From Streptomyces sp. NBC_01317 (GTDB taxonomy: Bacteria; Actinomycetota; Actinomycetes; Streptomycetales; Streptomycetaceae), in the NCBI RefSeq assembly GCF_035961655.1, contig NZ_CP108393.1, positions 7,029,501-7,093,500 on the forward strand: a stretch of 64,000 nucleotides of DNA, given 5' to 3'. The notes under the pieces were generated by a model that saw only the letters and a list, made by a program, of their open reading frames with translations, did no database searches and was not told the DNA's origin. Position 1 is the first letter of the stretch. Each line of letters opens with the position of its first letter. The position numbers and the translations under genes are program-made. This document shows, in pieces, positions 1-64,000 of this stretch.

Positions 1-884
1 AGCCGCCGGGGGCGCCAGCGCATCATCACCAGAGCGCCGACGACGGTCCCGGCGCCGAAGGCGGCGAGCGCCAGGCCCCAGGGCCCCGCGCCGCCCAACT
101 CCTCCTCGGCGACCAGCGGTCCGTACACCGCCTCGGCCGCCACCACCACCGCGTTGACCACCGCGAACTGCACGACGATCGACCAGAGCCAGGGGCGCCC
201 GGTGAACTCCCGCCAGCCTTCCCGCAGATCGGAGATCATGCCGCCGCCCGGCTTCCGCACCGGGATGTGGCTGACGTCGAGAAAGGCCCGGAGCGAGGCG
301 GCCACCAGGAACGCGGCCGCGTCCACGGCGAGGACCCAGCCGGGGCCGAACGCCGCGATCAGCGCCCCGCCCAGGGCCGCGCCGCCGATCCCGGCGCCGT
401 GCATGGCCATCCGGTAGAGGGCGAAGGCACGGCCGGCCTGTTCGCCGCTGACGCTGGACAGCAGCATGCCCTCGGACGCCGGGGAGAAGAAGGCGTGCCC
501 GGTCCCGCCGAGGGCGGACAGGAGCATCATCTGCCACAGGCGTGGTTCGCCCACGAGCACCAGGAGGGCGAAGGTGCCCTGCGACACGCAGTTGAGGGTG
601 TTGGCGGCGACCATCACCCGATGCCGTGGCAACCGGTCGGCCAGCGCGCCGCCCACCAGCAGGAACAGCACGAGCGGTACGGTCCGCGCGGCGGCCACGA
701 GCCCGACGTCCCCGCCGTCGCCCCCCATCTGGAGCACCGCGAACGCCGAGGCGATCAGGGCCCCTTGGCTGCCCAGATTGGTGACGATCGCGGCGGCCGT
801 CAGCAGGGAGTAGTTGCGGCCGGCCCAGTCGGGGCGACGCGAGGGGCGGGTTCGGCGGCCCGGGGCGCCTGCGGATGCACTCAC
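1..884 (-). CDS. MFS transporter, 3' end cut by window edge
   Basis: This is a major facilitator superfamily permease of the drug/siderophore exporter type (EntS-like), in the cytoplasmic membrane. I read the frame by hand from a GTG at 882-884: it starts VSASAGAPGRRTRPSRR, then shows hydrophobic helices such as LVLFLLVGGALADRLPRHR. That last stretch carries the family's loop 2-3 signature, with GGALADR standing for G-x-L-(A/S)-D-R. About 294 codons are visible, against roughly 400-430 in the family, so the last helices lie beyond base 1. The start is a best guess, because no strong Shine-Dalgarno precedes it. The substrate cannot be told. Confidence 0.8.
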   Translation of the reverse strand, partial: MSASAGAPGRRTRPSRRPDWAGRNYSLLTAAAIVTNLGSQGALIASAFAVLQMGGDGGDVGLVAAARTVPLVLFLLVGGALADRLPRHRVMVAANTLNCVSQGTFALLVLVGEPRLWQMMLLSALGGTGHAFFSPASEGMLLSSVSGEQAGRAFALYRMAMHGAGIGGAALGGALIAAFGPGWVLAVDAAAFLVAASLRAFLDVSHIPVRKPGGGMISDLREGWREFTGRPWLWSIVVQFAVVNAVVVAAEAVYGPLVAEEELGGAGPWGLALAAFGAGTVVGALVMMRWRPRR

Positions 885-989
885 CCCAGGACTATCCCCG
901 CGGGCGGCCCCTGTGCCAACCGACTATCCGGCCGCCCCGTGTATCGGCCGCCCCGCGAAAACGTGGTGTCCCGCGATCCCGCGGGCCGG

Positions 990-2054
990 TCAGGAGGCGC
1001 CCGCCAGCCGTACCGTGCCCATGATCTTCTTCAAGGTCTCGTCCGGCACCTCGTCCGTCACCCCCTTGGCGGCGAACGCCACCCATGTCGCGTACTCACC
1101 CTGTGTGTTGACGAACGAGAAGGCGATCGCCTTGCCGTCGGTCTCGCACTTGGTCTTCTTGGTGACGCCCGTGGTGGTCGAGATCGAGTAACTGCCCTCC
1201 AGCCCGGACGTGGTGGTGAACGGCGCGCCCTTGCTGGTCTTCAGGATGGTCTTGAGCTTCGCCTCCGGCTCCTTCTGGGCGTAGGCGGCCCAGACCAGGT
1301 TGCTCGCCTGGATCTCCGCCGACGACGGCGTGTCCTTCGCGCCCCTGGCGCCCTTGGTGCCCGTCCCGACCAGGCTGCTGTCCTCGGTCTCGCCGTTCCG
1401 GTCGGCGTCCTGCGAGCACCACTTGGACTTGTAGAAGGCGGGGGCGGAGAAGGAGAAGATGGGCGAGCCGTCCCCCTTCTTCTCGTCCTCGAAGAACGTG
1501 GCGACGGTGGGCTTCTCCACCTCCCAGTCCGCCGGAACGTCGAACAGCGTCCCGTACTTGGGGTTGCTGACGACCTTCCAGCCCGTGATCTGCGGCTTGG
1601 CCGCGGCGGCCCCGTCGCGGGGATTGGCCGCGGGGCTCGACGTGCTCGGCTTCGCGGACACCGAAGGCTTCTGGTCGTCGCCCTTGGTGTCCTTCGCGCT
1701 GTCGTCGCTCCCGCCGAGCACGAGAAATCCGGTGACGCCCGCCGCCACGACCACGGCCAGGGCCGCGACGATCGCGACCACCGTCGTCTTCCTTCCGCCG
1801 CCCGACGGACCCGGGCCGCCCGGTCCCGGCGGCCCGGGCACCGCGTACTGCGGCACGGTCGGCTGCTGGTACGGGTTCGGGGCGGCCGGATATCCGGGCT
1901 GCTGCTGGTAACCGGGTTGCTGCGGGTAGCCGGGCTGCTGATACGGATTCGGCTGCGCGTATCCCGGTTGCTGGTACCCCGGCTGCTGGTACGGATTGGG
2001 ATTCTGGTCCTGCGGGTTCTGCTCGCCCCCGGGCGGCTGCTGTCCTGGCCACAT
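990..2054 (-). CDS. Pro/Gln/Tyr-rich single-pass membrane protein
   Basis: A 354-residue protein of unknown function. Residues 1-70 are low complexity, with repeats of the type NPYQQPGYQQPGY. A short Gly/Pro-rich linker follows, then one transmembrane helix near residues 88-113 (TTVVAIVAALAVVVAAG). A Ser/Lys/Asp-rich stalk leads to an extracellular domain with two separated cysteines. The layout (cytoplasmic Pro-rich tail, one helix, outer domain) is common in Streptomyces envelope proteins of unknown role. It is divergent from the thioesterase gene; the 94 bp between them holds a palindrome at 2125-2136. Confidence 0.75.
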   Translation of the reverse strand: MWPGQQPPGGEQNPQDQNPNPYQQPGYQQPGYAQPNPYQQPGYPQQPGYQQQPGYPAAPNPYQQPTVPQYAVPGPPGPGGPGPSGGGRKTTVVAIVAALAVVVAAGVTGFLVLGGSDDSAKDTKGDDQKPSVSAKPSTSSPAANPRDGAAAAKPQITGWKVVSNPKYGTLFDVPADWEVEKPTVATFFEDEKKGDGSPIFSFSAPAFYKSKWCSQDADRNGETEDSSLVGTGTKGARGAKDTPSSAEIQASNLVWAAYAQKEPEAKLKTILKTSKGAPFTTTSGLEGSYSISTTTGVTKKTKCETDGKAIAFSFVNTQGEYATWVAFAAKGVTDEVPDETLKKIMGTVRLAGAS

Positions 2055-2124
2055 GGCGAGTAACGATAGAGGGGCCGTACCCCGGCCGCCACGGCCGCCC
2101 CGTCAGGGTATGGCCAAGCCGCAC

Positions 2125-2136
2125 TACTCATGAGTA
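2125..2136. promoter_or_regulatory. 12-bp perfect palindrome TACTCATGAGTA
   Basis: A perfect palindrome lies between two divergent genes, 13 bases before the thioesterase ATG at 2149 and about 70 bases before the membrane-protein ATG at 2054. Size and placement fit a dimeric repressor such as a TetR or MarR protein. No such regulator is adjacent, so the cognate factor is unknown. Confidence 0.4.
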
Positions 2137-2148
2137 ACATCTTGTCGC

Positions 2149-2601
2149 ATGAGCGCTGATCAGATGTCCGTCGGTGAACTGCTCACCGCCACCGTGCCCA
2201 TGGCCAGGACCCTGGAGCTGGAATTCGTCGAGACGACTCCCGAGCGGGCCGTGGTCCGGCTGCCCGACCGCCCCGAATACCACAACCACGTCGGCGGACC
2301 GCACGCCGGAGCGATGTTCACGCTGGCCGAGTCCGCGAGCGGCGCGATCGTGATCGCCGCGTTCGGCGACCAGCTCCACCGTGCCGTACCGCTCGCCGTC
2401 AACGCGGCGATCAGCTATCGGAAGCTCGCCATGGGGGTCGTCACGGCGACCGCGTCGCTCGGCCGCCCGGTGGCGGACGTCGTCGCGCAGCTGGACGCGG
2501 GGGAGCGGCCCGAGTTTCCCGTCACCGTGGACCTCACCCGCGCGGACGGCGCGGTGACCGCCGAGATGACCGTCGTCTGGACGCTGCGACCGAACGCCTG
2601 A
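2149..2601 (+). CDS. DUF4442/PaaI-type hotdog-fold thioesterase
   Basis: A 150-residue single-domain hotdog protein. The stretch HNHVGGPHAGAMFTLAES (about residues 44-61) matches the core helix of the PaaI/DUF4442 acyl-CoA thioesterase group, where an acidic residue and a glycine-rich turn form the active site between two subunits. Known relatives cleave aryl- or acyl-CoA thioesters; the substrate here cannot be inferred. The ATG follows the palindrome at 2125-2136 by only 13 bases and no Shine-Dalgarno is obvious, so the transcript may be almost leaderless. Confidence 0.75.
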   Translation: MSADQMSVGELLTATVPMARTLELEFVETTPERAVVRLPDRPEYHNHVGGPHAGAMFTLAESASGAIVIAAFGDQLHRAVPLAVNAAISYRKLAMGVVTATASLGRPVADVVAQLDAGERPEFPVTVDLTRADGAVTAEMTVVWTLRPNA

Positions 2602-2675
2602 CTGTCCCCGGTCACCAGGTAGGCTTCCCGCCGTACAGCCGCAGCAGGTTTACGGGTATACGGGAGGAACCGGCG

Positions 2676-3344
2676 TTGCACGTCCAGGAGTGGCTCGAGA
2701 CCGTGCCCGCGGTCAGCATCTATCTCCTGGTGGGGCTGGTGATCGGGCTGGAAAGCCTCGGCATCCCGCTGCCCGGTGAGATCGTCCTTGTCAGTGCGGC
2801 GCTGCTGGCGTCCCAGCACGGTGACATCAATCCGTACATCCTCGGTGCGTGTGCCTCGGCCGGCGCGATCATCGGGGACTCGATCGGTTACGCCATCGGG
2901 CGCCGTGGCGGCAGGCCGCTGCTCGCGTGGCTGGGCGGCAGGTTCCCCAAGCACTTCGGCGAGGCCCAGATCTCCATGGCGGAGCGGTCCTTCGAGAAGT
3001 GGGGCATGTGGGCGGTCTTCTTCGGCCGTTTTGTGGCGCTGCTGCGGATCTTCGCGGGGCCGCTGGCGGGGGTCCTGCACATGCCGTACTGGAAGTTCCT
3101 GATCGCGAACGTGTTCGGCGGGATCGTGTGGGCCGGGGGGACGACGGCGGTCATCTACACGGTGGGTGTGGTGGCCGAGCCGTGGCTCAAGCGGTTCTCC
3201 TGGGTGGGGTTGGCTTTGGCGGTGTTGATCGGGGTGGGGTCGATGCTGGTGTTGCGGAACCGGGCGAAGAAGTCCGCGGCGGCCGCGTCGGGCGCGGCCG
3301 CGGTGGAGTCGGGTGCGCCGGAGTCGGTGCGGGCCGGGGAGTAG
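2676..3344 (+). CDS. DedA-family membrane protein
   Basis: A 222-residue integral membrane protein of the DedA/SNARE-associated (VTT domain) family. Bacterial members act in membrane homeostasis, and some flip lipid carriers such as undecaprenyl phosphate. Family marks: E-x-x-x-x-P-x-P-G-E near residues 26-37 (ESLGIPLPGE), the central GDSIGYAIGRRGG, and F-x-x-R-F-V-A-L-L-R-x-x-A-G-P-L-A-G near residues 116-133, which holds the conserved arginines. The C-terminal tail is Ala/Glu rich. I chose the TTG at 2676 because GGGAGGA sits 7 bases before it and no other start fits the first helix. Confidence 0.85.
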   Translation: MHVQEWLETVPAVSIYLLVGLVIGLESLGIPLPGEIVLVSAALLASQHGDINPYILGACASAGAIIGDSIGYAIGRRGGRPLLAWLGGRFPKHFGEAQISMAERSFEKWGMWAVFFGRFVALLRIFAGPLAGVLHMPYWKFLIANVFGGIVWAGGTTAVIYTVGVVAEPWLKRFSWVGLALAVLIGVGSMLVLRNRAKKSAAAASGAAAVESGAPESVRAGE

Positions 3345-3373
3345 GCGGGGCCGTCCGCCGGGATGGGGTGTCC

Positions 3374-3922
3374 TCAATCGCCGGACGGGCTTGAGATGCC
3401 GTGTGCTTCCCGGTGCGTTTTCGTGAGGGCCAGGTAGACCGCCGCGTTCAGTTTGATGCCCTCCTTTTCCTCCTCCGTCAGCTGTCGGCGCACCTTCGCC
3501 GGTACCCCCGCGACCATTGAGCCCGGTGGCACCCGCATTCCCTGGGGTACGAGCGCCTGCGCCGCGATCAGGGAGCCCGCGCCGATGTGCGCGCCGTTCA
3601 GGACCGTCGCGCCCATGCCGATCAGTACGTCGTCCTCGACGACACACCCGTGCAGCACCGCGTTGTGGCCCACCGACACCCGCGCGCCGACGGACAGCGG
3701 GGAGCCCGGGTCCGAGTGCAGCGTGCAGTTGTCCTGGATGTTGCAGTCCGTGCCGAGCAGGATCGGGCCGCAGTCGGCCCGCAGCACCGTGTGGTACCAG
3801 ACGCTGGCGCCCGCCGCCACGGTCACCTCGCCCACCACCACACAGGTCGGCGCGAGGAAGGCGCCCGGATCGATCCGGGGGTCCTTGCCCGCCAGCCCCG
3901 TGACCAATGCCTCGTGCGTCAT
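3374..3922 (-). CDS. gamma-carbonic anhydrase family hexapeptide protein
   Basis: A 182-residue left-handed beta-helix protein of the gamma-class carbonic anhydrase-like group (YrdA/PaaY/CaiE relatives). Hexapeptide repeats run from about residue 25 to 140. The metal-ligand positions are visible: His in NCTLHSD (residue 69) and His pairs in VGHNAVLHGC (residues 85 and 91). The short C-terminal helix is the trimer-packing element. Relatives either hydrate CO2 or have no shown activity, so calling it a working carbonic anhydrase would be inference. An in-frame extension upstream of the ATG at 3922 has no family similarity and was left out. Confidence 0.85.
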   Translation of the reverse strand: MTHEALVTGLAGKDPRIDPGAFLAPTCVVVGEVTVAAGASVWYHTVLRADCGPILLGTDCNIQDNCTLHSDPGSPLSVGARVSVGHNAVLHGCVVEDDVLIGMGATVLNGAHIGAGSLIAAQALVPQGMRVPPGSMVAGVPAKVRRQLTEEEKEGIKLNAAVYLALTKTHREAHGISSPSGD

Positions 3923-4090
3923 GCCGTCTCTCCCCGTCTCGCCTCCGGTATTCGTACGAACCGTAGGCGACCCTCGCCGGCCTTTCGACACCAGGTCGGG
4001 CCGCCCTCGGGGGTGTCTCTTCTGATGGATCATCAATAAACTGTGCGGGCAGGGATGTTCCGATCGTGTGGGTCGATCCGAGGGAGCTCC

Positions 4091-5320
4091 ATGGCCACCG
4101 CACAGCAGATCCCCGACATTCTCTCCGCCGAGTTCGCCGCCGATCCCTATCCGGCCTACCGCGCCATGCGCGAACACGCGCCCCTCATCTGGCACGAGGC
4201 CACCCGCAGCTGGATCATCTCGCGGTACGACGACGTGGAACGGGCCTTCAAGGACCGGGAGTCGGTGTTCACCACCGACAACTACGACTGGCAGATCGCG
4301 CCCGTGCACGGAAAGACGATCCTCCAGCTCAGCGGGCGGGAGCACGCCGTACGCCGGGCGCTCGTCGCTCCCGCCTTCCGCGGCGACGACCTCCAGCGGA
4401 AGTTCCTGCCGGTCATCGACCGCAACGCCCGCGAGCTGATCGACACCTTCCGGCACACCGGTACCGTCGACCTGGTGGAGGCCTTCGCCACCCGCTTCCC
4501 CATCAACGTCATCGTGGACATGCTGGGCTTGGACAAGTCCGACCACGCGCGCTTCCACACCTGGTACACCGCCGTCATCGCCTTCCTCGGCAACCTCTCC
4601 GGCGACCCCCGGGTCACGGCGGACGGGGAGCGGACCCGGGTCGAGTTCGCCGAGTACATGATCCCGATCATCCATGCCCGGCGGGACAACCTGGGCGACG
4701 ACCTCCTCTCCACCCTCTGCGCCGCCGAGGTCGACGGCGTACGGATGAGTGACGAGGACATCAAATCCTTCTGTAGTCTCCTGCTCGCCGCCGGCGGTGA
4801 GACCACCGACAAGGCGATCGCCTCGCTCTTCGCGAACCTGCTGCTCCACCCCGAACAGCTCGCGGCCGTACGGGAGGACAGGAGCCTGATCCCGCGGGCC
4901 TTCGCGGAGACGCTCCGGTTCACCCCGCCGGTCCACATGATCATGCGGCAGACCGCCGTGGACGTCGAGGTGAGCGGCGGCACGATACCGTCCGGCGCCA
5001 CGGTCACCTGTCTGATCGGCGCGGCCAACCGGGACAGCTCCCGCTACGCGGAGCCCGACACCTTCGACATCTTCCGGGACGACCTGACCACGACCACCGC
5101 GTTCTCCGCCGCCGCCGATCACCTGGCGTTCGCGCTCGGCAGGCACTTCTGCGTCGGCGCCCTGCTGGCCAAGGCGGAGATCGAGTCCGGCGTCGGCCAA
5201 CTGCTCGACGCCATGCCGGACGTCCGTCTCGCCGACGGCTTCGACCCGGTGGAGCAGGGTGTGTTCACCCGGGGACCCAGGTCCCTGCCGGTGGTGTTCA
5301 CCCCCGCCGCTCCCGCGTGA
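4091..5320 (+). CDS. cytochrome P450, complete motif set
   Basis: A 409-residue soluble bacterial P450 that would need ferredoxin and ferredoxin reductase partners, neither of which is nearby. Motifs: I-helix AGGETT at residues 234-239 (Glu where Asp is more usual), K-helix ETLR at 273-276, and heme loop FALGRHFCVG with the thiolate ligand Cys354. AGGGAG lies 4 bases before the ATG at 4091, so upstream in-frame codons were not included. It converges on the conservon P450 gene with 90 bp between stops. CYP154-type P450s are known neighbours of the unusual CYP157 proteins in Streptomyces, so a working pair is possible. The substrate is unknown. Confidence 0.9.
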   Translation: MATAQQIPDILSAEFAADPYPAYRAMREHAPLIWHEATRSWIISRYDDVERAFKDRESVFTTDNYDWQIAPVHGKTILQLSGREHAVRRALVAPAFRGDDLQRKFLPVIDRNARELIDTFRHTGTVDLVEAFATRFPINVIVDMLGLDKSDHARFHTWYTAVIAFLGNLSGDPRVTADGERTRVEFAEYMIPIIHARRDNLGDDLLSTLCAAEVDGVRMSDEDIKSFCSLLLAAGGETTDKAIASLFANLLLHPEQLAAVREDRSLIPRAFAETLRFTPPVHMIMRQTAVDVEVSGGTIPSGATVTCLIGAANRDSSRYAEPDTFDIFRDDLTTTTAFSAAADHLAFALGRHFCVGALLAKAEIESGVGQLLDAMPDVRLADGFDPVEQGVFTRGPRSLPVVFTPAAPA

Positions 5321-5410
5321 CATCCGGCCGTACGACCGGTCCGGGAACCGCTGTCCCGGGCCGGGCGTGCGGGAGCCGACGTCCCGGCCCTGCCCCTGGG
5401 CCGCCCGGCC

Positions 5411-6715
5411 TCAGCGCGCCGCGGGCGTGAACTGAACCGGCAGCGACATCAGACCGCGCATCCAGATCGAGGGCCGCCAGCGCAGCTCGTGCGGTTCCAC
5501 CGACAGCACCACGTCGGGCAGCCGCTCCAGCAGCGTCTCGATCGCGGTCCTGGCGATGACATCGGCCAGCAGCGGCGCCGGATAGGGGCAGCGGTGCTCG
5601 CCGTTGCTGAACGACAGGTGCGCGGAGTTCTCCGCGCCGACCGCGCCGCCCGGCCAGATCAGCGGATCCGTGTTGGCCGCCGCCAGTCCCAGGACCAGAC
5701 AGTCGCCCGCCTTGATCTGCCGGCCGCCCAACTGGGTGTCCCGCACGGCCCATCGGCCGATGAAATTCTGCGTCGGTGTGTCCAGCCAGAGGACCTCGTT
5801 CAGCGCCTGCCCCACCCCGATCCGGCCGCCCGACACGTTCAGCGCGAACCGGTCGTCGGTCAGCAGCAGACGCAGCGTGTTGCAGATCCAGTTGGCCGTC
5901 GGCTGCTGCGCGGCGGCGATGACCGTGATCAGGTCCTGGACGATCTCGGCGTCGGTGAGGCCCGCCGGATGGGTCAGCATCCGGGACGTGATGTCCGAAC
6001 CGGGGCTGGCCCGCTTGTCCTTGACCAGCTGCTCGATCCGCGCCTGCACCCGCAGGTACGCGGCCACCGGGTCGTCGTCCTCCGCCGCGTCCAGGGAGAC
6101 CCGCAGGTCCCGTACGAGATCGTCGGTGTCCACGCTGCCGCCCGGCATCCCGCACAGCCGGACCACGGCACGCATCGGCAGCGCGTGCGCGTACGACGTC
6201 ATCAGCTCGGCCTGACCGCCGCCCGCGAACCCGTCGATGAGCGCCTCGGCGATCTCCCGGCACAGTTGGGCGAGTTCGAACTGGTCGATCGCCTCCAGCG
6301 CCTCGGTGATCACACCGGCCCTGCGCTGGTGTTCCGTACCCTCCGTGAAGAGCACCGACGGCTGGTGGCCGACGTACGGCATCAGCGGCCAGTCGGCGGG
6401 GATGGCGTCCCACTGGTTCCAGCGGCGCGAGTCGCGGGCGAACAGCTCGTCGTGGCCGGTGACGTACGAGACCTCGGAGTAACCGAGCACCAGCCAGGCG
6501 GGGATGTCGCCGTCGAGGAGGACGGGCGCGACCGTGCCGTGCCGGCGGCGCAGGGCGCGGTACAGCTCGGACGGGGTCTGCTGGAACTCCAGACCGCTCA
6601 ACGACACCGCGCCCGGGTGCGCGGGACAGCCCGGCGGAGGCGCGCCGCCGGGCTCGGTGGGCTCCGCCGGTCCGGGCAGGTGGTCCGCCAGGGGATCCGT
6701 CGTGGGTTCGGTCAT
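5411..6715 (-). CDS. cvnE: conservon cytochrome P450 (CvnE), CYP157-like, lacks ExxR
   Basis: A 434-residue P450 closing the cvnABCDE conservon. It overlaps the cvnD stop by four bases (ATGA at 6712-6715), so translation is probably coupled. The heme loop is intact: FSNGEHRC, ligand Cys376. Two otherwise near-universal motifs are altered. The K-helix reads EVLW (307-310), losing the ExxR arginine. The I-helix reads AAAQQPT (267-273), without the acid-alcohol pair used in oxygen activation. Family knowledge: CYP157 enzymes of Streptomyces conservons are known for lacking ExxR, so this is probably one of them. Catalytic competence is uncertain; a regulatory or partner-dependent role is possible. 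Confidence 0.9.
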   Translation of the reverse strand: MTEPTTDPLADHLPGPAEPTEPGGAPPPGCPAHPGAVSLSGLEFQQTPSELYRALRRRHGTVAPVLLDGDIPAWLVLGYSEVSYVTGHDELFARDSRRWNQWDAIPADWPLMPYVGHQPSVLFTEGTEHQRRAGVITEALEAIDQFELAQLCREIAEALIDGFAGGGQAELMTSYAHALPMRAVVRLCGMPGGSVDTDDLVRDLRVSLDAAEDDDPVAAYLRVQARIEQLVKDKRASPGSDITSRMLTHPAGLTDAEIVQDLITVIAAAQQPTANWICNTLRLLLTDDRFALNVSGGRIGVGQALNEVLWLDTPTQNFIGRWAVRDTQLGGRQIKAGDCLVLGLAAANTDPLIWPGGAVGAENSAHLSFSNGEHRCPYPAPLLADVIARTAIETLLERLPDVVLSVEPHELRWRPSIWMRGLMSLPVQFTPAAR

Positions 6716-7326
6716 GGGGTCAACTCCCGTGCCATGGCCAGTTCGTAGAGGTGGTCCACGAGGGTGATCAGGACGTTCTTGCCGGAGGAGCGCACCCGTG
6801 CGTCGCAGTCGATCAGCGGCACGTGGTCCGCCAGCGACAGCGCCTGCCGGATCTCGTCCAGGGAGAACGCGGAGACGTCGTCGTCGAACCGGTTGACCGC
6901 GACCACGAACGGGGTCCTGTGGTGTTCGAGCCGGTCGATGGCGTACCACGATTCGCTCATGCGCCGGGTGTCGACCAGGACCACCGCGCCGAGGGTGCCG
7001 GAGAACAGCCGGTCCCACAGGAACCAGAACCGCTCCTGGCCCGGCGCCCCGAACAGGTAGAGCACCATGCGGTCGTTGAGACTGATCCGGCCGAAGTCGA
7101 AGGCCACAGTGGTGGTCGTCTTGGTGGTCAGCCCGGCCGGGTCGTCCACACCGGCACCCGCCTGTGTCATGACCTCCTCGGTGTTGAGCGGACGGATCTC
7201 GCTGACCGACCGTACGAGCGTGGTCTTGCCGACCCCGAACCCGCCCACCACCACGATCTTGAGACCGGTCTCCGCCCCGTCGGCCAGGGGTGTACGGCCC
7301 GGCAGTTCAGAGAGCATGGAGTCCAT
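6712..7326 (-). CDS. cvnD: conservon small GTPase (CvnD)
   Basis: A 204-residue Ras-like GTP-binding protein of the bacterial conservon/MglA-related group. G1 P-loop GGFGVGKTT at about residues 28-36, G3 as FGAPGQERF near 92-100 (APGQ where DxxG is usual, as in many conservon GTPases), and G4 as NRFD near 145-148 in place of NKxD. Conservon proteins A to D are thought to form a membrane-linked complex resembling eukaryotic G-protein systems: the A protein is the sensor, B and C may control nucleotide exchange, and D is the switch. The gene starts inside the end of cvnC (20-base overlap) and ends on the first codon of cvnE. Confidence 0.93.
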   Translation of the reverse strand: MDSMLSELPGRTPLADGAETGLKIVVVGGFGVGKTTLVRSVSEIRPLNTEEVMTQAGAGVDDPAGLTTKTTTTVAFDFGRISLNDRMVLYLFGAPGQERFWFLWDRLFSGTLGAVVLVDTRRMSESWYAIDRLEHHRTPFVVAVNRFDDDVSAFSLDEIRQALSLADHVPLIDCDARVRSSGKNVLITLVDHLYELAMARELTP

Positions 7327-7666
7327 GGAGCACCTCCTTGAGAAAGGCGGAGTCGGGCGGTGTGGTGACCGACCGCCCGGCGCGGGGGCGGCGGGCGGTG
7401 ATACGGCCCGTCGCGAGGAGATCGCCGAGCAGGATCCGTACCACCGTCACGGGCAGTCCCACCTCGGCGGAGATCTCCACGACCGCGGTGGGATGACGGC
7501 ACAGACCGAGGATCCTGGCGTGCTCCGACTGCATGCCCGGGGTGGGTTCGCACTCGGCGACGATCAGGGTGACCAGGTCGAACGTGTCGTCGTCGACCCG
7601 GCTGCGGCCACCGGTGACGGTGTACAGCCGGTGGGGGTCCCCGGTGTCGACGGGCTTGCGGATCAT
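7307..7666 (-). CDS. cvnC: conservon DUF742 protein (CvnC)
   Basis: A 119-residue DUF742 protein with a winged-helix-like fold and the pattern EHARILGLCRHPTAVVEISAEVGLP typical of conservon C proteins (shown here only to place residues about 48-72). The C-terminus has the family's FLKEVLHGLHAL. The ATG at 7666 overlaps the cvnB stop (TCAT on the plus strand at 7663-7666), and its own end overlaps cvnD by 20 bases, so all five conservon proteins are probably made from one transcript in linked amounts. DUF742 proteins have been found to interact with the roadblock and GTPase partners; direct DNA binding is unproven. Confidence 0.9.
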   Translation of the reverse strand: MIRKPVDTGDPHRLYTVTGGRSRVDDDTFDLVTLIVAECEPTPGMQSEHARILGLCRHPTAVVEISAEVGLPVTVVRILLGDLLATGRITARRPRAGRSVTTPPDSAFLKEVLHGLHAL

Positions 7667-8082
7667 GACGGGGAACTCTCCCGGTCGGGTGTGCGCGGCT
7701 CGGCCCGCAGGTGCTCACCGATCTGTTCGACCAGCTCGGTCATCCGGTGGCCCACCACGCCCGGGTCGGCGCCGTCCTCGGCGACGACCGCGAGGTGGGC
7801 CCCCTCACCGGCCTCCACGACGAACAGCAGCCCGCCGTGGAACTCGGTCATCGAGTGCCGTACGCCTCCGCTGCCGTTGCCGAACTCCACCGAGGCGCCC
7901 TGGGCGAGCGCCTGGATGCCGGAGCAGATCGCGGCGAGCTGGTCGGCCTGGTCGACCGTGAGGAAGCGGCTCCAGCAGAGTTTGAGCCCGTCGCGGGAGA
8001 GGACCAGGGCGTGGCGGGTGCCGGGGGTGCGTTCCAGCAGGCTCTCCAGGAGCCAGGTCAGACTGTTGTCAGTGGTCTGCAT
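7663..8082 (-). CDS. cvnB: conservon roadblock/LC7 protein (CvnB)
   Basis: A 139-residue roadblock/LC7 domain protein. The core reads TRHALVLSRDGLKLCWS near the start, then a Q-A-D-Q-L-A-A-I-x-S-G-I-Q-A-L-A-Q-G-A block about residues 45-63, and a glycine-rich strand LLFVVEAGEGAHLAVV. Relatives such as MglB act as GTPase-activating or nucleotide-exchange partners for small GTPases, and CvnB is expected to act on CvnD. I chose the ATG at 8082 because AGGA lies 3-6 bases before it and because longer in-frame versions add a basic, non-conserved tail overlapping the end of cvnA. Confidence 0.9.
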   Translation of the reverse strand: MQTTDNSLTWLLESLLERTPGTRHALVLSRDGLKLCWSRFLTVDQADQLAAICSGIQALAQGASVEFGNGSGGVRHSMTEFHGGLLFVVEAGEGAHLAVVAEDGADPGVVGHRMTELVEQIGEHLRAEPRTPDRESSPS

Positions 8083-8146
8083 GATCCTGATCTCGCGTTC
8101 CGGGTGGGGGACTTGGGGGGCTTGGAGGCTTGTGCGCGGGTGGTCG

Positions 8147-9868
8147 CTAGGGCGTGTCGTCCGGCGGGCGGTGGCCATGACGGGCGCGATGGAACGCGCC
8201 GAACTGGGAGCCGGCGTCGCGGCCTGTGCGGGGCGCGCCGGTTTCCGGTTCGGGCTCCGGGCGGCCCCGGTCGGCGGCGGCCATCGTGCGTCCCGGAGGC
8301 CGTACCGGCAGCCCGTTGGGCGTCGCCACGCGGGGGCCGTCGCCCGGCGCGGCGGGAGCGGGCGACGGTGTGTCGGCGCGTTCGGGGCGTACGGTCTGCT
8401 CCGGGAACGCCGTCCGCTCCGGTCGTACGGCCTGCTCGGGTCGTACGGCCTGCTCGGGTCGCACAGCCTGTTCCGGGAACGCGTCCTGCTCCGTCCGTAC
8501 GGCCTGCTCCGGAAGCACAGACCGCTGCTGGGCGAGCAGTTGCGGCGGGAAGAGGACGACCACGCCCGTACCGCCGCGCGAGGACGGCCGGTAGTTGACG
8601 CTCAGGTGGTACTTGGCGGCCAGCCGCCCCACGACCGCGAGCCCGAGCCGGGTCCCCTGGAGCACCGCCAGGTCGTTCATCCGGCCCGACACGGACTCCT
8701 CGGCCCGGCGCATCGCCGCGTCCGCCATCTTGAGGCCACTGTCCTCGATGGTCACCACGATCCCCGCCGTGCGCTCCTCCACGTAGACGTGTACCTCGTC
8801 GATGGGCGGGGAGAAGTTCGCCGCGTTGTCCATCAGTTCGGCGAGAAGGTGCATCACGCCCTCGGCGGCGAACCCGGCGATCGCGGCGGTGCTGGAGCAG
8901 TGCAGCCGTACCCGCTGATAGGCGGCGATACGGCCCACCGCGCCGCGCAGGATGGACTCCATCGGGATCGGCTTGTTCCAGGCACGGCTGGCACGGCCGC
9001 CCATCAGCAGGGCCAGCCGGTCGGTGAGCAGCCCGAGTTGGGAGGTGTTGTGGTCGAGCCTCAGCAGGTCGCCGAACACCTCTTCGCCGTACTTGTCCTG
9101 CATCTCGCGCAGATCGGCGAGCATGCTCACGGCCTTGGCCTGCACGCGGCTCAGCGCCTTGGCGCTGGCCGCCTGCGCGGCAGCGCCCCGCCGCTCACTG
9201 GTGGCGAACTCGCGGACGATCGAGTCCACCAGGATCCGCAGCCGCGGATCCGTGGGGGGTTCGAGACCGCCGAGCACGGTGTCCGCCGAGCCGCCGGAAC
9301 GCAGCCCGCCGAGCGCCTCGGGGATCGTCCTCGTCATCAGGAGATCGAGGTCGTCCGCGGCCCGGGCGAGCTGCCCGACGGCCTTCGCGCACTCCGCGCG
9401 CGAGTCGGCCGCGCGCTGTTCCGACGCGGCGACCTCGGCGGCGAACACGTCCAGCAGCCGGCGCAGTTGCGGGTCCGACGGCGCGGTGGTGGAGGCGGTC
9501 GCGGCCTCGGCGCTCGCGCCGTCCCGCAGGCGCTTGACCACCGAGGGCAGCGAGACGTTCAGCAGATGCGCCGATTCGCCGCCGAGCTGGGCCAGTTGGG
9601 TCTGCGCGGTCCTGACCTCGCCGTCCGCCGTGACCGCGCCCCGGCGGCCCTGGCGTACCAGCACGACGGCGGCGACGACGGTGACCGCCACGCAGGCCCA
9701 GGCTCCGGCGGCGGTGGCCGTCACCCAGGCGCGGGCCGGCCCGGGAGCCGCCGCGGCCACCGCGACCGCGGCGGCGCCGGCGACCACCAGCACGGCCAGG
9801 GGGACGGTCAACGACAGCGATCGTGCGGGGCGTATGCGGTGCGGGCTGGGGGTGACAGGCACTGACAT
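8147..9868 (-). CDS. cvnA: conservon sensor ATPase (CvnA), histidine-kinase-like
   Basis: A 573-residue membrane protein that heads the conservon. Residues about 15-70 hold two transmembrane helices. The middle is an Ala-rich helical region. A GHKL ATPase domain spans about residues 300-425, with the N-box ELMDNAANFSPP and later glycine boxes. I see no clear phospho-acceptor histidine box, which is normal for this family, so it is not a classic two-component kinase. Residues 452-499 are eight tandem six-residue units (see 8372-8515), followed by a Pro-rich tail. The ATG at 9868 lies about 46 bases after a TAGCAT box (9922-9927) that may be the -10 element. Confidence 0.9.
   Translation of the reverse strand: MSVPVTPSPHRIRPARSLSLTVPLAVLVVAGAAAVAVAAAAPGPARAWVTATAAGAWACVAVTVVAAVVLVRQGRRGAVTADGEVRTAQTQLAQLGGESAHLLNVSLPSVVKRLRDGASAEAATASTTAPSDPQLRRLLDVFAAEVAASEQRAADSRAECAKAVGQLARAADDLDLLMTRTIPEALGGLRSGGSADTVLGGLEPPTDPRLRILVDSIVREFATSERRGAAAQAASAKALSRVQAKAVSMLADLREMQDKYGEEVFGDLLRLDHNTSQLGLLTDRLALLMGGRASRAWNKPIPMESILRGAVGRIAAYQRVRLHCSSTAAIAGFAAEGVMHLLAELMDNAANFSPPIDEVHVYVEERTAGIVVTIEDSGLKMADAAMRRAEESVSGRMNDLAVLQGTRLGLAVVGRLAAKYHLSVNYRPSSRGGTGVVVLFPPQLLAQQRSVLPEQAVRTEQDAFPEQAVRPEQAVRPEQAVRPERTAFPEQTVRPERADTPSPAPAAPGDGPRVATPNGLPVRPPGRTMAAADRGRPEPEPETGAPRTGRDAGSQFGAFHRARHGHRPPDDTP
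8372..8515 (-). repeat. 18-bp tandem repeat encoding eight hexapeptides in CvnA
   Basis: Eight in-frame six-residue units run LPEQAV, RTEQDA, FPEQAV, RPEQAV, RPEQAV, RPERTA, FPEQTV, RPERAD. At DNA level the central units are nearly identical 18-mers, as expected for repeats that grow or shrink by slippage. They link the ATPase domain to the cytoplasmic tail and carry alternating charge. Confidence 0.85.
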
Positions 9869-10151
9869 TCCGCGGTCCCTCGGTACTTGGAGTGTGTGGG
9901 GGGAGACAGAGAGTGGCGCTCATGCTAGCCACGGCGTCGCGTCCCGAGGCCCGCGAAAGGCCGGTGCCAGCCCTACGGGGGAGTTAGCGCGGAAGTGCTC
10001 CTGACGGGCGGGGCGCCGTGATACGGGAGGGGGTGCCGGGACAGGGGAGGGGACGGTGTGACAGCGGACGGACCGGTTCCGCCTGGGCCTGGGGGGAAGA
10101 TCACAGGTCCGCGCCCGGCTCGTCCTGTCCGCTCCCCTCTACGGTGAGTGC
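9869..10151. other. intergenic region with likely cvnA promoter
   Basis: No gene is supported in these 283 bases. The minus strand carries TAGCAT at 9922-9927, a good match to a -10 box, about 46 bases before the cvnA start; no convincing -35 is visible. The plus strand is purine-rich before the acyltransferase gene and shows no clear promoter. Confidence 0.35.
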
Positions 10152-10892
10152 GTGCCGAAGAACGGAAACGTCCTCTCCTCGCTGGCCGCCTGGCGCCGCG
10201 CTCTCGCGTCGCGCGCCGTCCAGCGCGGCTGGCGCTGGATCCAGGACACCGGCGCCGTCACCGCCGAGCATCCTGGGCGGCTGCGCTTCGCCAGGATCGG
10301 CGCCGGCACGCGGCTGGCGTTCCCGCAGGGCACGGTGTTCGGCGAGGCGTGGATCGAGCTGGGCGACCATTGCGTCATAGGTGAGCAGGTCACGCTGACC
10401 GCCGGGATGATGCCCGGCCTGGACCTCGGGCCCGCGACGGTCCTGACGCTGGGCGACGGGGTGGTGCTCGGGCGGGGCAGCCATGTCATCGCCGACACCA
10501 CGGTGACCATCGGCTCGGACACGTACTGCGGTCCGTACGTCTACATCACGTCGACCAACCACAGCTACGACGATCCGGGGACGCCCGTCGGGAAGCAGTG
10601 GCCCAGGGTCGAGCCCGTCGAGATCGGGTCCGGTTGCTGGCTCGGTACGGGCGCGGTCATCCTGCCGGGCGCGCGGCTCGGCAGGAACGTGGTCGTGGCC
10701 GCGGGGGCGGTGGTACGGGGCGAGGTGCCGGACCACGCGGTGGTGGCGGGGGCCCCGGCCCGGATCGTACGGAGCTGGGACCCGGAGCGGGGCTGGCAGC
10801 CGCCGCTGCGCACCCCGGCGCCGGTACCGATCCCGGAGGGGATCACGCCGGAACAGCTGCTGGCGCTGTCGGAGTTGGACCCTGACGGCTGA
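10152..10892 (+). CDS. hexapeptide-repeat acyltransferase (LbH family)
   Basis: A 246-residue protein with a left-handed beta-helix of the maltose/galactoside O-acetyltransferase type. Repeats begin near residue 50. The stretch ITSTNHSYDD (about residues 132-141) holds the histidine that acts as base in this family, and the last coils include GCWLGTGAVILPGARLG and AGAVVRGEVPDHAVVAGAPA. It probably transfers acetyl or a similar group from CoA to a sugar or small molecule; the acceptor is unknown. GTG at 10152 is the only in-frame start before the first conserved residues. Its stop codon lies inside the tandem heptamer array at 10884-10959. It is divergent from the conservon but not clearly related to it. 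Confidence 0.85.
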   Translation: MPKNGNVLSSLAAWRRALASRAVQRGWRWIQDTGAVTAEHPGRLRFARIGAGTRLAFPQGTVFGEAWIELGDHCVIGEQVTLTAGMMPGLDLGPATVLTLGDGVVLGRGSHVIADTTVTIGSDTYCGPYVYITSTNHSYDDPGTPVGKQWPRVEPVEIGSGCWLGTGAVILPGARLGRNVVVAAGAVVRGEVPDHAVVAGAPARIVRSWDPERGWQPPLRTPAPVPIPEGITPEQLLALSELDPDG

Positions 10893-10959
10893 CGGCTGAC
10901 GGCTGACGGCTGACGGGTGACCTGTGATGGGTGACCGGTGACCGGTGCGGTTGACGGCT
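10884..10959. repeat. degenerate tandem heptamer array (GACGGCT)
   Basis: Four perfect GACGGCT units at 10884-10911 are followed without a break by variants GACGGGT, GACCTGT, GATGGGT, GACCGGT and GACCGGT to 10946. After a 6-base interruption there is one more perfect unit at 10953-10959. The array begins in the last codons of the acyltransferase gene, and each early unit supplies a TGA, so the stop codon is repeated. It looks like slippage-derived sequence with no obvious function. Confidence 0.85.
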
Positions 10960-11003
10960 CACACCCGTCGGTCGTGCACCTGCCGTGCGTTAGCGTGACG
11001 TCC

Positions 11004-11558
11004 ATGCGCGCACCCATCGGAAACTTCACCGACGCCCGACCCGCCCCGGACTGCCTCGACCTGCTCACCGAACCGGTCGCCCGGGCCGTACGCGCCTGGC
11101 AGGGCGCCGTCCCCGCCGACCAGTTGGTGTTCGTGGACACCGATCCGGCGATCGCGGACACGGCCGTCTTCGTCGAGCACCACGGCGCCGAGCTGCTGGA
11201 CCAGTCGGCCAACTGCGTCGTGGTGGCGGGCAAACGCGCGGGCGGGACGACCCTCGCCGCCTGCGTCGTCCTCTCCCGTACCCGGGTCGACGTCAACGGT
11301 GTCGTACGCAGACAACTGGGCGCGCGCAAGGCGTCGTTCGCCCCGATGGACACGGCCGTGGGCGAGACGGGCATGGAGTACGGCGGCATCACCCCGATCG
11401 GACTGCCCGCCGACTGGCCGCTTTTCGTGGACTCCGCCGTGCTGGACACGGAATGGGTCCTCATCGGCAGCGGCCGCCGCCGGGGCAAGCTCATCGTGCC
11501 CGGCAAGGCCTTCGCGGACCTGCCGGGCGCGGTGGTGCTGGAGGCACTGGGTATCTGA
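11004..11558 (+). CDS. YbaK/aminoacyl-tRNA deacylase domain protein
   Basis: A 184-residue protein of the YbaK/ProX-type editing-domain superfamily. The fold marks are VFVEHHGAELLDQSANCVVVAGKR, followed by a region ending GARKASFAPMDTAVGETGMEYGG (quoted only to locate residues about 98-120). Proteins of this family remove wrongly attached amino acids from tRNA (YbaK acts on Cys-tRNA-Pro). This one is a stand-alone version whose target tRNA cannot be told. I chose the ATG at 11004 over an upstream in-frame start because the extension is low in family similarity and overlaps the tail of the heptamer array. Confidence 0.75.
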   Translation: MRAPIGNFTDARPAPDCLDLLTEPVARAVRAWQGAVPADQLVFVDTDPAIADTAVFVEHHGAELLDQSANCVVVAGKRAGGTTLAACVVLSRTRVDVNGVVRRQLGARKASFAPMDTAVGETGMEYGGITPIGLPADWPLFVDSAVLDTEWVLIGSGRRRGKLIVPGKAFADLPGAVVLEALGI

Positions 11559-11633
11559 GGCGGGGGAGGCCCGGCCGGTACGACCCGGCCGTCCGACCTC
11601 CGTACCCTCCTCGTCGGGACCGTCGCCCTCGGC

Positions 11634-12041
11634 TCAGCCGAGACGCGGGATCTCGATGGCGGGGCAGCGGTCCATGACCATCGCCAGACCGGCGTCGCGG
11701 GTCCGGTCGTACGCCTGCTCGTCGATCACCCCGAGCTGGAACCAGACGGCCTTCGCCCCGATGGCCACGGCGTCGTCCGCGACCGCGCCGGCCTGCTCGC
11801 TGTTGACGAAGACGTCCACGACGTCGACGGGGAAGGGGATGTCCGCCAGCGAGGCGTACCCCTGTTCGCCGTGAACCGTCTCGGCCTTGGGATGCACCGG
11901 TACCACCCGCTTCCCGAAGCGCTGGAGCACGGCCGCGACCCCGTAGGCCGCCCGCGAGGTGTTGGTGGACAGGCCCACGACCGCCCAGGTGTCCCCGGTC
12001 GAGGTGAGTATCCGGCGGATGGTCTTCTCGTCTGCGTACAT
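11634..12041 (-). CDS. CoA-binding (YccU-type) Rossmann protein
   Basis: A 135-residue CoA_binding domain protein. The N-terminal Rossmann motif is VVGLSTNTSRAAYGVAAVL (residues about 18-36), followed by GKRVVPVHPKAETVHGE and the C-terminal WFQLGVIDEQA block, all standard for the YccU family that resembles the N-terminal domain of succinyl-CoA synthetase alpha chain. The physiological role of the family is not settled. The ATG at 12041 gives the normal family length; a longer in-frame version runs into the divergent IMPACT-family gene and was rejected. Confidence 0.85.
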   Translation of the reverse strand: MYADEKTIRRILTSTGDTWAVVGLSTNTSRAAYGVAAVLQRFGKRVVPVHPKAETVHGEQGYASLADIPFPVDVVDVFVNSEQAGAVADDAVAIGAKAVWFQLGVIDEQAYDRTRDAGLAMVMDRCPAIEIPRLG

Positions 12042-12126
12042 GTCCGGGACAACGGGTGGCCCGCCCCGGTCATTCCCGCGTATTCCGGCGGGTCCGCAGG
12101 CCGGCGGCCCCGCATAGGGTGGGGTG

Positions 12127-12753
12127 ATGCAGGAGCAGTACCGGACCGTCGCCCGTGCGGGCGTGCACGAGACCGAGGTCAACCGGTCGCGTTTTCTGTG
12201 CGCCCTCGCGCCCGTCGCCGACGAGCGCGAGGCGCAGGAGTTCGTGGCGGGGATCCGCAAGGAGCACCCGGCGGCGAGTCACCACTGCTTCGCTTACGTG
12301 ATCGGCGCCGACGCCTCCGTACAGAAGGCGAGCGACGACGGGGAGCCGGGCGGGACCGCCGGGGTGCCGATGCTCGACATGCTGCTGCGCCGCGAGATGC
12401 GGTACGTCGTCGTGGTCGTCACCCGCTACTACGGCGGGGTCAAGCTGGGCGCGGGCGGGCTGATCAGGGCGTACGGGGGAGCGGTCGGCGAGGCGCTGGA
12501 CGTGGTCGGCTTCCGGACCCGGCGGCGCTTCCGGCTCGCCGCCGTCACCGTCGACCACCAGCGCGCCGGCAAGCTGGAGAACGATCTGCGGGCCACCGGG
12601 CGCGCGGTCCGCGAGGTGCGGTACGCGGAGGCGGTGACCATCGGGATCAGGCTGCCGGACGGGGAGGTCGACACGTTCCGGGCCTGGCTCGCGGACACCA
12701 CGGCGGGGACGGCCGTGCTGGAACTGGGCGGAGAGGCGTACGGGGACGGATGA
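12127..12753 (+). CDS. IMPACT/YigZ family protein
   Basis: A 208-residue protein of the YigZ/IMPACT family. The family signature is clear: SDDGEPGGTAGVPMLDML (about residues 72-89), then VVVVVTRYYGGVKLGAGGLIRAY. The C-terminal half is the DUF1949 ferredoxin-like domain. The eukaryotic relative regulates the translation-control kinase GCN2; the bacterial role is unknown, though nucleic-acid or ribosome binding has been suggested. GTG at 12124 and ATG at 12127 are adjacent in frame; I list the ATG. It is divergent from the CoA-binding gene with 85 bp between starts. Confidence 0.88.
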   Translation: MQEQYRTVARAGVHETEVNRSRFLCALAPVADEREAQEFVAGIRKEHPAASHHCFAYVIGADASVQKASDDGEPGGTAGVPMLDMLLRREMRYVVVVVTRYYGGVKLGAGGLIRAYGGAVGEALDVVGFRTRRRFRLAAVTVDHQRAGKLENDLRATGRAVREVRYAEAVTIGIRLPDGEVDTFRAWLADTTAGTAVLELGGEAYGDG

Positions 12754-12804
12754 GGGCCCTCGGACGGCGCCCGGCCCCGCGTGCGCCGCGGCGCTCCCGG
12801 TGAC

Positions 12805-12850
12805 TCAGAGGCTGGGCCGGCTCAGAGGCTCGGCTGAATCAGAGGCTCGG
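12805..12850. repeat. three direct repeats TCAGAGGCT at 17-bp spacing
   Basis: TCAGAGGCT begins at 12805, 12822 and 12839, followed each time by GGG or CGG. The third copy is the end of the GAF-ANTAR gene (its stop plus its last two codons), so the gene's 3' end has been copied twice into the spacer. The 17-bp period is not a multiple of three, so the copies do not extend the protein. Confidence 0.8.
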
Positions 12851-13588
12851 CGCCGGCGCCGGGATCAGTGTGGTGTCGAAGCCGCCGGTGATGATCTCGG
12901 CCGCGAAGTCCGCCAGCCGCAGCCGGTGCGCGCGGGCGTAGGCGCGGAAGGCCTCGAAGGACTCGTCCACGGACGCACCCCAGCGCTCGGCGAGGATCCC
13001 CTTCACCTGCTCGATCAGCACCCTGCTGGTCAGTGCCGCCTGGAGCTGGCTCGTCTCCACGTGCGACTGCTCCAGCGTGCGCTGCTGGAGGATGGCGATC
13101 GTCGCGACGTCCGCGAGCGCCTGCGCGAGGGCCAGTTGCCCTTCGCCGAGCGGGTGCGGCTCGTTCTGGAAGAGGTTCAGCGCGCCGACCACGCGGTCCC
13201 GCAGCCGCAGGGGCAGCGCGTGGGTGGTCACGTACCCCGTCGCGCGCGCCTGTGCGGTGAAGCGCGGCCACTTCTCGGCGGCCGCGTCGTCCGTCAGGTC
13301 GATGTTGGGGCTCGCCACACCCGTGGCGTAGCACTCCACGCACGGACCCTGGTCGTGCTGCACGGCGAACAGTTCGAGCAGCCGGGCGTGCTCGTCGGAC
13401 GCGGCCATGATCTGCAACTCGCCGTGCACGTCCGCCAGCATGATGCCCGCCGCGTCGACGTCGAGCAGTTCGATGCAGCGGGTGGACAGCCGCTGGAGCA
13501 GATCGATGACGTCGAAGTCGTCGATCAGGGAGTCGGCGACCTCCACAAAGATCTCCGCCAGGCGTTGTTCGCGGGCCATGCCGATCAT
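12839..13588 (-). CDS. GAF-ANTAR regulator, second gene of pair
   Basis: A 249-residue cytoplasmic regulator. An N-terminal GAF domain (about residues 10-165) has the conserved block DQGPCVECYATGVA and the hydrophobic core LPLRLRDRVVGALNLF. A C-terminal ANTAR domain (about 180-240) follows, with the pattern SRVLIEQVKGILAERWGAS. ANTAR domains bind paired hexaloop RNA hairpins and prevent transcription termination. The ATG at 13588 overlaps the stop of the upstream gene by four bases, so the two proteins are probably made together. The ligand of the GAF domain is unknown. An alternative start is the ATG three codons later. Confidence 0.88.
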   Translation of the reverse strand: MIGMAREQRLAEIFVEVADSLIDDFDVIDLLQRLSTRCIELLDVDAAGIMLADVHGELQIMAASDEHARLLELFAVQHDQGPCVECYATGVASPNIDLTDDAAAEKWPRFTAQARATGYVTTHALPLRLRDRVVGALNLFQNEPHPLGEGQLALAQALADVATIAILQQRTLEQSHVETSQLQAALTSRVLIEQVKGILAERWGASVDESFEAFRAYARAHRLRLADFAAEIITGGFDTTLIPAPAPSL

Positions 13589-14310
13589 CTCTTTCCACCG
13601 TCGGGCGAACGCGGCCCGTTCTTATGGTCCTCGAATCGAAGCTTTCTGGCTACCACATCCGACGCGACCTCGCTCAGCGTCCGCTCACTGCCGTACGCGA
13701 AGGCGCGCAGCCGGACGAGCGCCTCCGCCAGCTCCACCCCCAGCTGCACACTGATCATGCCGGTCGCCTGGTGGACCACCGCACGGTGTACCTCCGACGA
13801 CGGGGACACCGCCTGCCGGTCGCCCCTGACCCGTGTGTCCTGGTCGTCCAGGAAAGCCGTGGTCAGCGCCGCCGTGAGCGCCAGCGCGTCCGCGATCTGC
13901 TGGCGCGACAACCCGCGGTTGTCATGGCGCACGACGGTCATGACACCCAAACGGATGGCGCCTATGCCGAGGGGGAAGCAGAAGACGCCCCGCACCGGGG
14001 TGGCCAGCGCGGCCGGCAGCAGGGCCGGCCACCGCTCGGGTCGTACGCGCGCCAGATCGGGCTCCAGGACGACCACACCCGTACGGACCGCCTCGGGTCC
14101 CGGGCCTTCCCCGAAGGTGAACTGGAGCTCCTCGAAACGGGCGCTGCTCCCGGGGTAGCACCACAAGGGCTCGACCAGCGGGCCGTCGTCCAGGAGGAGG
14201 GACACGGCGACCCCGTCGACCCCGAGGGCCTGTACGCAGACGGCCGCCAGGTCCTTGTCCCCGCCGAGGCCCAGGGTCCGCAGGACTTCGGCCATGCCGT
14301 CGCTGATCAC
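13585..14310 (-). CDS. GAF-ANTAR regulator, first gene of pair
   Basis: A 241-residue regulator with a degenerate GAF-type sensor half (about residues 10-155; FEELQFTFGEGPGPEAV is the conserved entry loop) and an ANTAR half with the pattern VVHQATGMISVQLGV, then ALVRLRAFAYGSERTLSEVA. It differs from its partner in the sensor half, so the pair may respond to different signals or form a heterodimer. It is transcribed first, and its stop overlaps the next ATG. The upstream STAS gene is on the same strand but separated by 63 bp after its own start region, so it may or may not be co-transcribed. Confidence 0.87.
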   Translation of the reverse strand: MISDGMAEVLRTLGLGGDKDLAAVCVQALGVDGVAVSLLLDDGPLVEPLWCYPGSSARFEELQFTFGEGPGPEAVRTGVVVLEPDLARVRPERWPALLPAALATPVRGVFCFPLGIGAIRLGVMTVVRHDNRGLSRQQIADALALTAALTTAFLDDQDTRVRGDRQAVSPSSEVHRAVVHQATGMISVQLGVELAEALVRLRAFAYGSERTLSEVASDVVARKLRFEDHKNGPRSPDGGKR

Positions 14311-14373
14311 GGTGTCCGTCCTGATCGCTGTGGCCGGTGTCCTGGGCGCGGCGCCCGGCGACTCCCGGTGACC

Positions 14374-14763
14374 TTACGCGCTCCCACCGGAGGGCGCGCC
14401 CTGTTCCCGGGGCGGCGGGGCGTCCGCGACGTGGCCACGCCGGGCGTCCTGGACGCTCAGGTACTGGGGGAACAGTTCCGCGAGCCGGGCCGCGCGGAAC
14501 ACGATCCCGACGCTGCGGCGTGTGTAGACGACCCTGGCCCAGCCGCCGCGGTGCCGGCAGTCGTCCCAGGCCGCGCAGAGCGGGTCGAGGGCGCTGCCGT
14601 CCATGAAGGACACGGCGGTCAGGTCCACCACCAGCCGGGGCGGTCGCGGCACGTCCCGTACGGTCCGCAGCTCGTGCGCGAAGCGGGGGACGGTCGTCAG
14701 GTCGAGTTCACCCGTCGCCCTGACCACCTGGCACGTGTCGGGGGGATCGGTGAGGGAACCCAT
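14374..14763 (-). CDS. STAS-domain anti-sigma-factor-antagonist-like protein
   Basis: A 129-residue STAS domain protein of the SpoIIAA/RsbV type. The phosphorylatable-serine region is LVVDLTAVSFMDGSALDPL (about residues 43-61), where Ser of MDGSALD would be the switch residue. Proteins of this group bind an anti-sigma kinase and free a sigma factor. The N-terminal strand GELDLTTVP is typical. AGAGGAG lies 10 bases before the ATG at 14763, which is why I rejected longer in-frame versions. No anti-sigma kinase or sigma gene is adjacent; the GAF-ANTAR pair downstream may share its signal. Confidence 0.85.
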   Translation of the reverse strand: MGSLTDPPDTCQVVRATGELDLTTVPRFAHELRTVRDVPRPPRLVVDLTAVSFMDGSALDPLCAAWDDCRHRGGWARVVYTRRSVGIVFRAARLAELFPQYLSVQDARRGHVADAPPPREQGAPSGGSA

Positions 14764-15168
14764 CCGTGGCCAACTCCTCTGGGTCTGGTCGCCGGGGGCC
14801 GGGACACGGTTCATCAGCGCGGCCAGCGTAGTGCGGCGTCCGCCGCCGGGCCTCGTCACGGCGCCCATGCGCCACCGGCTGCTCGATCTTGGTGCTGATC
14901 CGATCGGAGATTGATTTGCGGTGACGGAATTTGTCGCAAGTGTCACCGATTTTGTCTGTTGTTTCCGGCGGGGTTCACGGAGATGACCTCGGGGTGACCG
15001 GGGATGACCCGCCGGGCGGGTCTCCGGTGGGAGACTGGGGCCGCTGGGAAACGGGTTGCGGGCGGCGCTAGCGTGGTCGCCGACGGGTGGCGTGACCGGC
15101 GTGGTGGGTGCCGGACCGGGCGCCGCGAGGGGTGGGGGAAAGGGAAATATGCAGGCCGGAGCCGTCTC
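14764..15168. other. 405-bp divergent intergenic region
   Basis: It lies between the STAS gene and sbcD. The centre (about 14900-14960) is the most AT-rich part and probably holds promoters. A perfect 8-bp-arm palindrome, GACCCGCC-G-GGCGGGTC, lies at 15006-15022. GGCGCTAGCGTGG at about 15063-15075 contains a TAGCGT box that could be a -10 element for sbcD. An open frame in phase with sbcD runs through much of it but has no family similarity and was rejected as coding. Confidence 0.4.
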
Positions 15169-16335
15169 TTGAGGATTCTCCATACGTCGGACTGGCATCT
15201 GGGGCGGTCGTTCCACCGCGTGGGCCTGCTCGACGCGCAGGCCGCGTTCCTCGACCATCTCGTGACGACGGTACGGACCCACGCGGTCGACGCGGTGGTG
15301 GTCGCGGGCGACGTCTACGACCGCGCGGTACCGCCGCTGGGCGCGGTGGACCTCTTCGACCGGGCCCTGCACCGGCTGGCCGACGCGGACGTACCGACCG
15401 TCATGATCTCCGGGAACCACGACTCGGCCCGCCGGCTCGGCGTCGGCGCGGGACTCCTCGGGCGCGCGGGGATCCACCTGCGGACCGACCCGGCCCACTG
15501 CGCCACCCCCGTCGTGCTCACCGACACCCACGGCGACGTCGCCTTCTACGGCCTGCCGTACCTCGAACCGGCTCTGGTACGGGACGAGTTCAAGGCACCC
15601 AAGGCCGATCACGAGACCGTGCTCACCGCCGCCATGGAGCGGGTACGGGCCGACCTGGCCGCACGCCCGGCCGGCACCCGCTCCGTGGTCCTCGCCCACG
15701 CCTTCGTCGCCGGAGGCGCGCCCAGCGAGAGCGAACGCGACATCACCGTCGGCGGGGTCGCGGTCGTGCCCGCCGGGGTCTTCGACGGCGTCGACTACGT
15801 CGCCCTCGGCCACCTGCACGGCTCCCAGCGCCTCACCGAGCGCGTACGGTACGCGGGTTCGCCGCTCGCGTACTCCTTCTCGGAGGCCACCCACCGCAAG
15901 ACCATGTGGCTGGTCGACCTCGGCCCCGGGGGCGGGATCGAGGCGGAGCGGATCGACTGCCCCGTACCGCGCGCCCTCGCCCGCATCCGGGGCCGGCTCG
16001 ACGACCTGCTGGCGGACGAGACCCTCACGCCGCACGAGGACGCGTGGGTCGAGGCGACCCTGACCGACACGGTCCGCCCGTCCGAGCCCATGGCCCGGCT
16101 CACCGCCCGCTTCCCGCACACGCTCAGCCTGGTCTTCGACCCCGAACGCACCGACGACGACCCGCTCGCCTCGTACGCGCGGCGCCTCGCGGGCCGTACC
16201 GACCAGCAGATCGCGGAGGACTTCGTGGCGCACGTCCGCGGCGGTTCCGGGGCGGACGCGCGGGAACGTACCGTGCTGCGCGACGCCTTCGACGACGTAC
16301 GGGTCGACGCGACCGTCCGCGAGGTGACCCCATGA
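15169..16335 (+). CDS. sbcD: exonuclease SbcD
   Basis: A 388-residue Mre11-type metallophosphatase subunit. With SbcC it forms a Mn-dependent nuclease that opens DNA hairpins and protein-blocked ends. All metal-site motifs are present: HTSDWHLG at the N-terminus, VVVAGDVYDRAVPP, MISGNHDS, and later LGHLHG. I chose the TTG at 15169 because translation then begins RILHTSDWH, exactly as in the family; longer in-frame versions add about 55 unrelated residues. It overlaps sbcC by four bases (ATGA at 16332-16335), which ties the two subunits. Confidence 0.95.
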   Translation: MRILHTSDWHLGRSFHRVGLLDAQAAFLDHLVTTVRTHAVDAVVVAGDVYDRAVPPLGAVDLFDRALHRLADADVPTVMISGNHDSARRLGVGAGLLGRAGIHLRTDPAHCATPVVLTDTHGDVAFYGLPYLEPALVRDEFKAPKADHETVLTAAMERVRADLAARPAGTRSVVLAHAFVAGGAPSESERDITVGGVAVVPAGVFDGVDYVALGHLHGSQRLTERVRYAGSPLAYSFSEATHRKTMWLVDLGPGGGIEAERIDCPVPRALARIRGRLDDLLADETLTPHEDAWVEATLTDTVRPSEPMARLTARFPHTLSLVFDPERTDDDPLASYARRLAGRTDQQIAEDFVAHVRGGSGADARERTVLRDAFDDVRVDATVREVTP

Positions 16336-19300
16336 GACTGCACCGCCTCACCCTCACCGCCTTCGGCCCCTTCGGCGGGACCCAGTCCGTCGACTTCGAC
16401 GCGCTCTCCACCGCTGGCATCTTCCTGCTCCACGGGCCCACCGGCGCGGGCAAGACGTCCGTGCTCGACGCGGTCTGCTACGCGCTGTACGGCGCCGTGC
16501 CGGGCGCCCGGCAGAGCCCGGGGGCGTCCCTGCGCAGCGACCACGCCGTGGCCGGGACGCACACCGAGATCCTGCTCGAACTGACCGTGGGCGGACGGCG
16601 GTTGGAGATCACCCGGCAGCCCGCGCAGCTGCGCCCCAAGAAGCGGGGTGCCGGCTTCACCACCGAGAAGGCGCAGAGCTGGCTGCGCGAGTACGACCCG
16701 GAGAGCGGCGACTGGCGCGCGCTGAGCCGCTCCCACCAGGAGATCGGCGAGGAGATCAGCCAGCTGCTCGGCATGAGCCGCGAGCAGTTCTGCCAGGTCG
16801 TGCTGCTGCCCCAGGGGGACTTCGCGCGCTTCCTGCGGGCCGACGCCGAAGCGCGCGGCAAACTGCTCGGGAGGCTCTTCGACACGCGGCGCTTCGCCGC
16901 CGTCGAGGAACGCCTCGCCGAACTGCGCCGCGCCGCCGAGCAGCAGGTACGCGCGGGTGACGAACGGCTGACCGGGATCGCGCAGCGCATCGCCCAGGCG
17001 GCGGGCGGCGGGGTGCCCCCGCTGCCGGGGCACCAGCCGGGCGACCCCGAACTCGCCCCGGCCGTACTGGAATGGGCGGCCGTCGCCCGCTCCCTCGCGT
17101 ACGAACGCGCCGACATCGCCGAGTCGGCCCTCGCGGCGGCGGAGAGCCGGCAGGCGGCGGCCCGGCGCGCGCTGGACGATGAGCGTGAACTGACCCGTCT
17201 CCAGGAGCGGTTCGCGTCGGCGCGTCGGCGCGCCGAGGAGCTGGAGGCCCGCCGCCCCGAGCGCGACGAGGCCGGGACCCTGCTGGAGCGCGGCCTCAAG
17301 GCCGAACGGGTCGCGCCGGCCCTCGCCCTGCGGGAGGACGCCGACCGCGCGCACCGCGCCGCGTCCTACGAGTACGACCGTACGCGCGGACTCCTCCCCG
17401 ACGACCTCACCGAGGCGGGCGCCGAGCAACTGGCCGCCCTGGAACGGTCCATGCGCCAGGAACTGGGCGCCCTGGACGCGGCCCGGCAGGCGGAGCGGCG
17501 CAGCGCGCAGATCACGGCCGAGCGGGCCGGGCTGGAGCGGGAGGCACGGGCCGACGAGGAGATTCTCCGGGACGCGGAGAGCTGGCTGGCCGGCTGGGAC
17601 ACCTCCCGCCGCACCCTCCAGGACCGTATCGAGGCCGCTCAGGAGGCGGCCACCCGCGCCGAACAGCTGGCGGGCCAACTCGAACCGGCCCGGCGGCGGC
17701 TCACCGCGGCCCGGCGGCGCGACACCCTCGAAGCGACCGCCGACACGGCCGACCGCCGGCTGAACTCCGCCCGCGAGGAGGCCAACACGGCCCACGAGGC
17801 ATGGCTGCGGATCCGGGAGCGCCGCCTGGAGGGCATCGCGGCGGAGCTGGCCGCGCGGCTGGTCGACGGGGAGCCGTGCGCCGTCTGCGGTTCCGCCGGG
17901 CACCCCGCCCCGGCGCGGGCCTCCGACGATCAGGTGAACCCGGCCGACGAGGACGCGCTCCGGGAGCTGTACGACCGCGCGGACGCCGAACGGGCGGCGG
18001 CGGAACGGCGGTACGCGGAGCTGCGGGAGGAACGCGCGGCGGCCCGTGAGGCGGCCGGCACCGCCACCGTCGCCGAACTGGCCGAGCTGGTGAGCCGGTT
18101 GGACCACGAGCACGTGGACGCGCACCGCGTCGCCGCGAGCACCCACACGGCCCGCGAGGCGCTCGACCGGGCCGGACGCGAGTACGAACGCCGGCTCGCC
18201 GCGCGGCACGAGGCCGAGCGCGGCGTCGCCACGCGCACGTCGCGACGCGAGGCCCTCGAAAGCGAACAGCTCGGGCTGGAAGACCAGTTGCGCCGGGCGC
18301 GCGGGGACGCCGACAGCGTCGCCGACCGGGTGGCCCAACTGGAGAGCCGGGCCCGCTGGCTCGCCGAGGCCGCCGACGCCGTCCGGGCGGTCGACACCAC
18401 GGCGGCGCAGCTCAAGGAGGCCGACGACCGGCTGGCCGACGCGGCGTTCCGGGCCGGCTTCGACACCCCGCGCGCCGCCGCGAACGCGCTCCTCCCCGAG
18501 CCGGACCGGCGCGCGCTCCAGCGCCGTATCGACATCTGGCAGGCCGAGGCGGCGGCGGTCGCCGACCGGCTCGCGGAGCCGGACGCCCGGGCCGCCGCCG
18601 ACCGGCCGCCCGCCCGGCCGGACGCCGCCCAGGCCGCGCACGACACCGCCGAGCGGGCCCTGCGCGGCGCGTCGTCCGTCCGTACGACCGCCCGCGACCG
18701 CCGCTCGGAGCTGGGCCGGCTCTCCCGGCAGGCCGAGACCGAGGTGCGCGGTCTCGGCCCGGTGCGCGAGGAGTACGGCCGGGTGGCCCGCCTCGCCGCG
18801 CTCACGGCGGGCACCTCGACCGACAACGAGCGCAGGATGCGCCTGGAGTCGTACGTCCTGGCCGCCCGCCTCGAACAGGTCGCGGCCGCCGCGACCGTAC
18901 GGCTCCGGCGTATGTCCGGCGGGCGCTACACGCTGGTCCACACCGACGCGAGGGCCGGCGGGCAGCGGCGCTCCGGCCTGGGGCTCCAGGTCGTGGACGC
19001 GTGGACCGGCAGCGCGCGGGACACGGCGACGCTGTCGGGCGGCGAGACGTTCTTCGCGTCGCTCGCGCTCGCGCTGGGCCTGGCGGACGTCGTGACGGAC
19101 GAGGCCGGGGGCGTACGGCTGGACACGCTCTTCATCGACGAGGGCTTCGGCAGCCTGGACGACCAGACGCTGGACGAGGTCCTGGACGTGCTGGACTCGC
19201 TGCGCGAGCGGGACCGGAGTGTCGGGATCGTCAGCCATGTCGCGGACCTGCGGCGCCGCATTCCCACGCAGTTGGAGATCGTCAAGGAGCGGGACGGGTC

Positions 19301-19346
19301 GGCGGTCCGGCAGCGGGGCGTGGACGCGGCGGCGCTCAGCGACTGA
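16332..19346 (+). CDS. sbcC: exonuclease SbcC (Rad50-type SMC ATPase)
   Basis: A 1004-residue SMC-like ATPase. Walker A is HGPTGAGKT at residues 34-42 and the Q-loop region is CQVVLLPQGDFARFL. Long coiled coils rich in Ala, Glu and Arg flank a zinc hook, CAVC, with cysteines at residues 516 and 519, close to the middle of the chain as expected. The C-terminal head has the signature LSGGETFFASLALALG and Walker B LDTLFIDEGFGSLD. It works with SbcD at DNA ends during repair and replication. The minus strand opposite this gene is also open for thousands of bases; that is a codon-bias shadow. Confidence 0.96.
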   Translation: MRLHRLTLTAFGPFGGTQSVDFDALSTAGIFLLHGPTGAGKTSVLDAVCYALYGAVPGARQSPGASLRSDHAVAGTHTEILLELTVGGRRLEITRQPAQLRPKKRGAGFTTEKAQSWLREYDPESGDWRALSRSHQEIGEEISQLLGMSREQFCQVVLLPQGDFARFLRADAEARGKLLGRLFDTRRFAAVEERLAELRRAAEQQVRAGDERLTGIAQRIAQAAGGGVPPLPGHQPGDPELAPAVLEWAAVARSLAYERADIAESALAAAESRQAAARRALDDERELTRLQERFASARRRAEELEARRPERDEAGTLLERGLKAERVAPALALREDADRAHRAASYEYDRTRGLLPDDLTEAGAEQLAALERSMRQELGALDAARQAERRSAQITAERAGLEREARADEEILRDAESWLAGWDTSRRTLQDRIEAAQEAATRAEQLAGQLEPARRRLTAARRRDTLEATADTADRRLNSAREEANTAHEAWLRIRERRLEGIAAELAARLVDGEPCAVCGSAGHPAPARASDDQVNPADEDALRELYDRADAERAAAERRYAELREERAAAREAAGTATVAELAELVSRLDHEHVDAHRVAASTHTAREALDRAGREYERRLAARHEAERGVATRTSRREALESEQLGLEDQLRRARGDADSVADRVAQLESRARWLAEAADAVRAVDTTAAQLKEADDRLADAAFRAGFDTPRAAANALLPEPDRRALQRRIDIWQAEAAAVADRLAEPDARAAADRPPARPDAAQAAHDTAERALRGASSVRTTARDRRSELGRLSRQAETEVRGLGPVREEYGRVARLAALTAGTSTDNERRMRLESYVLAARLEQVAAAATVRLRRMSGGRYTLVHTDARAGGQRRSGLGLQVVDAWTGSARDTATLSGGETFFASLALALGLADVVTDEAGGVRLDTLFIDEGFGSLDDQTLDEVLDVLDSLRERDRSVGIVSHVADLRRRIPTQLEIVKERDGSAVRQRGVDAAALSD

Positions 19347-19357
19347 CGCGAAGGCGC

Positions 19358-19804
19358 TCAGCGACCGAGGGCGCGGCGGGGCAGCGGGGAGGAGTAGACC
19401 ACGCTGGTGGTCACGGAGCCGAGGGTGCCGATCCGGCCGGTGATCTCTTCGAGGTGGGACATCGAGCGGGCGGCGACCTTGAGGACGAAGCAGTCGTCGC
19501 CGGTCACGTGGTGGGCCTCCAGGATCTCGGAGGTCCGCTCCAACAGGTCGTGGAAGGGCTTGTAGTTGCCGTTCGGGTAGCGCAGCCGGACGTAGGCGAG
19601 GATCGGCAGCCCGAGGCGCTCGCGGTCGACGACCGCGGTGTAGCCCGCGATCACGCCGGCCTCTTCCAGCCGCCGTACGCGCTCGGTGACGGCGCTCGGG
19701 GACATGGAGACGGCGCGCGCCAGCTCGGCGAAGCTGGCCCTGCCGTCGCGCTGGAGGACGTCCAGAATGCGCCAGTCGGTGCTGTCCGGGGAATACGTGG
19801 TCAT
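19358..19804 (-). CDS. Lrp/AsnC-family transcriptional regulator
   Basis: A 148-residue Lrp/AsnC protein. The N-terminal HTH runs over residues 8-60 (RILDVLQRDGRASFAELAR, then SPSAVTERVRRLEEAGVI). The C-terminal ligand-binding RAM domain includes VTGDDCFVLKVAA. It is convergent with sbcC (11 bp between stops) and divergent from the rhodanese gene, so the usual expectation is self-control and control of that gene; the ligand may be an amino acid. Half-site-like TTCAAGC and TTCAAAC elements lie in the 94-bp promoter gap. The ATG at 19804 gives the normal family length. Confidence 0.92.
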   Translation of the reverse strand: MTTYSPDSTDWRILDVLQRDGRASFAELARAVSMSPSAVTERVRRLEEAGVIAGYTAVVDRERLGLPILAYVRLRYPNGNYKPFHDLLERTSEILEAHHVTGDDCFVLKVAARSMSHLEEITGRIGTLGSVTTSVVYSSPLPRRALGR

Positions 19805-19898
19805 GGGCCAGGGATAGCAGAGGAAACGGCGGCGATTCAAGCGGAGTGCCGGGGATAGCGCCTTCAAACGCGGGTCGGGCGACCGTAAATTTCTGTGC

Positions 19899-20432
19899 AT
19901 GACCACTACACACACGCACCCGTTCCCGCTCCTTGCCGACGCACAGCCGGGAGGGGTGGCTCCGGTGGCTCCCCACGCGGTGCTGCGGGTGCCGCCCGCG
20001 TCCCCCGCCGAGGCGGCCGCGTACTTCGGCGCGAGCCTCGCCTTCCACGCCGATGTCTCCGACGTGGCGGCGGCGCTGGGGGCGGGCGGCGACCCCGGCT
20101 TCGTCCTTCTGGACTCCCGCTCCACCGCGTCCTGGGACCAGGGACATGTCCCCGGCGCCCTCCACCTGCCGACCGCCCGCATCGCGGAGGACGCGGAACG
20201 GCTTCTCGACAAGGCCGTCCCGGTGGTCACGTACTGCTGGGGCCCCGGCTGCAACGGCGGTACGCGCGCCGCGCTGGCCCTGGCCGGGCTGGGCTACCGG
20301 GTGAAGGAGATGCTCGGCGGCATCGAGTACTGGATCAGGGAGGGCTTCGAGGTCGAGACCTGGGAGGGCACCGAGCGGCGTGCCGCCGACCCCCTGACGG
20401 CGGCGGTCGGCGCGGAGGACTGCGGCTGCTGA
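19899..20432 (+). CDS. rhodanese-domain protein with Cys-rich C-terminus
   Basis: A 177-residue protein with one rhodanese domain over about residues 60-155. The motifs FVLLDSRSTASWDQGHVPGALHLP (residues about 68-91, split by a conserved DxR) and the catalytic loop TYCWGPGCNGGTRAA are clear; the first cysteine is the expected sulfur carrier. The loop is longer than the six-residue loop of classic sulfurtransferases and holds a second cysteine. The protein ends EDCGC, a CxC that could bind metal or accept sulfur. It is divergent from the Lrp regulator, which probably controls it. A role in sulfur or persulfide handling linked to amino-acid supply is inference. Confidence 0.85.
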   Translation: MTTTHTHPFPLLADAQPGGVAPVAPHAVLRVPPASPAEAAAYFGASLAFHADVSDVAAALGAGGDPGFVLLDSRSTASWDQGHVPGALHLPTARIAEDAERLLDKAVPVVTYCWGPGCNGGTRAALALAGLGYRVKEMLGGIEYWIREGFEVETWEGTERRAADPLTAAVGAEDCGC

Positions 20433-20582
20433 CGCGTACGGGGGGAGTTCAGCGGACCGGCGACGGGCGGGGACGCGGGAACGGTACGTCCTCGGGCGCG
20501 GCTGGGGCCGTGCCGGGTGAGGCGGACCCCGCGGGGAAAACCCGGTGGCGGGGTGGACCGTCGGCGGACAGCATGGGGTGCC

Positions 20583-21434
20583 ATGCCGGCACTCGCACCC
20601 CCCACCGTCGAAGACCTCCGCCGCGACCCCCTGCCCCTGCGCGGGCGTACCGCTCTGGTCACCGGGGCCAGCCGGCGGGGCGGGATCGGGCATGCCGTCG
20701 CCCGGCGACTCGCCGCGTACGGGGCCGGTGTCTACCTCCACCACCACGTGCCGCACGACGCCGCGCAGCCCTGGGGCGCCGATCCCGAAGGGCCCGAAGC
20801 CGTGGCCGCCTCCGTGCGGGAGGCGTGCGGGGATCCGGACGCGCGGGTGGTGCACGGGCCCGGCGACCTGGCCGTCCCGGACGCGCCCGGCCTGCTCCTC
20901 GCCGAAGCGGCCGAGGCGCTCGGCGGGCGGCTCGACATCCTCGTCGCCAACCACGCCCTGAGCGGCTCGGACGGCCCCCTCGACGCGGTCGACGCGGCCG
21001 TGCTCGACGCCCACTGGGCGGTGAACACCCGGTCGGTGATCCTGCTGGTCCAGGCGTACGCCCGGCTGCGGGCCGCGCTGCCCGCCCGTACCCTGGGCGG
21101 CCGGATCGTCCTCATGACCTCGGGCCAGGACCTCGGCGACGGCATGCCGGAGGAGATCGCCTACAGCCTGGCCAAGGGCGCGCTCGCCTCCGCGACCCGC
21201 ACGCTGGCCACCTCCCTCGCGGACCTCGCGGTGACGGTGAACGCCATCAACCCCGGGCCGGTCGACACCGGCTACCTGACGGGGGACGCGTACGACGCGA
21301 TCGCGGCGCGGTTCCCGGCCGGCCGGTGGGGCATGCCCGACGACCCGGCCCGGCTGATCGCCTGGCTGGCCACCGACGAGGCGTGCTGGATCACCGGCCA
21401 GGTGATCAACTCGGAGGGCGGCGCGCACCGCTGA
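20583..21434 (+). CDS. short-chain dehydrogenase/reductase
   Basis: A 283-residue SDR oxidoreductase. The NAD(P) motif is TGASRRGGIG near residues 28-37; the usual NNAG is NHAL. The catalytic tyrosine and lysine lie in YSLAKGA, with a serine in MTSGQD about 17 residues before. The C-terminal WGMPDDPARLIAWLATDEACWITGQVI block is typical of 3-oxoacyl-ACP reductase-like SDRs. The substrate cannot be told. I chose the ATG at 20583 over an upstream start because the extension is unlike the family. Confidence 0.85.
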   Translation: MPALAPPTVEDLRRDPLPLRGRTALVTGASRRGGIGHAVARRLAAYGAGVYLHHHVPHDAAQPWGADPEGPEAVAASVREACGDPDARVVHGPGDLAVPDAPGLLLAEAAEALGGRLDILVANHALSGSDGPLDAVDAAVLDAHWAVNTRSVILLVQAYARLRAALPARTLGGRIVLMTSGQDLGDGMPEEIAYSLAKGALASATRTLATSLADLAVTVNAINPGPVDTGYLTGDAYDAIAARFPAGRWGMPDDPARLIAWLATDEACWITGQVINSEGGAHR

Positions 21435-21712
21435 CGACCCCCGGCCGTCCGGCGCACCGCCCCGGAGCCGGGCTCCCCGTTGCCGGACCGGGGCGCCGCC
21501 GTCTCACCGGCCGGACCACAGTCCCGCGTCCGCCCGCCGGGCGGCGGGGGCGTCCCCCTGGCGGAACGGGCCCGGGCACGTCACCCGCCGGGCCGGCGAG
21601 CTGTCGCTTCATCTGCCGGATCCGGTGGGAACATCCCGGTCGCCGGGCCGGGCTTCGGCGTCTCGCCTGCCGGTCGGGCCGGGCACCGGGTTGCCGGACT
21701 CGGTCGCGCCCC
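21435..21712. terminator. convergent intergenic region with GC hairpins and repeated GCCGG motifs
   Basis: It lies between convergent SDR and ATP-grasp genes. Two tight palindromes, GGAGCC-G-GGCTCC (21464-21476) and CCGCCCG-C-CGGGCGG (21530-21544), could end transcription from either side. The rest is a run of imperfect GCCGGACCGG / GCCGGGCCGG motifs repeated roughly every 25-45 bp up to the end of the ATP-grasp gene. No gene is supported. Confidence 0.45.
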
Positions 21713-22597
21713 TCACCCGCCGGACCGGAGGTCGCCCGCCGTTGCCAGCGCGGCGAACAGCGGTGTCGCGTCGGTTTCTGGCGGGAGGCCGCTCACCTGG
21801 CCGTCGCCCACCTCCACCACCCGCCACACGCCGTCCTCCCGGAGCGCCAGGTCCGTTGTGACGAAGCGGGAGCCCAGCGCCCGTACAGCCGCTCCCACCT
21901 CGTCCGTCTCCGGGACCGGGCGCCGGTCCGGGGTGTCCGGGTGGGCCGTGGTGAGGGCCGGTATGCCGTCCACCCACCACACCCGTGCCTCGCCGCCCGC
22001 CACGAACGGCTCGTACGCGCGCAGCACCACGCCCCCCGCGAGCGTGTCGTCCTGGAGGGTGAAGAAGCGGTTCACCACGGCCGACAGCCTTGCGGTGTCG
22101 GTCAGTTCGGGGACGAAGCACGCCTCGTCCCACTCGTGCTTACGGGACTTGACGTAGTCCTTCACGATGCCCGGGCCGGGCCCCAGCGGGGCGGCGAGCG
22201 TAGCCAGTTCTGCCTGGGTCGGAGGGGTGCCCGGAGGGCGGGGCAACCAGCGGCTGGGGGGAGTCAGCGCTGCGAACTCCTCGTACCAGCCCGGCAGTTC
22301 GTGGCCGCGGCGGAAGTCCGCGGCGCCCGTCAGCAAGGTGCATCCTCGCTCGGCCAGCGCTCGCTCCAGCGTCGCGTACACCATCGCCGGCATCATCCAG
22401 CCCCGGTACCAGTACGGCCCCGAGCCCCGCTCCACCCGGGCCAGGGCGCGGGCCAAGTCCCCGGCGAGCAGCGCGTCATGGTCGAGCAGGGCCCGCGTCA
22501 CGCCGTACGCCCCGGCCCGCGTGGCCTCCTCGGCGAACACCGGATCGACCCGGCCCGCCCGCAGCGGGTCCGCGCAGTAGAGCAGCGAGGCGGTCAT
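21713..22597 (-). CDS. ATP-grasp domain protein (DUF4343-type)
   Basis: A 294-residue protein. The C-terminal half has ATP-grasp features: IVKDYVKSRKHEW, a strand-turn GGVVLRAYEPF, EARVWWVDG, and a final metal-binding ending VVEVGDGQVSGLP, where E and D or N residues normally hold the Mg ions. Stand-alone ATP-grasp proteins of this type form amide bonds or modify small molecules. No partner gene suggests a substrate. The next upstream gene on the strand (DUF885) ends 88 bp before this start. Confidence 0.75.
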   Translation of the reverse strand: MTASLLYCADPLRAGRVDPVFAEEATRAGAYGVTRALLDHDALLAGDLARALARVERGSGPYWYRGWMMPAMVYATLERALAERGCTLLTGAADFRRGHELPGWYEEFAALTPPSRWLPRPPGTPPTQAELATLAAPLGPGPGIVKDYVKSRKHEWDEACFVPELTDTARLSAVVNRFFTLQDDTLAGGVVLRAYEPFVAGGEARVWWVDGIPALTTAHPDTPDRRPVPETDEVGAAVRALGSRFVTTDLALREDGVWRVVEVGDGQVSGLPPETDATPLFAALATAGDLRSGG

Positions 22598-22685
22598 CAG
22601 TTCCTCCGTGCGCGCACGTGAGTGGTGCGGGCTTCGGTACGGGGCCGTGCCCGACCGGCACGGCCCCGCCTTCGGGTCGGTCCCG

Positions 22686-24368
22686 TCAGAGCTTCGACAG
22701 CTCGTCCACCAGGTCGTCCAGGCCCAGCGGGCCCTGCGACAGGGCCGCCATGTGCCACGCCTTCGCGTCGAACGCGTCGCCGTGCCGCTTGCGCGCGTTC
22801 TCCCGGCCCAGCAGCCAGGCGCGCTCGCCCAGCTTGTAGCCGATCGCCTGGCCCGGCATCGACAGGTAGCGGGTCAGCTCGCTCTCCACGAAGTCGGCGG
22901 GACGGCCGCTGTGGTTGCCGAAGAACTCCTGCGCCAGCTCCGGCGTCCAGCGCTCACCCGGGTGGAACGGCGACTCCGCCGGGATCTCCAGTTCCAGGTG
23001 CATGCCGATGTCCACGATCACCCGGCAGGCCCGCATCATCTGCGCGTCCAGGTAGCCGATCCGGCGCTCCGCGTCCGGCAGGAAGCCCAGCTCGTCCATG
23101 AGGCGTTCCGCGTACAGCGCCCACCCCTCGGCGTTGGCGCTGACCATGCCGACCGACGCCTGGTAGCGCGAGAGCTGGTCCGCCACATGGGTCGCCTGCG
23201 CGATCTGGAGGTGGTGTCCCGGCACCCCCTCGTGGTACCAGGTCGAGACCAGGTCGTAGACCGGGAAGCGCGTCTCGCCCATCGTGGGCAGCCACGTGAT
23301 GCCCGGCCGCGAGAAGTCCTCGGAGGGGCCCGTGTAGTACGGCGCGGCGGCGCCGCCCGGCGGGGCGATCCGGGACTCCACCTTCCGTACCCGCTCGGCG
23401 AGTTCGAAGTGGGTGCCGTCCAGCGCCGCGATCGCCTCGTCCATCAGGCCCTGGAGCCAGTCCCTGACCTCCTCCACCCCTTCGATGTGCGTGCCGTGCT
23501 CGTCGAGGTGGGCGAGCGCCTCCCAGGGGCTCGCGCCGGGGAGGATCTTCCCGGCCTCGGTCCGCATCTCGGCGAGCAGCCGGTGGTACTCGGACCAGCC
23601 GTACGCGTACGCCTCGTCGAGATCGAGGTCCGTCCCGTTGAAGTAGCGCGACCAGCGGGCGTACCGCTCCCGGCCCACGGTGTCGGGCGTGCCCGCGACG
23701 GCGGGGGCGTACACCTCGGTCATCCAGTCCCGCAGCCCCGCCACCGCGTCGGTCGCCAGGGCGGCGGCCTCGTCCAGCTCCTTGCGGAGGGTCTCCGGGC
23801 CCGAGGAGGCGAACTCGTCGAACCAGCCGCGCCCGCCGCCCGCCCACTCCGTCAGCTGGCCGACGAAGGTCGCGGTGGGACGCGGGCCGGCCGGCAGACC
23901 GCGCTCCAGGCCGAGGGCCAGCGAGGCGCGGTACCCCTCCAGCGCGTCCGGCACCGCGCGCAGCCGGTCGGCGACCGCCGCCCAGTCCTCGTCCGTCGCG
24001 GTCGGGGTCACGGTGAAGACGCCACGGACGGAGTGCGCGGGCGAGTGGATGTTGCTGACCGCGCGCAGCCCCTCCTGGGCTTCGTGGACGGCGAGTTCGG
24101 CCGTGAGGCGCTCGCGCAGCAGCCGCCCGCAGCGCCGCTCGGCCTCGCTGTCCGCGCCCGGGGACCGCTCGGCCGCGTCGAGCCGGGCGAGGGTCGTGCG
24201 CGCCAGATCGGCGAGCGCCTGCTGTCCGGCGGGGGAGAAGTCGGGGAGACGACGGGAACTCTCCGCGACGCCGAGATAGGTGCCGGTGATCGGGTCGAGT
24301 GCGATGAGCTCGTCGACGTAGGCGTCGGCGACCTGACGGGGCAGCACGCTGCCTGCTGTGTCTGACAT
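22686..24368 (-). CDS. DUF885 family protein, metallopeptidase-like
   Basis: A 560-residue all-helical protein of the DUF885 family. The motif YHEGVPGHHLQ near residues 378-388 matches the family's H-E-x-x-P-G-H-H zinc-site signature, and NAEGWALYAERLMDELG lies about 35 residues later as the third-ligand region. Related proteins resemble carboxypeptidase Taq and M3 peptidases, so a peptidase role is likely but unproven. There is no signal peptide, so it is probably cytoplasmic. GGGGAGGA precedes the ATG at 24368 with good spacing, which fixes the start. Confidence 0.85.
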   Translation of the reverse strand: MSDTAGSVLPRQVADAYVDELIALDPITGTYLGVAESSRRLPDFSPAGQQALADLARTTLARLDAAERSPGADSEAERRCGRLLRERLTAELAVHEAQEGLRAVSNIHSPAHSVRGVFTVTPTATDEDWAAVADRLRAVPDALEGYRASLALGLERGLPAGPRPTATFVGQLTEWAGGGRGWFDEFASSGPETLRKELDEAAALATDAVAGLRDWMTEVYAPAVAGTPDTVGRERYARWSRYFNGTDLDLDEAYAYGWSEYHRLLAEMRTEAGKILPGASPWEALAHLDEHGTHIEGVEEVRDWLQGLMDEAIAALDGTHFELAERVRKVESRIAPPGGAAAPYYTGPSEDFSRPGITWLPTMGETRFPVYDLVSTWYHEGVPGHHLQIAQATHVADQLSRYQASVGMVSANAEGWALYAERLMDELGFLPDAERRIGYLDAQMMRACRVIVDIGMHLELEIPAESPFHPGERWTPELAQEFFGNHSGRPADFVESELTRYLSMPGQAIGYKLGERAWLLGRENARKRHGDAFDAKAWHMAALSQGPLGLDDLVDELSKL

Positions 24369-24649
24369 GCCGACATCCTCCCCGAGTCGGCCACATCCGT
24401 CACGTCAGGGTTCTGTCCCGGCCGACGTCGGTGGCCGACGGTGGCCGGCACGGGCGGCGACCGGGGTGGCATCGGCGGTCCGCCGTTCCCGTGCGGTGCG
24501 GCCCGGCCTGCCCCGGCGGCAGGGCCTCCGGCCCACGGCACGGTTCGGCCGGATCGGAGCGGCGCGGGGCTGTCCGGAGGGGCTTCCGGCCGGGGCGGGC
24601 GCCCGCCCCGAAGGTCCGCCCGTCCACGTGCGACCGGCCGCTCGGGGTG
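24369..24649. other. 281-bp intergenic region, no gene seen
   Basis: It lies between the DUF885 and GNAT genes, both on the minus strand. It holds imperfect GGCCGACG and GGTGGCCG repeats around 24420-24450 and the Shine-Dalgarno of the DUF885 gene. I see no convincing promoter, terminator or small gene. Confidence 0.4.
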
Positions 24650-26056
24650 CTACGGACGGCGCTCGGAGCGGTCCGGTTCGAACAGGCCGGAATCCCCGTG
24701 CGGCGGAAGCGGCCGGGCCGCCTTCGGCTCCAGCCGGGCCGTGATGACCAGGGTGCCCTCCTCGATCTGGTAGTCGAGCGGCAGGCCGAGGCTCCGCATC
24801 GCCGCGACCATCGCGGTGTGGGACGACTGGGTGACGGCGTATACGGTCCCGCTGTGCGCCTCCGTGGCCAACTCGACCAGCCGGGCGAGCAGTTCGGCAC
24901 CGATACCGCGCCGCTGCCAGGCGTCCTCGACGATCAGCGCGACCTCCGTCTCGTCGCCGTCCCAGAGCAGATGGCCGAGGGCGACCAGGTTCCCCGAGGA
25001 GGTCTCGACCGCCAGGGTGCGTCCGAAGCGCGGGCTGAGCAGGTGGTCCAGATAGCGGTCCGCGTCGGCCGCCGGGCCGTGGTAACGCAGGCCGAGCGTA
25101 CGGGCGGAGCAGCGGGCGTGCATCGCCAGGGCGGCTTCGAGGTCGTCCTGGTCGGCACGCCGTACCGTGATCTCCTCGCCCTCGGGGAGGGTGAGGATGT
25201 GCTGGCCCACCGGCATGCGCGGACCGAGCCGGGCGTCCAGCTCGACCAGCGCGCGGGCCCGCGCGAACTCGGTCGGGGTGAACGGCAGATAGGGCCGCTC
25301 GACCGTGATGGACCCGCCGCTCGGGTCGCGCAGCACCATCGACGTCTCGTCGAGCGCGCCCTCGACCGGTGCGCCCTCCCCGCTCCGCCGTCCGCCGGCC
25401 GATTCGGCCGGCCGGGAGTGGATCGTGCAGCGGCCCAGCAACTGGCGCAGTGCCAGCGGTAGTTCGGCCGAGTCCAGGGCGGTACGGGTGGCGAGGCCGA
25501 GCACCCGGGTCGGGGTGTCCACGAGGTCGTGCGCGTCCGCGCGCTCGATCCAGGTGCCGCTGCCGCCCGCGGCGGCGACCTCGCGGGTGAGGTCCCTCGC
25601 CTGGAGCGTGGCGGGGGCGCGCAGCAGGAACTCGTCCACCGTCCCCTCGGAGAGCGGGTGGGTCTGGAGGGTGAGGATGTCCACGCGCCGCGTCGCGAAC
25701 GCGACGCACAGGGCGGCCAGGCTGCCCGGCTCGTCCCGGACGGTGGTCCGCATCCGCCAGAGCACCGTCTCGGCCGGCACGCCGAAGTCCGCCGCCGGGG
25801 CGGTCACCCCGGCGCCGGTGACCACCTCCGGGGGTGCGTGGCTGTGCTTGCGTGCCCACCACGTGTGGAACGTGGCCGTGGCGAGCAGGACGACCGCCGA
25901 GGCGATCAGCAGGGAAGCGCCGTCCGGTCCGTGCGCGATCGAATTGGCCACGGCGTCGGCGACGGCCACTGCGGTGAACAGGGCGGCCAGCTCGACCAGA
26001 TCCCGTCGCCAGTGGTGGGGGCGGCGGGCACTCTTCGCGGAAGTCACATCGGTCAT
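24650..26056 (-). CDS. membrane-anchored ACT-GNAT fusion protein
   Basis: A 468-residue protein with three parts. Residues about 20-41 and 46-68 are transmembrane helices. Residues about 98-165 look like an ACT-type domain (VRDEPGSLAALCVAF is the typical opening). Residues about 295-430 are a GNAT acetyltransferase with the acetyl-CoA loop QRRGIGAELL at 381-390 and later SSHTAMVAAMRSLG. ACT-GNAT proteins occur widely in actinobacteria and may be lysine acetyltransferases sensing an amino acid; the membrane anchor is less usual. The ATG at 26056 was chosen for its upstream GAGG. A palindrome and direct repeats lie just upstream (26071-26098). Confidence 0.82.
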   Translation of the reverse strand: MTDVTSAKSARRPHHWRRDLVELAALFTAVAVADAVANSIAHGPDGASLLIASAVVLLATATFHTWWARKHSHAPPEVVTGAGVTAPAADFGVPAETVLWRMRTTVRDEPGSLAALCVAFATRRVDILTLQTHPLSEGTVDEFLLRAPATLQARDLTREVAAAGGSGTWIERADAHDLVDTPTRVLGLATRTALDSAELPLALRQLLGRCTIHSRPAESAGGRRSGEGAPVEGALDETSMVLRDPSGGSITVERPYLPFTPTEFARARALVELDARLGPRMPVGQHILTLPEGEEITVRRADQDDLEAALAMHARCSARTLGLRYHGPAADADRYLDHLLSPRFGRTLAVETSSGNLVALGHLLWDGDETEVALIVEDAWQRRGIGAELLARLVELATEAHSGTVYAVTQSSHTAMVAAMRSLGLPLDYQIEEGTLVITARLEPKAARPLPPHGDSGLFEPDRSERRP

Positions 26057-26070
26057 GGCCTCACTGTGGC

Positions 26071-26098
26071 CGAACGGTGTTGCGTGATCACGAACGGT
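26071..26098. promoter_or_regulatory. direct repeats CGAACGGT flanking palindrome CGTGATCACG
   Basis: CGAACGGT occurs at 26071-26078 and 26091-26098, exactly 20 bp apart, with the perfect 10-bp palindrome CGTGATCACG at 26083-26092 between and overlapping. The group sits 15-42 bases before the ATG of the ACT-GNAT gene, where a repressor would block transcription. Confidence 0.4.
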
Positions 26099-26515
26099 TT
26101 GTGACTGATGGGTTAAGGATGGATCTGTTCCCTTTTGGACTATCTTTACCAATTTTGGCTGAGAGTGGTCGCTTCACTGACGCAAAGCGGTCAGCAGGCG
26201 CGCCGCCCGTGCCGTCAGCCGTGACGATCCACCCGGGCGGCGACCGCCTCCAGAGCCGGTATCCCCGGATCCGCTTCTGCGCCGACCCCGGCCGTCGCAC
26301 CGGTGGCGGCCCCGGTCACCGCACCGGTGGCTGCGGTACGCGCCGGGTCGGCCGGACGGTTCAGCTCGACCGTACCCGATATCGCCAGCATCCCTATGTC
26401 CCGGCCCAGTTGGGGTCCGGCCACCTGTCCGCCGTCCGCCTCCGTGCCGGGGGTTTCGCGGTCCTCAGGCCGCGCAGCCGGCCCTACGTCGGACCCGCGC
26501 TCGATCAGCGGCGCA
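26099..26515. other. intergenic region, AT-rich part and doubtful small frame
   Basis: Bases 26099-26175 are far more AT-rich than the surroundings and probably hold the ACT-GNAT gene promoter. Bases 26215-26391 hold a minus-strand open frame of 58 codons (MLAISGTVELNRPADPART, then an Ala/Thr/Gly run) with codon use like a real gene but no recognised family. It could be a small gene or the remains of a larger one. GCACCGGTGG is repeated near 26297 and 26322. Confidence 0.3.
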
Positions 26516-27607
26516 TCAGAACGTCCGCCGCCCGTTGAGGTGGGGGAACCGCAACTCGGTTCTGCTGCGCGCCACTTCGCCCGGCCGCAGCACCGTGCTG
26601 GGGTGGTCGGGGCGGTTGGGTGAGTCGGGCAGGTGCTGGGTCTCCAGACAGATGGCGCCATGGCGTTCGTGACGCCGGCCGGCCGGATCGGTGAGGGAGC
26701 CGTCGAGCTGGTTGGCGGTGTAGACCTGGATGCCGGGTTCCGTGGTCCACACCTCCATGACCCTGGTCTCGCGAGGGGCCGTGAGACGGGCGGCCCGGCG
26801 GAGGCCGCCCGCGTGGCCGGGTCCCGGGTCCCGCAGGACCCAGCAGTGGTCGAAGCCGCCCGCCGTACGGAGCTGCTCGTCGGGCAGGCCGATCCGGTCC
26901 CCCAGCGTGTGCGGAACGCTGAGGTCGAAGGGGGTGTCCCGGACATCGACGGCGGGGCCCCGGGGGATGCCGTCCCCGTCGACGGGCAGATACGTGTCGG
27001 CGTCCACCTCAAGGGTGTGGCCGAGGATGTCGCCCTCGTCGGTCAGGTCGAAGTACGCGTGATGGGTGAGGTTCACGACCGTGGGGCGGTCGGTGGTCGC
27101 GGAGTAGTCGAGCGCGAGGGTGCCTTCGGCGTCGAGGGTGTACGTCACGGTGACGTCGAGCGCGCCGGGGAATCCCATGTCGCCGTCGGGGCTGTGCAGG
27201 GTCAGCCGGAGCGCGGCGGTGTCGTCGGTGCTGTGAGCGGTCGCCTCCCACACTCTGGTGTGGAAGCCGTCGGGGCCGCCGTGCAGAGCGTGGCCCCGGT
27301 CGTTGGCGGGAATGCGGTGCGCGGCACCGTCCAGGGTGAAGCGGCCGTGGGCGATGCGGTTCGCGTAACGGCCGATGAGGGCACCGAAGTAGGGGTTTCT
27401 GCCCGTGTAGCCGTCGAGGGAGGCGAGCGAGCGGACGACCGACGCGGTGGCTCCCGTGGTGTCGGGCACCATGAGCCGGTGCAGGATGCCGCCGTAGGTG
27501 AGGATCTCGGCCCGGACGCCGGAGCCGGAGTCGAGCGTCCAGATATCGACCTCCGCCCGCCCGGGGGCGGTGCCGAACGGCTTGCTGTGCGCGGTGGGGC
27601 TGGGCAT
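26516..27607 (-). CDS. galM: aldose 1-epimerase (mutarotase)
   Basis: A 363-residue galactose mutarotase that interconverts alpha and beta anomers of aldoses. Marks: AHGRFTLDGAAHRIPAND, then GHALHGG, the catalytic histidine in NLTHHAYFDL, and the catalytic glutamate in ICLETQHLPDSPN near the C-terminus. It is a cytoplasmic form without a signal peptide. It is the last gene of the ABC-importer, LacI, epimerase run on the minus strand, 53 bp after the regulator stop. The position suggests that the imported sugar is released as one anomer and needs conversion before phosphorylation. Confidence 0.92.
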   Translation of the reverse strand: MPSPTAHSKPFGTAPGRAEVDIWTLDSGSGVRAEILTYGGILHRLMVPDTTGATASVVRSLASLDGYTGRNPYFGALIGRYANRIAHGRFTLDGAAHRIPANDRGHALHGGPDGFHTRVWEATAHSTDDTAALRLTLHSPDGDMGFPGALDVTVTYTLDAEGTLALDYSATTDRPTVVNLTHHAYFDLTDEGDILGHTLEVDADTYLPVDGDGIPRGPAVDVRDTPFDLSVPHTLGDRIGLPDEQLRTAGGFDHCWVLRDPGPGHAGGLRRAARLTAPRETRVMEVWTTEPGIQVYTANQLDGSLTDPAGRRHERHGAICLETQHLPDSPNRPDHPSTVLRPGEVARSRTELRFPHLNGRRTF

Positions 27608-27660
27608 CAGGGATCCTTGCGACGAGCGGGTGGCCGGGAGGAACGCGGGGTGTCCGGGGT

Positions 27661-28725
27661 TCAGTGCGGCGGTCCGCCCGCTCGCTTCCCCCCGCCGGAC
27701 GGGACCTGCGGCGCGTTCCGGGGCCCGGTCGATTCGCGGACGATCAGGCGGTAGCCGGGGCGGGGCCTGCGTGGTTCGGGTACCGGCTTTCCCGAGAGCC
27801 GTTCGACGAGACTGTCGACGGCGAGCCGGGCGATGGCTTCCTTGTCGGGGGCGATGGTGGTGAGCGTGGTGGCTCCGTACCGGCTCTCCTCGATGTCGTC
27901 GAAGCCGACGACGGCGATGTCGCCGGGGATGCGCAGACCGCGTTCCGTGAGGGTGCGCATCGCGCCGATGGCGATGAGGTCGTTGTACGCGAAGACGGCG
28001 TCCGGCCGCTCCCCGCGGTCGAGGAGCGCCGCCATGGCGGCGGCGCCGTCCTCACGTCCGTAGCCGTCGGTGACGATCACCAGACTCTCGTCGGGCTCGA
28101 TGCCCGCGGACCGGAGTTCCTCGCGCCAGCCCCGCAGGCGCAGATGGGCCGGCTGGCGTTCGCGGCCGGTACGTGAGCCGAGGAAGGCGATCCGGCGGTG
28201 GCCGTGGTCGAGGAGGTGCCGTACGGCCTCGCGGGACGCCCCCACGTTGTCGATGGCGATGTGGTCGTACGGGGCTTCGTACTCCCGCTCGCCCAGCAGG
28301 ACCAGGGGCGCGGTCTCGGTGCGCGCCATCAGGTCCTCGGTCTCCAGATGGATCGGGCTGAGGATGAGTCCGTCGATCACATGTGACCGGAAGCCCTGGC
28401 TGACCAGGAGTTCCTTCTCGCGCAGTCCGGCGGTGTGGTCGACCAGCACGGTGTAGTCGTGCCGCGCCGCCGCGTCGACGACCGCGCCGGCGAGCTCGGC
28501 GAAGTACGGGTTGCCGAACTCCGGTACGGCCAGGGCGATGATCCCGGTGCGCCCCTTGCGCAGATGCCGCGCGGTGAGGTTGGGCCGGTAGCCGAGTTCG
28601 TCGATGGCCTGCTGCACCTTGGCACGCATCTTGGGGGTGACATGCTGATAGTTGTTGACCACGTTCGACACGGTCTTGATGGACACGCCCGCCCGTTGCG
28701 CAACGTCCTTGAGGCTGACGCCCAC
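27661..28725 (-). CDS. LacI-family sugar repressor
   Basis: A 354-residue LacI/GalR regulator. The HTH is at the very N-terminus (VSLKDVAQRAGVSIKTVSNV), followed by the hinge region with LGYRPN and a periplasmic-binding-protein-like sensor domain. I chose the GTG at 28725: AAGGAG lies 4 bases before it and the protein then begins at the normal LacI position. It is transcribed after the importer genes (101 bp gap) and before galM. Its likely targets are the two ATAACGTTG sites before the binding-protein gene. The inducer is probably the imported sugar. Confidence 0.92.
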   Translation of the reverse strand: MGVSLKDVAQRAGVSIKTVSNVVNNYQHVTPKMRAKVQQAIDELGYRPNLTARHLRKGRTGIIALAVPEFGNPYFAELAGAVVDAAARHDYTVLVDHTAGLREKELLVSQGFRSHVIDGLILSPIHLETEDLMARTETAPLVLLGEREYEAPYDHIAIDNVGASREAVRHLLDHGHRRIAFLGSRTGRERQPAHLRLRGWREELRSAGIEPDESLVIVTDGYGREDGAAAMAALLDRGERPDAVFAYNDLIAIGAMRTLTERGLRIPGDIAVVGFDDIEESRYGATTLTTIAPDKEAIARLAVDSLVERLSGKPVPEPRRPRPGYRLIVRESTGPRNAPQVPSGGGKRAGGPPH

Positions 28726-28826
28726 GACACTCCTTGATTCGACCGGAAGATCCGGCCCCGGTGAGTCCGGGGCCCGGGACTGGCCGGAGCCCGGCGGCCG
28801 GACGGCCACCCGGGATCCGGCTCCCT

Positions 28827-29888
28827 TCACGTGGTTCTGCGGCTGCGCGCCAGATAGCGCTGTGCCACGACGACAACGATAAGAAAGCCGCCGCTGACCA
28901 CCGACTGGTACGAGGAGTTGAGCGAGCCGATCTGATTGATCAGGTTCTGGATGACGGCCAGCAGCAGGACGCCCCAGAGCGTGCCGCTGACCGATCCGGC
29001 GCCCCCGACGAGGAGGGTGCCGCCGATGACGACGGCGGAGATCGCGTCCAGCTCCATGCCCACACCGACGATGGTGACACCGGAGGTCAGCCTGGCCGCG
29101 TTCAGCGCACCGGCGAGTCCCGCCAGCAGTCCGCTGAGTGTATATACCAGGATCTTGGTACGGGCGACCGGGAGGCCCATCAGGGTGGCGGCGTCGGCGC
29201 TGCCGCCGACAGCGAAGAGCGTCTGTCCGAACGAGGTGCGCTGGAGGAGCAGTCCGCCGGCCCCGAACAACACCAGCGCGATCAGGATCGGGTGGCCGAA
29301 GCCCCAGACGCTGCCCTGCCCGAGCTCGGCGAAGGCGGAGTCCTTGGGGACCAGGTAGGTGGTGGCGCCTTCGTCGGTGAAGGCGAGGAGCAGACCGCGG
29401 GCCGCGAGCAGCGTGGCGAGCGTGACGATGAAGGGAGCCATTCCGGCGCGGGCGATGAGGAAGCCGTTCAGCAGACCGATGGCCCCGCACACCACGAGGG
29501 GCACCAGCAGCGCGGTGAGGAAGCCCCACTGCGAGGCCCAGGCGGCGAGGACACCGCCCAGTGCGAACACCGATCCCACCGACAGGTCGATGCCGCCGGT
29601 GATGATGACCAGGGTCATACCGAGGGCGACCACCGCGAGGAACGACGCTTGCACGGTCACACCGCGGGCGTTGTCCAGGGTGGCGAACGTCGGATAGACG
29701 AACGAGGCGACGAGTACGACCGCGAGCAGCACGGCGAGCACGCCCTGGCGCTGCACGAGCTCGGCGAGACGCCGCGTCAGGGTCGTCCCGGCGGCGGGCA
29801 CCTTTCGGGGCGTGTCGCCGTCGGCCGGTGCGGGGGTCTTCTTCGGCGCTCGGGCGGACGCGCGGAGAGCGGGTGTGGTTTCGTTCAT
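28827..29888 (-). CDS. yjfF: sugar ABC permease, YjfF-like
   Basis: A 353-residue inner-membrane permease of the CUT2 (ribose/galactofuranose) family. After a 40-residue charged tail come about eight to ten helices. The stretch ALGMTLVIITGGIDLSVGS is the family signature, and GVGMELDAISAVVIGGTLL with LINQIGSL is very close to E. coli YjfF as I recall it. It begins on the stop of the preceding permease (ATGA overlap at 29885-29888). Two different permeases in one importer are a hallmark of the YtfT-YjfF galactofuranose system, whereas ribose and xylose importers use one permease gene. Confidence 0.88.
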   Translation of the reverse strand: MNETTPALRASARAPKKTPAPADGDTPRKVPAAGTTLTRRLAELVQRQGVLAVLLAVVLVASFVYPTFATLDNARGVTVQASFLAVVALGMTLVIITGGIDLSVGSVFALGGVLAAWASQWGFLTALLVPLVVCGAIGLLNGFLIARAGMAPFIVTLATLLAARGLLLAFTDEGATTYLVPKDSAFAELGQGSVWGFGHPILIALVLFGAGGLLLQRTSFGQTLFAVGGSADAATLMGLPVARTKILVYTLSGLLAGLAGALNAARLTSGVTIVGVGMELDAISAVVIGGTLLVGGAGSVSGTLWGVLLLAVIQNLINQIGSLNSSYQSVVSGGFLIVVVVAQRYLARSRRTT

Positions 29889-30853
29889 CGGGACCGACGC
29901 TCCCGGGCGACGTAGACGGCGGCGATGATGATGGCCGCCTGGGCGATCTGTGCGGTGGAGTCGGGCAGGTCGTGCTTGACGAGGGTGGCGCGCAGCAGTT
30001 GCATCAGCAGGGCGCCCGCGACGGTGCCCAGGACCCGGATGGAGCCGCCGTTCAGCGGGGTGCCGCCGACGACGACCGCCGTGATGGCGGAGAGTTCCAT
30101 GAGGGTGCCGAGCGAGGAGGGGTCGCTGGCGGTGAGCCTGGCTGTGGCGAGGATGCCCGCGAGGGCGGCCAGCACCCCGCAGAGCACGTACACGCCGATC
30201 AGTACGCGCTTGACGGGCAGTCCGGCGAGCGCGGCGGCCGGCCGGTTGCCTCCGACGGCGACGATCTGACGGCCGAAGGTGGTGCGCCGCACCAGGAAGG
30301 CGACGGCGCCGGCGAGCACCGCGGCGATCAGCACGACGAGCGGGACACCGAGGAAGGAGTCGGTGCCGAGCGCGAGGATGTCGGGGTTGACGATCTGCTT
30401 CAGCTGGCCGTCGGCCATGACCAGGGCGATGCCCCGGCCGCCGACGAAGAGGGCGAGCGTGGCGACGATGGGTTGTAGCCCGATCAGCGAGACCAGGGTG
30501 CCGTTGACGGCTCCGACGACCGCTCCGGCCAGCAGGGACACGGCGAGCGCGGGCACGAGTCCGTACCCGAGGTAGAGCGGCAGCAGGGCGGCGGCGAGTG
30601 CCATGGTCGAGCCGACCGACAGGTCGATGCCCTCGGTGCCGATGACCAGGGCCATGCCCAGCGCCACGATGACGATCGGGGCGACCTGGACGAGCTGCGT
30701 GCGCAGATTGCCGGCGGTCATGAAGTGCTCGGTGAACAGGGCGTTGAAGAGCAGCAGCACGGCCACGGCCGCGTACACGCCGTACTCCTGGTACCAGCCG
30801 GGGTCGCGCAGCCGGGCCAGGGGGCGTGCGGGGGTGAGCGTTGCCTGGGTCAT
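29885..30853 (-). CDS. ytfT: sugar ABC permease, YtfT-like
   Basis: A 322-residue CUT2-family permease, the first of two in the operon. The signature IVALGMALVIGTEGIDLSVGS lies near residues 64-84, and the membrane segments continue to the C-terminal AAIIIAAVYVARERRSR. It forms the likely heterodimeric channel with the next gene product and is driven by the twin ATPase. The ATG at 30853 overlaps the ATPase stop by four bases. The substrate call rests on gene order and resemblance of the binding protein to YtfQ, not on the permease alone. Confidence 0.88.
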   Translation of the reverse strand: MTQATLTPARPLARLRDPGWYQEYGVYAAVAVLLLFNALFTEHFMTAGNLRTQLVQVAPIVIVALGMALVIGTEGIDLSVGSTMALAAALLPLYLGYGLVPALAVSLLAGAVVGAVNGTLVSLIGLQPIVATLALFVGGRGIALVMADGQLKQIVNPDILALGTDSFLGVPLVVLIAAVLAGAVAFLVRRTTFGRQIVAVGGNRPAAALAGLPVKRVLIGVYVLCGVLAALAGILATARLTASDPSSLGTLMELSAITAVVVGGTPLNGGSIRVLGTVAGALLMQLLRATLVKHDLPDSTAQIAQAAIIIAAVYVARERRSR

Positions 30854-32460
30854 CGCGGATCCTCCTGTGCGGCCGGGGCCTTTCCTTCGGGGTCCGGCGA
30901 GTGGTCGGCGAGGACTTCGAGCAGGTGGCTCTCGCCCACGCTGTCGCCGGACAGTTCGCCCGCGACGGCTCCGCCGCGCAGCACCACGATCCGGTCGGCG
31001 CCCTCGATGAGTTCCTCGATGTCGGAGGAGATGAGCAGGACGGCCAGGCCCTCGCCCGCGAGTTCGTTGATGAGGCTCTGGACCTCGGCCTTGGCGCCGA
31101 CGTCGATGCCGCGCGTCGGTTCGTCGAGCAGGAGGACCTTGGGTTCCAGGCAGAGCCAGCGGGCCAGCAGGACCTTCTGCTGGTTGCCGCCGGAGAGTTC
31201 ACCGACCTTCTGTTCGGGTCCTGCCGCCTTGATCCGCAGCCGCTTCATGAAGATCTCGACGATGCGGTCCTGCTTGCGCCGCGAGACCACTCCGGCGCGG
31301 GAGAGGCGGGGCATGGCGGCGAGCACGATGTTCTCGCGGACGGAGAGGCCGGGGATGATTCCCTCGGCCTTGCGGTCCTCGGGGAGCAGGCTGATGCCCG
31401 CGCGGATCGCGCCCGCCGGGGTGAGCCTGCGCAGGGTGCGGCCACCGACGGTGAGTTCGCCTCCGTCCAGGCTCAGCGCGCCGGCCAGGGCCTTGGCCGT
31501 CTCGCTGCGTCCGGAGCCGAGCAGGCCGCCGAGGCCGAGCACCTCTCCGCCGTACAGCGACAGGGAGACGTCCTGAAGCTGGTGACGGCGGGTGAGGCCG
31601 GTCGCGGTGAGTACGGGGGTGCGTGCCGCGTCATGCCCCCCGGTGGCGAGGTTGGTCAGGCCGCCGCGCCGGATCTCCGCCATGTCGCGGCCGAGCATCA
31701 TCGACACGAGCTGCATCCGGTTCAGGTCCGCGAGGTCGCCGGTGTGGATGTGGCGGCCGTCGCGCAGAACGGTGACCCGGTCGCAGATCCGGTAGAGCTC
31801 GTCCATCCGGTGGCTGACGTAGATCACGGCGATGCCCTGGCCGCGCAGGTTCTCGATGACCCGGAAGAGGGTCTCCACCTCGCGCGGTTCCAGGGAGGAG
31901 GTGGGTTCGTCCATGACGACCACCTGGGCTTTGACGGAGACGGCGCGGGCCAGCGCGACCATCTGCCGGGTGCCGATGCCCAGAGTGTGCAGGGGGCGGC
32001 GGGGGTCGACCCGTACACCGAAGCCGTCGAGCAGTTCGGAGGTCTCGCGGTGCATCCGGCCGAAGTCGACGAGGCCGAAGCGGTTCTTGGGCTCGCGGCC
32101 GAGGAAGATGTTGCGCGCCACGCTCATCAGCGGGACGAGGTTCACCTCCTGGTAGATCGTGGAGATGCCCGCTTGTTGCGCTTCGAACGGCCGGGCGAAC
32201 CGCACCTGTTGTCCGGCCACCCGTACGTCGCCCTCGTCGGGCCTGTACACGCCGGTCAGCACCTTGATCAGGGTGGACTTGCCGGCCCCGTTCTCACCCA
32301 CCAGCGCGTGGGTCTCCCCGGCGCGCAGGGAGAAGGAGACGTTGTCGAGAGCGACGACGCCCGGGAACCGCTTGGTCACCGAACGGGCTTCGAGGACGGT
32401 GCCGGCCGCCGGTGGGGCGGTCTCCTCCGGCGCCTGAGGTGCTGCTTCGGGTGGTGCCAT
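30850..32460 (-). CDS. ytfR: sugar ABC ATPase with two nucleotide-binding domains, YtfR-like
   Basis: A 536-residue double ATPase of the CUT2 class. The first domain has Walker A GENGAGKST (residues about 55-63) and Walker B VVVMDEPTSSL. The second has a degenerate Walker A region GGLLGSGRSE, a good signature LSGGNQQKV, and Walker B VLLLDEPTRGID. A normal first site and an altered second P-loop are usual in this class. It lies between the binding-protein gene (117 bp away, with a strong hairpin) and the first permease. Confidence 0.93.
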   Translation of the reverse strand: MAPPEAAPQAPEETAPPAAGTVLEARSVTKRFPGVVALDNVSFSLRAGETHALVGENGAGKSTLIKVLTGVYRPDEGDVRVAGQQVRFARPFEAQQAGISTIYQEVNLVPLMSVARNIFLGREPKNRFGLVDFGRMHRETSELLDGFGVRVDPRRPLHTLGIGTRQMVALARAVSVKAQVVVMDEPTSSLEPREVETLFRVIENLRGQGIAVIYVSHRMDELYRICDRVTVLRDGRHIHTGDLADLNRMQLVSMMLGRDMAEIRRGGLTNLATGGHDAARTPVLTATGLTRRHQLQDVSLSLYGGEVLGLGGLLGSGRSETAKALAGALSLDGGELTVGGRTLRRLTPAGAIRAGISLLPEDRKAEGIIPGLSVRENIVLAAMPRLSRAGVVSRRKQDRIVEIFMKRLRIKAAGPEQKVGELSGGNQQKVLLARWLCLEPKVLLLDEPTRGIDVGAKAEVQSLINELAGEGLAVLLISSDIEELIEGADRIVVLRGGAVAGELSGDSVGESHLLEVLADHSPDPEGKAPAAQEDPR

Positions 32461-32503
32461 GGGTCTTCTTGGCCTTCCGCTGGTCCAAGGGGATGGGCCC
32501 GGG

Positions 32504-32533
32504 GCCGCCGTGGCGAGTGGTCGCCACGGCGGC
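32504..32533 (-). terminator. 13-bp perfect hairpin between ytfQ and ytfR
   Basis: GCCGCCGTGGCGA (32504-32516) and its exact reverse complement (32521-32533) are separated by GTGG. A second 7-bp hairpin, CTTCGCC-GAGC-GGCGAAG, lies at 32557-32574, right after the ytfQ stop. No T-run follows. In ABC operons such hairpins after the binding-protein gene usually protect its mRNA or cut read-through, giving more binding protein than membrane parts. Confidence 0.75.
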
Positions 32534-32577
32534 TGTGAACCGGAGGAGTCGGAGTGCTTCGCCGAGCGGCGAAGGGG

Positions 32578-33663
32578 TCAGAACGCCCCGCCGAGCGAGG
32601 CCTCGGCGTTGGACTCGTCGTACTCGCGGTCGGCGATGATCACGTTCTCCGGGATCTCCTCGCCGGCGTAGAACTTCTGGGCGGTGGCGAAGGCCAGCGG
32701 CCCGAAGCGCGGGTTCGACTCGATGACGGCGTTGTACTCACCGTTGACCAGGGCCTGAACGGCGTTGCGGGTGCCGTCGACCGAGACGATCTTGACGTCC
32801 TTGCCGGGCTTCTTGCCGGCCGCCTTCAGCGCGGTGACGGCGCCGAGGCCCATCTCGTCGTTCTCCGCGTAGACGGCGGTGATGTCGGGCTTGGACTGGA
32901 TGAGCTGCTCCATCACCTGCTGGCCCTTGTCGCGGGCGAACTCACCGGTCTGCTGGGCGACGATCTCCAGGCCGGGTGCCTTCGCCTTGAGCTGGTCGAC
33001 GAAGCCCTTGGTGCGGTCGGTGGTGACGTTGTTGCCCGACGCGCCGAGCAGGATGGCAACCTTGCCCTTGCCGCCCGTCGTCTTGATCATCGCGTCGGCC
33101 GCGCGCTTGCCCTGCTCCACGAAGTCGGAGCCGAGGAAGGCGACATAGTCCTTGCAGGCGGTGGAGTTGAGCTTGCGGTCGATGGTGAGGACAGGCACCT
33201 TCTTGGCCGCGGCCGCCTTGAGCGCCGGCTCCAGGCCGTCGGAGTTCAGCGGCGCGATGATGAGGAACTGGGCGCCCTGGGACAGCATGTCCTGGATGTC
33301 GCTGATCTGCTTGGAGAGCTGCGACTGGGCGTTGGTGGTGAGGAGCTTCTTGACACCGACCTTGGCGGCCTCGTCCTTGATGGACTGGGTCTCGGCGATA
33401 CGGAAGGGGTTGGCTTCCTTTTCCGACTGCGAGAAGCCGACCACGGCGTTCTTGAGGTCCAGTTCGGGGGCGCCGTAGCTCGTCAGTGAGCAGCCGCTGC
33501 CCGATGCGGCCTCGGGGGTTTTGACCGCCTGGGCTCCCTGGCTGCTGTCACCGCCCGCGTTGTCGGTGGTTTCCGACTTGGAACAGCCGGAGACGGCCAG
33601 CGTGGCGGTGACGGCGAGCAGGCAGGTGACGGCGAGAGTGCGGGATCGGCGCTGGGTAGTCAT
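32578..33663 (-). CDS. ytfQ: sugar-binding lipoprotein, YtfQ-like
   Basis: A 361-residue periplasmic-binding-protein-type lipoprotein. The lipobox is LAVSGC with Cys27 as the lipid anchor. The mature part resembles galactofuranose-binding YtfQ: VGFSQSEKEANPFRIAET, DRTKGFVDQL, QTGEFARDKGQQVMEQL, and YAENDEMGLGAVTALKAAG all have counterparts in the E. coli protein as I recall it. It would capture the sugar outside the membrane and pass it to the two permeases. It is the first gene of the operon, with two candidate promoters 180-380 bp upstream. The ATG at 33663 gives a standard signal peptide; a longer in-frame start adds 19 residues before it and was rejected. Confidence 0.88.
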   Translation of the reverse strand: MTTQRRSRTLAVTCLLAVTATLAVSGCSKSETTDNAGGDSSQGAQAVKTPEAASGSGCSLTSYGAPELDLKNAVVGFSQSEKEANPFRIAETQSIKDEAAKVGVKKLLTTNAQSQLSKQISDIQDMLSQGAQFLIIAPLNSDGLEPALKAAAAKKVPVLTIDRKLNSTACKDYVAFLGSDFVEQGKRAADAMIKTTGGKGKVAILLGASGNNVTTDRTKGFVDQLKAKAPGLEIVAQQTGEFARDKGQQVMEQLIQSKPDITAVYAENDEMGLGAVTALKAAGKKPGKDVKIVSVDGTRNAVQALVNGEYNAVIESNPRFGPLAFATAQKFYAGEEIPENVIIADREYDESNAEASLGGAF

Positions 33664-33856
33664 GCGCAGGACGCTCCTTGGCGGGGTGACGGCACTCCGG
33701 TCGGGGTGCGGTCGGGGCATGGGCAGGGCATGGACCGGGGCGGGGCCGGACGGTCGTCGGCCGCGTCGGTGGCTGACGACGTCGCATTCCTCACGACCCG
33801 GCTGCGAGCTGTACTGATGGCGGCCGTGAGAGCTTGCGCTGCCTGTCGGCGGCTCG

Positions 33857-33895
33857 GTTTACAACGTTATATAGGCGCTGCGGCGCAGGCGGCAA
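33857..33895 (-). promoter_or_regulatory. candidate promoter P2 with operator copy 1
   Basis: Read on the minus strand: TTGCCG (33890-33895), 16-bp spacer, TATATA (33868-33873), a good vegetative promoter for ytfQ. The operator-like TATATAACGTTGTAAAC (33857-33873) overlaps the -10 box. It has the central CG typical of LacI-family operators and shares 13 of 16 bases with the site at 34037-34054. Confidence 0.55.
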
Positions 33896-34016
33896 GAGAG
33901 TTGTCGATGCGTTTCCAAAATGTGTCGGCGGCGCGCGTCGCGCCGGACACCCCGGCAGGCCGGACGGTCGGCGCCGGATTCCGTGGCATCTCCGGACAGC
34001 CGTTGGGCGGCGTGCT

Positions 34017-34054
34017 GTCATACTGGCGGACGTCAAGTTTCCAACGTTATAAAG
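34017..34054 (-). promoter_or_regulatory. candidate promoter P1 with operator copy 2
   Basis: Read on the minus strand: TTGGAA (34039-34044), 16-bp spacer, TATGAC (34017-34022). The operator-like CTTTATAACGTTGGAAAC (34037-34054) overlaps the -35 box. The centres of the two operator copies are about 180 bp apart, a distance at which a LacI tetramer could loop DNA. Confidence 0.5.
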
Positions 34055-34335
34055 AAGTTGGCGCCCCCGGAGCGTGGCAGGCGACAGCTGCCCTAGCCCC
34101 GCGCGGAAGTACCGGGCCGGCCGGGAACCGGTTCGCCGCGGCCCCCTCCTCCCGTCTCCCCCGACCCGACCCGAAGCCCGCACGGCCGGCGGAGCACGAG
34201 CCCCCGCCCATGCCGGTGAAGCGCGGAGAACTCGTCACCGGCGCGCCGGCGAGGCCGACGCCACCTTCTGCGCGGGGGAGGCTCCGTGGGCTCCGCGCTC
34301 TGAACCGGCACGACCCCCGCGCGGGCCACGGCGGG

Positions 34336-34371
34336 CGGCCCGGCGGCGACTGCTCCGTCGCCGCCGGGCCG
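34336..34371 (-). terminator. 15-bp perfect hairpin after GH2 gene
   Basis: CGGCCCGGCGGCGAC (34336-34350) pairs exactly with 34357-34371 across a 6-base loop. It begins 8 bases after the GH2 stop codon (34379-34381), the right place for an intrinsic terminator; as usual in Streptomyces it has no T-run. It would separate GH2 transcription from the sugar operon. Confidence 0.85.
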
Positions 34372-34378
34372 TCGCGCG

Positions 34379-37300
34379 TTACGGCTGTTCGGCGTCGTGG
34401 AGCGTGCTCACCTCCGCCGCGGTGAGCACCCTGTCGTACACCTTCACCTGGTCGATGGAGCCGTTCCAGAAGTCACCGTTCGCGCCGCCCCACTTGGCAC
34501 GGCCCACGGAGAGCGGCCCGGTGCTGACGTCGGCGGGGCCGGCCGGGGCGGTCGCCGCGAGCGTGCCGTCGACATACAGCTTGAGGTCGTCGCCCTCCCG
34601 TACGCCGACGAGGTGGTACCACTTACCGGTCTCGGGCTTCATCTCCAGCCGAGCCCGGTGACCGCCCGGCGTACTGAACGCGAACGCGCCCTGGCCGTAC
34701 TGGAGATAGAACGGATTCTCCGTCCGCCGGCCGTCCTGGCTGACCAGAGTGGCGTAATTGCCCGGGAGCGCGTCGAGCGTGGCCCAGGCCGACACCGAGT
34801 AGTCCTGGGTGGTGTCGACCACCGGTCCGCGGGTCTCGGCGTACTGCCCCTGGCCGTTGAACTTGAGCGCGGAGCCCTGGACGCCCGGCGTCCAGGTGGT
34901 GCCCGCGTTGAGCGTCAGGGGTGCCCGGTTGGGACCGCTGTCGGCGGCCGTCGTGCCCTTGTTCTCGTCCAGCGACCAGGCGGCGCCGCCCTTCAGCTGG
35001 TCGCGGTCACCAGCGGCCGCGCCGGCCGCGATGACCTGCTGATTGATCTGCCGCACCTTCTTCGGATCGACCTTGATCTCCCGACGGTCGTACGTCCACA
35101 ACCCGTTGAGCTCGTTCTCCAGATCGCTGACCTGGGTGTAGACGGAACCGGACAGTTCGGCCCCGGCCGCGGCGAGGTAGTACGTACGGGTGTTGTCGAC
35201 GTACTTCGCCGTGAGAGCGTCCTTGTCCGCAACGCCGCTGTAGATCGCCGCCGGAGCGCCCGGCCACATGTGTCCCGCGGTACGGAGCGTGAAGCCCCCG
35301 TGCTCACCGTCCATCGCGGCGCGGTGATCGGGGAACGGCGCGTCGTTGTTGAGGTAGTCGTGGTGGTCGATGATGTCGCCCTTGCCCGAATCACCCTTCG
35401 ACGAGCAGCAGTTGACACCGCTGTGGGCGTTGACGACGCGGGACGGGTCGTCGGCCTGGACGGCCTCGGTGATCTTTCCGGTCTCGACGCGGTCCCACTC
35501 GCCCCAGCCCTCGTTGAAGACGATCCAGCCGCCGATCGAGGGCGAGTTGTGGAGCTGCTTCATCATCTCCTTGCCCTGGGAGAGGAAGGCCTGCTTGCCC
35601 TGGTCGGTGCTGATGTCGCTGGAGACGAAGTCCTGCCACACCAGCAGACCGAGCTTGTCCGCGTGGTAGTACCAGCGGGGCGACTCCACCTTGATGTGCT
35701 TGCGCACCGCGTTGAAGCCGAGGTCCTTCTGCGCCTTCAGGTCGAAGGTGAGCGCCGCGTCACTGGGCTGGGTGTACAGACCGTCGGGCCAGAAGCCCTG
35801 GTCCAGCATGGCCAGCGAGAAGAACGGCTTCCCGTTGAGTACGAGCTTCTGGTAGCCGCCGACCTTCTCGACGGCGAGGGAACGCATGCCGAAGTAGCTG
35901 TCGACACTGTCCTTGGACCGGCCGTCCGCCAGGGTCACTTCGAGGTCGTACAGGTACGGGTCGTCCGGCGACCAGAGGTGCTGGTTCCTGACCGGCAGGG
36001 TCAGCGCGCGGTTCGCCGGTCCGGTGACCGTGCCGACGGTCTTGCCCTTCTTGTCGCGGGCGACGGCGGTGATCCGGGCGCCGGCCGAGGCGCCGGCGGA
36101 GTTGACGGTCAGCGCGAGGGTGCCCTTGTCGATGTCCGGGGTGGTCGTCAGGGAGTCCACCGCGGCGGGCGCGACCGGCTCCATCCACACGGTCTGCCAG
36201 ATTCCGGAGGACGGGGTGTAGACGATGCCGCCCGGGTTCGTGGACTGCTTGCCCTTCGGCTGGTTCGGTCCCGTCACATCGGTCACCGCGACGATGATCT
36301 CCTGCGGGCCGCTGCCCTTGACCGCGTCCGTGATGTCGGCGGTGAATCCGGTGTAACCGCCCGTGTGTTCAGCGACCTTCCGGCCGTTGACCCACACGGT
36401 GGACCGGTAGTCGACCGCGTCGAAGTTGAGCTTCAGCCGCTGACCGCCGTCGGGCCCCTTGCCGACGGACCAGTTCTTCGGCACCGTGACAAGCTTCCGG
36501 TAGAACATGTGGTCTTCGTGCCGCTCAAGTCCCGACAGCTGGGACTCCACGGGGAACGGTACGACGATGCGTTCACCGAGCCGCTTGCCGAAGACCGGCT
36601 GCTCGCCCTCGGCGGCTCCGGCGAACTCCCACGGGCCGTTGAGGTTCATCCACCGGTCGCGCACCTGCTGCGGCCGGGGGTACTCGGGCAGCGGGTGGTC
36701 GCGGTCGAGCTTGTCGCCCCAGGTGGTCGTCAGCCGGTGCGTGGACCGGTTCTTGGCCGTACGGCTGATCGGGGGGACGGTGTCGCCGCCCGCCCGGAGA
36801 CCGCCCTCACCGTCGTACGCGACCCGGACCTGCTGGCCCTTCTGGATCGGCGCCGCGAGCGTGACGACCAGGGCCTTGCGGTTGTTGGACGCCTTGGCCA
36901 CCGACTTCACCGGCATCGGCGAGGTGTCGGCCTCGATCTTGAGGTGGTCCTTGACGCCGCCGATGTTCTCGACCGTGCCGTCGAAGGTCGCCTGGAGCCG
37001 CGTGCCGTCCTCGGCGACGCTCAGCGCGACGGGGTAGACCTCGAAGTCGGCCGGCGGGGTGAACGCCTCTTCCGGCACGATCTGCTTGTTGAGGTCCTTG
37101 CTCGCCCAGCGGAGGAACATGTTGGCGCCGCCGATGTCCTGGAACATCTCAAGCCGGAACTCGTGCGGCTCGCCGGCGGTCAGCGCGACCGGCTCACTGT
37201 GCTGCTCGACGTCCCAGTCGGGCACCCAGTGGTCGATGACGACGCTGCCGTCGATGAAGAGCCTGAACCCGTTGTCGCCGATCGCGGAGAAGGTGTAGTC

Positions 37301-37669
37301 ACCGGTGGCGGGGGCCGTTATCTGTCCGGTCCAGCGGGCTGTGGTGTTCTCGGTGCGTCCGGTCGTGGACTCGAACGTCCCGGTGAGACCGGGGAAGTTG
37401 ATCTGCGGGTCGAGCGCCACGCCACCGAGCTCGGCGAAGTCGCGAGCCCCCGGCGCGGACATCCTGAAGTACTCGCCCTTCAGACCGTGCACATCGGTGG
37501 CCGGGTCGTCGGAGGCGAAAGCGGGCGCGGAGGCGGTCGCCGGGGCGACACCGGGCGCGGGGGCGGCAGCGGCGGCCGGGACCAGGGTGGCGCCGACGGG
37601 CAGCAGAAGTGCGACCGTACACGCCAGTGCTCGGAGCAGTGTTCGGGGGCGGAATGGTTGTTGTCTCAA
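34379..37669 (-). CDS. secreted GH2 glycoside hydrolase with PA14 and LamG domains
   Basis: A 1096-residue exported enzyme. After the signal peptide (LLRALACTVALLLPVGATL, cut after an Ala-rich stretch near residue 36) come: a PA14 carbohydrate-binding domain (about 50-185), a linker domain, the GH2 sugar-binding and Ig-like domains (about 270-560), a GH2 TIM barrel, and a C-terminal LamG domain (about 905-1090). The acid/base is Glu720 in FNEGWGEW and the nucleophile is probably Glu789 in GEHGG. I chose TTG at 37669: GAGGA lies 7 bases before it and the signal peptide then starts normally. ATG at 37738 has no Shine-Dalgarno and would bury the signal. GH2 covers beta-galactosidase, glucuronidase, mannosidase and galactofuranosidase; the adjacent importer favours a galactose-type product. 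Confidence 0.85.
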   Translation of the reverse strand: MRQQPFRPRTLLRALACTVALLLPVGATLVPAAAAAPAPGVAPATASAPAFASDDPATDVHGLKGEYFRMSAPGARDFAELGGVALDPQINFPGLTGTFESTTGRTENTTARWTGQITAPATGDYTFSAIGDNGFRLFIDGSVVIDHWVPDWDVEQHSEPVALTAGEPHEFRLEMFQDIGGANMFLRWASKDLNKQIVPEEAFTPPADFEVYPVALSVAEDGTRLQATFDGTVENIGGVKDHLKIEADTSPMPVKSVAKASNNRKALVVTLAAPIQKGQQVRVAYDGEGGLRAGGDTVPPISRTAKNRSTHRLTTTWGDKLDRDHPLPEYPRPQQVRDRWMNLNGPWEFAGAAEGEQPVFGKRLGERIVVPFPVESQLSGLERHEDHMFYRKLVTVPKNWSVGKGPDGGQRLKLNFDAVDYRSTVWVNGRKVAEHTGGYTGFTADITDAVKGSGPQEIIVAVTDVTGPNQPKGKQSTNPGGIVYTPSSGIWQTVWMEPVAPAAVDSLTTTPDIDKGTLALTVNSAGASAGARITAVARDKKGKTVGTVTGPANRALTLPVRNQHLWSPDDPYLYDLEVTLADGRSKDSVDSYFGMRSLAVEKVGGYQKLVLNGKPFFSLAMLDQGFWPDGLYTQPSDAALTFDLKAQKDLGFNAVRKHIKVESPRWYYHADKLGLLVWQDFVSSDISTDQGKQAFLSQGKEMMKQLHNSPSIGGWIVFNEGWGEWDRVETGKITEAVQADDPSRVVNAHSGVNCCSSKGDSGKGDIIDHHDYLNNDAPFPDHRAAMDGEHGGFTLRTAGHMWPGAPAAIYSGVADKDALTAKYVDNTRTYYLAAAGAELSGSVYTQVSDLENELNGLWTYDRREIKVDPKKVRQINQQVIAAGAAAGDRDQLKGGAAWSLDENKGTTAADSGPNRAPLTLNAGTTWTPGVQGSALKFNGQGQYAETRGPVVDTTQDYSVSAWATLDALPGNYATLVSQDGRRTENPFYLQYGQGAFAFSTPGGHRARLEMKPETGKWYHLVGVREGDDLKLYVDGTLAATAPAGPADVSTGPLSVGRAKWGGANGDFWNGSIDQVKVYDRVLTAAEVSTLHDAEQP

Positions 37670-37776
37670 GGCGTCGTCCTCGTCGAAGGGACAGAAGTGC
37701 CTCGCACCTGCGGGATGCGGCAGCACATAGTCGAACATTGAGCCACAGCCCCAAACACATAACAACAGTCGTGCAC

Positions 37777-37803
37777 GCACATTTTCAACGATGGAAAATG
37801 TGC
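37777..37803. promoter_or_regulatory. 27-bp inverted repeat upstream of GH2 gene
   Basis: GCACATTTTC (37777-37786) and GAAAATGTGC (37794-37803) are exact reverse complements around the 7-base centre AACGATG. It lies 108 bases before the GH2 start and is AT-rich for this genome. It looks like a two-fold operator; a terminator of the upstream phosphatase gene is the alternative, but it is about 157 bases past that stop and has weak A-T arms. Confidence 0.55.
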
Positions 37804-37959
37804 GAACGTGCAGGCCCCGGTGAACGGGTGTACACCGCCCCCCGGGGCCTGTGTGGGGACCGCCGACGCCCGGCTCATCACCCGGACGCCCGTCCGGGCC
37901 GGAGCGGACTCCCCGATTCCGGACGGGCGATTGATCACCGCGCGGCAGAACGGTGCCGG

Positions 37960-39567
37960 CTACCGCTCCTGCCCGACCTTCCCCGGCCGGAGCACCTTGC
38001 TGAACAGGACCGTGCCGCCCTCCGCCCGCAGACGGACCGTCAGCTCGCCGCTCCCACCGTCGATGTCGACCTCGCCGAAGTACTGCGGGGACTCCATCGG
38101 CGACACGTTCGCCCGGTCGGGCGCGCGCACGAAGACCCGGTCGGGCCCGAACGTACCGTCCAGCGCGTTGGCCTGGAATCCGCCTGCCGCCAGCGGCCCC
38201 GAGACGAACTCCCAGAACGGCGCGAAGTCCTTGAACGCCGCGCGCTCCGGCGCGTAGTGCTGCGCCGAGGTGTAGTGGACGTCCGCCGTGAGCCACAGCG
38301 TGCCCGTGATCCGCCGGTGCTTGATGTACCGCAGCAGCTCGGCGATCTGGAGTTCACGGCCGAGCGGAGCGCCCGGGTCGCCCTGGGCGACGGCCTCGAA
38401 GTTGGTGGCGCCGTCCGGGACGACCAGTCCGAGCGGCATGTCGGCGGCGATCACCTTCCACTCCGCACGCGAACGCGACAACTCCCGCTTGAGCCACTCC
38501 AACTGCTCCGCGCCGAGGATGCCGGTGGTGTCGTCGGCCTGCCGGTCGGGAGAGTTGGCGTTGCGGAACGAACGCATGTCCAGGACGAACACGTCCAGCA
38601 GCGGACCGTGGCTGATCACCCGGTGCACCCGGCGGTCGGCCCCGCGTTCGTGGAGGGTCGACACCGGGAAGTACTCACGGAACGCGCGCGCCGAACGGGC
38701 CGCCAGCAGATCGACGTTCTTCTCCGTGTAGCGGACGTCGTCCAGGATCTGACCGGGGTACCAGTTGTTGCGCACCTCGTGGTCGTCCCACTGGACGATC
38801 GTCGGCACCTGGGAGTTGAAGCGCCGCACGTTGGCGTCCAGCAGGTTGTAGCGGAAGTTGCCCCGGTACTCGTCGAGCGACTGCGCGACCTTCGACTTCT
38901 CCTCGGTGGTGACGTTCCGCCAGATCCGGCCGTCCGGCAGCGTCACCTGCGGTTCGAGCGGGCCGTCGGCGTAGATGGTGTCGCCGCTGCACAGGAAGAA
39001 GTCGGGGTCCAGCCGCCGCATCTCGTCGTACGCGCGGTAGCCGCCGATGTCCGGGTTGATGCCCCAGCCCTGCCCGGCGATGTCGCCCGACCACAGGAAG
39101 CGCACACCCTGCCGGCGTCTCGCGGGCGCGGTACGGAACGTGCCGTACACGGGTTCGCCGGTACGGCGGTAGTCGTCCGGGTCGGCGAGGGTCACCCGGT
39201 AGTGCACCTGCTCACCGGCCGGGAGGCCGCGCAGGGGGACCGTACCGGTGAAGTCGGAGCCCGGGCCGAGCAGCGGGCCGTGCCAGGTGCGGGCGCGCCG
39301 GAACGACTCGGTGGCGGAGGTCTCCACGATCATCCGGGCCGGCCGGTCGGACCGGACCCACGCCAGTCCGGACGACGACGTGACATCGCCCATCTGTACG
39401 CCCCAGGCGGCGCGGGGCCGCCCGGACCGCGCCTGCGCGGGCGCCGCGCCCGCCACCAGGCCGGCGGTGGGCAGGGCCAGCGCCGCCGACGCGGCGAGCG
39501 TGCCGCGCAGCACGCCGCGGCGGCCGGGCGAGGCCGCGGACTGGGGGGAGTTCGGGTGGTACGACAT
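37960..39567 (-). CDS. phoD: PhoD-type alkaline phosphatase, Tat-exported
   Basis: A 535-residue alkaline phosphatase D family enzyme (phosphodiesterase/phosphomonoesterase using Fe and Ca). The signal has a twin arginine, SPGRRGVLRGTLAAS, followed by a hydrophobic stretch and an AQA cut site near residue 46. A fibronectin-like N-terminal domain leads to the metallophosphatase core: FLWSGDIAGQG, FLCSGDTIYADG, VQWDDHEVRNNW, and VLDMRSFR. The ATG at 39567 has GGAGG 7 bases before it, so the longer in-frame version was rejected. PhoD genes are usually under PhoR-PhoP control; I could not find a clear PHO box. Confidence 0.9.
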   Translation of the reverse strand: MSYHPNSPQSAASPGRRGVLRGTLAASAALALPTAGLVAGAAPAQARSGRPRAAWGVQMGDVTSSSGLAWVRSDRPARMIVETSATESFRRARTWHGPLLGPGSDFTGTVPLRGLPAGEQVHYRVTLADPDDYRRTGEPVYGTFRTAPARRRQGVRFLWSGDIAGQGWGINPDIGGYRAYDEMRRLDPDFFLCSGDTIYADGPLEPQVTLPDGRIWRNVTTEEKSKVAQSLDEYRGNFRYNLLDANVRRFNSQVPTIVQWDDHEVRNNWYPGQILDDVRYTEKNVDLLAARSARAFREYFPVSTLHERGADRRVHRVISHGPLLDVFVLDMRSFRNANSPDRQADDTTGILGAEQLEWLKRELSRSRAEWKVIAADMPLGLVVPDGATNFEAVAQGDPGAPLGRELQIAELLRYIKHRRITGTLWLTADVHYTSAQHYAPERAAFKDFAPFWEFVSGPLAAGGFQANALDGTFGPDRVFVRAPDRANVSPMESPQYFGEVDIDGGSGELTVRLRAEGGTVLFSKVLRPGKVGQER

Positions 39568-39691
39568 CGATGCGCCTCCTGGGCAGACGGGTGCCGATTG
39601 CCGTGCCATGCCTAACGCCCGGTGGCAGCCGCCGCGCGAACCCCGGATGAACAACCGGCCGGTGGTGTCGTCGAGTGCCGCCGAGAGGGGG

Positions 39692-40933
39692 TCAGCCGGC
39701 CGTGGGCCGGGAGGTGGGGGTCTTCTTCTCCCGGCTGTCCGCCGCGAGTCGGGGCTCGGGTGAAGGCTCCGGCTTCAGGATCCGGGCGGTGAAGCCGGCG
39801 ACCACGCAGAAGGCCGCGGGGAGGAGGAAGGTGAGGTTCAGCGGGATCGCGTGGGTCAGCGGGCCGATCACGGCGGGACCGGCGAGCATCCCCAGGTAGC
39901 CGAGGCCCGCCACGCGCGAGACGTTGGCCCCGGCCGCGTCCGGATCGGCGTGCCCCGCCGCGCTGAAGAGCTGCGGGACGCAGCCGGACAGACCGGCGCC
40001 GACGACGGTCCAACCGAGCAGCGCCAGGGGGACGTCGGGCGCGAACGCGGCCAGGGTCAGACCGGCCGCGCCGACCGCCGACCCGTACCGCAGGACGGCG
40101 ACCGCGCCCACCCGTGCCGCCACCCGGTCGGTGAGCAGGCGGCCCGCGGTCATGGCCGTGGCGAACGCGCCGTACGCGAGTGCGGCGGTGGAGGCGGGCG
40201 CTCCGAGGACGTCCTTCACATGGAGCACGCTCCAGTCGTTGGCCACGCCCTCGCAGAGCATCAGCATGAAGGCGAGCACCGCCAGGATCCAGATGCGCGA
40301 GGGCGTCGCCCGCCGGGCCTTGCGGGCGGGGCCGGTCGAGGCCTCGGCGGCGGATGCGTCAACAGCGGCCGGCGGGTCCGGGCGCAGCAGCGCCCCGGCG
40401 GCCACCCCCGCGGCCGCGAGGCAGAACAGCGCCGTTCCCGCCAGCGTGGCGCCCGCGCTCCACCCCCGGCCGAGGGTGAACGCGCCGATGAGCGCGGCGA
40501 GTACGCCACCGATGGAGAACCAGGCGTGGAAGGCGGACATGATGGGCCGCCCGTAGCCGCGCTCGACCTGTACGGCGTGGGCGTTCATGCTCACGTCCAG
40601 GCACCCGTTGCCGACGCCGAGCAGCAGGAGCGCCCCGCCCAGTGTCCAGACATCGACGGCCAGGCCCGGCAGGACCAGCGAGGCCGCGCACAGCGCCGCA
40701 CTGGCCGGGACGACCGTACGGGCCCCGAAGCGGTCGGTGAGCGGGCCGGCGAGCTGCATGCCCCCGAAGGCGCCCGCGCCCAGCAGCAGGAGGAGCCAGC
40801 CGAGCACGGCGTGGCTGATGCCGGTGCGGTGCTCGATCACCGGGATGTGGACGATCCACATGCCCATGATGAAGCCGGCGAGGACGAAGTACGCAAAAGT
40901 GGCCAGCCGGCCGGCCCGCAGTGATCTCTCCAT
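39692..40933 (-). CDS. MFS transporter of the sugar/FucP-like exporter type
   Basis: A 413-residue permease with twelve predicted helices and the central loop rich in Pro, Ala and Arg (residues about 190-215). GGMQLAGPLTDRFGAR is the loop 2-3 motif; LGVGNGCLDVSMNAHAVQVERGYGR (place marker, residues about 107-130) is typical of this MFS subgroup, which contains YbjJ-like proteins of unknown substrate. I chose ATG at 40933 because an upstream ATG at 40960 would put GAACAT operator half-sites inside the coding region. It is divergent from a DeoR repressor that probably controls it. Confidence 0.82.
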   Translation of the reverse strand: MERSLRAGRLATFAYFVLAGFIMGMWIVHIPVIEHRTGISHAVLGWLLLLLGAGAFGGMQLAGPLTDRFGARTVVPASAALCAASLVLPGLAVDVWTLGGALLLLGVGNGCLDVSMNAHAVQVERGYGRPIMSAFHAWFSIGGVLAALIGAFTLGRGWSAGATLAGTALFCLAAAGVAAGALLRPDPPAAVDASAAEASTGPARKARRATPSRIWILAVLAFMLMLCEGVANDWSVLHVKDVLGAPASTAALAYGAFATAMTAGRLLTDRVAARVGAVAVLRYGSAVGAAGLTLAAFAPDVPLALLGWTVVGAGLSGCVPQLFSAAGHADPDAAGANVSRVAGLGYLGMLAGPAVIGPLTHAIPLNLTFLLPAAFCVVAGFTARILKPEPSPEPRLAADSREKKTPTSRPTAG

Positions 40934-40937
40934 ACCG

Positions 40938-40985
40938 CGAACATACAGAACATCACACATGTTCGTAAACTTGCTCTTCGAACAT
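40938..40985. promoter_or_regulatory. cluster of four GAACAT/ATGTTC half-sites
   Basis: GAACAT at 40939-40944, 40948-40953 and 40980-40985, and ATGTTC at 40959-40964. The outer pair ATGTTCG (40959-40965) and CGAACAT (40979-40985) is a perfect inverted repeat with a 13-base gap. The cluster fills the spacer between the MFS and DeoR genes, as expected for a shared DeoR operator. Confidence 0.6.
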
Positions 40986-41005
40986 GATCGGTGTTTGATT
41001 CAACC

Positions 41006-41764
41006 GTGACGAGTGTGGAGCGACTCAGGAAGATCACCGACGCCGTACGGGAGACCGGCCGGTCGAGCGTCGCCGAGCTGGCAGGGCTCACCGGCGCCTC
41101 GGAGATGACCATCCGCCGCGACCTGGAGGTCCTGGCGGAGCAAGGTGTCCTGGAGCGCTACCGGGGCGGCGCCAGGAGCCTGCTGCTGCGCGGGGAGGAG
41201 CCGCCGTTCGTGCTGCGGGCGCAGGACGGCCAGGAGGCCAAGGCGCGCATCGCCGCCGAGGTCGCCGGGCTGATCGCGGACGGTGAGTCGGTCGTCGTCG
41301 ACAGCGGCACCACCTGCCTGGAAGTGGCCCGCGCCCTGCACGGCCGCCGCCTGACCGTCATGCCGCTGTCCCTGCACGCGGCCAACGCGCTCGCGGACGC
41401 GCCCCGGCTGACCCTGTTGCTGCCCGGCGGCCGGCCGCGCCCCGGCGAACTGGCGCTGACCGGCCCGCTGACCCTGGCGTCCCTGGCCACCCTGCGCTTC
41501 GACACCGCCGTCCTCGGCTGCTGCGGTCTCACCGCCGCCGACGGGCTGACCGCGTACGACCTGGACGACGCGGCGGTCAAGCGCGCGGCGATCGCCTCGT
41601 CCCGCCGGGTGGTCGCGGTCGCCGAGGCGGCCAAGTTCTCCCGTACCGCGCTCGCCTTCGTCACCCCGGCCGCCGCGCTGCACGTGGTCGTGACCGACCG
41701 GGCCGCGCCCGAGGACGAGACCGAGGCGCTGGCCGAGGCGGGAGTCACCGTACGGAGGGTGTGA
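41006..41764 (+). CDS. DeoR-family transcriptional repressor
   Basis: A 252-residue DeoR/GlpR-type regulator. The N-terminal HTH is SVAELAGLTGASEMTIRRDLEVL (residues about 19-41, marker only), followed by the sensor domain with a phosphate-binding loop VVDSGTTCLEVA and later CCGLTAADGLTAYD. DeoR proteins usually sense a phosphorylated sugar. The start is uncertain: GTG at 40991, 41006 and 41015 are all in frame; 41006 leaves the half-site cluster outside the gene. It is divergent from the MFS gene. Confidence 0.87.
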   Translation: MTSVERLRKITDAVRETGRSSVAELAGLTGASEMTIRRDLEVLAEQGVLERYRGGARSLLLRGEEPPFVLRAQDGQEAKARIAAEVAGLIADGESVVVDSGTTCLEVARALHGRRLTVMPLSLHAANALADAPRLTLLLPGGRPRPGELALTGPLTLASLATLRFDTAVLGCCGLTAADGLTAYDLDDAAVKRAAIASSRRVVAVAEAAKFSRTALAFVTPAAALHVVVTDRAAPEDETEALAEAGVTVRRV

Positions 41765-41859
41765 GGCGCACCGCGGCCTGCTCGTCTCCTCCCTCCCCGG
41801 GGAGAGCCGCCTGGACAGGTGCCGGGCGGTCGGCTGGGATGGGAGACGTGGCAGCCGAC

Positions 41860-42732
41860 ATGACGAGCACCGACCAATTCGAAGCGCACCGCTCCCTGTT
41901 GACGGGGGTGGCCTACCGCATGCTGGGCCGGGTCGCCGACGCCGAGGACGTCGTGCAGGACGCCTGGCTGCGCTGGACCGCCGAGGACCGCGCCGAGGTC
42001 CGTGAGCCGCGCGCCTATCTCGTACGGATCACCACCCGCCTCGCGATCGACCGGCTGCGACAGGCGCACGTACGCCGGGAGGCCTATGTGGGCCCCTGGT
42101 TGCCGGAGCCGGTCACCACCGATCTCGGATCGGCCGTCCCCGATTCCGCCGAGCGCGCGATGCTGGCCGAATCGGTGTCGTTCGCGGTGCTGGTCGTCCT
42201 CGAATCCCTCTCGCCGCTGGAACGCGCGGTGTTCGTCCTGAGGGAGGCCTTCGGTTTCCCGTACGCGGAGATCGCCGCCGTGCTCGACCGGGGCGAGGCG
42301 GCGGTCCGCCAGCTCGCGGGGCGCGCGCGGCGCCATGTGGACGAGCGCAGGCCCCGGTTCGACGTCGACCAGGCCGAACGCCGGGCCCTCACCGAACAGT
42401 TCCTCGCGGCGGCCGGCGGCGGCGATCTGGACGCCCTGCTCACGCTGCTCGCCCCGGACGTCAGGCTGGTCGGCGACAGCGGCGGGAAGGCGAAGGCGCC
42501 GCTGCGGATCGTGGAGGGCGCCGACAAGGTTGGCCGATTCCTGTCCGCCGTCTCGGGGGACGCCGGGCTGTACGAATTCCGGGTCACGGAGGTCAACGGA
42601 GCGCCCGCCGTGCTGGCCCACACCGGCGGAAAGCTGGATCTCGTCCTTCAGTTGGAGGTCGCCGACGGCGTGATCACGTGCGTCTACATCGTGCGGAACC
42701 CCGACAAACTCTCCGGAGTGATCGCGGAATAA
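41860..42732 (+). CDS. ECF41-group sigma factor with SnoaL-like C-terminal domain
   Basis: A 290-residue ECF sigma factor. Sigma2 lies at about residues 10-72 (VVQDAWLRWT) and sigma4 at about 108-160 (LSPLERAVFVLREAFG). Marks specific to ECF41 are all visible: linker WLPEP (80-84), DSGGK (206-210) for the DGGGR motif, and NPDKL (280-284) at the end. ECF41 factors carry a fused NTF2/SnoaL-like domain that controls activity in place of an anti-sigma protein. They are usually next to genes for a carboxymuconolactone decarboxylase, oxidoreductase or epimerase; none is adjacent here. ATG at 41860 or 41839 may be the start. Confidence 0.9.
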   Translation: MTSTDQFEAHRSLLTGVAYRMLGRVADAEDVVQDAWLRWTAEDRAEVREPRAYLVRITTRLAIDRLRQAHVRREAYVGPWLPEPVTTDLGSAVPDSAERAMLAESVSFAVLVVLESLSPLERAVFVLREAFGFPYAEIAAVLDRGEAAVRQLAGRARRHVDERRPRFDVDQAERRALTEQFLAAAGGGDLDALLTLLAPDVRLVGDSGGKAKAPLRIVEGADKVGRFLSAVSGDAGLYEFRVTEVNGAPAVLAHTGGKLDLVLQLEVADGVITCVYIVRNPDKLSGVIAE

Positions 42733-42893
42733 GCCCGGAGACCGTTCGGGTTGCCTCTGCGGAGGGCGAAGCGACCACCGGCCCCGCGTCCGTCACGGAC
42801 GCGGGGCCGAGTGCTGCGGGCGCCTCACCAGCGCACGAACGTCGTGTGAACACCCTGCGGTAGATTTCGGTTCCGCTGAGTTACGGCGCAGGA

Positions 42894-42928
42894 TTGGTCT
42901 TGACCAACCGATTGACTCGTCCTATGGT
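42894..42928 (+). promoter_or_regulatory. GntR gene promoter overlapped by dre-like operator
   Basis: TTGGTC-TT-GACCAA (42894-42907) is a near copy of the core TGGTCTAGACCA bound by the Streptomyces regulator DasR. TTGACC (42900-42905), 17 bp, TATGGT (42923-42928) makes a good promoter whose -35 lies inside the operator. A further TGGTCA follows at 42925-42930. Autoregulation of the GntR gene is the simplest reading. Confidence 0.6.
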
Positions 42929-43005
42929 CAATAGTTAGTGCAGGAACCTTTAATAAACAAGGGCACGGAAAACCGCCGGGGACACGGCGATTGCGGAGGA
43001 TCAGG

Positions 43006-43770
43006 GTGGGGACCACGCAGCTGGAAACAGTGCCGGAGCCTAAGTACTGGCACCTGAAGACTGTGCTCGGCGAAGCGCTCGACTCGGACTTCGCGGTGGG
43101 GGAGATCCTGCCCAACGAGCGAGATCTGGCCGCTCGGTTCGGGGTCGCGCGCGCGACGCTGAGGCAGGCGCTCGAACAGCTGGAGCTGGAAGGCAGGCTC
43201 CAGCGCCGCCGGGGGGTCGGGACGACCGTCGCACCTCCGAGGGTGGGCGTGGACGTCTCCACGGCCCAGCACGAATGGCCGGGCGCCACGAAGGACGCCT
43301 GGCAGCTCATGGACTGCGCGGTCGCCGCCGCGCCGGGTCCTGTGGCCCGGCTGCTGGAGAGTTCCACGGACGACGAGGTGCACGTCGTCCGGCGCGTCCG
43401 GGTGACGCACGGTCAGTCCGTCGCCGCCGAACTGCTCTACGTACCGGCCTCGTCGGTGCCCGAACTGTCGGCCATCGCCGGCGCTTCGGGACCCGTCCGC
43501 GCCCGGGCCGTGCTGCGGGAGCTCCAGCGCCTGGCGCTCGACTCCCAGGACCGCGCGGTGGAGTTGGGCTCGGCGCGTGCCGACGACGCCAAGGAGCTGG
43601 ACCGGCTGCCCGGCGCGCCCGTGCTGGTCGTTACGACGCGTTACATCGTGGAGGGCCGTCCGGCGGCCGTCTCGGTGGCCACGTACCGCGCGGACACCTG
43701 CCGGCTGACCTTCGGGGACTCCGGCGACCTGGAGATCAGCGAACACCCGGAGGAGCGCCGCGCGTCCTGA
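43006..43770 (+). CDS. GntR-family regulator, HutC/DasR type
   Basis: A 254-residue regulator. The GntR winged helix covers about residues 13-75 (GEILPNERDLAARFGVARATLRQAL, marker only), and the C-terminal UTRA sensor domain covers about 90-245. GGAGG at 42995-42999 before the GTG at 43006 sets the start. The promoter carries a dre-like site, so it is a DasR relative and may sense a phosphorylated sugar such as an amino sugar. No sugar-transport gene is adjacent; its targets must be elsewhere. It converges with the ROK gene across a pair of terminators. Confidence 0.9.
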   Translation: MGTTQLETVPEPKYWHLKTVLGEALDSDFAVGEILPNERDLAARFGVARATLRQALEQLELEGRLQRRRGVGTTVAPPRVGVDVSTAQHEWPGATKDAWQLMDCAVAAAPGPVARLLESSTDDEVHVVRRVRVTHGQSVAAELLYVPASSVPELSAIAGASGPVRARAVLRELQRLALDSQDRAVELGSARADDAKELDRLPGAPVLVVTTRYIVEGRPAAVSVATYRADTCRLTFGDSGDLEISEHPEERRAS

Positions 43771-43805
43771 CGGACGCGGCACGAGGCACACGCGTACACC
43801 TTCGG

Positions 43806-43830
43806 TCCCGTACGGCACGTCCGTACGGGA
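43806..43830. terminator. bidirectional hairpin between GntR and ROK genes
   Basis: TCCCGTACGG (43806-43815) and CCGTACGGGA (43821-43830) pair perfectly around CACGT. It lies 36 bases after the GntR stop in the convergent spacer, so it can end transcription from the left gene and back up the hairpin at 43898-43926 for the right one. Confidence 0.75.
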
Positions 43831-43897
43831 CACGTACGCCACACGCGTGCGGCGCGATCGTACGCGCGGAAGTGACGCGCACGCGGACAGCGCACAC

Positions 43898-43926
43898 GAC
43901 GGCCCGTCGCTCAGCGGCGGGCCGTC
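43898..43926 (-). terminator. hairpin spanning the ROK stop codon
   Basis: GACGGCCCG (43898-43906) and CGGGCCGTC (43918-43926) pair exactly around an 11-base loop that contains the ROK stop (43911-43913). A terminator stem that starts inside the last codons is compact but not rare in dense genomes. Confidence 0.65.
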
Positions 43927-45068
43927 ACCGTTCCCTCCACCGCGAACAGTTGCTCCTCCACATGGTCGAGCGCCAGCCGCAGCGCCCCCGTGGCGACCGC
44001 CGCCTCGCCGAGCAGGGAGAGCGCCACACGCGGGGGCCGCAGACAGAAGCGCGACAGCTCGTCCCGCAGCGGGTCCAGGACGCCGTCGAGACCGGCCGCC
44101 CACCCGCCGATCACCACCAGCTCGGGATCGAGCGCCAGCACCAGCGCCGCCACGTCGTGCACCAGACGCCGGGTGAAGCGCTCCACGGCCTCCTGCGCGC
44201 CCACATCGCCGTCCTTGGCGAGGGCGAACACCTTGGCCACCGCGTGCTCGTCCAGCGGGTGCAGCGGCTCGTCCGTCGTGGACAGGAGCTTCTCCGGCGT
44301 CACGTCACGGCCCAGCAGGTGCAGCGCGCCGATCTCCCCGGCCGCCCCGCCGAACCCGCGGTGCAGCCGCCCGCCGATCAGCGAACCCGCCCCGGGACTC
44401 AGCCCGGCCAGTACGAAGACGATGTCGTCGGAGTCGGTCGCCGCGCCCTTCCACTGCTCGGCGACGGCGGCCGCGTTGGCGTCGTTCTCCACCAGCACCG
44501 GACAGCGGAACGAGCGGCCCAGCCGCTCGCCGAGGGCCAGTCCCGTCCATCCGGGCAGCGCCGTGCCGAGCCGTACGGTCCCGTCGGCCTCCACGATGCC
44601 GGGACTGCCGACGCCCACCGCCCGCAGCGAGTTGCGCGCCACCCCCGCGCGCCGCAGCACGTCCGCCACCACCAGCCGCACGCGCTCCAGGCGTTCGTCG
44701 GCGTCGGCGGTCTCCGAGACCTCCCGCGACCCGGCCCCGATGATCCGGCCGTCCAGTCCCGACAGGATCGCGGCCACGCGGTGCGGCCCGATCTCGATGC
44801 CCAGCAGATGCCCGGCCTCCGCGCGGAACCGGAACTTGCGGGCGGGGCGGCCCTGCTTGCGGGTCTCGCCCTCCTCGGGCGCCGACTCGACCACCAGACC
44901 GGCCTCCATGAGGCCCTCCACGACGCCCTCGACCGTCGGCCGCGACAGACCGGTGATCCGGGTCAGGTCGGTGAGGGTGAGGGATCCGGCGCCCCGCAGG
45001 GAATGCAGTACCACCGCGGAGTTGATCCGCCGCAGAAGCGAAGGGTCTCCGCCGGTCAGCCGCCCCAC
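43911..45068 (-). CDS. ROK-family transcriptional regulator
   Basis: A 385-residue ROK protein with an N-terminal winged helix (SLTLTDLTRITGLSRPTVEG at about residues 29-48) and a sugar-kinase-like body. The body has VGVGSPGIVEADG, then ENDANAAAVAEQW. The usual zinc-binding cluster C-x-C-G-x-x-G-C-x-E of NagC/Mlc is missing; the matching region reads HRGFGGAAGEIGALHL, with a single His in the expected E-x-G-H position replaced by EIGALH. So it may be a repressor without the zinc site. Targets are unknown; no sugar operon is adjacent. Confidence 0.87.
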   Translation of the reverse strand: MGRLTGGDPSLLRRINSAVVLHSLRGAGSLTLTDLTRITGLSRPTVEGVVEGLMEAGLVVESAPEEGETRKQGRPARKFRFRAEAGHLLGIEIGPHRVAAILSGLDGRIIGAGSREVSETADADERLERVRLVVADVLRRAGVARNSLRAVGVGSPGIVEADGTVRLGTALPGWTGLALGERLGRSFRCPVLVENDANAAAVAEQWKGAATDSDDIVFVLAGLSPGAGSLIGGRLHRGFGGAAGEIGALHLLGRDVTPEKLLSTTDEPLHPLDEHAVAKVFALAKDGDVGAQEAVERFTRRLVHDVAALVLALDPELVVIGGWAAGLDGVLDPLRDELSRFCLRPPRVALSLLGEAAVATGALRLALDHVEEQLFAVEGTVTARR

Positions 45069-45199
45069 GGTAAGTCCTCCCAGCTCGTGCGTCGTCTGCC
45101 GGATGCTACTCGCTGGTCGCTTGCACGGCGAGGGGCGGCGGCCTCCCGCCGGACGGAGCGCCCTAGTGTGGACAGGTTCACCTCATCAGATCCAGAGCA

Positions 45200-45223
45200 C
45201 CGGAGCAGTAGACCCGGAGCAGT
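45200..45223. repeat. CCGGAGCAGT direct repeat at 14-bp spacing
   Basis: CCGGAGCAGT at 45200-45209 and 45214-45223, followed by a third partial CCGGA. It lies just before the reductase gene, in its likely untranslated leader. It resembles the other short tandem repeats in spacers of this window. Confidence 0.6.
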
Positions 45224-45252
45224 GGATCCGGACCCGGACCTTAGGAGTCGGC

Positions 45253-45693
45253 ATGGCGGCGGACGACGAGACAGTGATCAGTCCCACGGGCTGGGTGGCG
45301 AAGCAGGCCGCGGAGTACGAGGAGTCCGGAGGGACCCGGGGCACCACCTTGCAGGGCGCGCCGTGCCTCCTGCTCGACTACCGGGGCCGCCGCAGCGGAC
45401 AGTGGCGCCGGACCGTGCTCATCTACGGACAGGACGGCGACGACTACTTGCTCGTGGCGTCCAAGGGCGGGGCCGACGAGCACCCGCTCTGGTACCTGAA
45501 CCTGCAAGCGCAGCCCGCGGTACGCCTCCGGGTCGGCGCCGAGCGCTTCCACGCGTACGCGGAGACGCTGACACCGGAGGAGAAGGCCCGGGTGTGGCCC
45601 GGCCTGGTGGAGGTCTTCCCGCCCTACGAGGGCTACCAGAAGAATACAGAACGGGACATACCGGTGATCCGGCTGCGCCGAACGGAAGGCTGA
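45253..45693 (+). CDS. F420-dependent nitroreductase/quinone reductase family (DDN-like)
   Basis: A 146-residue protein of the deazaflavin-dependent nitroreductase family. Marks: GAPCLLLDYRGRRSGQWRRTVLIYGQD (residues about 36-62, marker only), then DYLLVASKGGADEHPLWYLNLQAQP and the C-terminal VFPPYEGYQKNTERDIPVIRL. Family members use F420H2, a cofactor common in actinobacteria, to reduce quinones or nitro compounds. TAGGAG lies 6 bases before the ATG at 45253. Its role is probably redox protection; no partner gene is visible. Confidence 0.9.
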   Translation: MAADDETVISPTGWVAKQAAEYEESGGTRGTTLQGAPCLLLDYRGRRSGQWRRTVLIYGQDGDDYLLVASKGGADEHPLWYLNLQAQPAVRLRVGAERFHAYAETLTPEEKARVWPGLVEVFPPYEGYQKNTERDIPVIRLRRTEG

Positions 45694-45764
45694 CCAAGAC
45701 CGAGGGCTGATCCGGGGAAGCGGAGGCCGGCCGGTCGGCGAGGACCGGCCGGCCGGGGCAGGTG

Positions 45765-46415
45765 TCAGCCCGGCGCGACAAACCCCGACTCGTACGCCGC
45801 GATCACCGCCTGCGTCCTGTCCCGCGCCCCCAGCTTCGCCAGCACCGCGCTCACATGGGACTTCACCGTCTCCGTCCCCACCACCAGCCCCGCGGCGATC
45901 TCCGCGTTCGTCAGCCCCCGCGCCATCTGCCGCAGCACCTCCGCCTCCCGGTCGGTGAGCCGCGCGCTCTCCAGGCTGCCGCGCGCGGCCGCGGTGCCGT
46001 ACTCGGCCGCGAGCGCCCGTACGGAGGCCGGGAAGAGCAGTGAGTCGCCCTCGGCGATCAGGCGCACGGCGTGCACGATCTCCGCCGGACGGGCCCGCTT
46101 GAGGAGGAAGCCGTCGGCGCCCGCCCGGAGCGCCTGGTACACGTACTCGTCCTGCTCGAAGGTCGTGACGACGACGATCTTGGGCGGGTTCCGCACGGTA
46201 CGCAGCACCGCCCGCGTGGCCTCGATCCCGTCGAGCAGCGGCATCCGTACGTCCATCGCGACCACATCGGGCCGCAGTCGGCGCACCAGCGGGACGACGG
46301 CGGCGCCGTCGGCCGCCTCCCCCACCACGGTGATGTCGGGCTGCGCCTCCAGGACGGCGCGCAGGCCCGCGCGTACCAGCGGCTCGTCGTCGACCAACAG
46401 CACAGTGATGGGCAT
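45765..46415 (-). CDS. NarL-family response regulator
   Basis: A 216-residue two-component response regulator. The receiver domain has the acidic pair DDE near residues 9-11, the phosphorylation site in VVAMDVRMP (Asp about 54) and the lysine in GADGFLLKRA. The LuxR-type HTH is at the C-terminus (LTDREAEVLRQMARGLTNAEIA). It follows its kinase gene with 78 bp between, on the same strand. The pair is divergent from an ABC exporter that it may control, as is common for drug- or envelope-sensing systems. Confidence 0.93.
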   Translation of the reverse strand: MPITVLLVDDEPLVRAGLRAVLEAQPDITVVGEAADGAAVVPLVRRLRPDVVAMDVRMPLLDGIEATRAVLRTVRNPPKIVVVTTFEQDEYVYQALRAGADGFLLKRARPAEIVHAVRLIAEGDSLLFPASVRALAAEYGTAAARGSLESARLTDREAEVLRQMARGLTNAEIAAGLVVGTETVKSHVSAVLAKLGARDRTQAVIAAYESGFVAPG

Positions 46416-46493
46416 CCGGTCAGGTTATCGGCCCCCGACCGCGCTCCACGCAGCCCGCCTTCCCGATCCGCTCAGGCCGCGCTTCATGACCCC

Positions 46494-47672
46494 TCAGCCC
46501 GCCCCGGGACCGCTCAGCGGAAGCCGGGCGCTCACCTGCCACTCCCCGTCGTACGCCCCGGTCCTGGCCTCCCCGCCGAGCAGCGCCGCCCTCTCCCGTA
46601 TCCCCCGCAGCCCGTTCCCCGGGGAGGACGCGGAGGCGTCCTCGGCGAGAGGGTTCGCGACCTCGATACCGAGCCTGTCGTCCGTCACCTCGATGAGGAT
46701 CCGCACCGGCACCGGGCCCGAGTGCCGCAGCACATTGGTGAGCGCCTCCTGAAGGATGCGGTACCCCTCCCGGGACACCGGCCCCGGCAACCGCTCCAGC
46801 GGCCCCGACGTCGTGACCTCCACCACCGCCCCCGACGCCCGCGCCGACTCCAGCAGCCGGTCCGCCTCGACCAGCGTGGGCCGCTGCGAGGCCGGCCGGC
46901 CCGACTCCCGCAGGACGAGCAGGACCCGCTCCAGATCCTCCAGCGCCGCCCGGCCGGTCTCCTCGATCACCCCGAGCGCGCGGTCGGTGAACTCCGGGTC
47001 CCCGGCCGCCCTGGCCGCCCCCGCCTGGACCACGGCGACGGTGAGCGCGTGCCCGATCGAGTCGTGCAGCTCGCGGGCGATGCGGGTGCGTTCCAGGAGT
47101 CGTTCCGTACGTTCCTCCAGGGCGGCCAACCGCTGTGCGGGGGACGGGCCGAGCAGCCGGAGGGCGGCTGCCGCGCCCAGATTCCCGAGCTTCACGATCC
47201 CCACCACGAACCCGGCGGCCGGCAGCGGCGCGAGCACCGCGAACCACCACTGGGGCGTGACCTCCGACAGGAACGGCAGGCCCATCCAGGAGCCTTCCGC
47301 ACCGGCGTGGAACAACTCGATCGTGAGGGCCGGGCCCCACACCGTCGTGATCGTGATCGCCCCCGACAGCAGCGCGCGGACCTCCAGCCACAACACCGTC
47401 CGCCACCGCTCGCCCCACGTGGTGGACGAGGCGAGGGACACGGACCCGGCGGGCACGCTCCCGTCGTGCGGGAGCAGCAGCCACTGCGCCTGGAGCCCCT
47501 CGGCCAGCCGCACCGCCGGAACCAGCCCGATCGGGACGAGGAACAGCAGGGGCAGGGCCGGATGTTCGGGAAAGACGAACAGCCAGACGGCCCAGAATCC
47601 TGTCGGTACGAACAGGTGCAGCCAGCGGGTGTACGTCACCGGCCGCGACAGCGGACGCAGGAATCGGACCAT
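46494..47672 (-). CDS. HisKA_3 sensor histidine kinase
   Basis: A 392-residue membrane kinase. Four or so helices fill the first 165 residues. The HisKA_3 phosphorylation box is RIARELHDSIGHALTV with the histidine near residue 203. The ATPase part has NVLRHSG as the N-box and GNGLRGIRERAALLGG as the G-box. It has no large sensor domain, so it probably senses a membrane event through its short loops. The ATG at 47672 matches the usual length; a much longer open frame through the opposite-strand ABC genes is a shadow. Confidence 0.92.
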   Translation of the reverse strand: MVRFLRPLSRPVTYTRWLHLFVPTGFWAVWLFVFPEHPALPLLFLVPIGLVPAVRLAEGLQAQWLLLPHDGSVPAGSVSLASSTTWGERWRTVLWLEVRALLSGAITITTVWGPALTIELFHAGAEGSWMGLPFLSEVTPQWWFAVLAPLPAAGFVVGIVKLGNLGAAAALRLLGPSPAQRLAALEERTERLLERTRIARELHDSIGHALTVAVVQAGAARAAGDPEFTDRALGVIEETGRAALEDLERVLLVLRESGRPASQRPTLVEADRLLESARASGAVVEVTTSGPLERLPGPVSREGYRILQEALTNVLRHSGPVPVRILIEVTDDRLGIEVANPLAEDASASSPGNGLRGIRERAALLGGEARTGAYDGEWQVSARLPLSGPGAG

Positions 47673-47778
47673 CGTGTCATCGTGCCAGCGCACCGGCGCC
47701 GGGAGTTCCCCCGCGCGGGGGAGACGCTCTCCACCCACGGGGGAGGACCGGCGCGTCCGTGGCGGCCAGAGTGGAGTC

Positions 47779-48720
47779 ATGACCAGCATCGATGTCCACG
47801 AACTCACCAAGGAGTACGGCACGGCCCGCGCGGTGGACCGGCTCACCTTCCAGGTGCGGCCCGGCCACGTCACCGGCTTCCTCGGCCCCAACGGGGCCGG
47901 CAAATCGACCACCATGCGGCTCGTCCTCGGCCTCGACCGGCCCACGTCCGGCACGGCCACCGTCGGGGGACGCCGCTTCACCGACCTCAACGAACCCCTG
48001 CGCCACGTCGGCGCGTTGCTCGACGCGCAGGCCGCGCACGGCGCCCGTACCGCCCGCGACCACCTCAGGGTGCTCGCGGCGAGCAACCGCATCCGGCCCG
48101 CCCGGGTGGACGAGGTGCTGGAGGAGACCGGCATCGCCGCCGTCGCCCGCAAGCGGATCAGGACCTTCTCGCTCGGCATGCGCCAGCGTCTCGGCATCGC
48201 CGCCGCGCTCCTCGGCGATCCCGACGTCCTGTTGCTGGACGAACCGGCCAACGGCCTGGACCCGGAAGGCATCATCTGGATCCGGGAGCTGACCCGCCGC
48301 CTCGCGAAGGAGGGCAGGACCGTCCTCGTCTCCAGCCATCTGATGGCGGAGACGGCGGCCACCGCCGACCACCTCGTCATCCTCGGCCGGGGCCGGCTCC
48401 TCGCCGACCTGCCGATGGAGGAGTTCATCACCTCCCGCAGCACCCCGCGCGTACGGTTCCGCAGCACCGAACCGGAGCGGCTGCGCGAGGCCCTGGCCCG
48501 TGCGGGACACGTCGCGGCGCACGGCGACGACGGGCTCTGGAGCGTCGACGGCGCGCGCGCCGAGGACATCGGACGGCTCGCCTCCCAGGAAGGCGTCCCC
48601 GTGCTCGAACTCAGCGACGACCGGGGCTCCCTGGAGCAGGCGTACCTCGATCTCACCACCGACGAGGCGGAGTTCGCCGCCCAGGGCCCGCACGGCCCGT
48701 CCAGCAGCCAGGAGGTCTGA
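47779..48720 (+). CDS. ABC transporter ATP-binding protein
   Basis: A 313-residue ATPase of the ABC-2 drug/lipid exporter class. Walker A GPNGAGKST near residues 35-43, signature FSLGMRQRLGIAAALLG, and Walker B VLLLDEPANGLDPEG. A C-terminal extension of about 90 residues follows, as in many antibiotic-export ATPases. It forms an exporter with the membrane protein encoded 2 bases downstream of its stop. The gene is divergent from the histidine kinase with 106 bp between starts. Confidence 0.93.
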   Translation: MTSIDVHELTKEYGTARAVDRLTFQVRPGHVTGFLGPNGAGKSTTMRLVLGLDRPTSGTATVGGRRFTDLNEPLRHVGALLDAQAAHGARTARDHLRVLAASNRIRPARVDEVLEETGIAAVARKRIRTFSLGMRQRLGIAAALLGDPDVLLLDEPANGLDPEGIIWIRELTRRLAKEGRTVLVSSHLMAETAATADHLVILGRGRLLADLPMEEFITSRSTPRVRFRSTEPERLREALARAGHVAAHGDDGLWSVDGARAEDIGRLASQEGVPVLELSDDRGSLEQAYLDLTTDEAEFAAQGPHGPSSSQEV

Positions 48721-48722
48721 CC

Positions 48723-49460
48723 ATGCCGTCCACCGCGATCCTGCGCTCCGAGTGGATCAAAATCCGGTCCGTGCGCGGCACGTTCGGCTCGCTGCTGGCG
48801 ATCCTCGTCGTCAGCGCGGGAATCGGGGCGCTCATCAGCGCCGGTGTCGGGACGGGCGAGGCAGACGGGCCCGACCACGACCCCGTCCTCTTCTCCTTCT
48901 ACGGGATCAATTTCGGTCAGATCGCGGCGATCGCGTTCGGGGCGACGGCGTTCTCCACCGAGTTCCACAACGGCGCGCTGCGCGTCTCCCTGACCGCCGT
49001 GCCGCGCCGTACCGCCTTCTACGCGGCCAAGATGGCGACGGTCGCCGGCGCGGCCCTGGCCGTCGGACTGGTCACCGGCTTCGCCACCTTCTTCGCGGGG
49101 CAGACGGGCATGGGGTCGTACGCGATCGGCCTCGGCGATCCCGGCGCGCTGCGCGCCACCGTCGGCAGTGGCATCTACCTGGCGCTGATGGCGGTGCTCG
49201 CGGCCGGTCTCGCCGCCCTGCTCCGCAGCGGTGTCCTCGTGATGAGCCTGCTCATCCCGTTCATCCTCGTCGTGTCGTTCGTGATCGGGGACATGAAGTC
49301 GGCCGTCGCGGACCTCCTGCCCGACCGGGCCGGGCAGATCGTCCTGCACCAGTACCCGGACGCGGCCATCGGCCCCTGGACCGGGCTCGCCGTGACCGCG
49401 GTGTGGGCGGCCGCCGCCGTACTGGCCGGATGGCTCGCCGTCAGACGCCGGGACGCCTGA
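48723..49460 (+). CDS. ABC-2 type permease
   Basis: A 245-residue membrane protein with six helices, starting LRSEWIKIRSVRGTFGSLLAIL, the standard opening of Streptomyces ABC-2 permeases. An E-F-x-N-G-A-L-R motif (STEFHNGALRVSL, about residues 79-91) follows helix 2. It lies 2 bases after the ATPase stop, so translation is coupled. With the ATPase it would move a drug, lipid or peptide outwards. The substrate is unknown. Confidence 0.9.
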   Translation: MPSTAILRSEWIKIRSVRGTFGSLLAILVVSAGIGALISAGVGTGEADGPDHDPVLFSFYGINFGQIAAIAFGATAFSTEFHNGALRVSLTAVPRRTAFYAAKMATVAGAALAVGLVTGFATFFAGQTGMGSYAIGLGDPGALRATVGSGIYLALMAVLAAGLAALLRSGVLVMSLLIPFILVVSFVIGDMKSAVADLLPDRAGQIVLHQYPDAAIGPWTGLAVTAVWAAAAVLAGWLAVRRRDA

Positions 49461-49525
49461 CGCCCGACGCCTCGAAGCGGCCTGACAGGAAGCCAGATGT
49501 CAGTGTCCGGGGGTTTACTGGACCC

Positions 49526-49936
49526 ATGAGTACCGCGCGGCAACTCGCCCTGGTCGAGCTGCTCCGCGCCCATGCGTACCCCGCGACCCGCGGTCCCTCC
49601 GGGGTCGGGACGAGCGGGCCGGGGTATCACCTGGCGGAGTTGTCCCGGGGGGACGGACCCTCCGGCGCGGACCAGTGCGAGGCGGAGGGCGGCGCGCTGG
49701 CGGAGATCCTGACCCACCGCTTCGGCGCCCCGCACCACGTGAGCCTGTGGAGCCTGCGGGTCCGGGGCGGCGAGGGCGAGGAGATACCGGAGCCCTGGTG
49801 GGAGCTGTGCGACTCGGTGGCGTACGTGCGGGTGTGGTGGACGGAGCGCCGCTGGCTCGTCCTCGGGGTGACGCGGGAGGCGGAGGACCAGCCCTTCCGC
49901 CTCCTGGCGGCGACCACGGAAACGGACCCGCCGTGA
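49526..49936 (+). CDS. hypothetical protein, 136 residues
   Basis: I do not recognise this protein. It begins MSTARQLALVELLRAHAYPATR, is soluble, and has several tryptophans in the second half (SLWSLRV, PEPWWELCDSVAYVRVWWTERRWLVLG). A nuclear-transport-like or lipocalin-like strand pattern would fit but is not shown. Only a weak Shine-Dalgarno (GGGGG) precedes the ATG. It is next to the ABC genes on the same strand but 65 bp later, so co-transcription is possible. Confidence 0.6.
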   Translation: MSTARQLALVELLRAHAYPATRGPSGVGTSGPGYHLAELSRGDGPSGADQCEAEGGALAEILTHRFGAPHHVSLWSLRVRGGEGEEIPEPWWELCDSVAYVRVWWTERRWLVLGVTREAEDQPFRLLAATTETDPP

Positions 49937-49958
49937 CGGGCGGACCGGGCGCGTGCGT

Positions 49959-50516
49959 TCAGTCCGGGGCAATCGGGGAGGGGGACTCCGCCGCCGCCCG
50001 CAGCCGGCCGAACTCCTCCGCCATCGTCTGCGCCGTCCAATGCGCGTTCAACCCGGACGGGTTCGGGAGCGCCCAGATCCGGGTGTCCCCGATCGTGCGC
50101 TCCTGCGGGCCGATCCGCGCCTTCTTGTCGCCGAAAGCGATGCGGTACGCGGTCACACCGACCACCGCGAGCCAGCGTGGCCGCAACAGCTCCACCTTCG
50201 CGACCAGGAGCCGCCCGCCCTCGCGGAACTCCTCGTCGCTCAACTCGTCGGCCCGCGCGGTCGCGCGCGCCGCGACGTTCGTGATGCCGAGGCCGTACGA
50301 CGGCAACTCGTCCTGCTCCGAAGGGCTCAGCTGCCGGGGGGTGAACCCCGACAGGTGGAGCACCGGCCAGAAGCGGTTGCCGGGGCGGGCGAAGTGATGG
50401 CCCGTCGCGGCGGACATCAGGCCCGGGTTGATGCCGCAGAACAGCACGCGCAGCCCCTCCGCGACCACGTCGGGGATGACGCGGTCGCGGGCGGCCTCCA
50501 GCTCCTCGGACTTCAT
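49959..50516 (-). CDS. mug: G/U mismatch-specific DNA glycosylase
   Basis: A 185-residue uracil-DNA glycosylase superfamily enzyme of the Mug/TDG type, which removes uracil or ethenocytosine opposite guanine. The active-site motif is VLFCGINPGLMSAATGHHFA and the second motif is PNPSGLNAH near residues 151-159. In Mug the first motif's Asn activates water; here it is present (GINPG). It converges with the small hypothetical gene (22 bp between stops) and is separated from purB by 19 bp on the same strand, so they may share a transcript. Confidence 0.92.
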   Translation of the reverse strand: MKSEELEAARDRVIPDVVAEGLRVLFCGINPGLMSAATGHHFARPGNRFWPVLHLSGFTPRQLSPSEQDELPSYGLGITNVAARATARADELSDEEFREGGRLLVAKVELLRPRWLAVVGVTAYRIAFGDKKARIGPQERTIGDTRIWALPNPSGLNAHWTAQTMAEEFGRLRAAAESPSPIAPD

Positions 50517-50535
50517 CGGTCTGACCCGGCCCTGC

Positions 50536-51978
50536 TCAGAGGATCGAGCCGGGCGCGTACGCCGCCGCTTCCGGGTACCGCTTGAGGATCTCCTCGACCC
50601 GTGCGACCACGGCCGCGATCTGGTCCTCCGCCGCGCCCGTGAAGGACAGCTTGTCGGCCATCAGCGCGTCCAGCCGGGCCCGGTCCAGCGGCATCCGCTC
50701 GTCGGCCGCGAGCCGGTCCAGCAGCTCGTTGCGCTCCGCGCCCTGTTCCCGCATCGCCAGCGCCGACGCCACCGCGTGCTCCTTGATGACCTCGTGCGCC
50801 GCCTCCCGGCCCACCCCGGCCCGTACCGCCGCCATCAGCACCTTGGTCGTCGCCAGGAACGGCAGGTAGCGGTCCAGTTCACGCGCCACGACCGCCGGGA
50901 ACGCGCCGAACTCGTCCAGGACGGTCAGGAACGTCTCCAGCAGACCGTCGAACGCGAAGAACGCGTCCGGCAGCGCGACCCGCCGTACCACCGAGCACGA
51001 GACGTCGCCCTCGTTCCACTGGTCACCCGCCAGCTCGCCCGTCATCGACGCGTAGCCGCGCAGGATCACCATCAGGCCGTTGACCCGCTCGCAGGAGCGC
51101 GTGTTCATCTTGTGCGGCATCGCGGACGAGCCGACCTGACCGGGCTTGAAGCCCTCGGTGACCAGTTCGTGCCCGGCCATCAGCCGGATCGTCTTCGCCA
51201 CCGACGACGGCGCCGCCGCCAGCTGCACCAGCGCGGTCACCACGTCGTAGTCGAGCGAGCGCGGGTAGACCTGGCCGACGGAGGTGAAGGCCCGGGCGAA
51301 GCCCAGATGCCCCGCGATACGGTCCTCCAGGTCGGCCAGCTTCGCCGTGTCGCCGCCCAGCAGGTCCAGCATGTCCTGCGCGGTGCCGACCGGGCCCTTG
51401 ATGCCGCGCAGCGGGTAGCGGCCCAGCAGGTCCTCCAGCCGGCCGTGGGCGACCAGCAGCTCGTCGGCGGCGGTCGCGAACCGCTTGCCGAGCGTGGTGG
51501 CCTGCGCGGCCACGTTGTGCGAGCGGCCCGCCATGACCAGCTCGCCGTACTCACCCGCGAGCTTGCCCAGCCGGGCCAGCACCGCGACCGTACGGTCCCG
51601 CACCAGCTCCAGGGAGAGCCGGATCTGGAGCTGCTCGACGTTCTCCGTCAGGTCGCGGGACGTCATGCCCTTGTGGACCTGCTCGTGGCCGGCGAGGGCG
51701 TTGAACTCCTCGATCCGCGCCTTCACGTCGTGCCGGGTGACCTTCTCGCGCTCCGCGATGGACGCCAGGTCCACCTGGTCGACCACCCGCTCGTAGTCGG
51801 CGAGCGCGCTCTCGGGCACCTCGATGCCGAGGTCCTTCTGCGCCCGGAGCACCGCCAGCCAGAGCCGGCGCTCCAGCTTCACCTTCTGCTCGGGGGACCA
51901 CAGCACGGCCAGTTCCGCCGAGGCGTAGCGGCCGGCAAGGACGTTGGGGATACGGGGCTTCTCAGACGCGACAGTCAC
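50536..51978 (-). CDS. purB: adenylosuccinate lyase
   Basis: A 480-residue enzyme of the fumarase/aspartase superfamily. It cleaves SAICAR and adenylosuccinate in purine synthesis. Signature GSSAMPHKMNTRSCERV (the serine of the flexible loop is catalytic) and an earlier TSRDLTENVEQLQ are diagnostic. The start is GTG at 51978, giving the usual N-terminus. Length and motifs are those of the long actinobacterial form. It marks the ordinary, conserved part of the chromosome next to the accessory cluster at right. Confidence 0.95.
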   Translation of the reverse strand: MTVASEKPRIPNVLAGRYASAELAVLWSPEQKVKLERRLWLAVLRAQKDLGIEVPESALADYERVVDQVDLASIAEREKVTRHDVKARIEEFNALAGHEQVHKGMTSRDLTENVEQLQIRLSLELVRDRTVAVLARLGKLAGEYGELVMAGRSHNVAAQATTLGKRFATAADELLVAHGRLEDLLGRYPLRGIKGPVGTAQDMLDLLGGDTAKLADLEDRIAGHLGFARAFTSVGQVYPRSLDYDVVTALVQLAAAPSSVAKTIRLMAGHELVTEGFKPGQVGSSAMPHKMNTRSCERVNGLMVILRGYASMTGELAGDQWNEGDVSCSVVRRVALPDAFFAFDGLLETFLTVLDEFGAFPAVVARELDRYLPFLATTKVLMAAVRAGVGREAAHEVIKEHAVASALAMREQGAERNELLDRLAADERMPLDRARLDALMADKLSFTGAAEDQIAAVVARVEEILKRYPEAAAYAPGSIL

Positions 51979-52055
51979 GTGTCCTGATTCTACTGGCGGA
52001 TCCCGCAGGCCGACGCCGTGCCCGTTCTTGTGGCTTTCTACGGCTCACGCGCTTC

Positions 52056-52847
52056 CTACGGAAGCGGGTGGTCGTCCGCGGCGTCGTACGGCAGCAGCTC
52101 GGGCCGCTTCGGCAGGCGGCCGTCCCCGGTGGAGCGGCCGGTGAGCCGCCGCATGATCCACGGCCCCAGGTACCGCCGGGCGAACCGCACGTCACCGGAG
52201 CGCCTCGCCATCCAGCGCACCGGCACGGCGGCGGGCAGCTCCGTACGCCAGTCGTCCTCGGCCGCCTGCCCCAGTGTCTGCCAGACGGCCTCGGCGACCC
52301 GGCGGTGGCCCTCGGGGGTCAGATGCAGCCGGTCCACGTCCCACATCCGCCGGTCACCGAGCGCCGGGGCGCCGTACAGGTCCACGACCAGCGCGCCGTG
52401 CCGTTCCGCCAGCTCGTCGATGAAGCCGAAGATCTCCTCCATGCGCGGGCGGAACCGTTCCAGCACCGGGCCGTTCCGGCCGGGGCTGCGCATCAGCACC
52501 AGCTGCTTGCAGGACGGGGTCAGCTTCTCCACGGCCTCTTCGAGCAGCCCGCGCACCCGGCCCATGTCGCACGTCGGCCGCAGGGTGTCGTTCAGACCGC
52601 CGACCAGGGTCACCACGTCGGCGGACATCGCGGCGGCGACCTCCACCTGCTCCTCGACGATCTGTCCGATGAGCTTGCCGCGTACGGCGAGATTCGCGTA
52701 CCGGAAGCGGGGGTCACGGGCGGCGAAGCGGGCGGCGAGCAGATCCGCCCAGCCCCGGTAGGAACCGTCGGGCAGCAGGTCGGACATGCCCTCGGTGAAG
52801 GAGTCACCGACCGCGACAAGGCTGGTGTAGCTGGCGTTCATCTCCAT
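52056..52847 (-). CDS. SGNH/GDSL-family hydrolase
   Basis: A 263-residue esterase/lipase-like protein. Block I is AVGDSFTEGMSD with the nucleophilic serine; block III is LVGGLNDT with the oxyanion asparagine; block V is DVDRLHLTPEGH with the catalytic Asp and His. There is no signal peptide, so it acts in the cytoplasm. The last 60 residues are basic and Pro-rich. The substrate is unknown. The gene sits 78 bp upstream of purB on the same strand. Confidence 0.9.
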   Translation of the reverse strand: MEMNASYTSLVAVGDSFTEGMSDLLPDGSYRGWADLLAARFAARDPRFRYANLAVRGKLIGQIVEEQVEVAAAMSADVVTLVGGLNDTLRPTCDMGRVRGLLEEAVEKLTPSCKQLVLMRSPGRNGPVLERFRPRMEEIFGFIDELAERHGALVVDLYGAPALGDRRMWDVDRLHLTPEGHRRVAEAVWQTLGQAAEDDWRTELPAAVPVRWMARRSGDVRFARRYLGPWIMRRLTGRSTGDGRLPKRPELLPYDAADDHPLP

Positions 52848-52928
52848 GGCGGAGTGATCGTACCGCGCGGTACGGCGGGTCCTTCCGGCGTCTCCCGTAC
52901 CGCGCGTGCGAGGGCGGCGCTCCCCGCC

Positions 52929-53942
52929 CTACGCGTGCCGTCCCACCAGTTCCCGCAGCACGTCCTCCATGGTCACGAGCCCTTCCAGTTTGCCGTCCTC
53001 GTCCAGGACGGCCGCCAGGTGCGTACGGCTGCGGCGCATCGCGTTCAGCACGTCGTCCATCGGGGTCGTGTCCTTCACGCGGGCGATCGCCCGCATCGCG
53101 GAGACCTCGAACGGTGTGTCGCGCGGGGCCGCGTCCAGCGCGTCCTTCACGTGGAGGTAGCCGAGGATCCGCCGGGAGGGGTCGACCACCGGGAAGCGCG
53201 AGAACCCCGACTCGGCCGCGAGCCCCTCCAGCGTCTCCGGCGTGACACCGACCTCCGCCGTGACCACCCGCTCCAGCGGCAGCACCACGTCCCGCACCGG
53301 CCGCCGTCCCAGCTCCAGCGCGTCCTGCAACCGCTCGGCCGACCGCTCGTCGAGCACCCCGGCATGACCGGCGTCCGTGACCAGACGGGACAGCTCGTCG
53401 TCCGAGTAGGTCGCCGCGACCTCGCTCTTCACCTCCACCTTGAGCAGCTTGAGGAGGCTGTTGGCGAAGGCGTTGACCGTGAAGATCACCGGACGCAGCC
53501 CCCGGGCGACGGCGACCAGCGGCGGGCCGAGCGCGAGCGCGAGCCGGACGGGGCTGGCCAGGGCGATGTTCTTCGGCACCATCTCGCCCAGCAGCATGTG
53601 CAGATAGGTCGCCAGGATGAGGGCGATTGCGAAGGAGAACGGGTGGATCAGTCCGTGCGGCAGGCCCACCGCGTCGAAGAGCGGTTCCAGCAGATGGGCG
53701 ATGGCGGGCTCGGCGACGATGCCGAGCACCAGCGTGCACAGGGTGATGCCGAGCTGCGCCGCCGCCAGCAGGGCCGCCACGTGCTCCAGCCCCCAGAGGA
53801 CGCTGCGCGCCCGGCGGTTCCCCGCCTCGGCCTCGGGCTCGATCTGGCTGCGCCGTACGGAGATGAGGGAGAACTCGGCGCCGACGAAGAGGGCGTTGAG
53901 GGCGATCGTGAGCAGTCCCACGATCAGCTGGACGGCGGTCAT
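52929..53942 (-). CDS. CNNM/CBS-domain (hemolysin-like) transporter, second gene
   Basis: A 337-residue membrane protein of the CNNM/CorC/TlyC family. Three helices of DUF21 cover about residues 1-140 (GAEFSLISVRRSQIE is the family opening), followed by two CBS domains. The C-terminal CorC/HlyC domain found in the upstream paralogue is missing, so it is a shorter version. Related proteins export Mg or Co ions. It starts on the stop of the upstream gene (overlap at 53939-53942), and the two probably form a heterodimer. Confidence 0.88.
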   Translation of the reverse strand: MTAVQLIVGLLTIALNALFVGAEFSLISVRRSQIEPEAEAGNRRARSVLWGLEHVAALLAAAQLGITLCTLVLGIVAEPAIAHLLEPLFDAVGLPHGLIHPFSFAIALILATYLHMLLGEMVPKNIALASPVRLALALGPPLVAVARGLRPVIFTVNAFANSLLKLLKVEVKSEVAATYSDDELSRLVTDAGHAGVLDERSAERLQDALELGRRPVRDVVLPLERVVTAEVGVTPETLEGLAAESGFSRFPVVDPSRRILGYLHVKDALDAAPRDTPFEVSAMRAIARVKDTTPMDDVLNAMRRSRTHLAAVLDEDGKLEGLVTMEDVLRELVGRHA

Positions 53943-55336
53943 CGGCCGCCCCGCTCGTCCGGGGTGGGCGGAGCGTCGCCGTCGCCGCCGGTCGTGCCCT
54001 TGTCACCGTCGCCGCCCTCGTCGTCATCCGTAGGAAGCGGCGCCCGCAGCAGCAGCCGTGCCGCCCGGCGGCCCGTGTCGTCCACCACTTCCAGCTGCCA
54101 CCGCGCCACGTCGAGGTGGTCGCCCCTGGCCGGGATCCGCCCCAGCGAGGCCGCCACCAGCCCGGCGAGAGTCTCGTACGGCCCTTCGGGCATCCGCAGC
54201 CCGATCGTCTCCAGCTGGTCGGAGCGGGCCGCGCCGTCCGCCGACCAGAGCCGCCGGCCGCGCGCGTCCTCGCCGACCGGCGCCAGGTCCGAGGTCTCGT
54301 GCGGATCGTGCTCGTCCCTGACCTCGCCGACGACCTCCTCGACGATGTCCTCCAGCGTCGCCACCCCGGCCGTACCCCCGTACTCGTCGATCACGACGGC
54401 CATCGTCATCCCCGCCGACAACCGGTCGAGGAGCTGGTCCACCGTCAGCGACTCGGGGACCAGCAGCGGCTCGCGCAGCAGCTCGGACACCGGCCGCCGG
54501 GGCCTCTCCTCCGCCGGGACGGCCAGCACGTCCTTGATGTGGGCGATGCCGACGACGGTGTCCAGGCTGTCGCGGTAGACGGGGAAGCGGGAGAGCCCGG
54601 TGGCGCGCGTGGCGTTGGCGACGTCCTCCGCCGTCGCCCGCACGTCGAGGGCGATCACCTGCACGCGGGGCGTCATCACGTTCTCCGCCGTCAGCGACGA
54701 CAGGCTCAGGGTCCGTACGAACAACTCCGCCGTGTCCGCCTCCAGCGCGCCCTCCTTCGCGGAGTGCCGCGCCAGGGCGACCAGCTCCTGCGGGCTGCGG
54801 GCGGTGGCCAGCTCCTCGGTCGGTTCCATGCCGAGAGCTTGCACGACGCGGTTCGCGGTGTTGTTGAGATGGGAGATGAAGGGCTTGAAGGCCAGGGTGA
54901 AGTACCGCTGAGGAGTGCCCACCGCCGTGGCGACGGCGAGCGGGGAGGAGATCGCCCAGTTCTTGGGGACGAGCTCGCCGATGACCATCAGGAAGACCGT
55001 CGACAGGGCCGTGCCGATCACCAGGGCCACCGAGGACGCGACGGAACGGGACAGCCCGGCGTCCTCGACGGGCCCGCGCAGGAGCTTGCCGAGCGACGGT
55101 TCGGCGAGCATGCCGACGACCAGATTGGTGACGGTGATGCCGAGTTGGGCGCCCGAGAGCTGGAAGGTGAGGCTCCGTACGGCCTCCAGGGCGCCGGCGG
55201 CCCCCCGCCGGCCTTCGTCCGCCGCCCGCTCCAGCTCACCGCGCTCGACGGTGGTGAGGGAGAACTCCGCCGCGACGAAGGCGCCGCAGGCGAACGACAG
55301 CAGTACCGCCCCGACCAGCAGGAGTGCCTCGGTCAT
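53939..55336 (-). CDS. CNNM/CBS-domain (hemolysin-like) transporter, first gene
   Basis: A 465-residue membrane protein. DUF21 helices cover about residues 1-180 (AAEFSLTTVERGELE opening), then two CBS domains and a C-terminal CorC/HlyC domain (GRRLWSADGAARSDQLE region onward), and a long acidic tail. Likely magnesium or cobalt efflux, or membrane integrity, by homology. GGAGGGG lies 4 bases before the ATG at 55336. That Shine-Dalgarno is inside a potential stem with sequence upstream (55342-55389), so translation may be controlled. Confidence 0.9.
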   Translation of the reverse strand: MTEALLLVGAVLLSFACGAFVAAEFSLTTVERGELERAADEGRRGAAGALEAVRSLTFQLSGAQLGITVTNLVVGMLAEPSLGKLLRGPVEDAGLSRSVASSVALVIGTALSTVFLMVIGELVPKNWAISSPLAVATAVGTPQRYFTLAFKPFISHLNNTANRVVQALGMEPTEELATARSPQELVALARHSAKEGALEADTAELFVRTLSLSSLTAENVMTPRVQVIALDVRATAEDVANATRATGLSRFPVYRDSLDTVVGIAHIKDVLAVPAEERPRRPVSELLREPLLVPESLTVDQLLDRLSAGMTMAVVIDEYGGTAGVATLEDIVEEVVGEVRDEHDPHETSDLAPVGEDARGRRLWSADGAARSDQLETIGLRMPEGPYETLAGLVAASLGRIPARGDHLDVARWQLEVVDDTGRRAARLLLRAPLPTDDDEGGDGDKGTTGGDGDAPPTPDERGGR

Positions 55337-55341
55337 CGTTC

Positions 55342-55389
55342 CCCTCCCTGCCGCGGCCGGCCGGAGATCGAACGGCCCTACAGGGAGGG
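55342..55389 (-). promoter_or_regulatory. long-range stem that could hide the CNNM ribosome-binding site
   Basis: CCCTCCCTG (55342-55350) and CAGGGAGGG (55381-55389) are exact complements with 30 bases between and inner GGCCG/CGGCC pairing. On the minus-strand mRNA, the second arm is the Shine-Dalgarno of the CNNM gene at 55336. The same stem lies just after the aroK stop (55429), so it could also act as a terminator at the edge of the biosynthetic operon. Confidence 0.55.
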
Positions 55390-55428
55390 TGGCCCGTTGC
55401 GGGGCGCTCACACGTCCCGGCCAGGGGT

Positions 55429-55947
55429 TCACCCGTCCAGCGGCTGTTCCAGTGCGTCCAGGACCACACCGGCGACCTCCCCGGGGGTGCGGCCCCCGGT
55501 GCTGACGACAACCCGGGCGACCCCGGTGTAGAGCGGGCGGCGCCGCTCCACCAGCCGGCGCCATCGCGGGCCCGGATCCCCCGCCAGCAGGGGGCGCGTG
55601 CCGTCGTGGCCGATCCGCCGCACGGCCTCGGCGGGGCCGACGTCGAGGAAGACGACCGGCAGCGCCGCCAGCAGCGCCCGGGTCCCGGCGTCCAGCACCG
55701 CGCCGCCACCCAGCGCCAGCACCCCGGTGTGCTCCCGGACAGCGGCTCGTACGGCCTCCCGTTCCCGGGCGCGGAACCGCGCCTCGCCCTCGTCGGCGAA
55801 GATCTCGGCGACGGTCCTGCCCGCCCCCCGCGCGATGTCGCGGTCGGTGTCGCGGAAGGCGGCGCCCAGCCGCTCGGCCAGCAGCGCGCCCACCGTCGTC
55901 TTGCCCGCGCCCGGCGGACCGACCAGCACCACGGCCGGGCCGCTCAC
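55429..55947 (-). CDS. aroK: shikimate kinase, cluster-associated copy
   Basis: A 172-residue shikimate kinase. It phosphorylates shikimate with ATP at the fifth step of the shikimate pathway. P-loop GPPGAGKTT at residues about 9-17, shikimate-binding Asp and Arg in [23 protein letters not shown] (about residues 31-53, marker only), FRARE, and GGGAVLD. The GTG start at 55947 overlaps the chorismate synthase stop (GTGA). In the usual Streptomyces locus aroK is followed by aroB; here the CNNM genes follow, which fits a second copy serving a biosynthetic operon. Confidence 0.9.
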
Positions 55948-57128
55948 CGGACGGCGAGGTGGTCGAGGAAGCCCCGCACGTTGCGGCGGGTCTCGGTGAC
56001 ACTGTCGCCCGCGAACTTCTCCGCCACCGCGTCCGCCAGCACCAACGCGACCATCGCCTCCGCGACGATGCCCGCGGCCGGCACCGCGCACACGTCCGAG
56101 CGCTGGTGGTGGGCCCGGGCCGCCTCGCCCGTGGTGACGTCCACGGTCGCCAGGGCGCGCGGCACGGTCGCGATGGGCTTCATCGCCGCCCGTACGCGCA
56201 GCGGTTCGCCCGTGCTCAGGCCGCCCTCGGTGCCGCCCGAGCGGCCCGTGGCCCGCCGGATGCCGTCGGCCGTCGGCACGATCTCGTCATGTGCCACGGA
56301 ACCGGGCACCCGGGCCAGGCCGAAGCCGTCGCCGACCTCGACGCCCTTGATCGCCTGAATGCCCATCAGGGCCGAGGCCAGCCGGGCGTCCAGGCGGCGG
56401 TCCCAGTGCACGTGCGAGCCGAGGCCGACCGGTACGCCGTACGCGAGGACCTCGACCACCCCGCCCAGGGTGTCGCCCTCCTTCTGGGCCAGGTCGACGG
56501 CCTCGACCATGGCCCGGCCGGCCTCCGGGTCCAGGCAGCGGACCGGGTCGGCGTCGAGCCGGGCCACGTCGGACGGGAGGGGGCGGACACCGACGGGGGC
56601 CTTGGCCGTGGCCAGTTCCACGACGTGCGAGACGATATCGATCCCGGTCGTCACCTTCAGGTACGAGCGGGCCACCGCGCCGAGCGCGACCCTGGCCGCG
56701 GTCTCCCGGGCGGACGCCCGTTCCAGGACCGGCCTGGCCTCGTCGAAGCCGTACTTCTGCATGCCCGCCAGATCCGCGTGCCCGGGCCTGGGACGGGTCA
56801 GCGGGGCGTTGCGGGCCAGCGGCGCCAGTTCCGCGCCTGCGACGGGATCGGCCGCCATCACCTTCTCCCACTTGGGCCACTCGGAGTTCCGCACCATGAC
56901 CGCCACCGGGGAGCCGAGCGTGCGCCCGTGCCGTACGCCACCGAGGAAGGTGACCTCGTCCCGCTCGAACGTCATCCGCGCGCCCCGGCCGTGGCCGAGC
57001 CGCCGCCGTGCCAGCGCGTCCGCCACCATGTCCGTGGTGACGGGGACCCCGGAGGGCAGCCCCTCCAGCGTCGCCACCAGCGCGGGGCCGTGCGACTCTC
57101 CCGCCGTCAGCCACCGCAATCTGCTCAA
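55944..57128 (-). CDS. aroC: chorismate synthase, cluster-associated copy
   Basis: A 394-residue FMN-dependent chorismate synthase, converting EPSP to chorismate. Motifs: [20 protein letters not shown] at the N-terminus, [18 protein letters not shown], and later [22 protein letters not shown], all standard. The start is TTG at 57128: GAGGAGGA ends 3 bases before it, and the protein then begins as in the family. It lies 19 bp after aroA and overlaps aroK, so it is part of the same transcript as phzC-phzD-phzE. Confidence 0.93.
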
Positions 57129-57147
57129 CGGTCCTCCTCGGTTCTTG

Positions 57148-58515
57148 TCACTGCCGGTGTGGGGCCGGGGTCGCCGCCCCGCTGGTCGCGAGGGCCCCGC
57201 CCGCGTCGTACGCGGGAGGTTCGTACTCCGGGCAGAGCCGGTTCAGCTCGGCGTGGAAGCCGGGGAAGGTCTTGCCGACACAGCCCGGGTCGTCGAGCGT
57301 GAGGACACCGGGCGCGCCCAGGCCGAGGACGGAGAACGCCATGGCGATCCGGTGGTCCCGGTGGCAGGCGATCAGCGCCGCGTCCGGCCTGCCCGGGTGG
57401 ACGGTCAGCCAGTCGGGGCCGGACTCCGTGACCACCCCGCACGCCGCCAGGTTCCGGGCGACGACCGCGATCCGGTCCGACTCCTTCAACCGGGCGTGCC
57501 CGATGCCGCGGATGGTGAGGGGGGCGTCGGCCAGCGGCGCGATCGCGGCCAGGGTCATGAACGTGTCCGAGATGTCGCCCATGTCGATGTCGAAGCCGCC
57601 TCTGAGACGCCCGGTGCTGGTGACGGTCGTCGCGTCCCCGGTCACCTCCACCCGGGCGCCGGCCCGGCGCAGCACCTCGACGAACCGGAGATCGCCCTGG
57701 AGGCTGCCGGTGCCGAGGCCGGGAACCGTGACCGTACGGCCGGTGACCGCGGCCGCCGCGAACAGGTAGGAGGCGGTGGAGGCGTCCGGCTCGACCATGA
57801 GGTCGGCGGCCCGGTATCCGCCGGGCCGGACCTCGATCCTTCCGTCCGGGCCCTCGGCGGCCTCCGACCCGAAGTGCCGCATCAGCGCGAGGGTCATGCC
57901 GATGTAGGGGCGGCTGACCAGTCCGGCGACGTCGATCACCAGCGGGGTACGGAAGAGAGGCGCGGCCATGAGCAGCCCGCTCAGGTACTGGCTGCTCAGT
58001 GAACCGTCCAGGGCGATCCGGCCGCCGTCGAGCCCCGCGGCGTCCACCACCAGGGGCAGGGAACTCCCCGGCGCCGTCCGGACGGTGGCGCCGAGGCGGG
58101 TGAGGGCGTCCGTCAACGGGCGCGACGGACGCGCGCGCAGTTGCGCGGAGCCGTCGAAGAGGAAGCTCCCCGTTCCCGCCGCGGCGAAGGGCGGCAGGAA
58201 GCGGGCCGCCGTTCCGGCGTCGGCGCACCAGACCCGGCCGGGCCCGGTGGGGCCGCCGCCCCCTCCGGTGACGTCCCAGTACGCGTCGTGCGGGGCGGCG
58301 TCCACCCGGATGCCGAGGTCGGTCAGCGCCGTACGGAAGGCGAGGGTGTCGTCACTGACCAGCGGGGCCCGGAGCCTGGTGGTGCCGACGGCCGCGGCGG
58401 CCAGCAGCAGGGCCCGGTTGGTGATGCTCTTCGAGCCCGGGACCCGGGCCGTGAAGGGGACGAGGGGAGGGGCCGGCCGGGACGGGCCGGCGCGGTCGGG
58501 GGGACGGACACTCAT
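57148..58515 (-). CDS. aroA: EPSP synthase (3-phosphoshikimate 1-carboxyvinyltransferase), cluster-associated copy
   Basis: A 455-residue EPSP synthase. It joins PEP to shikimate 3-phosphate. Motifs: [17 protein letters not shown] near residues 25-41, [11 protein letters not shown] (phosphate loop, with Phe where E. coli has Pro, as in other actinobacteria), [26 protein letters not shown] region around residue 312, and ESDRI. The C-terminal 35 residues are a Pro/Ala-rich extension without similarity. The ATG at 58515 was chosen at the family's start; longer in-frame versions read through the spacer. The gap to phzE is 59 bp. Confidence 0.93.
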
Positions 58516-58574
58516 GAGGGGGGTCCTCCGGGCATGTCGAGCGGGCGTGCGGGCGCGCGGTCGGCGACGGGCCG

Positions 58575-60488
58575 TCAGTCGGCCGGCACCTCGGCCAGCA
58601 TGTCGGCCAGCAGCGCCCCGACGAGGCGCACACCGTCCTCGGTGAGTACCGACTCGGCGTGGAACTGGAGCGAGGCGAAGTGCGGGCCGCGCAGGGCGTG
58701 GACCTCTCCGGTCTCCGGGTCCCGGCTCACCTCCACCTGGCCGACGCCCTCGCACGTGGCCCCGTCCTCGGCGGCGCGGGCGGCGAACGTGTTGTAGAAG
58801 CCGACCCGTTCCCGGGCGCCGAAGAGGTCGATCTCCCGCTGCACCCCCTGGTTCGGCACCTTCCTGCGGACCAGCGGGAAGCCGAGCCGCCTGCTGAGCA
58901 CCTGGTGACTCAGGCACACGGCGAGGAACGGCCGCCGCTCGTCGAGCAGTCCGCCGATCGCCGACGACAGGTGGGCGATCTTGGGGTGGTTCGTCTCACG
59001 GGGGTCGCCCGGGCCCGGGCCCATGACAACGAGGTCGTAGCCGTCCGTGGAGTACGGCTCGTCGAAGCGCCGGACCGTCACCGACAGCCCCAGGGAGCTG
59101 AGTTGGTGGTCGATCATCGAGGTGAAGGTGTCCTCGGCGTCCACGACCAGCACACGCCGGCCCGCCAGGACCGGTTCCGGCCGGAGCCGCGCCGCGTCCT
59201 CGGCCAGCCAGAAGCCGGCGATGGTCGCGTTGCGCCGTTCCAGGGCGGCCAGGACGGCCGGGTGTTCGGCCAGCGGGACCGGGCCGTCCGTCCGCAGAGC
59301 CGCGAGCAGCCCGGCCGCCTTGGCCCGGGTCTCGGCCACCTCGGACGCGGGATCGGAGTGGCGTACCAGCGTGGCGCCCACGCCTATCCGCATGCGTCCC
59401 CGGTCGCTGATGTCGGCGGTACGGATGAGGATGGACGAGTCCAGGGTCGGGCCGCCGTGCTCGTCGTGCCCGATGAGGGCGACCACACCGCTGTAGTAAC
59501 CCCGGCCCTGCGGCTCGTACTTGTTGATGACCCGGCACGCGCTCTCCAGCGGGCTGCCGGTGACCGTGGGGGCGAACATCGTCGCCCGGAGGATCTCGCG
59601 CGGGTCGCGTGCCGTGCGGCCCTCGATGAAGTACTCGGTGTGCGCGAGCCGGGCCATCTCCTTGAGGTACGGGCCGACCACCCGGCCGCCCGACTCGCAG
59701 ATCCGGGCCATCATCTTGAGTTCCTCGTCGACGACCATGTACAGCTCGTCGGCCTCCTTGCGGTCGGCGAGGAAGTCCATCACCTCCGGCAGGGTGGGGC
59801 CGGACGGCGGGTAACGGTAGGTGCCGCTGATGGGATTCATGACGGCGTTGCCGCCGGAGACACTGATGTGCCGCTCGGGGGTGGCGCCGACGAAGGTACG
59901 GGTGCCGGTGTGGACGACGAACGTCCAGTAGGCGCCCGTCTCGCCGCGCATGAGCCGCCGGAAGAACGACAGGGCGCTGTGTGGTGTGTAGCCGGTGATG
60001 TCGGCGACGAACGAGCGCTTGATGACGAAGTTCGCGCCCTCGCCCTCGCCGATCTCGTCGGCGATGACCCTGCGGACCGTATCGGCGTAGGTGTCGTCGT
60101 CCACGTCGAAGTGGCCGCCGGCCAGCGTGATCGGCAGGTCGGGGAGCCGCCGCAGTGACTCGGCCACGGGCAGCAGTCCCTGGCCGGTGACGGTCATCGC
60201 GACCAGGGGCTCGTCGTCGTCGGCGCAGGCGAAGCCACGTTCGGTGATCTGCCGGTACGGGACCAGCGCCAGCACCTGGTGACGGGCACCGCCGGGGGGC
60301 GACGAGGCCCCCGGCACGGGAAGGTCCGCCAGCGCGGCGTGCGTCGAGATCTCACCGACCAGGATGTCCAGCGTTCCCTCGCCCGTCGACTCCGGGCGGT
60401 GGAGCAGCGCGAAGGGCGGGGGCACGGGCCCCAGCACCCGGTCGAGCAGCTCCGCGCCCGTCGGTGCCGTCTCCTCGGCCCCGGTCAT
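58575..60488 (-). CDS. phzE: 2-amino-2-deoxyisochorismate synthase, PhzE-type fusion
   Basis: A 637-residue fusion of an anthranilate-synthase-like chorismate-binding domain (residues 1 to about 430) and a class I glutamine amidotransferase domain (about 455-637). The amidotransferase triad is Cys525 in AVCLSHQ and His610-Glu612 in FHAES. The first half has the family motif [12 protein letters not shown], and later [14 protein letters not shown]. PhzE makes ADIC from chorismate and does not remove pyruvate, unlike TrpE. The neighbour phzD makes the ADIC reading much more likely than anthranilate synthase. It starts on the phzD stop (ATGA overlap at 60485-60488). Confidence 0.9.
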
Positions 60489-61153
60489 GCGACGGCCCCG
60501 CGGCCGGCCGTGGCGGCGGATGCTCCGAGCGAGGCCAGGACCTCGCCCGCGGTGGTGACCACGGCGCAGCGCAGCGCCGCGTACTCGATGGCCAGCCGGT
60601 GGTACTCCGCGGAGAAGTCCGCGACGGCGTCGGCCACCAGGAACGGCTGGATGTCGTTGGTGAACGCCTCGACCGCGGTCATCAGCACACCGACGTGGGC
60701 GTACACCCCGCAGACGACGAGCTGGTCACGCCCGTGCTCCCGCATCCGCTCCAGCAGGCCGGAGCGGAAGAACGCGCTGTAGCGCCACTTGGTGAACACC
60801 CAGTCGCCCGGTTCCGGGGCCAGCGGCTCGACCACCTGCCGGTCCGCGGGGTCCACGCGCATGCCGGGGCCCCAGAAGTCCTTGAGCAGCCCGCGCTGTT
60901 CGTCGCTCATGCCGCCCGGCTGGGCCGTGTACGCCACGGGAATGCCGAGCGCGCGGCCGCGCTCGCGCAGCAGGGTGGCGTTCCTCACCAGCGGATCGCG
61001 GACGGCCGGCGGGAACGGCCGCAGGAAGTAGCGCTGCATGTCGTGCACGAGCAGCACCGCGCGTTCCGGGTCCACGGTCCACGTGGCGGTGTTGCCGGGC
61101 AGGTCGCCTGCCACGGGCATCGGGTACGGCTCGATGGGGGGTATCCCCGCCAT
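60485..61153 (-). CDS. phzD: isochorismatase, PhzD-type (ADIC to DHHA)
   Basis: A 222-residue isochorismatase-fold hydrolase. It removes pyruvate from ADIC to give trans-2,3-dihydro-3-hydroxyanthranilate (DHHA). Very close to Phz[15 protein letters not shown] with Asp38, [20 protein letters not shown], and [10 protein letters not shown] with Lys122. The usual nucleophilic cysteine of the superfamily is Gly155 in [10 protein letters not shown], as in PhzD. The ATG at 61153 has AGAGGAAGG before it, which decides against longer in-frame starts. It lies between phzC (116 bp gap) and phzE (overlap). Confidence 0.93.
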
Positions 61154-61167
61154 GACCTTCCTCTCCT

Positions 61168-61223
61168 GGGCGTCATCTGGGCGTCGGGGCGTCCGGGCGT
61201 CGACCGGGCTTCGTCCGGGCGTT
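61168..61223. repeat. GGGCGTC direct repeats in phzC-phzD spacer
   Basis: GGGCGTC at 61168, 61179, 61187 and 61195, then variants GGGCTTC at 61205 and GGGCGTT at 61217. It fills about half of the 116-bp spacer between phzC and phzD. Spacing of 8-12 bp is irregular, so slippage-derived sequence is the simplest reading. Confidence 0.7.
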
Positions 61224-61269
61224 GTCGAGCGGGTCGCCCGGGGGCGGACCTCTCTCCGCGGACCGGACC

Positions 61270-62472
61270 TCAGCGGGTGTCCTCCAGCGCAGAGCGACCG
61301 GTGCTCCACCAGGCCGACATCACGGAGAGGGCCTGGGCCGGGTTGAGCCGCGGGTCGCAGAAGCTCGTGTACTTGGCTCCCACCTGGTGGATCCGGGACT
61401 CGTTCTGGACGCATTCGGTCACGTCGTCGGGGGTCGTCTCCAGGTGGAGTCCGCCCGCGACACCGCCAGCGCCCCTGACCGCGTGCTGGAAGTCCCTGAC
61501 CTCACGGACGACGGTCTGGACGAAGCGGGTCTTGAGCCCGTCCGGGGTACTGACGGTGTTGCCGTGCATCGGGTCGCTGAGCCAGATCACCGGGTGTCCC
61601 GCGGCGCGGACCGCCTCGACCAGGGCGGGCAACCGGTCGGCCACGGCCGCGGCGCCCATCCGGGCGATGAGGGTCAGCCTGCCGCTCTCCCGTCCGGGGT
61701 CGAGCCGTTCGCACAGGGCCAGCAGTTCGCCGACCGCCATCCTGGGGCCCACCTTGCAGGCGACCGGGTTGATGACCTCGGCGAGGAGGGCGACGTGGGC
61801 ACCGTCCACCTGTCTGGTCCGCTCGCCGATCCAGGGCCAGTGCGTGGAGGCGAGCAGCAGCCGCCCCTGTTCGTCCCGGCGCAGCATGGGGATCTCGTAG
61901 TCGAGCAGCAGCGCCTCGTGGCTGGTCCAGATGGGCGCGCCGATACGGGTGCTCCCGTCCTGGTCGCGCCAGCCCAGGTGGCCTACGACGTCGTACGCGG
62001 CCCGGTAGCCCGCCAGCAGCCGCTCCGGGTCGGGGCGCCTGAGGTCGGGATCGGGCTCCGGGCTGTTGACCATGTGCCCCCGGTAGACGGGGAGTTCGAG
62101 GTCCCCGACCCGTTCGGTGGGCAGAGAGCGGGGCTTGGCGAACTGACCGGCCATCCGGCCGGCGCGTACCACCGGCCGGCACGTCTCCATCTGCATGGCG
62201 CCCGCGAGCATGTCCAGCAGCCCGGCCTTGCGGGCGACGTAGCCCGGGGTGCACTCGGCGGGGTCCTCCGCGCAGTCGCCGGCCTGCACCACGTGGGCCT
62301 CGCCCGCGGCCACCTGGGCCAGCAGGGACCGTAACGTGGCGATGCCCTCGGCATCCACGAGCCCGGGACGGGCGGCCAGTTCGTTTCGTACGCGAAGAAC
62401 GTGGGACGCGTCCTCCCACGGCGGCTGCTGGAGCGCCGGTCTGAGCCGAACATCGAGCAGAGCGTTGTCCAT
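61270..62472 (-). CDS. phzC: class II DAHP synthase, PhzC-type
   Basis: A 400-residue class II 3-deoxy-D-arabino-heptulosonate 7-phosphate synthase, the entry enzyme of the shikimate pathway. Motifs: [16 protein letters not shown] near residues 63-78 (metal cysteine), [18 protein letters not shown] [25 protein letters not shown], and SDPMHGNT. The PhzC form lacks the extra N-terminal helices that give aromatic feedback control in the M. tuberculosis enzyme, so it probably works unchecked when the cluster is on. First gene of the operon. GGAGA lies 5 bases before the ATG at 62472; a longer frame upstream is spacer. Confidence 0.93.
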
Positions 62473-62578
62473 TGAATTCTCCAATCGCGAACGGGCGTGG
62501 TGTGCGGTCGCGCCGAGGGCAGAGAGAACGGGCATTCCATGCCTGGTATCGATGAACAGGAGAGCGGAGCAGGGAGAG

Positions 62579-62646
62579 CGGAGAGCAGAGAACGGAGAGC
62601 AGAGAACGGAGTAACGGAGTAACGGAGAAACGGAGTAACGGAAAGC
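62579..62646. repeat. purine-rich tandem repeats (CGGAGAGCAGAGAA, CGGAGTAA)
   Basis: Two exact 14-bp units CGGAGAGCAGAGAA (62579-62606) are followed by four 8-bp units CGGAGTAA, CGGAGTAA, CGGAGAAA, CGGAGTAA (62607-62638) and one shortened unit. All purines lie on the plus strand, so the phzC leader mRNA, if it starts upstream, is a pyrimidine tract. It lies 108-175 bases before the phzC start. Confidence 0.85.
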
Positions 62647-62774
62647 GCGGGAATCCGGTAGGAGCGGCACGAGCCGCCGTACCGGGCCGAATCCGGGCCG
62701 TGCCCCGCGGATCTCCGCAGCGGGCTAAATCATGTGACGAAACGAGGACGGCGCCAACATGCTTGGCCGTACTC

Positions 62775-62807
62775 CGTCAGGTGACGGGTATTCCGTCAGG
62801 TGACGGC
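62775..62807. promoter_or_regulatory. twin palindrome CCGTCA-GG-TGACGG, 19-bp period
   Basis: The perfect palindrome CCGTCAGGTGACGG occurs at 62775-62788 and again at 62794-62807. A third half, TGTCAGG, follows at 62814. The 19-bp period puts both copies on nearly the same face of the helix. It lies 303 bp before phzC and 184 bp before the TetR gene; a dimer or dimer-of-dimers would bind here. Confidence 0.65.
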
Positions 62808-62990
62808 TGATATGTCAGGTCGTTACGCGGCCGTCATCCAGCGGGCCCGCGCCGGCCGTGTGCGATGCTGCCCGTCAACGCTTCGCCATGCGGAGCCGTA
62901 AAGGCCCCGAATGCTTTGGCGACGTCGTCGCTCCATGGCAAGTTCTCGTGTGGTTCACCCCCCCCCGCCGACCCTTCTCCCGGAGTGTCC

Positions 62991-63698
62991 ATGGCCAAGC
63001 AGGACCGTGCCGTACGTACACGTCAAGAACTGATCCGTTCAGCCGCGGAGGTCTTCGGCCGGGGCGGGTTCGCGGATTCCTCCGTCACGCAGATATGCTC
63101 CCGGGCCGGTGTGAGCCACGGTGCGCTGCACTTCCACTTCAAGAACAAGCAGGCCCTGGGCGAGGCGGTCGAGGCCGCCGCGGCCCGGATCCTCCTGCAC
63201 ATCACGGGACATGTCCCGCTGCGGCACCCGGCGCCGTTGCAGCTGCTCGTCGACACGTCGCACACACTGGCCGCCCGGCTCTCCTGCGATCCGCTGCTGA
63301 GGGCCGGGTTCGGACTCGGCAGCGACGCGACCTGGCGGGGCGGGGCGCTCCTGTTGCAACAGTGGCAGGACTGGGTCCAGTTGATGCTGACCGTCGCCAG
63401 GAGGCAGGGGAGCCTGGCCGCCGACGTGATGCTCGACGACGCTGTTCACGCCATCACGGCGGTGGTCGCCGGGCTGGAGGTGCTGGGCCGCGACGACGCC
63501 CGTTGGTACTCCCGCCGGGCCGTCACGTCGTTCTGGCGGCTGACGCTGCCCCACCTGGCGGCGGAGGCGGTACGGGCGGGGACCGTCGCGGCGGGCAGTT
63601 CCGCGGTGACCTCGAAGGACGCGGAACCGGCCATGGACGAGGCCTGGCCGGGTGATCGGGGGACGGGGCAGCCCTGTGACGCGCTGTCGGGCTGCTGA
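62991..63698 (+). CDS. TetR-family regulator resembling gamma-butyrolactone receptors
   Basis: A 235-residue TetR protein. The N-terminal HTH (residues about 9-55: AAEVFGRGGFADSSVTQICSRAGVSHGALHFHFKNKQAL, shown here only as parts AAEVFGRGGFADSS and HGALHFHFKNK) has the F-H-F-x-x-K pattern of ArpA/ScbR-type receptors. The ligand half contains WQDWVQLML, with tryptophans where receptors hold the lactone. Receptors repress biosynthetic genes until a lactone or related signal binds. The ATG at 62991 has GGAG 5 bases before it. It is divergent from the phz operon, so it probably controls it, though the C-terminal tail is long and the usual ARE is absent. Confidence 0.85.
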   Translation: MAKQDRAVRTRQELIRSAAEVFGRGGFADSSVTQICSRAGVSHGALHFHFKNKQALGEAVEAAAARILLHITGHVPLRHPAPLQLLVDTSHTLAARLSCDPLLRAGFGLGSDATWRGGALLLQQWQDWVQLMLTVARRQGSLAADVMLDDAVHAITAVVAGLEVLGRDDARWYSRRAVTSFWRLTLPHLAAEAVRAGTVAAGSSAVTSKDAEPAMDEAWPGDRGTGQPCDALSGC

Positions 63699-63748
63699 CC
63701 GTACGACGGGAAATCCTGGGACCGCGGCCGGGCGCTCAGGCCCGCGCG

Positions 63749-64000
63749 CTACAGCGACGTGAGTGGTTCGGCCCGGTAGGCGCGGTGGAGCAGCTCCACG
63801 AAGGAGGGCGCCTCGGGCAGGTGCACGGAGGCGATCCGGTGCACCGCCACTCCGGGGGTCCACGAGTTCATGACCACGGCCCCGGTCAGCCCGGGCAGGT
63901 CGGCGAGCGTGATCTCCTGGACGCGCTGGGGGACACCCAGGCGGTCCAACTGCCTGCGGACGACGCCCATCGTGACGCCGCCCAGCATCTCGGCGACCGG
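63749..64000 (-). CDS. class IV aminotransferase C-terminal end, cut by window edge
   Basis: The last 83 residues of a PLP-dependent class IV aminotransferase or ADC lyase-like protein. EMLGGVTMGVVRRQLDRLG is the typical helix after the phosphate loop, and the family's end region has an LTNS-like motif, read here as VVMNSWTPGVAVHRIAS. The group includes branched-chain aminotransferases and PabC (ADC lyase), which acts on amino-chorismates. Near phzE and phzD, a PabC-type lyase or an aminotransferase for a side chain are both possible. The gene begins past base 64000 and converges with the TetR gene. Confidence 0.75.
   Translation of the reverse strand, partial: PVAEMLGGVTMGVVRRQLDRLGVPQRVQEITLADLPGLTGAVVMNSWTPGVAVHRIASVHLPEAPSFVELLHRAYRAEPLTSL

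Follow-up and report, generated by a model that had tools for sequence, protein, structure and literature searches.

Two exits from the DHHA branch point have been described, PhzF, which leads to phenazines, and DHHA dehydrogenase, which leads to 3-hydroxyanthranilate products. A 64,000-nucleotide stretch of the Streptomyces sp. NBC_01317 chromosome (the window) contains an operon predicted to form DHHA that has neither gene, which raises the question of what becomes of the DHHA.

The phz-aro operon and its extra shikimate genes

The genes phzC, phzD, phzE, aroA, aroC and aroK form a single minus-strand operon (55429-62472), and all six lie where the initial annotation had placed them (Table 1). 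According to the gene coordinates, the phzD/phzE and aroC/aroK pairs each overlap by 4 bp, and the other junctions are gaps of 116 bp (phzC/phzD), 59 bp (phzE/aroA) and 19 bp (aroA/aroC). Alignment to the solved PhzD 3r77 bears out Asp38 and Lys122 in PhzD, as well as a Gly at what we take to be the position of the Cys in cysteine hydrolases. The domain search likewise recovered the chorismate-binding and GATase domains of PhzE, which aligns with the solved PhzE 3r74 over residues 10-628 of 637. With a class II DAHP synthase, a two-domain PhzE and an Asp/Lys PhzD devoid of the Cys, the operon has the features of a putative DHHA-forming module, and the fact that PhzD adjoins PhzE argues for ADIC as the predicted PhzE product. 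As stated before, phzF, a DHHA dehydrogenase gene, aroB, aroD and aroE are all absent from the operon. Rfam gave no matches between 50 and 64 kb of the window.

Table 1. Features of the operon and its surroundings (window coordinates).
Feature	Position	Strand	Basis or remark
CBS-domain (CNNM/PaeA-like) transport gene, assumed left island border	53939..55336	-	profile match
aroK, extra shikimate kinase	55429..55947	-	clear shikimate kinase matches, though below cut-offs
aroC, extra chorismate synthase	55944..57128	-	curated NCBIfam cut-off passed
aroA, extra EPSP synthase	57148..58515	-	curated NCBIfam cut-off passed
phzE, predicted ADIC synthase, chorismate-binding and GATase domains	58575..60488	-	domain match and alignment to 3r74
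phzD, isochorismatase-fold hydrolase (ADIC to DHHA, predicted)	60485..61153	-	domain match and alignment to 3r77
phzC-type class II DAHP synthase, first operon gene, 400 aa	61270..62472	-	PF01474, 4.2e-123
Two copies of CACCTGACGGA, operator-like core, 19-bp-spaced	62769..62806	core read on minus strand	330 and 311 bp upstream of phzC start
ScbR-family autoregulator receptor gene, divergent from phzC	62991..63698	+	NF041196, 159.8 bits, cut-off 150
Class-IV aminotransferase gene (PRK09266 family), 3' part in window	63749..64000, gene to 64558 (L003:249-1058)	-	domain/profile match

The initial annotation held that the three shikimate genes boost the operon's precursor, unless they were the only copies in the genome. 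A genome-wide check identified them as second copies: the same genome contains housekeeping aroE-aroC-aroK-aroB-aroQ (L139) and a housekeeping aroA (L140), named by family. The island genes are 38% (aroA; G000:C1:2827817), 83% (aroC; G000:C1:6854103) and 66% (aroK) identical to their housekeeping counterparts, and the housekeeping AroK scores below the shikimate kinase cut-offs, as the island AroK does. When seven genomes with a CAR cluster (see below) were compared, two aroC copies were found in those whose cluster includes aroC (the own genome G000, G381, G387 and G077) and one in those whose cluster lacks it (G319, G359 and G185). Extra shikimate genes alongside intact housekeeping copies are what a predicted precursor-supply operon would contain, and a sensible reading of this duplication is therefore that the island aroA, aroC and aroK raise precursor supply.

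The gene content of relatives was determined by tblastn, since gene calls are misframed in G387, G185, G310 and L055. Of 80 PhzE loci, 18 have one or more shikimate or transketolase genes within the flank read. All three aro genes occur in the own, G381 and G387 clusters and two in that of G077; the Streptomyces verrucosisporus cluster (L008) has aroA and a transketolase gene, where the contig stops, that of G319 has just a partial aroK-like match, positioned where phzE ends, and tblastn revealed no aroA, aroC or aroK in those of G359, G185 and JJ66. Such variation among related clusters would fit chance neighbours or dying duplicates that have no supply function. However, in the own cluster none of the three frames is broken, and all are in line with phzE. 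In addition, cluster and housekeeping aroC sequences interleave in a tree whose starred branches force at least four label changes; aroC is thus repeatedly recruited by such clusters. The trio also has a precedent in a phz cluster: lomo1-3 of the Streptomyces lomondensis lomofungin cluster encode shikimate kinase, chorismate synthase and EPSP synthase (PMC4549113). These observations make chance or decay a very improbable explanation. The lomofungin cluster differs from the island in its product, a phenazine (genes lphzGFEDCB), and no CAR is named for it in the available excerpt of that source (PMC4549113).

The island and the two described exits from DHHA

Gene content beyond position 64000 was taken from the sequence of this chromosome. 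The operon belongs to a compact island of about 20 kb, which extends from 55429 to about 75630, 11.6 kb beyond the window end, and is flanked by CBS-domain genes on one side and bioDAB on the other. The island further contains a terminal CAR gene, located about 10 kb from the phz operon on the opposite strand, an MFS exporter gene adjoining a TetR gene, the class-IV aminotransferase gene, a ScbA/ScbR butyrolactone system and two IS701-like genes. Of the neighbouring bio genes, bioA, bioB and bioD score above their cut-offs and bioF slightly below; they resemble an ordinary biotin locus adjoining the island, presumably syntenic with that of S. coelicolor, and a link to a biotin antimetabolite was set aside. 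The aminotransferase gene is present in 8 of 11 Streptomyces clusters (own, G381, G319, G387, G359, G310, G077 and G185) and was not seen by tblastn in those of G028, JJ66 and L008, nor in the proteobacterial operons described below. Of 33 other loci encoding it (at least 68% identity), 20 were fetched, all without phz genes, CAR or TetR. For these reasons, a role of the aminotransferase as a core enzyme was set aside.

Among the 80 PhzE loci, a selection from 574 PhzE relatives, 21 contain PhzF, 45 a DHHA-dehydrogenase relative and 4 a CAR; ten have none of the three in the flank read and, therefore, other fates or cut flanks exist. Reading past the window end, as the initial annotation had advised, revealed the CAR, and neither PhzF nor a DHHA dehydrogenase in the island. 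The absence of PhzF, which covers the window and the following 58.5 kb, sets the locus apart from phenazine clusters. Similarly, no DHHA-dehydrogenase relative was detected in the own genome at E<=1e-40 and no close copy in the cluster, which sets it apart from 3-hydroxyanthranilate routes. The actinobacterial clusters for limazepine (lim3-6; PMC5958127) and caboxamycin (cbxF-I; PMC5481532) use a chorismate/DHHA pathway to 3-hydroxyanthranilate and, like the island, encode a DAHP synthase, a PhzE-type ADIC synthase and a PhzD-type hydrolase leading to DHHA. They contain, however, a putative DHHA oxidoreductase gene (Lim4, CbxG), listed between the DAHP synthase gene and that of the PhzD homologue, in place of which the island has CAR, MFS and aminotransferase genes. 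Phenazine clusters, such as the P. aeruginosa PA7 locus (L055), share PhzC, PhzD, PhzE and the DHHA intermediate with the island but have PhzF.

An SDR gene adjoining ScbA (L003:3334-4098) might encode the missing DHHA dehydrogenase, with 3-hydroxyanthranilate as the island product, considering that it lies within the island and directly follows CAR in G381, G387 and G310. However, the SDR and the DHHA-dehydrogenase relative of locus L012 share 36% identity, in contrast to 55-95% for the 44 others in PhzE loci. A survey of 295 genomes yielded 45 SDR matches, and in all 30 loci fetched, the own and G028 loci among them, Scb genes adjoin the SDR (ScbA in 29); the SDR therefore most likely serves butyrolactone synthesis. 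A role as DHHA dehydrogenase is extremely improbable and was set aside.

A CAR clade linked to PhzE in two phyla

The island CAR scores 1757.4 bits against NF041592 (cut-off 1300) and has adenylation, carrier and reductase domains (A-T-R), as do the CARs with solved structures 5msc and 5msp, which we take to be those of Nocardia and Segniliparus, respectively. Our CAR search covered 392 Streptomyces and 398 Pseudomonas species. PhzE and CAR occur in one cluster in 13 genomes from two phyla: ten Streptomyces (own, G028, G381, G319, G387, G359, G077, G185, JJ66 (G202, L015) and S. verrucosisporus, whose CAR is on the same contig as PhzE), two Pseudomonas (Irchel s3h17, L077; G536, L174) and one Magnetospira MAG (L075). 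No PhzF and no DHHA dehydrogenase were detected in the CAR-cluster regions of these 13 genomes. The proteobacterial operons are organized as phzD-phzE-MFS-CAR with a divergent TetR gene, followed in both Pseudomonas by a DAHP synthase gene, which most of the Streptomyces PhzE-CAR clusters also contain. Thus, phzE, phzD, CAR and MFS form a core common to Streptomyces, Pseudomonas and the alphaproteobacterial MAG. The proteobacterial TetR is not orthologous to that of the island (19% over 67 aa).

In the CAR tree, a clade with 100/100 support comprises 17 rows (16 genomes), including 12 phz-linked genomes, and no phzC, phzD or phzE matches were found near the 27 other Streptomyces CARs outside it (13-20 kb read). 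These 27 differ from the phz-linked clade at positions that include His252 (Arg in 26), Ala830 (Pro in 23) and Gly831 (Ala in all 27). Three Streptomyces CARs of the clade lack nearby phzDE: those of G344 and G044 lie in p-aminobenzoate-type clusters, the latter with a DAHP synthase, PabAB and an AurF-like N-oxygenase, and that of G012 adjoins a lone DAHP synthase gene. Clade membership therefore does not fix DHHA as the substrate.

These three CARs, together with five places in the own genome that match the PhzF family (PF02567), could mean that the operon supplies DHHA to genes elsewhere in the genome for a phenazine or another DHHA-derived product, and that the CAR is an unrelated neighbour. 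However, four of these places are 31-37% identical to P. aeruginosa PhzF, in contrast to 62-80% for 20 other PhzE-linked PhzFs (the fifth is a short partial match), PF02567 also matches in 11 of 14 control genomes, and PhzE and CAR are linked in 13 genomes of two phyla. We consider this explanation very unlikely.

Alternatively, DHHA could be oxidised by an unlinked dehydrogenase, or dehydrated, and the CAR could then convert 3-hydroxyanthranilate or anthranilate to an aromatic aminobenzaldehyde. The sister CARs of G344 and G044 in their p-aminobenzoate-type clusters share His252, and DHHA-dehydrogenase relatives are encoded outside the cluster in G319, G077 and G185 (40-42%) and in G381 (63%), where 3-hydroxyanthranilate could therefore be the real CAR substrate. 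Against this, a search of the 13 genomes other than G028 and L008 detected no such relative at E<=1e-40 in the two Pseudomonas or the Magnetospira MAG, nor, among the Streptomyces, in G387, G359, JJ66 or the own genome, and the sole gene between PhzE and CAR in the Pseudomonas operon is that for the MFS. We consider this route unlikely.

Proposed pathway and its control

With a probability of roughly 0.6, we propose that the island CAR converts DHHA, or a derived acid, into an aldehyde that is then exported. PhzC, AroK, AroA and AroC would drive carbon to chorismate, which PhzE would convert to ADIC and PhzD to DHHA, as predicted from close orthology. The CAR would then reduce the carboxyl of DHHA, or of the acid formed from it, and the linked MFS pump may export the aldehyde. 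The choice of product, which the initial annotation had left undefined, is narrowed: the same island has a CAR that is phzDE-linked in two phyla, and searches of this genome revealed no close relative of PhzF or DHHA dehydrogenase.

The island has ScbA and ScbR receptors above their cut-offs and a linked ketoreductase-like SDR, as a putative gamma-butyrolactone locus would. An operator-like core, CACCTGACGGA, precedes phzC and, in some clusters, CAR and would join the two island halves, probably under butyrolactone (ScbA/ScbR) control. Allowing at most one mismatch, the core was found upstream of phzC in 7 of 9 clusters tested and upstream of CAR in 4 of 10, all four copies with one mismatch; it is missing from the other six CAR promoters and also from that of L008. 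The core occurs upstream of phzC/phzD in 11 of 27 loci with an IS701-like gene vs. 7 of 49 without (Fisher p 0.013, kinship ignored), which is suggestive of the IS701-like protein as a candidate binder. One of the two proteins, IS2, has QPM where the mobile IS701 of the genome has ADE. The Asp of ADETG in the mobile copy, which we take to be the first residue of the DDE triad, is therefore lost in IS2, an assignment that depends on a 28% pairwise alignment; this column has Asp in none of 40 aligned relatives, two of which have Asp one column earlier. Given their conservation and the lost Asp, the idea that the IS701-like genes are mobile elements was set aside.

A more specific version is tentative, and we rate it at somewhat less than even odds: the clade CAR would convert DHHA to 6-amino-5-hydroxycyclohexa-1,3-diene-carbaldehyde (or aminobenzaldehyde after collapse), a small exported antibiotic or signal, and the two Streptomyces promoters would be controlled by a CACCTGACGGA-recognising regulator, possibly a domesticated, dead IS701 transposase.

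In the open-licence PMC literature, we found no paper that joins a CAR with phz, DHHA or phenazine, and none that describes the present cluster. With a CAR in place of PhzF or DHHA dehydrogenase, the island hints at a third, as yet undescribed use of DHHA, encoded by a PhzE-CAR gene set found in both Streptomyces and Pseudomonas. If true, this CAR-defined exit predicts a new chemotype from a readily expressible operon of four to five genes. The repeated capture of shikimate genes is a natural precursor-supply experiment that can serve metabolic engineers as a model.

The phz-aro operon and its island

The six consecutive genes that the initial annotation had read as one operon (phzC-phzD-phzE-aroA-aroC-aroK) are indeed all open, collinear and on the minus strand of the window (G000:C1:7029501-7093500, in a single-contig genome of 8.07 Mb). 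When aligned to the solved PhzD 3r77, the encoded PhzD shows both Asp38 and Lys122, with Gly in the cysteine position; residues 10-628 of PhzE align with the solved PhzE 3r74, and this protein is 67% identical to PhzE of P. aeruginosa PA7. A check past base 64000 revealed further genes, including one for a carboxylic acid reductase (CAR), which together with the operon form an island of about 20 kb between CBS-domain genes and bioD, with borders read from gene content. The aminotransferase IV gene overlaps the TetR gene, and both are divergent from the MFS gene (L003:249-1714 of the fetched locus running past the window); its family also occurs without cluster genes in many Streptomyces.

Features of the operon and island (genes past the window are numbered by continuing its coordinates beyond 64000)
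Feature	Coordinates or position	Strand
phzC-phzD-phzE-aroA-aroC-aroK	55429-62472	minus
Degenerate GGAG-rich tandem array, phzC leader region	62559-62647	
Two copies of CACCTGACGGA at 19-bp spacing, upstream of phzC	62769-62806	
Aminotransferase IV, TetR	past/at window end	minus
MFS, SDR	after TetR	plus
ScbA	after SDR	minus
ScbR	after ScbA	plus
Two IS701-like genes	69492-72090 (L003:5992-7188, L003:7382-8590)	plus
One-mismatch core copy, 141 bp upstream of CAR	L003:8609	
CAR (start possibly about 20 codons further upstream)	72250-75627	plus
bioD-bioA-bioB	after CAR	minus
Exact core outside the island	105940	

A scan of 122.5 kb of our own sequence gave three exact copies of the core CACCTGACGGA: the pair ahead of phzC and a third one outside the island. 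PhzE loci were represented by the best 80 of 574 confirmed relatives, four of which were dropped from the core test (short upstream sequence, or no phzC/phzD). Of the remaining 76 loci, 18 have the core with at most one mismatch upstream of phzC or phzD in the orientation of the gene, two of them (L008 and L015) being CAR clusters like those that gave the core, and 2 have it on the opposite strand; 1000 permuted motifs matched 0.5 loci on average and never more than 9. Among CAR clusters, it lies within 350 bp ahead of phzC in 7/9, ahead of CAR in 4/10 (4/11 counting L008) and ahead of the aminotransferase gene in 1/8. The opposite-strand match at ScbRa is the same site that precedes phzC. The core is a putative, operator-like element.

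IS701-like genes occur at 27 of 76 tested PhzE loci, and the two in the island, 42% identical to each other, are conserved with the cluster. They look domesticated, because none of 40 aligned relatives has Asp in the column that holds the presumed first catalytic Asp of the mobile element. The mobile IS701 element itself is present in two copies in the genome (G000:C1:1161535 and 1852290), 99.9% identical over 1497 bp.

Probable precursor supply

The second aro copies that the initial annotation had proposed to look for were found: a housekeeping aroE-aroC-aroK-aroB-aroQ group (L139; families assigned, AroK alone below its cut-off) and a separate aroA (L140; cut-off passed), to which the island genes are 83% (aroC), 66% (aroK) and 38% (aroA) identical. 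The argument that the operon boosts its own precursor therefore holds; it is not new, since the lomofungin cluster carries the same aroA/aroC/aroK trio (PMC4549113).

Of the best 80 of 574 PhzE loci, 18 have one or more shikimate or transketolase genes in the fetched flank (13 aroA, 8 aroC, 4 aroK, 4 tkt, 1 aroB and 1 aroE; matches below 35% of query length discarded, flanks often cut), with L078 entering solely via a 47% aroE. In S. verrucosisporus a transketolase gene lies between phzE and aroA (L008:12069-14171), i.e., erythrose 4-phosphate is supplied as well; transketolase is also present in L022, L026 and L033.

Among seven CAR-cluster genomes searched, those with aroC in the cluster have two AroC copies (G000, G381, G387, G077) and those without it a single one (G319, G359, G185). 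Seven further genomes with aroC in the PhzE locus gave two copies in six and only the cluster copy in G794 (L014 is a MAG). When 11 cluster and 13 housekeeping AroC sequences are placed in one tree, the two labels interleave, with 7 changes (at least 4 forced by starred branches), a number equally low in 119-132 of 500 shuffles. Cluster AroC pairs with the housekeeping AroC of its own genome at starred forks in G799 and G796 and at an unstarred fork in G797; the island AroC sits on a long branch with no firm place. We conclude from this that aroC entered such clusters by recruitment on several occasions.

DHHA clusters with a CAR in common

The fate of DHHA was probed with P. aeruginosa PhzF and with the SDR of L012, which we take to be a DHHA dehydrogenase by its place between phzC and phzD. 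A putative DHHA oxidoreductase is comparably placed in the caboxamycin (cbxF-G-H-I; PMC5481532) and limazepine (lim3-6; PMC5958127) clusters. Among the best 80 of 574 PhzE loci, PhzF was present in 21 (62-100% identity) and the SDR in 45 (55-100%; three matches short, 47-181 aa, or cut), 100% being the probe itself in each case, and the two lists have no locus in common. CAR, which would mark a possible third fate of DHHA, was present in 4, and 10 had none of the three (L009, L011, L018, L027, L035, L056, L067, L072, L085 and L087), some being cut by contig ends. CAR lies within the flank of L015, L075 and L077; at L008 it is on the same contig, just outside the fetched flank.

No match to the PhzF probe was found in the CAR-cluster regions, where the best SDR matches reach 29-36% identity to the L012 probe. 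Genome-wide, no DHHA-dehydrogenase relative was detected at E<=1e-40 in our genome or in G387, G359, G392, G536, G393 and G394; G319, G077 and G185 have relatives of 40-42%, and G381 one of 63%, located outside the cluster (C1:130174).

A CAR search of 392 Streptomyces-genus genomes gave 40 matches in 38 genomes at E<=1e-300. Leaving aside our own, 39 matches remained; for each of them we read 13-20 kb of surrounding sequence, with longer stretches for eight CAR-clade genomes with the phz side missing or cut and, as available, for G028, G012, G044 and G344. Among Pseudomonas-genus genomes, CAR was found in 2/398 (E<=1e-150), both loci having the order phzD-phzE-MFS-CAR and, after it, a gene for a class I DAHP synthase. 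The total of genomes in which PhzE and CAR share a cluster is 13, and G310, whose cluster is cut by a contig end, is probably a fourteenth. An MFS gene product 60-76% identical to ours is encoded in 11 of the other 13 clusters; none was found in the stretches read of G028 and L008.

In the CAR tree, which left out the L008 protein, the phz-linked CARs of both phyla fall into one 100/100 clade, together with two p-aminobenzoate-type clusters and G012. The G044 cluster encodes PabAB above the cut-off, and an AurF-like N-oxygenase, a UbiA-like transferase and a P450 below theirs; a DAHP synthase and a NodU-type protein are also encoded there. The related-CAR clusters of G344 and G044 probably make a product derived from p-aminobenzoate in which the carboxyl group is reduced. 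Since the clade also holds these clusters, the safest substrate class for CAR is an amino-carboxylate of the chorismate branch; we infer that the outcome of CAR action here may be the DHHA aldehyde. The new point is that the operon is a member of a CAR-defined family of DHHA clusters.
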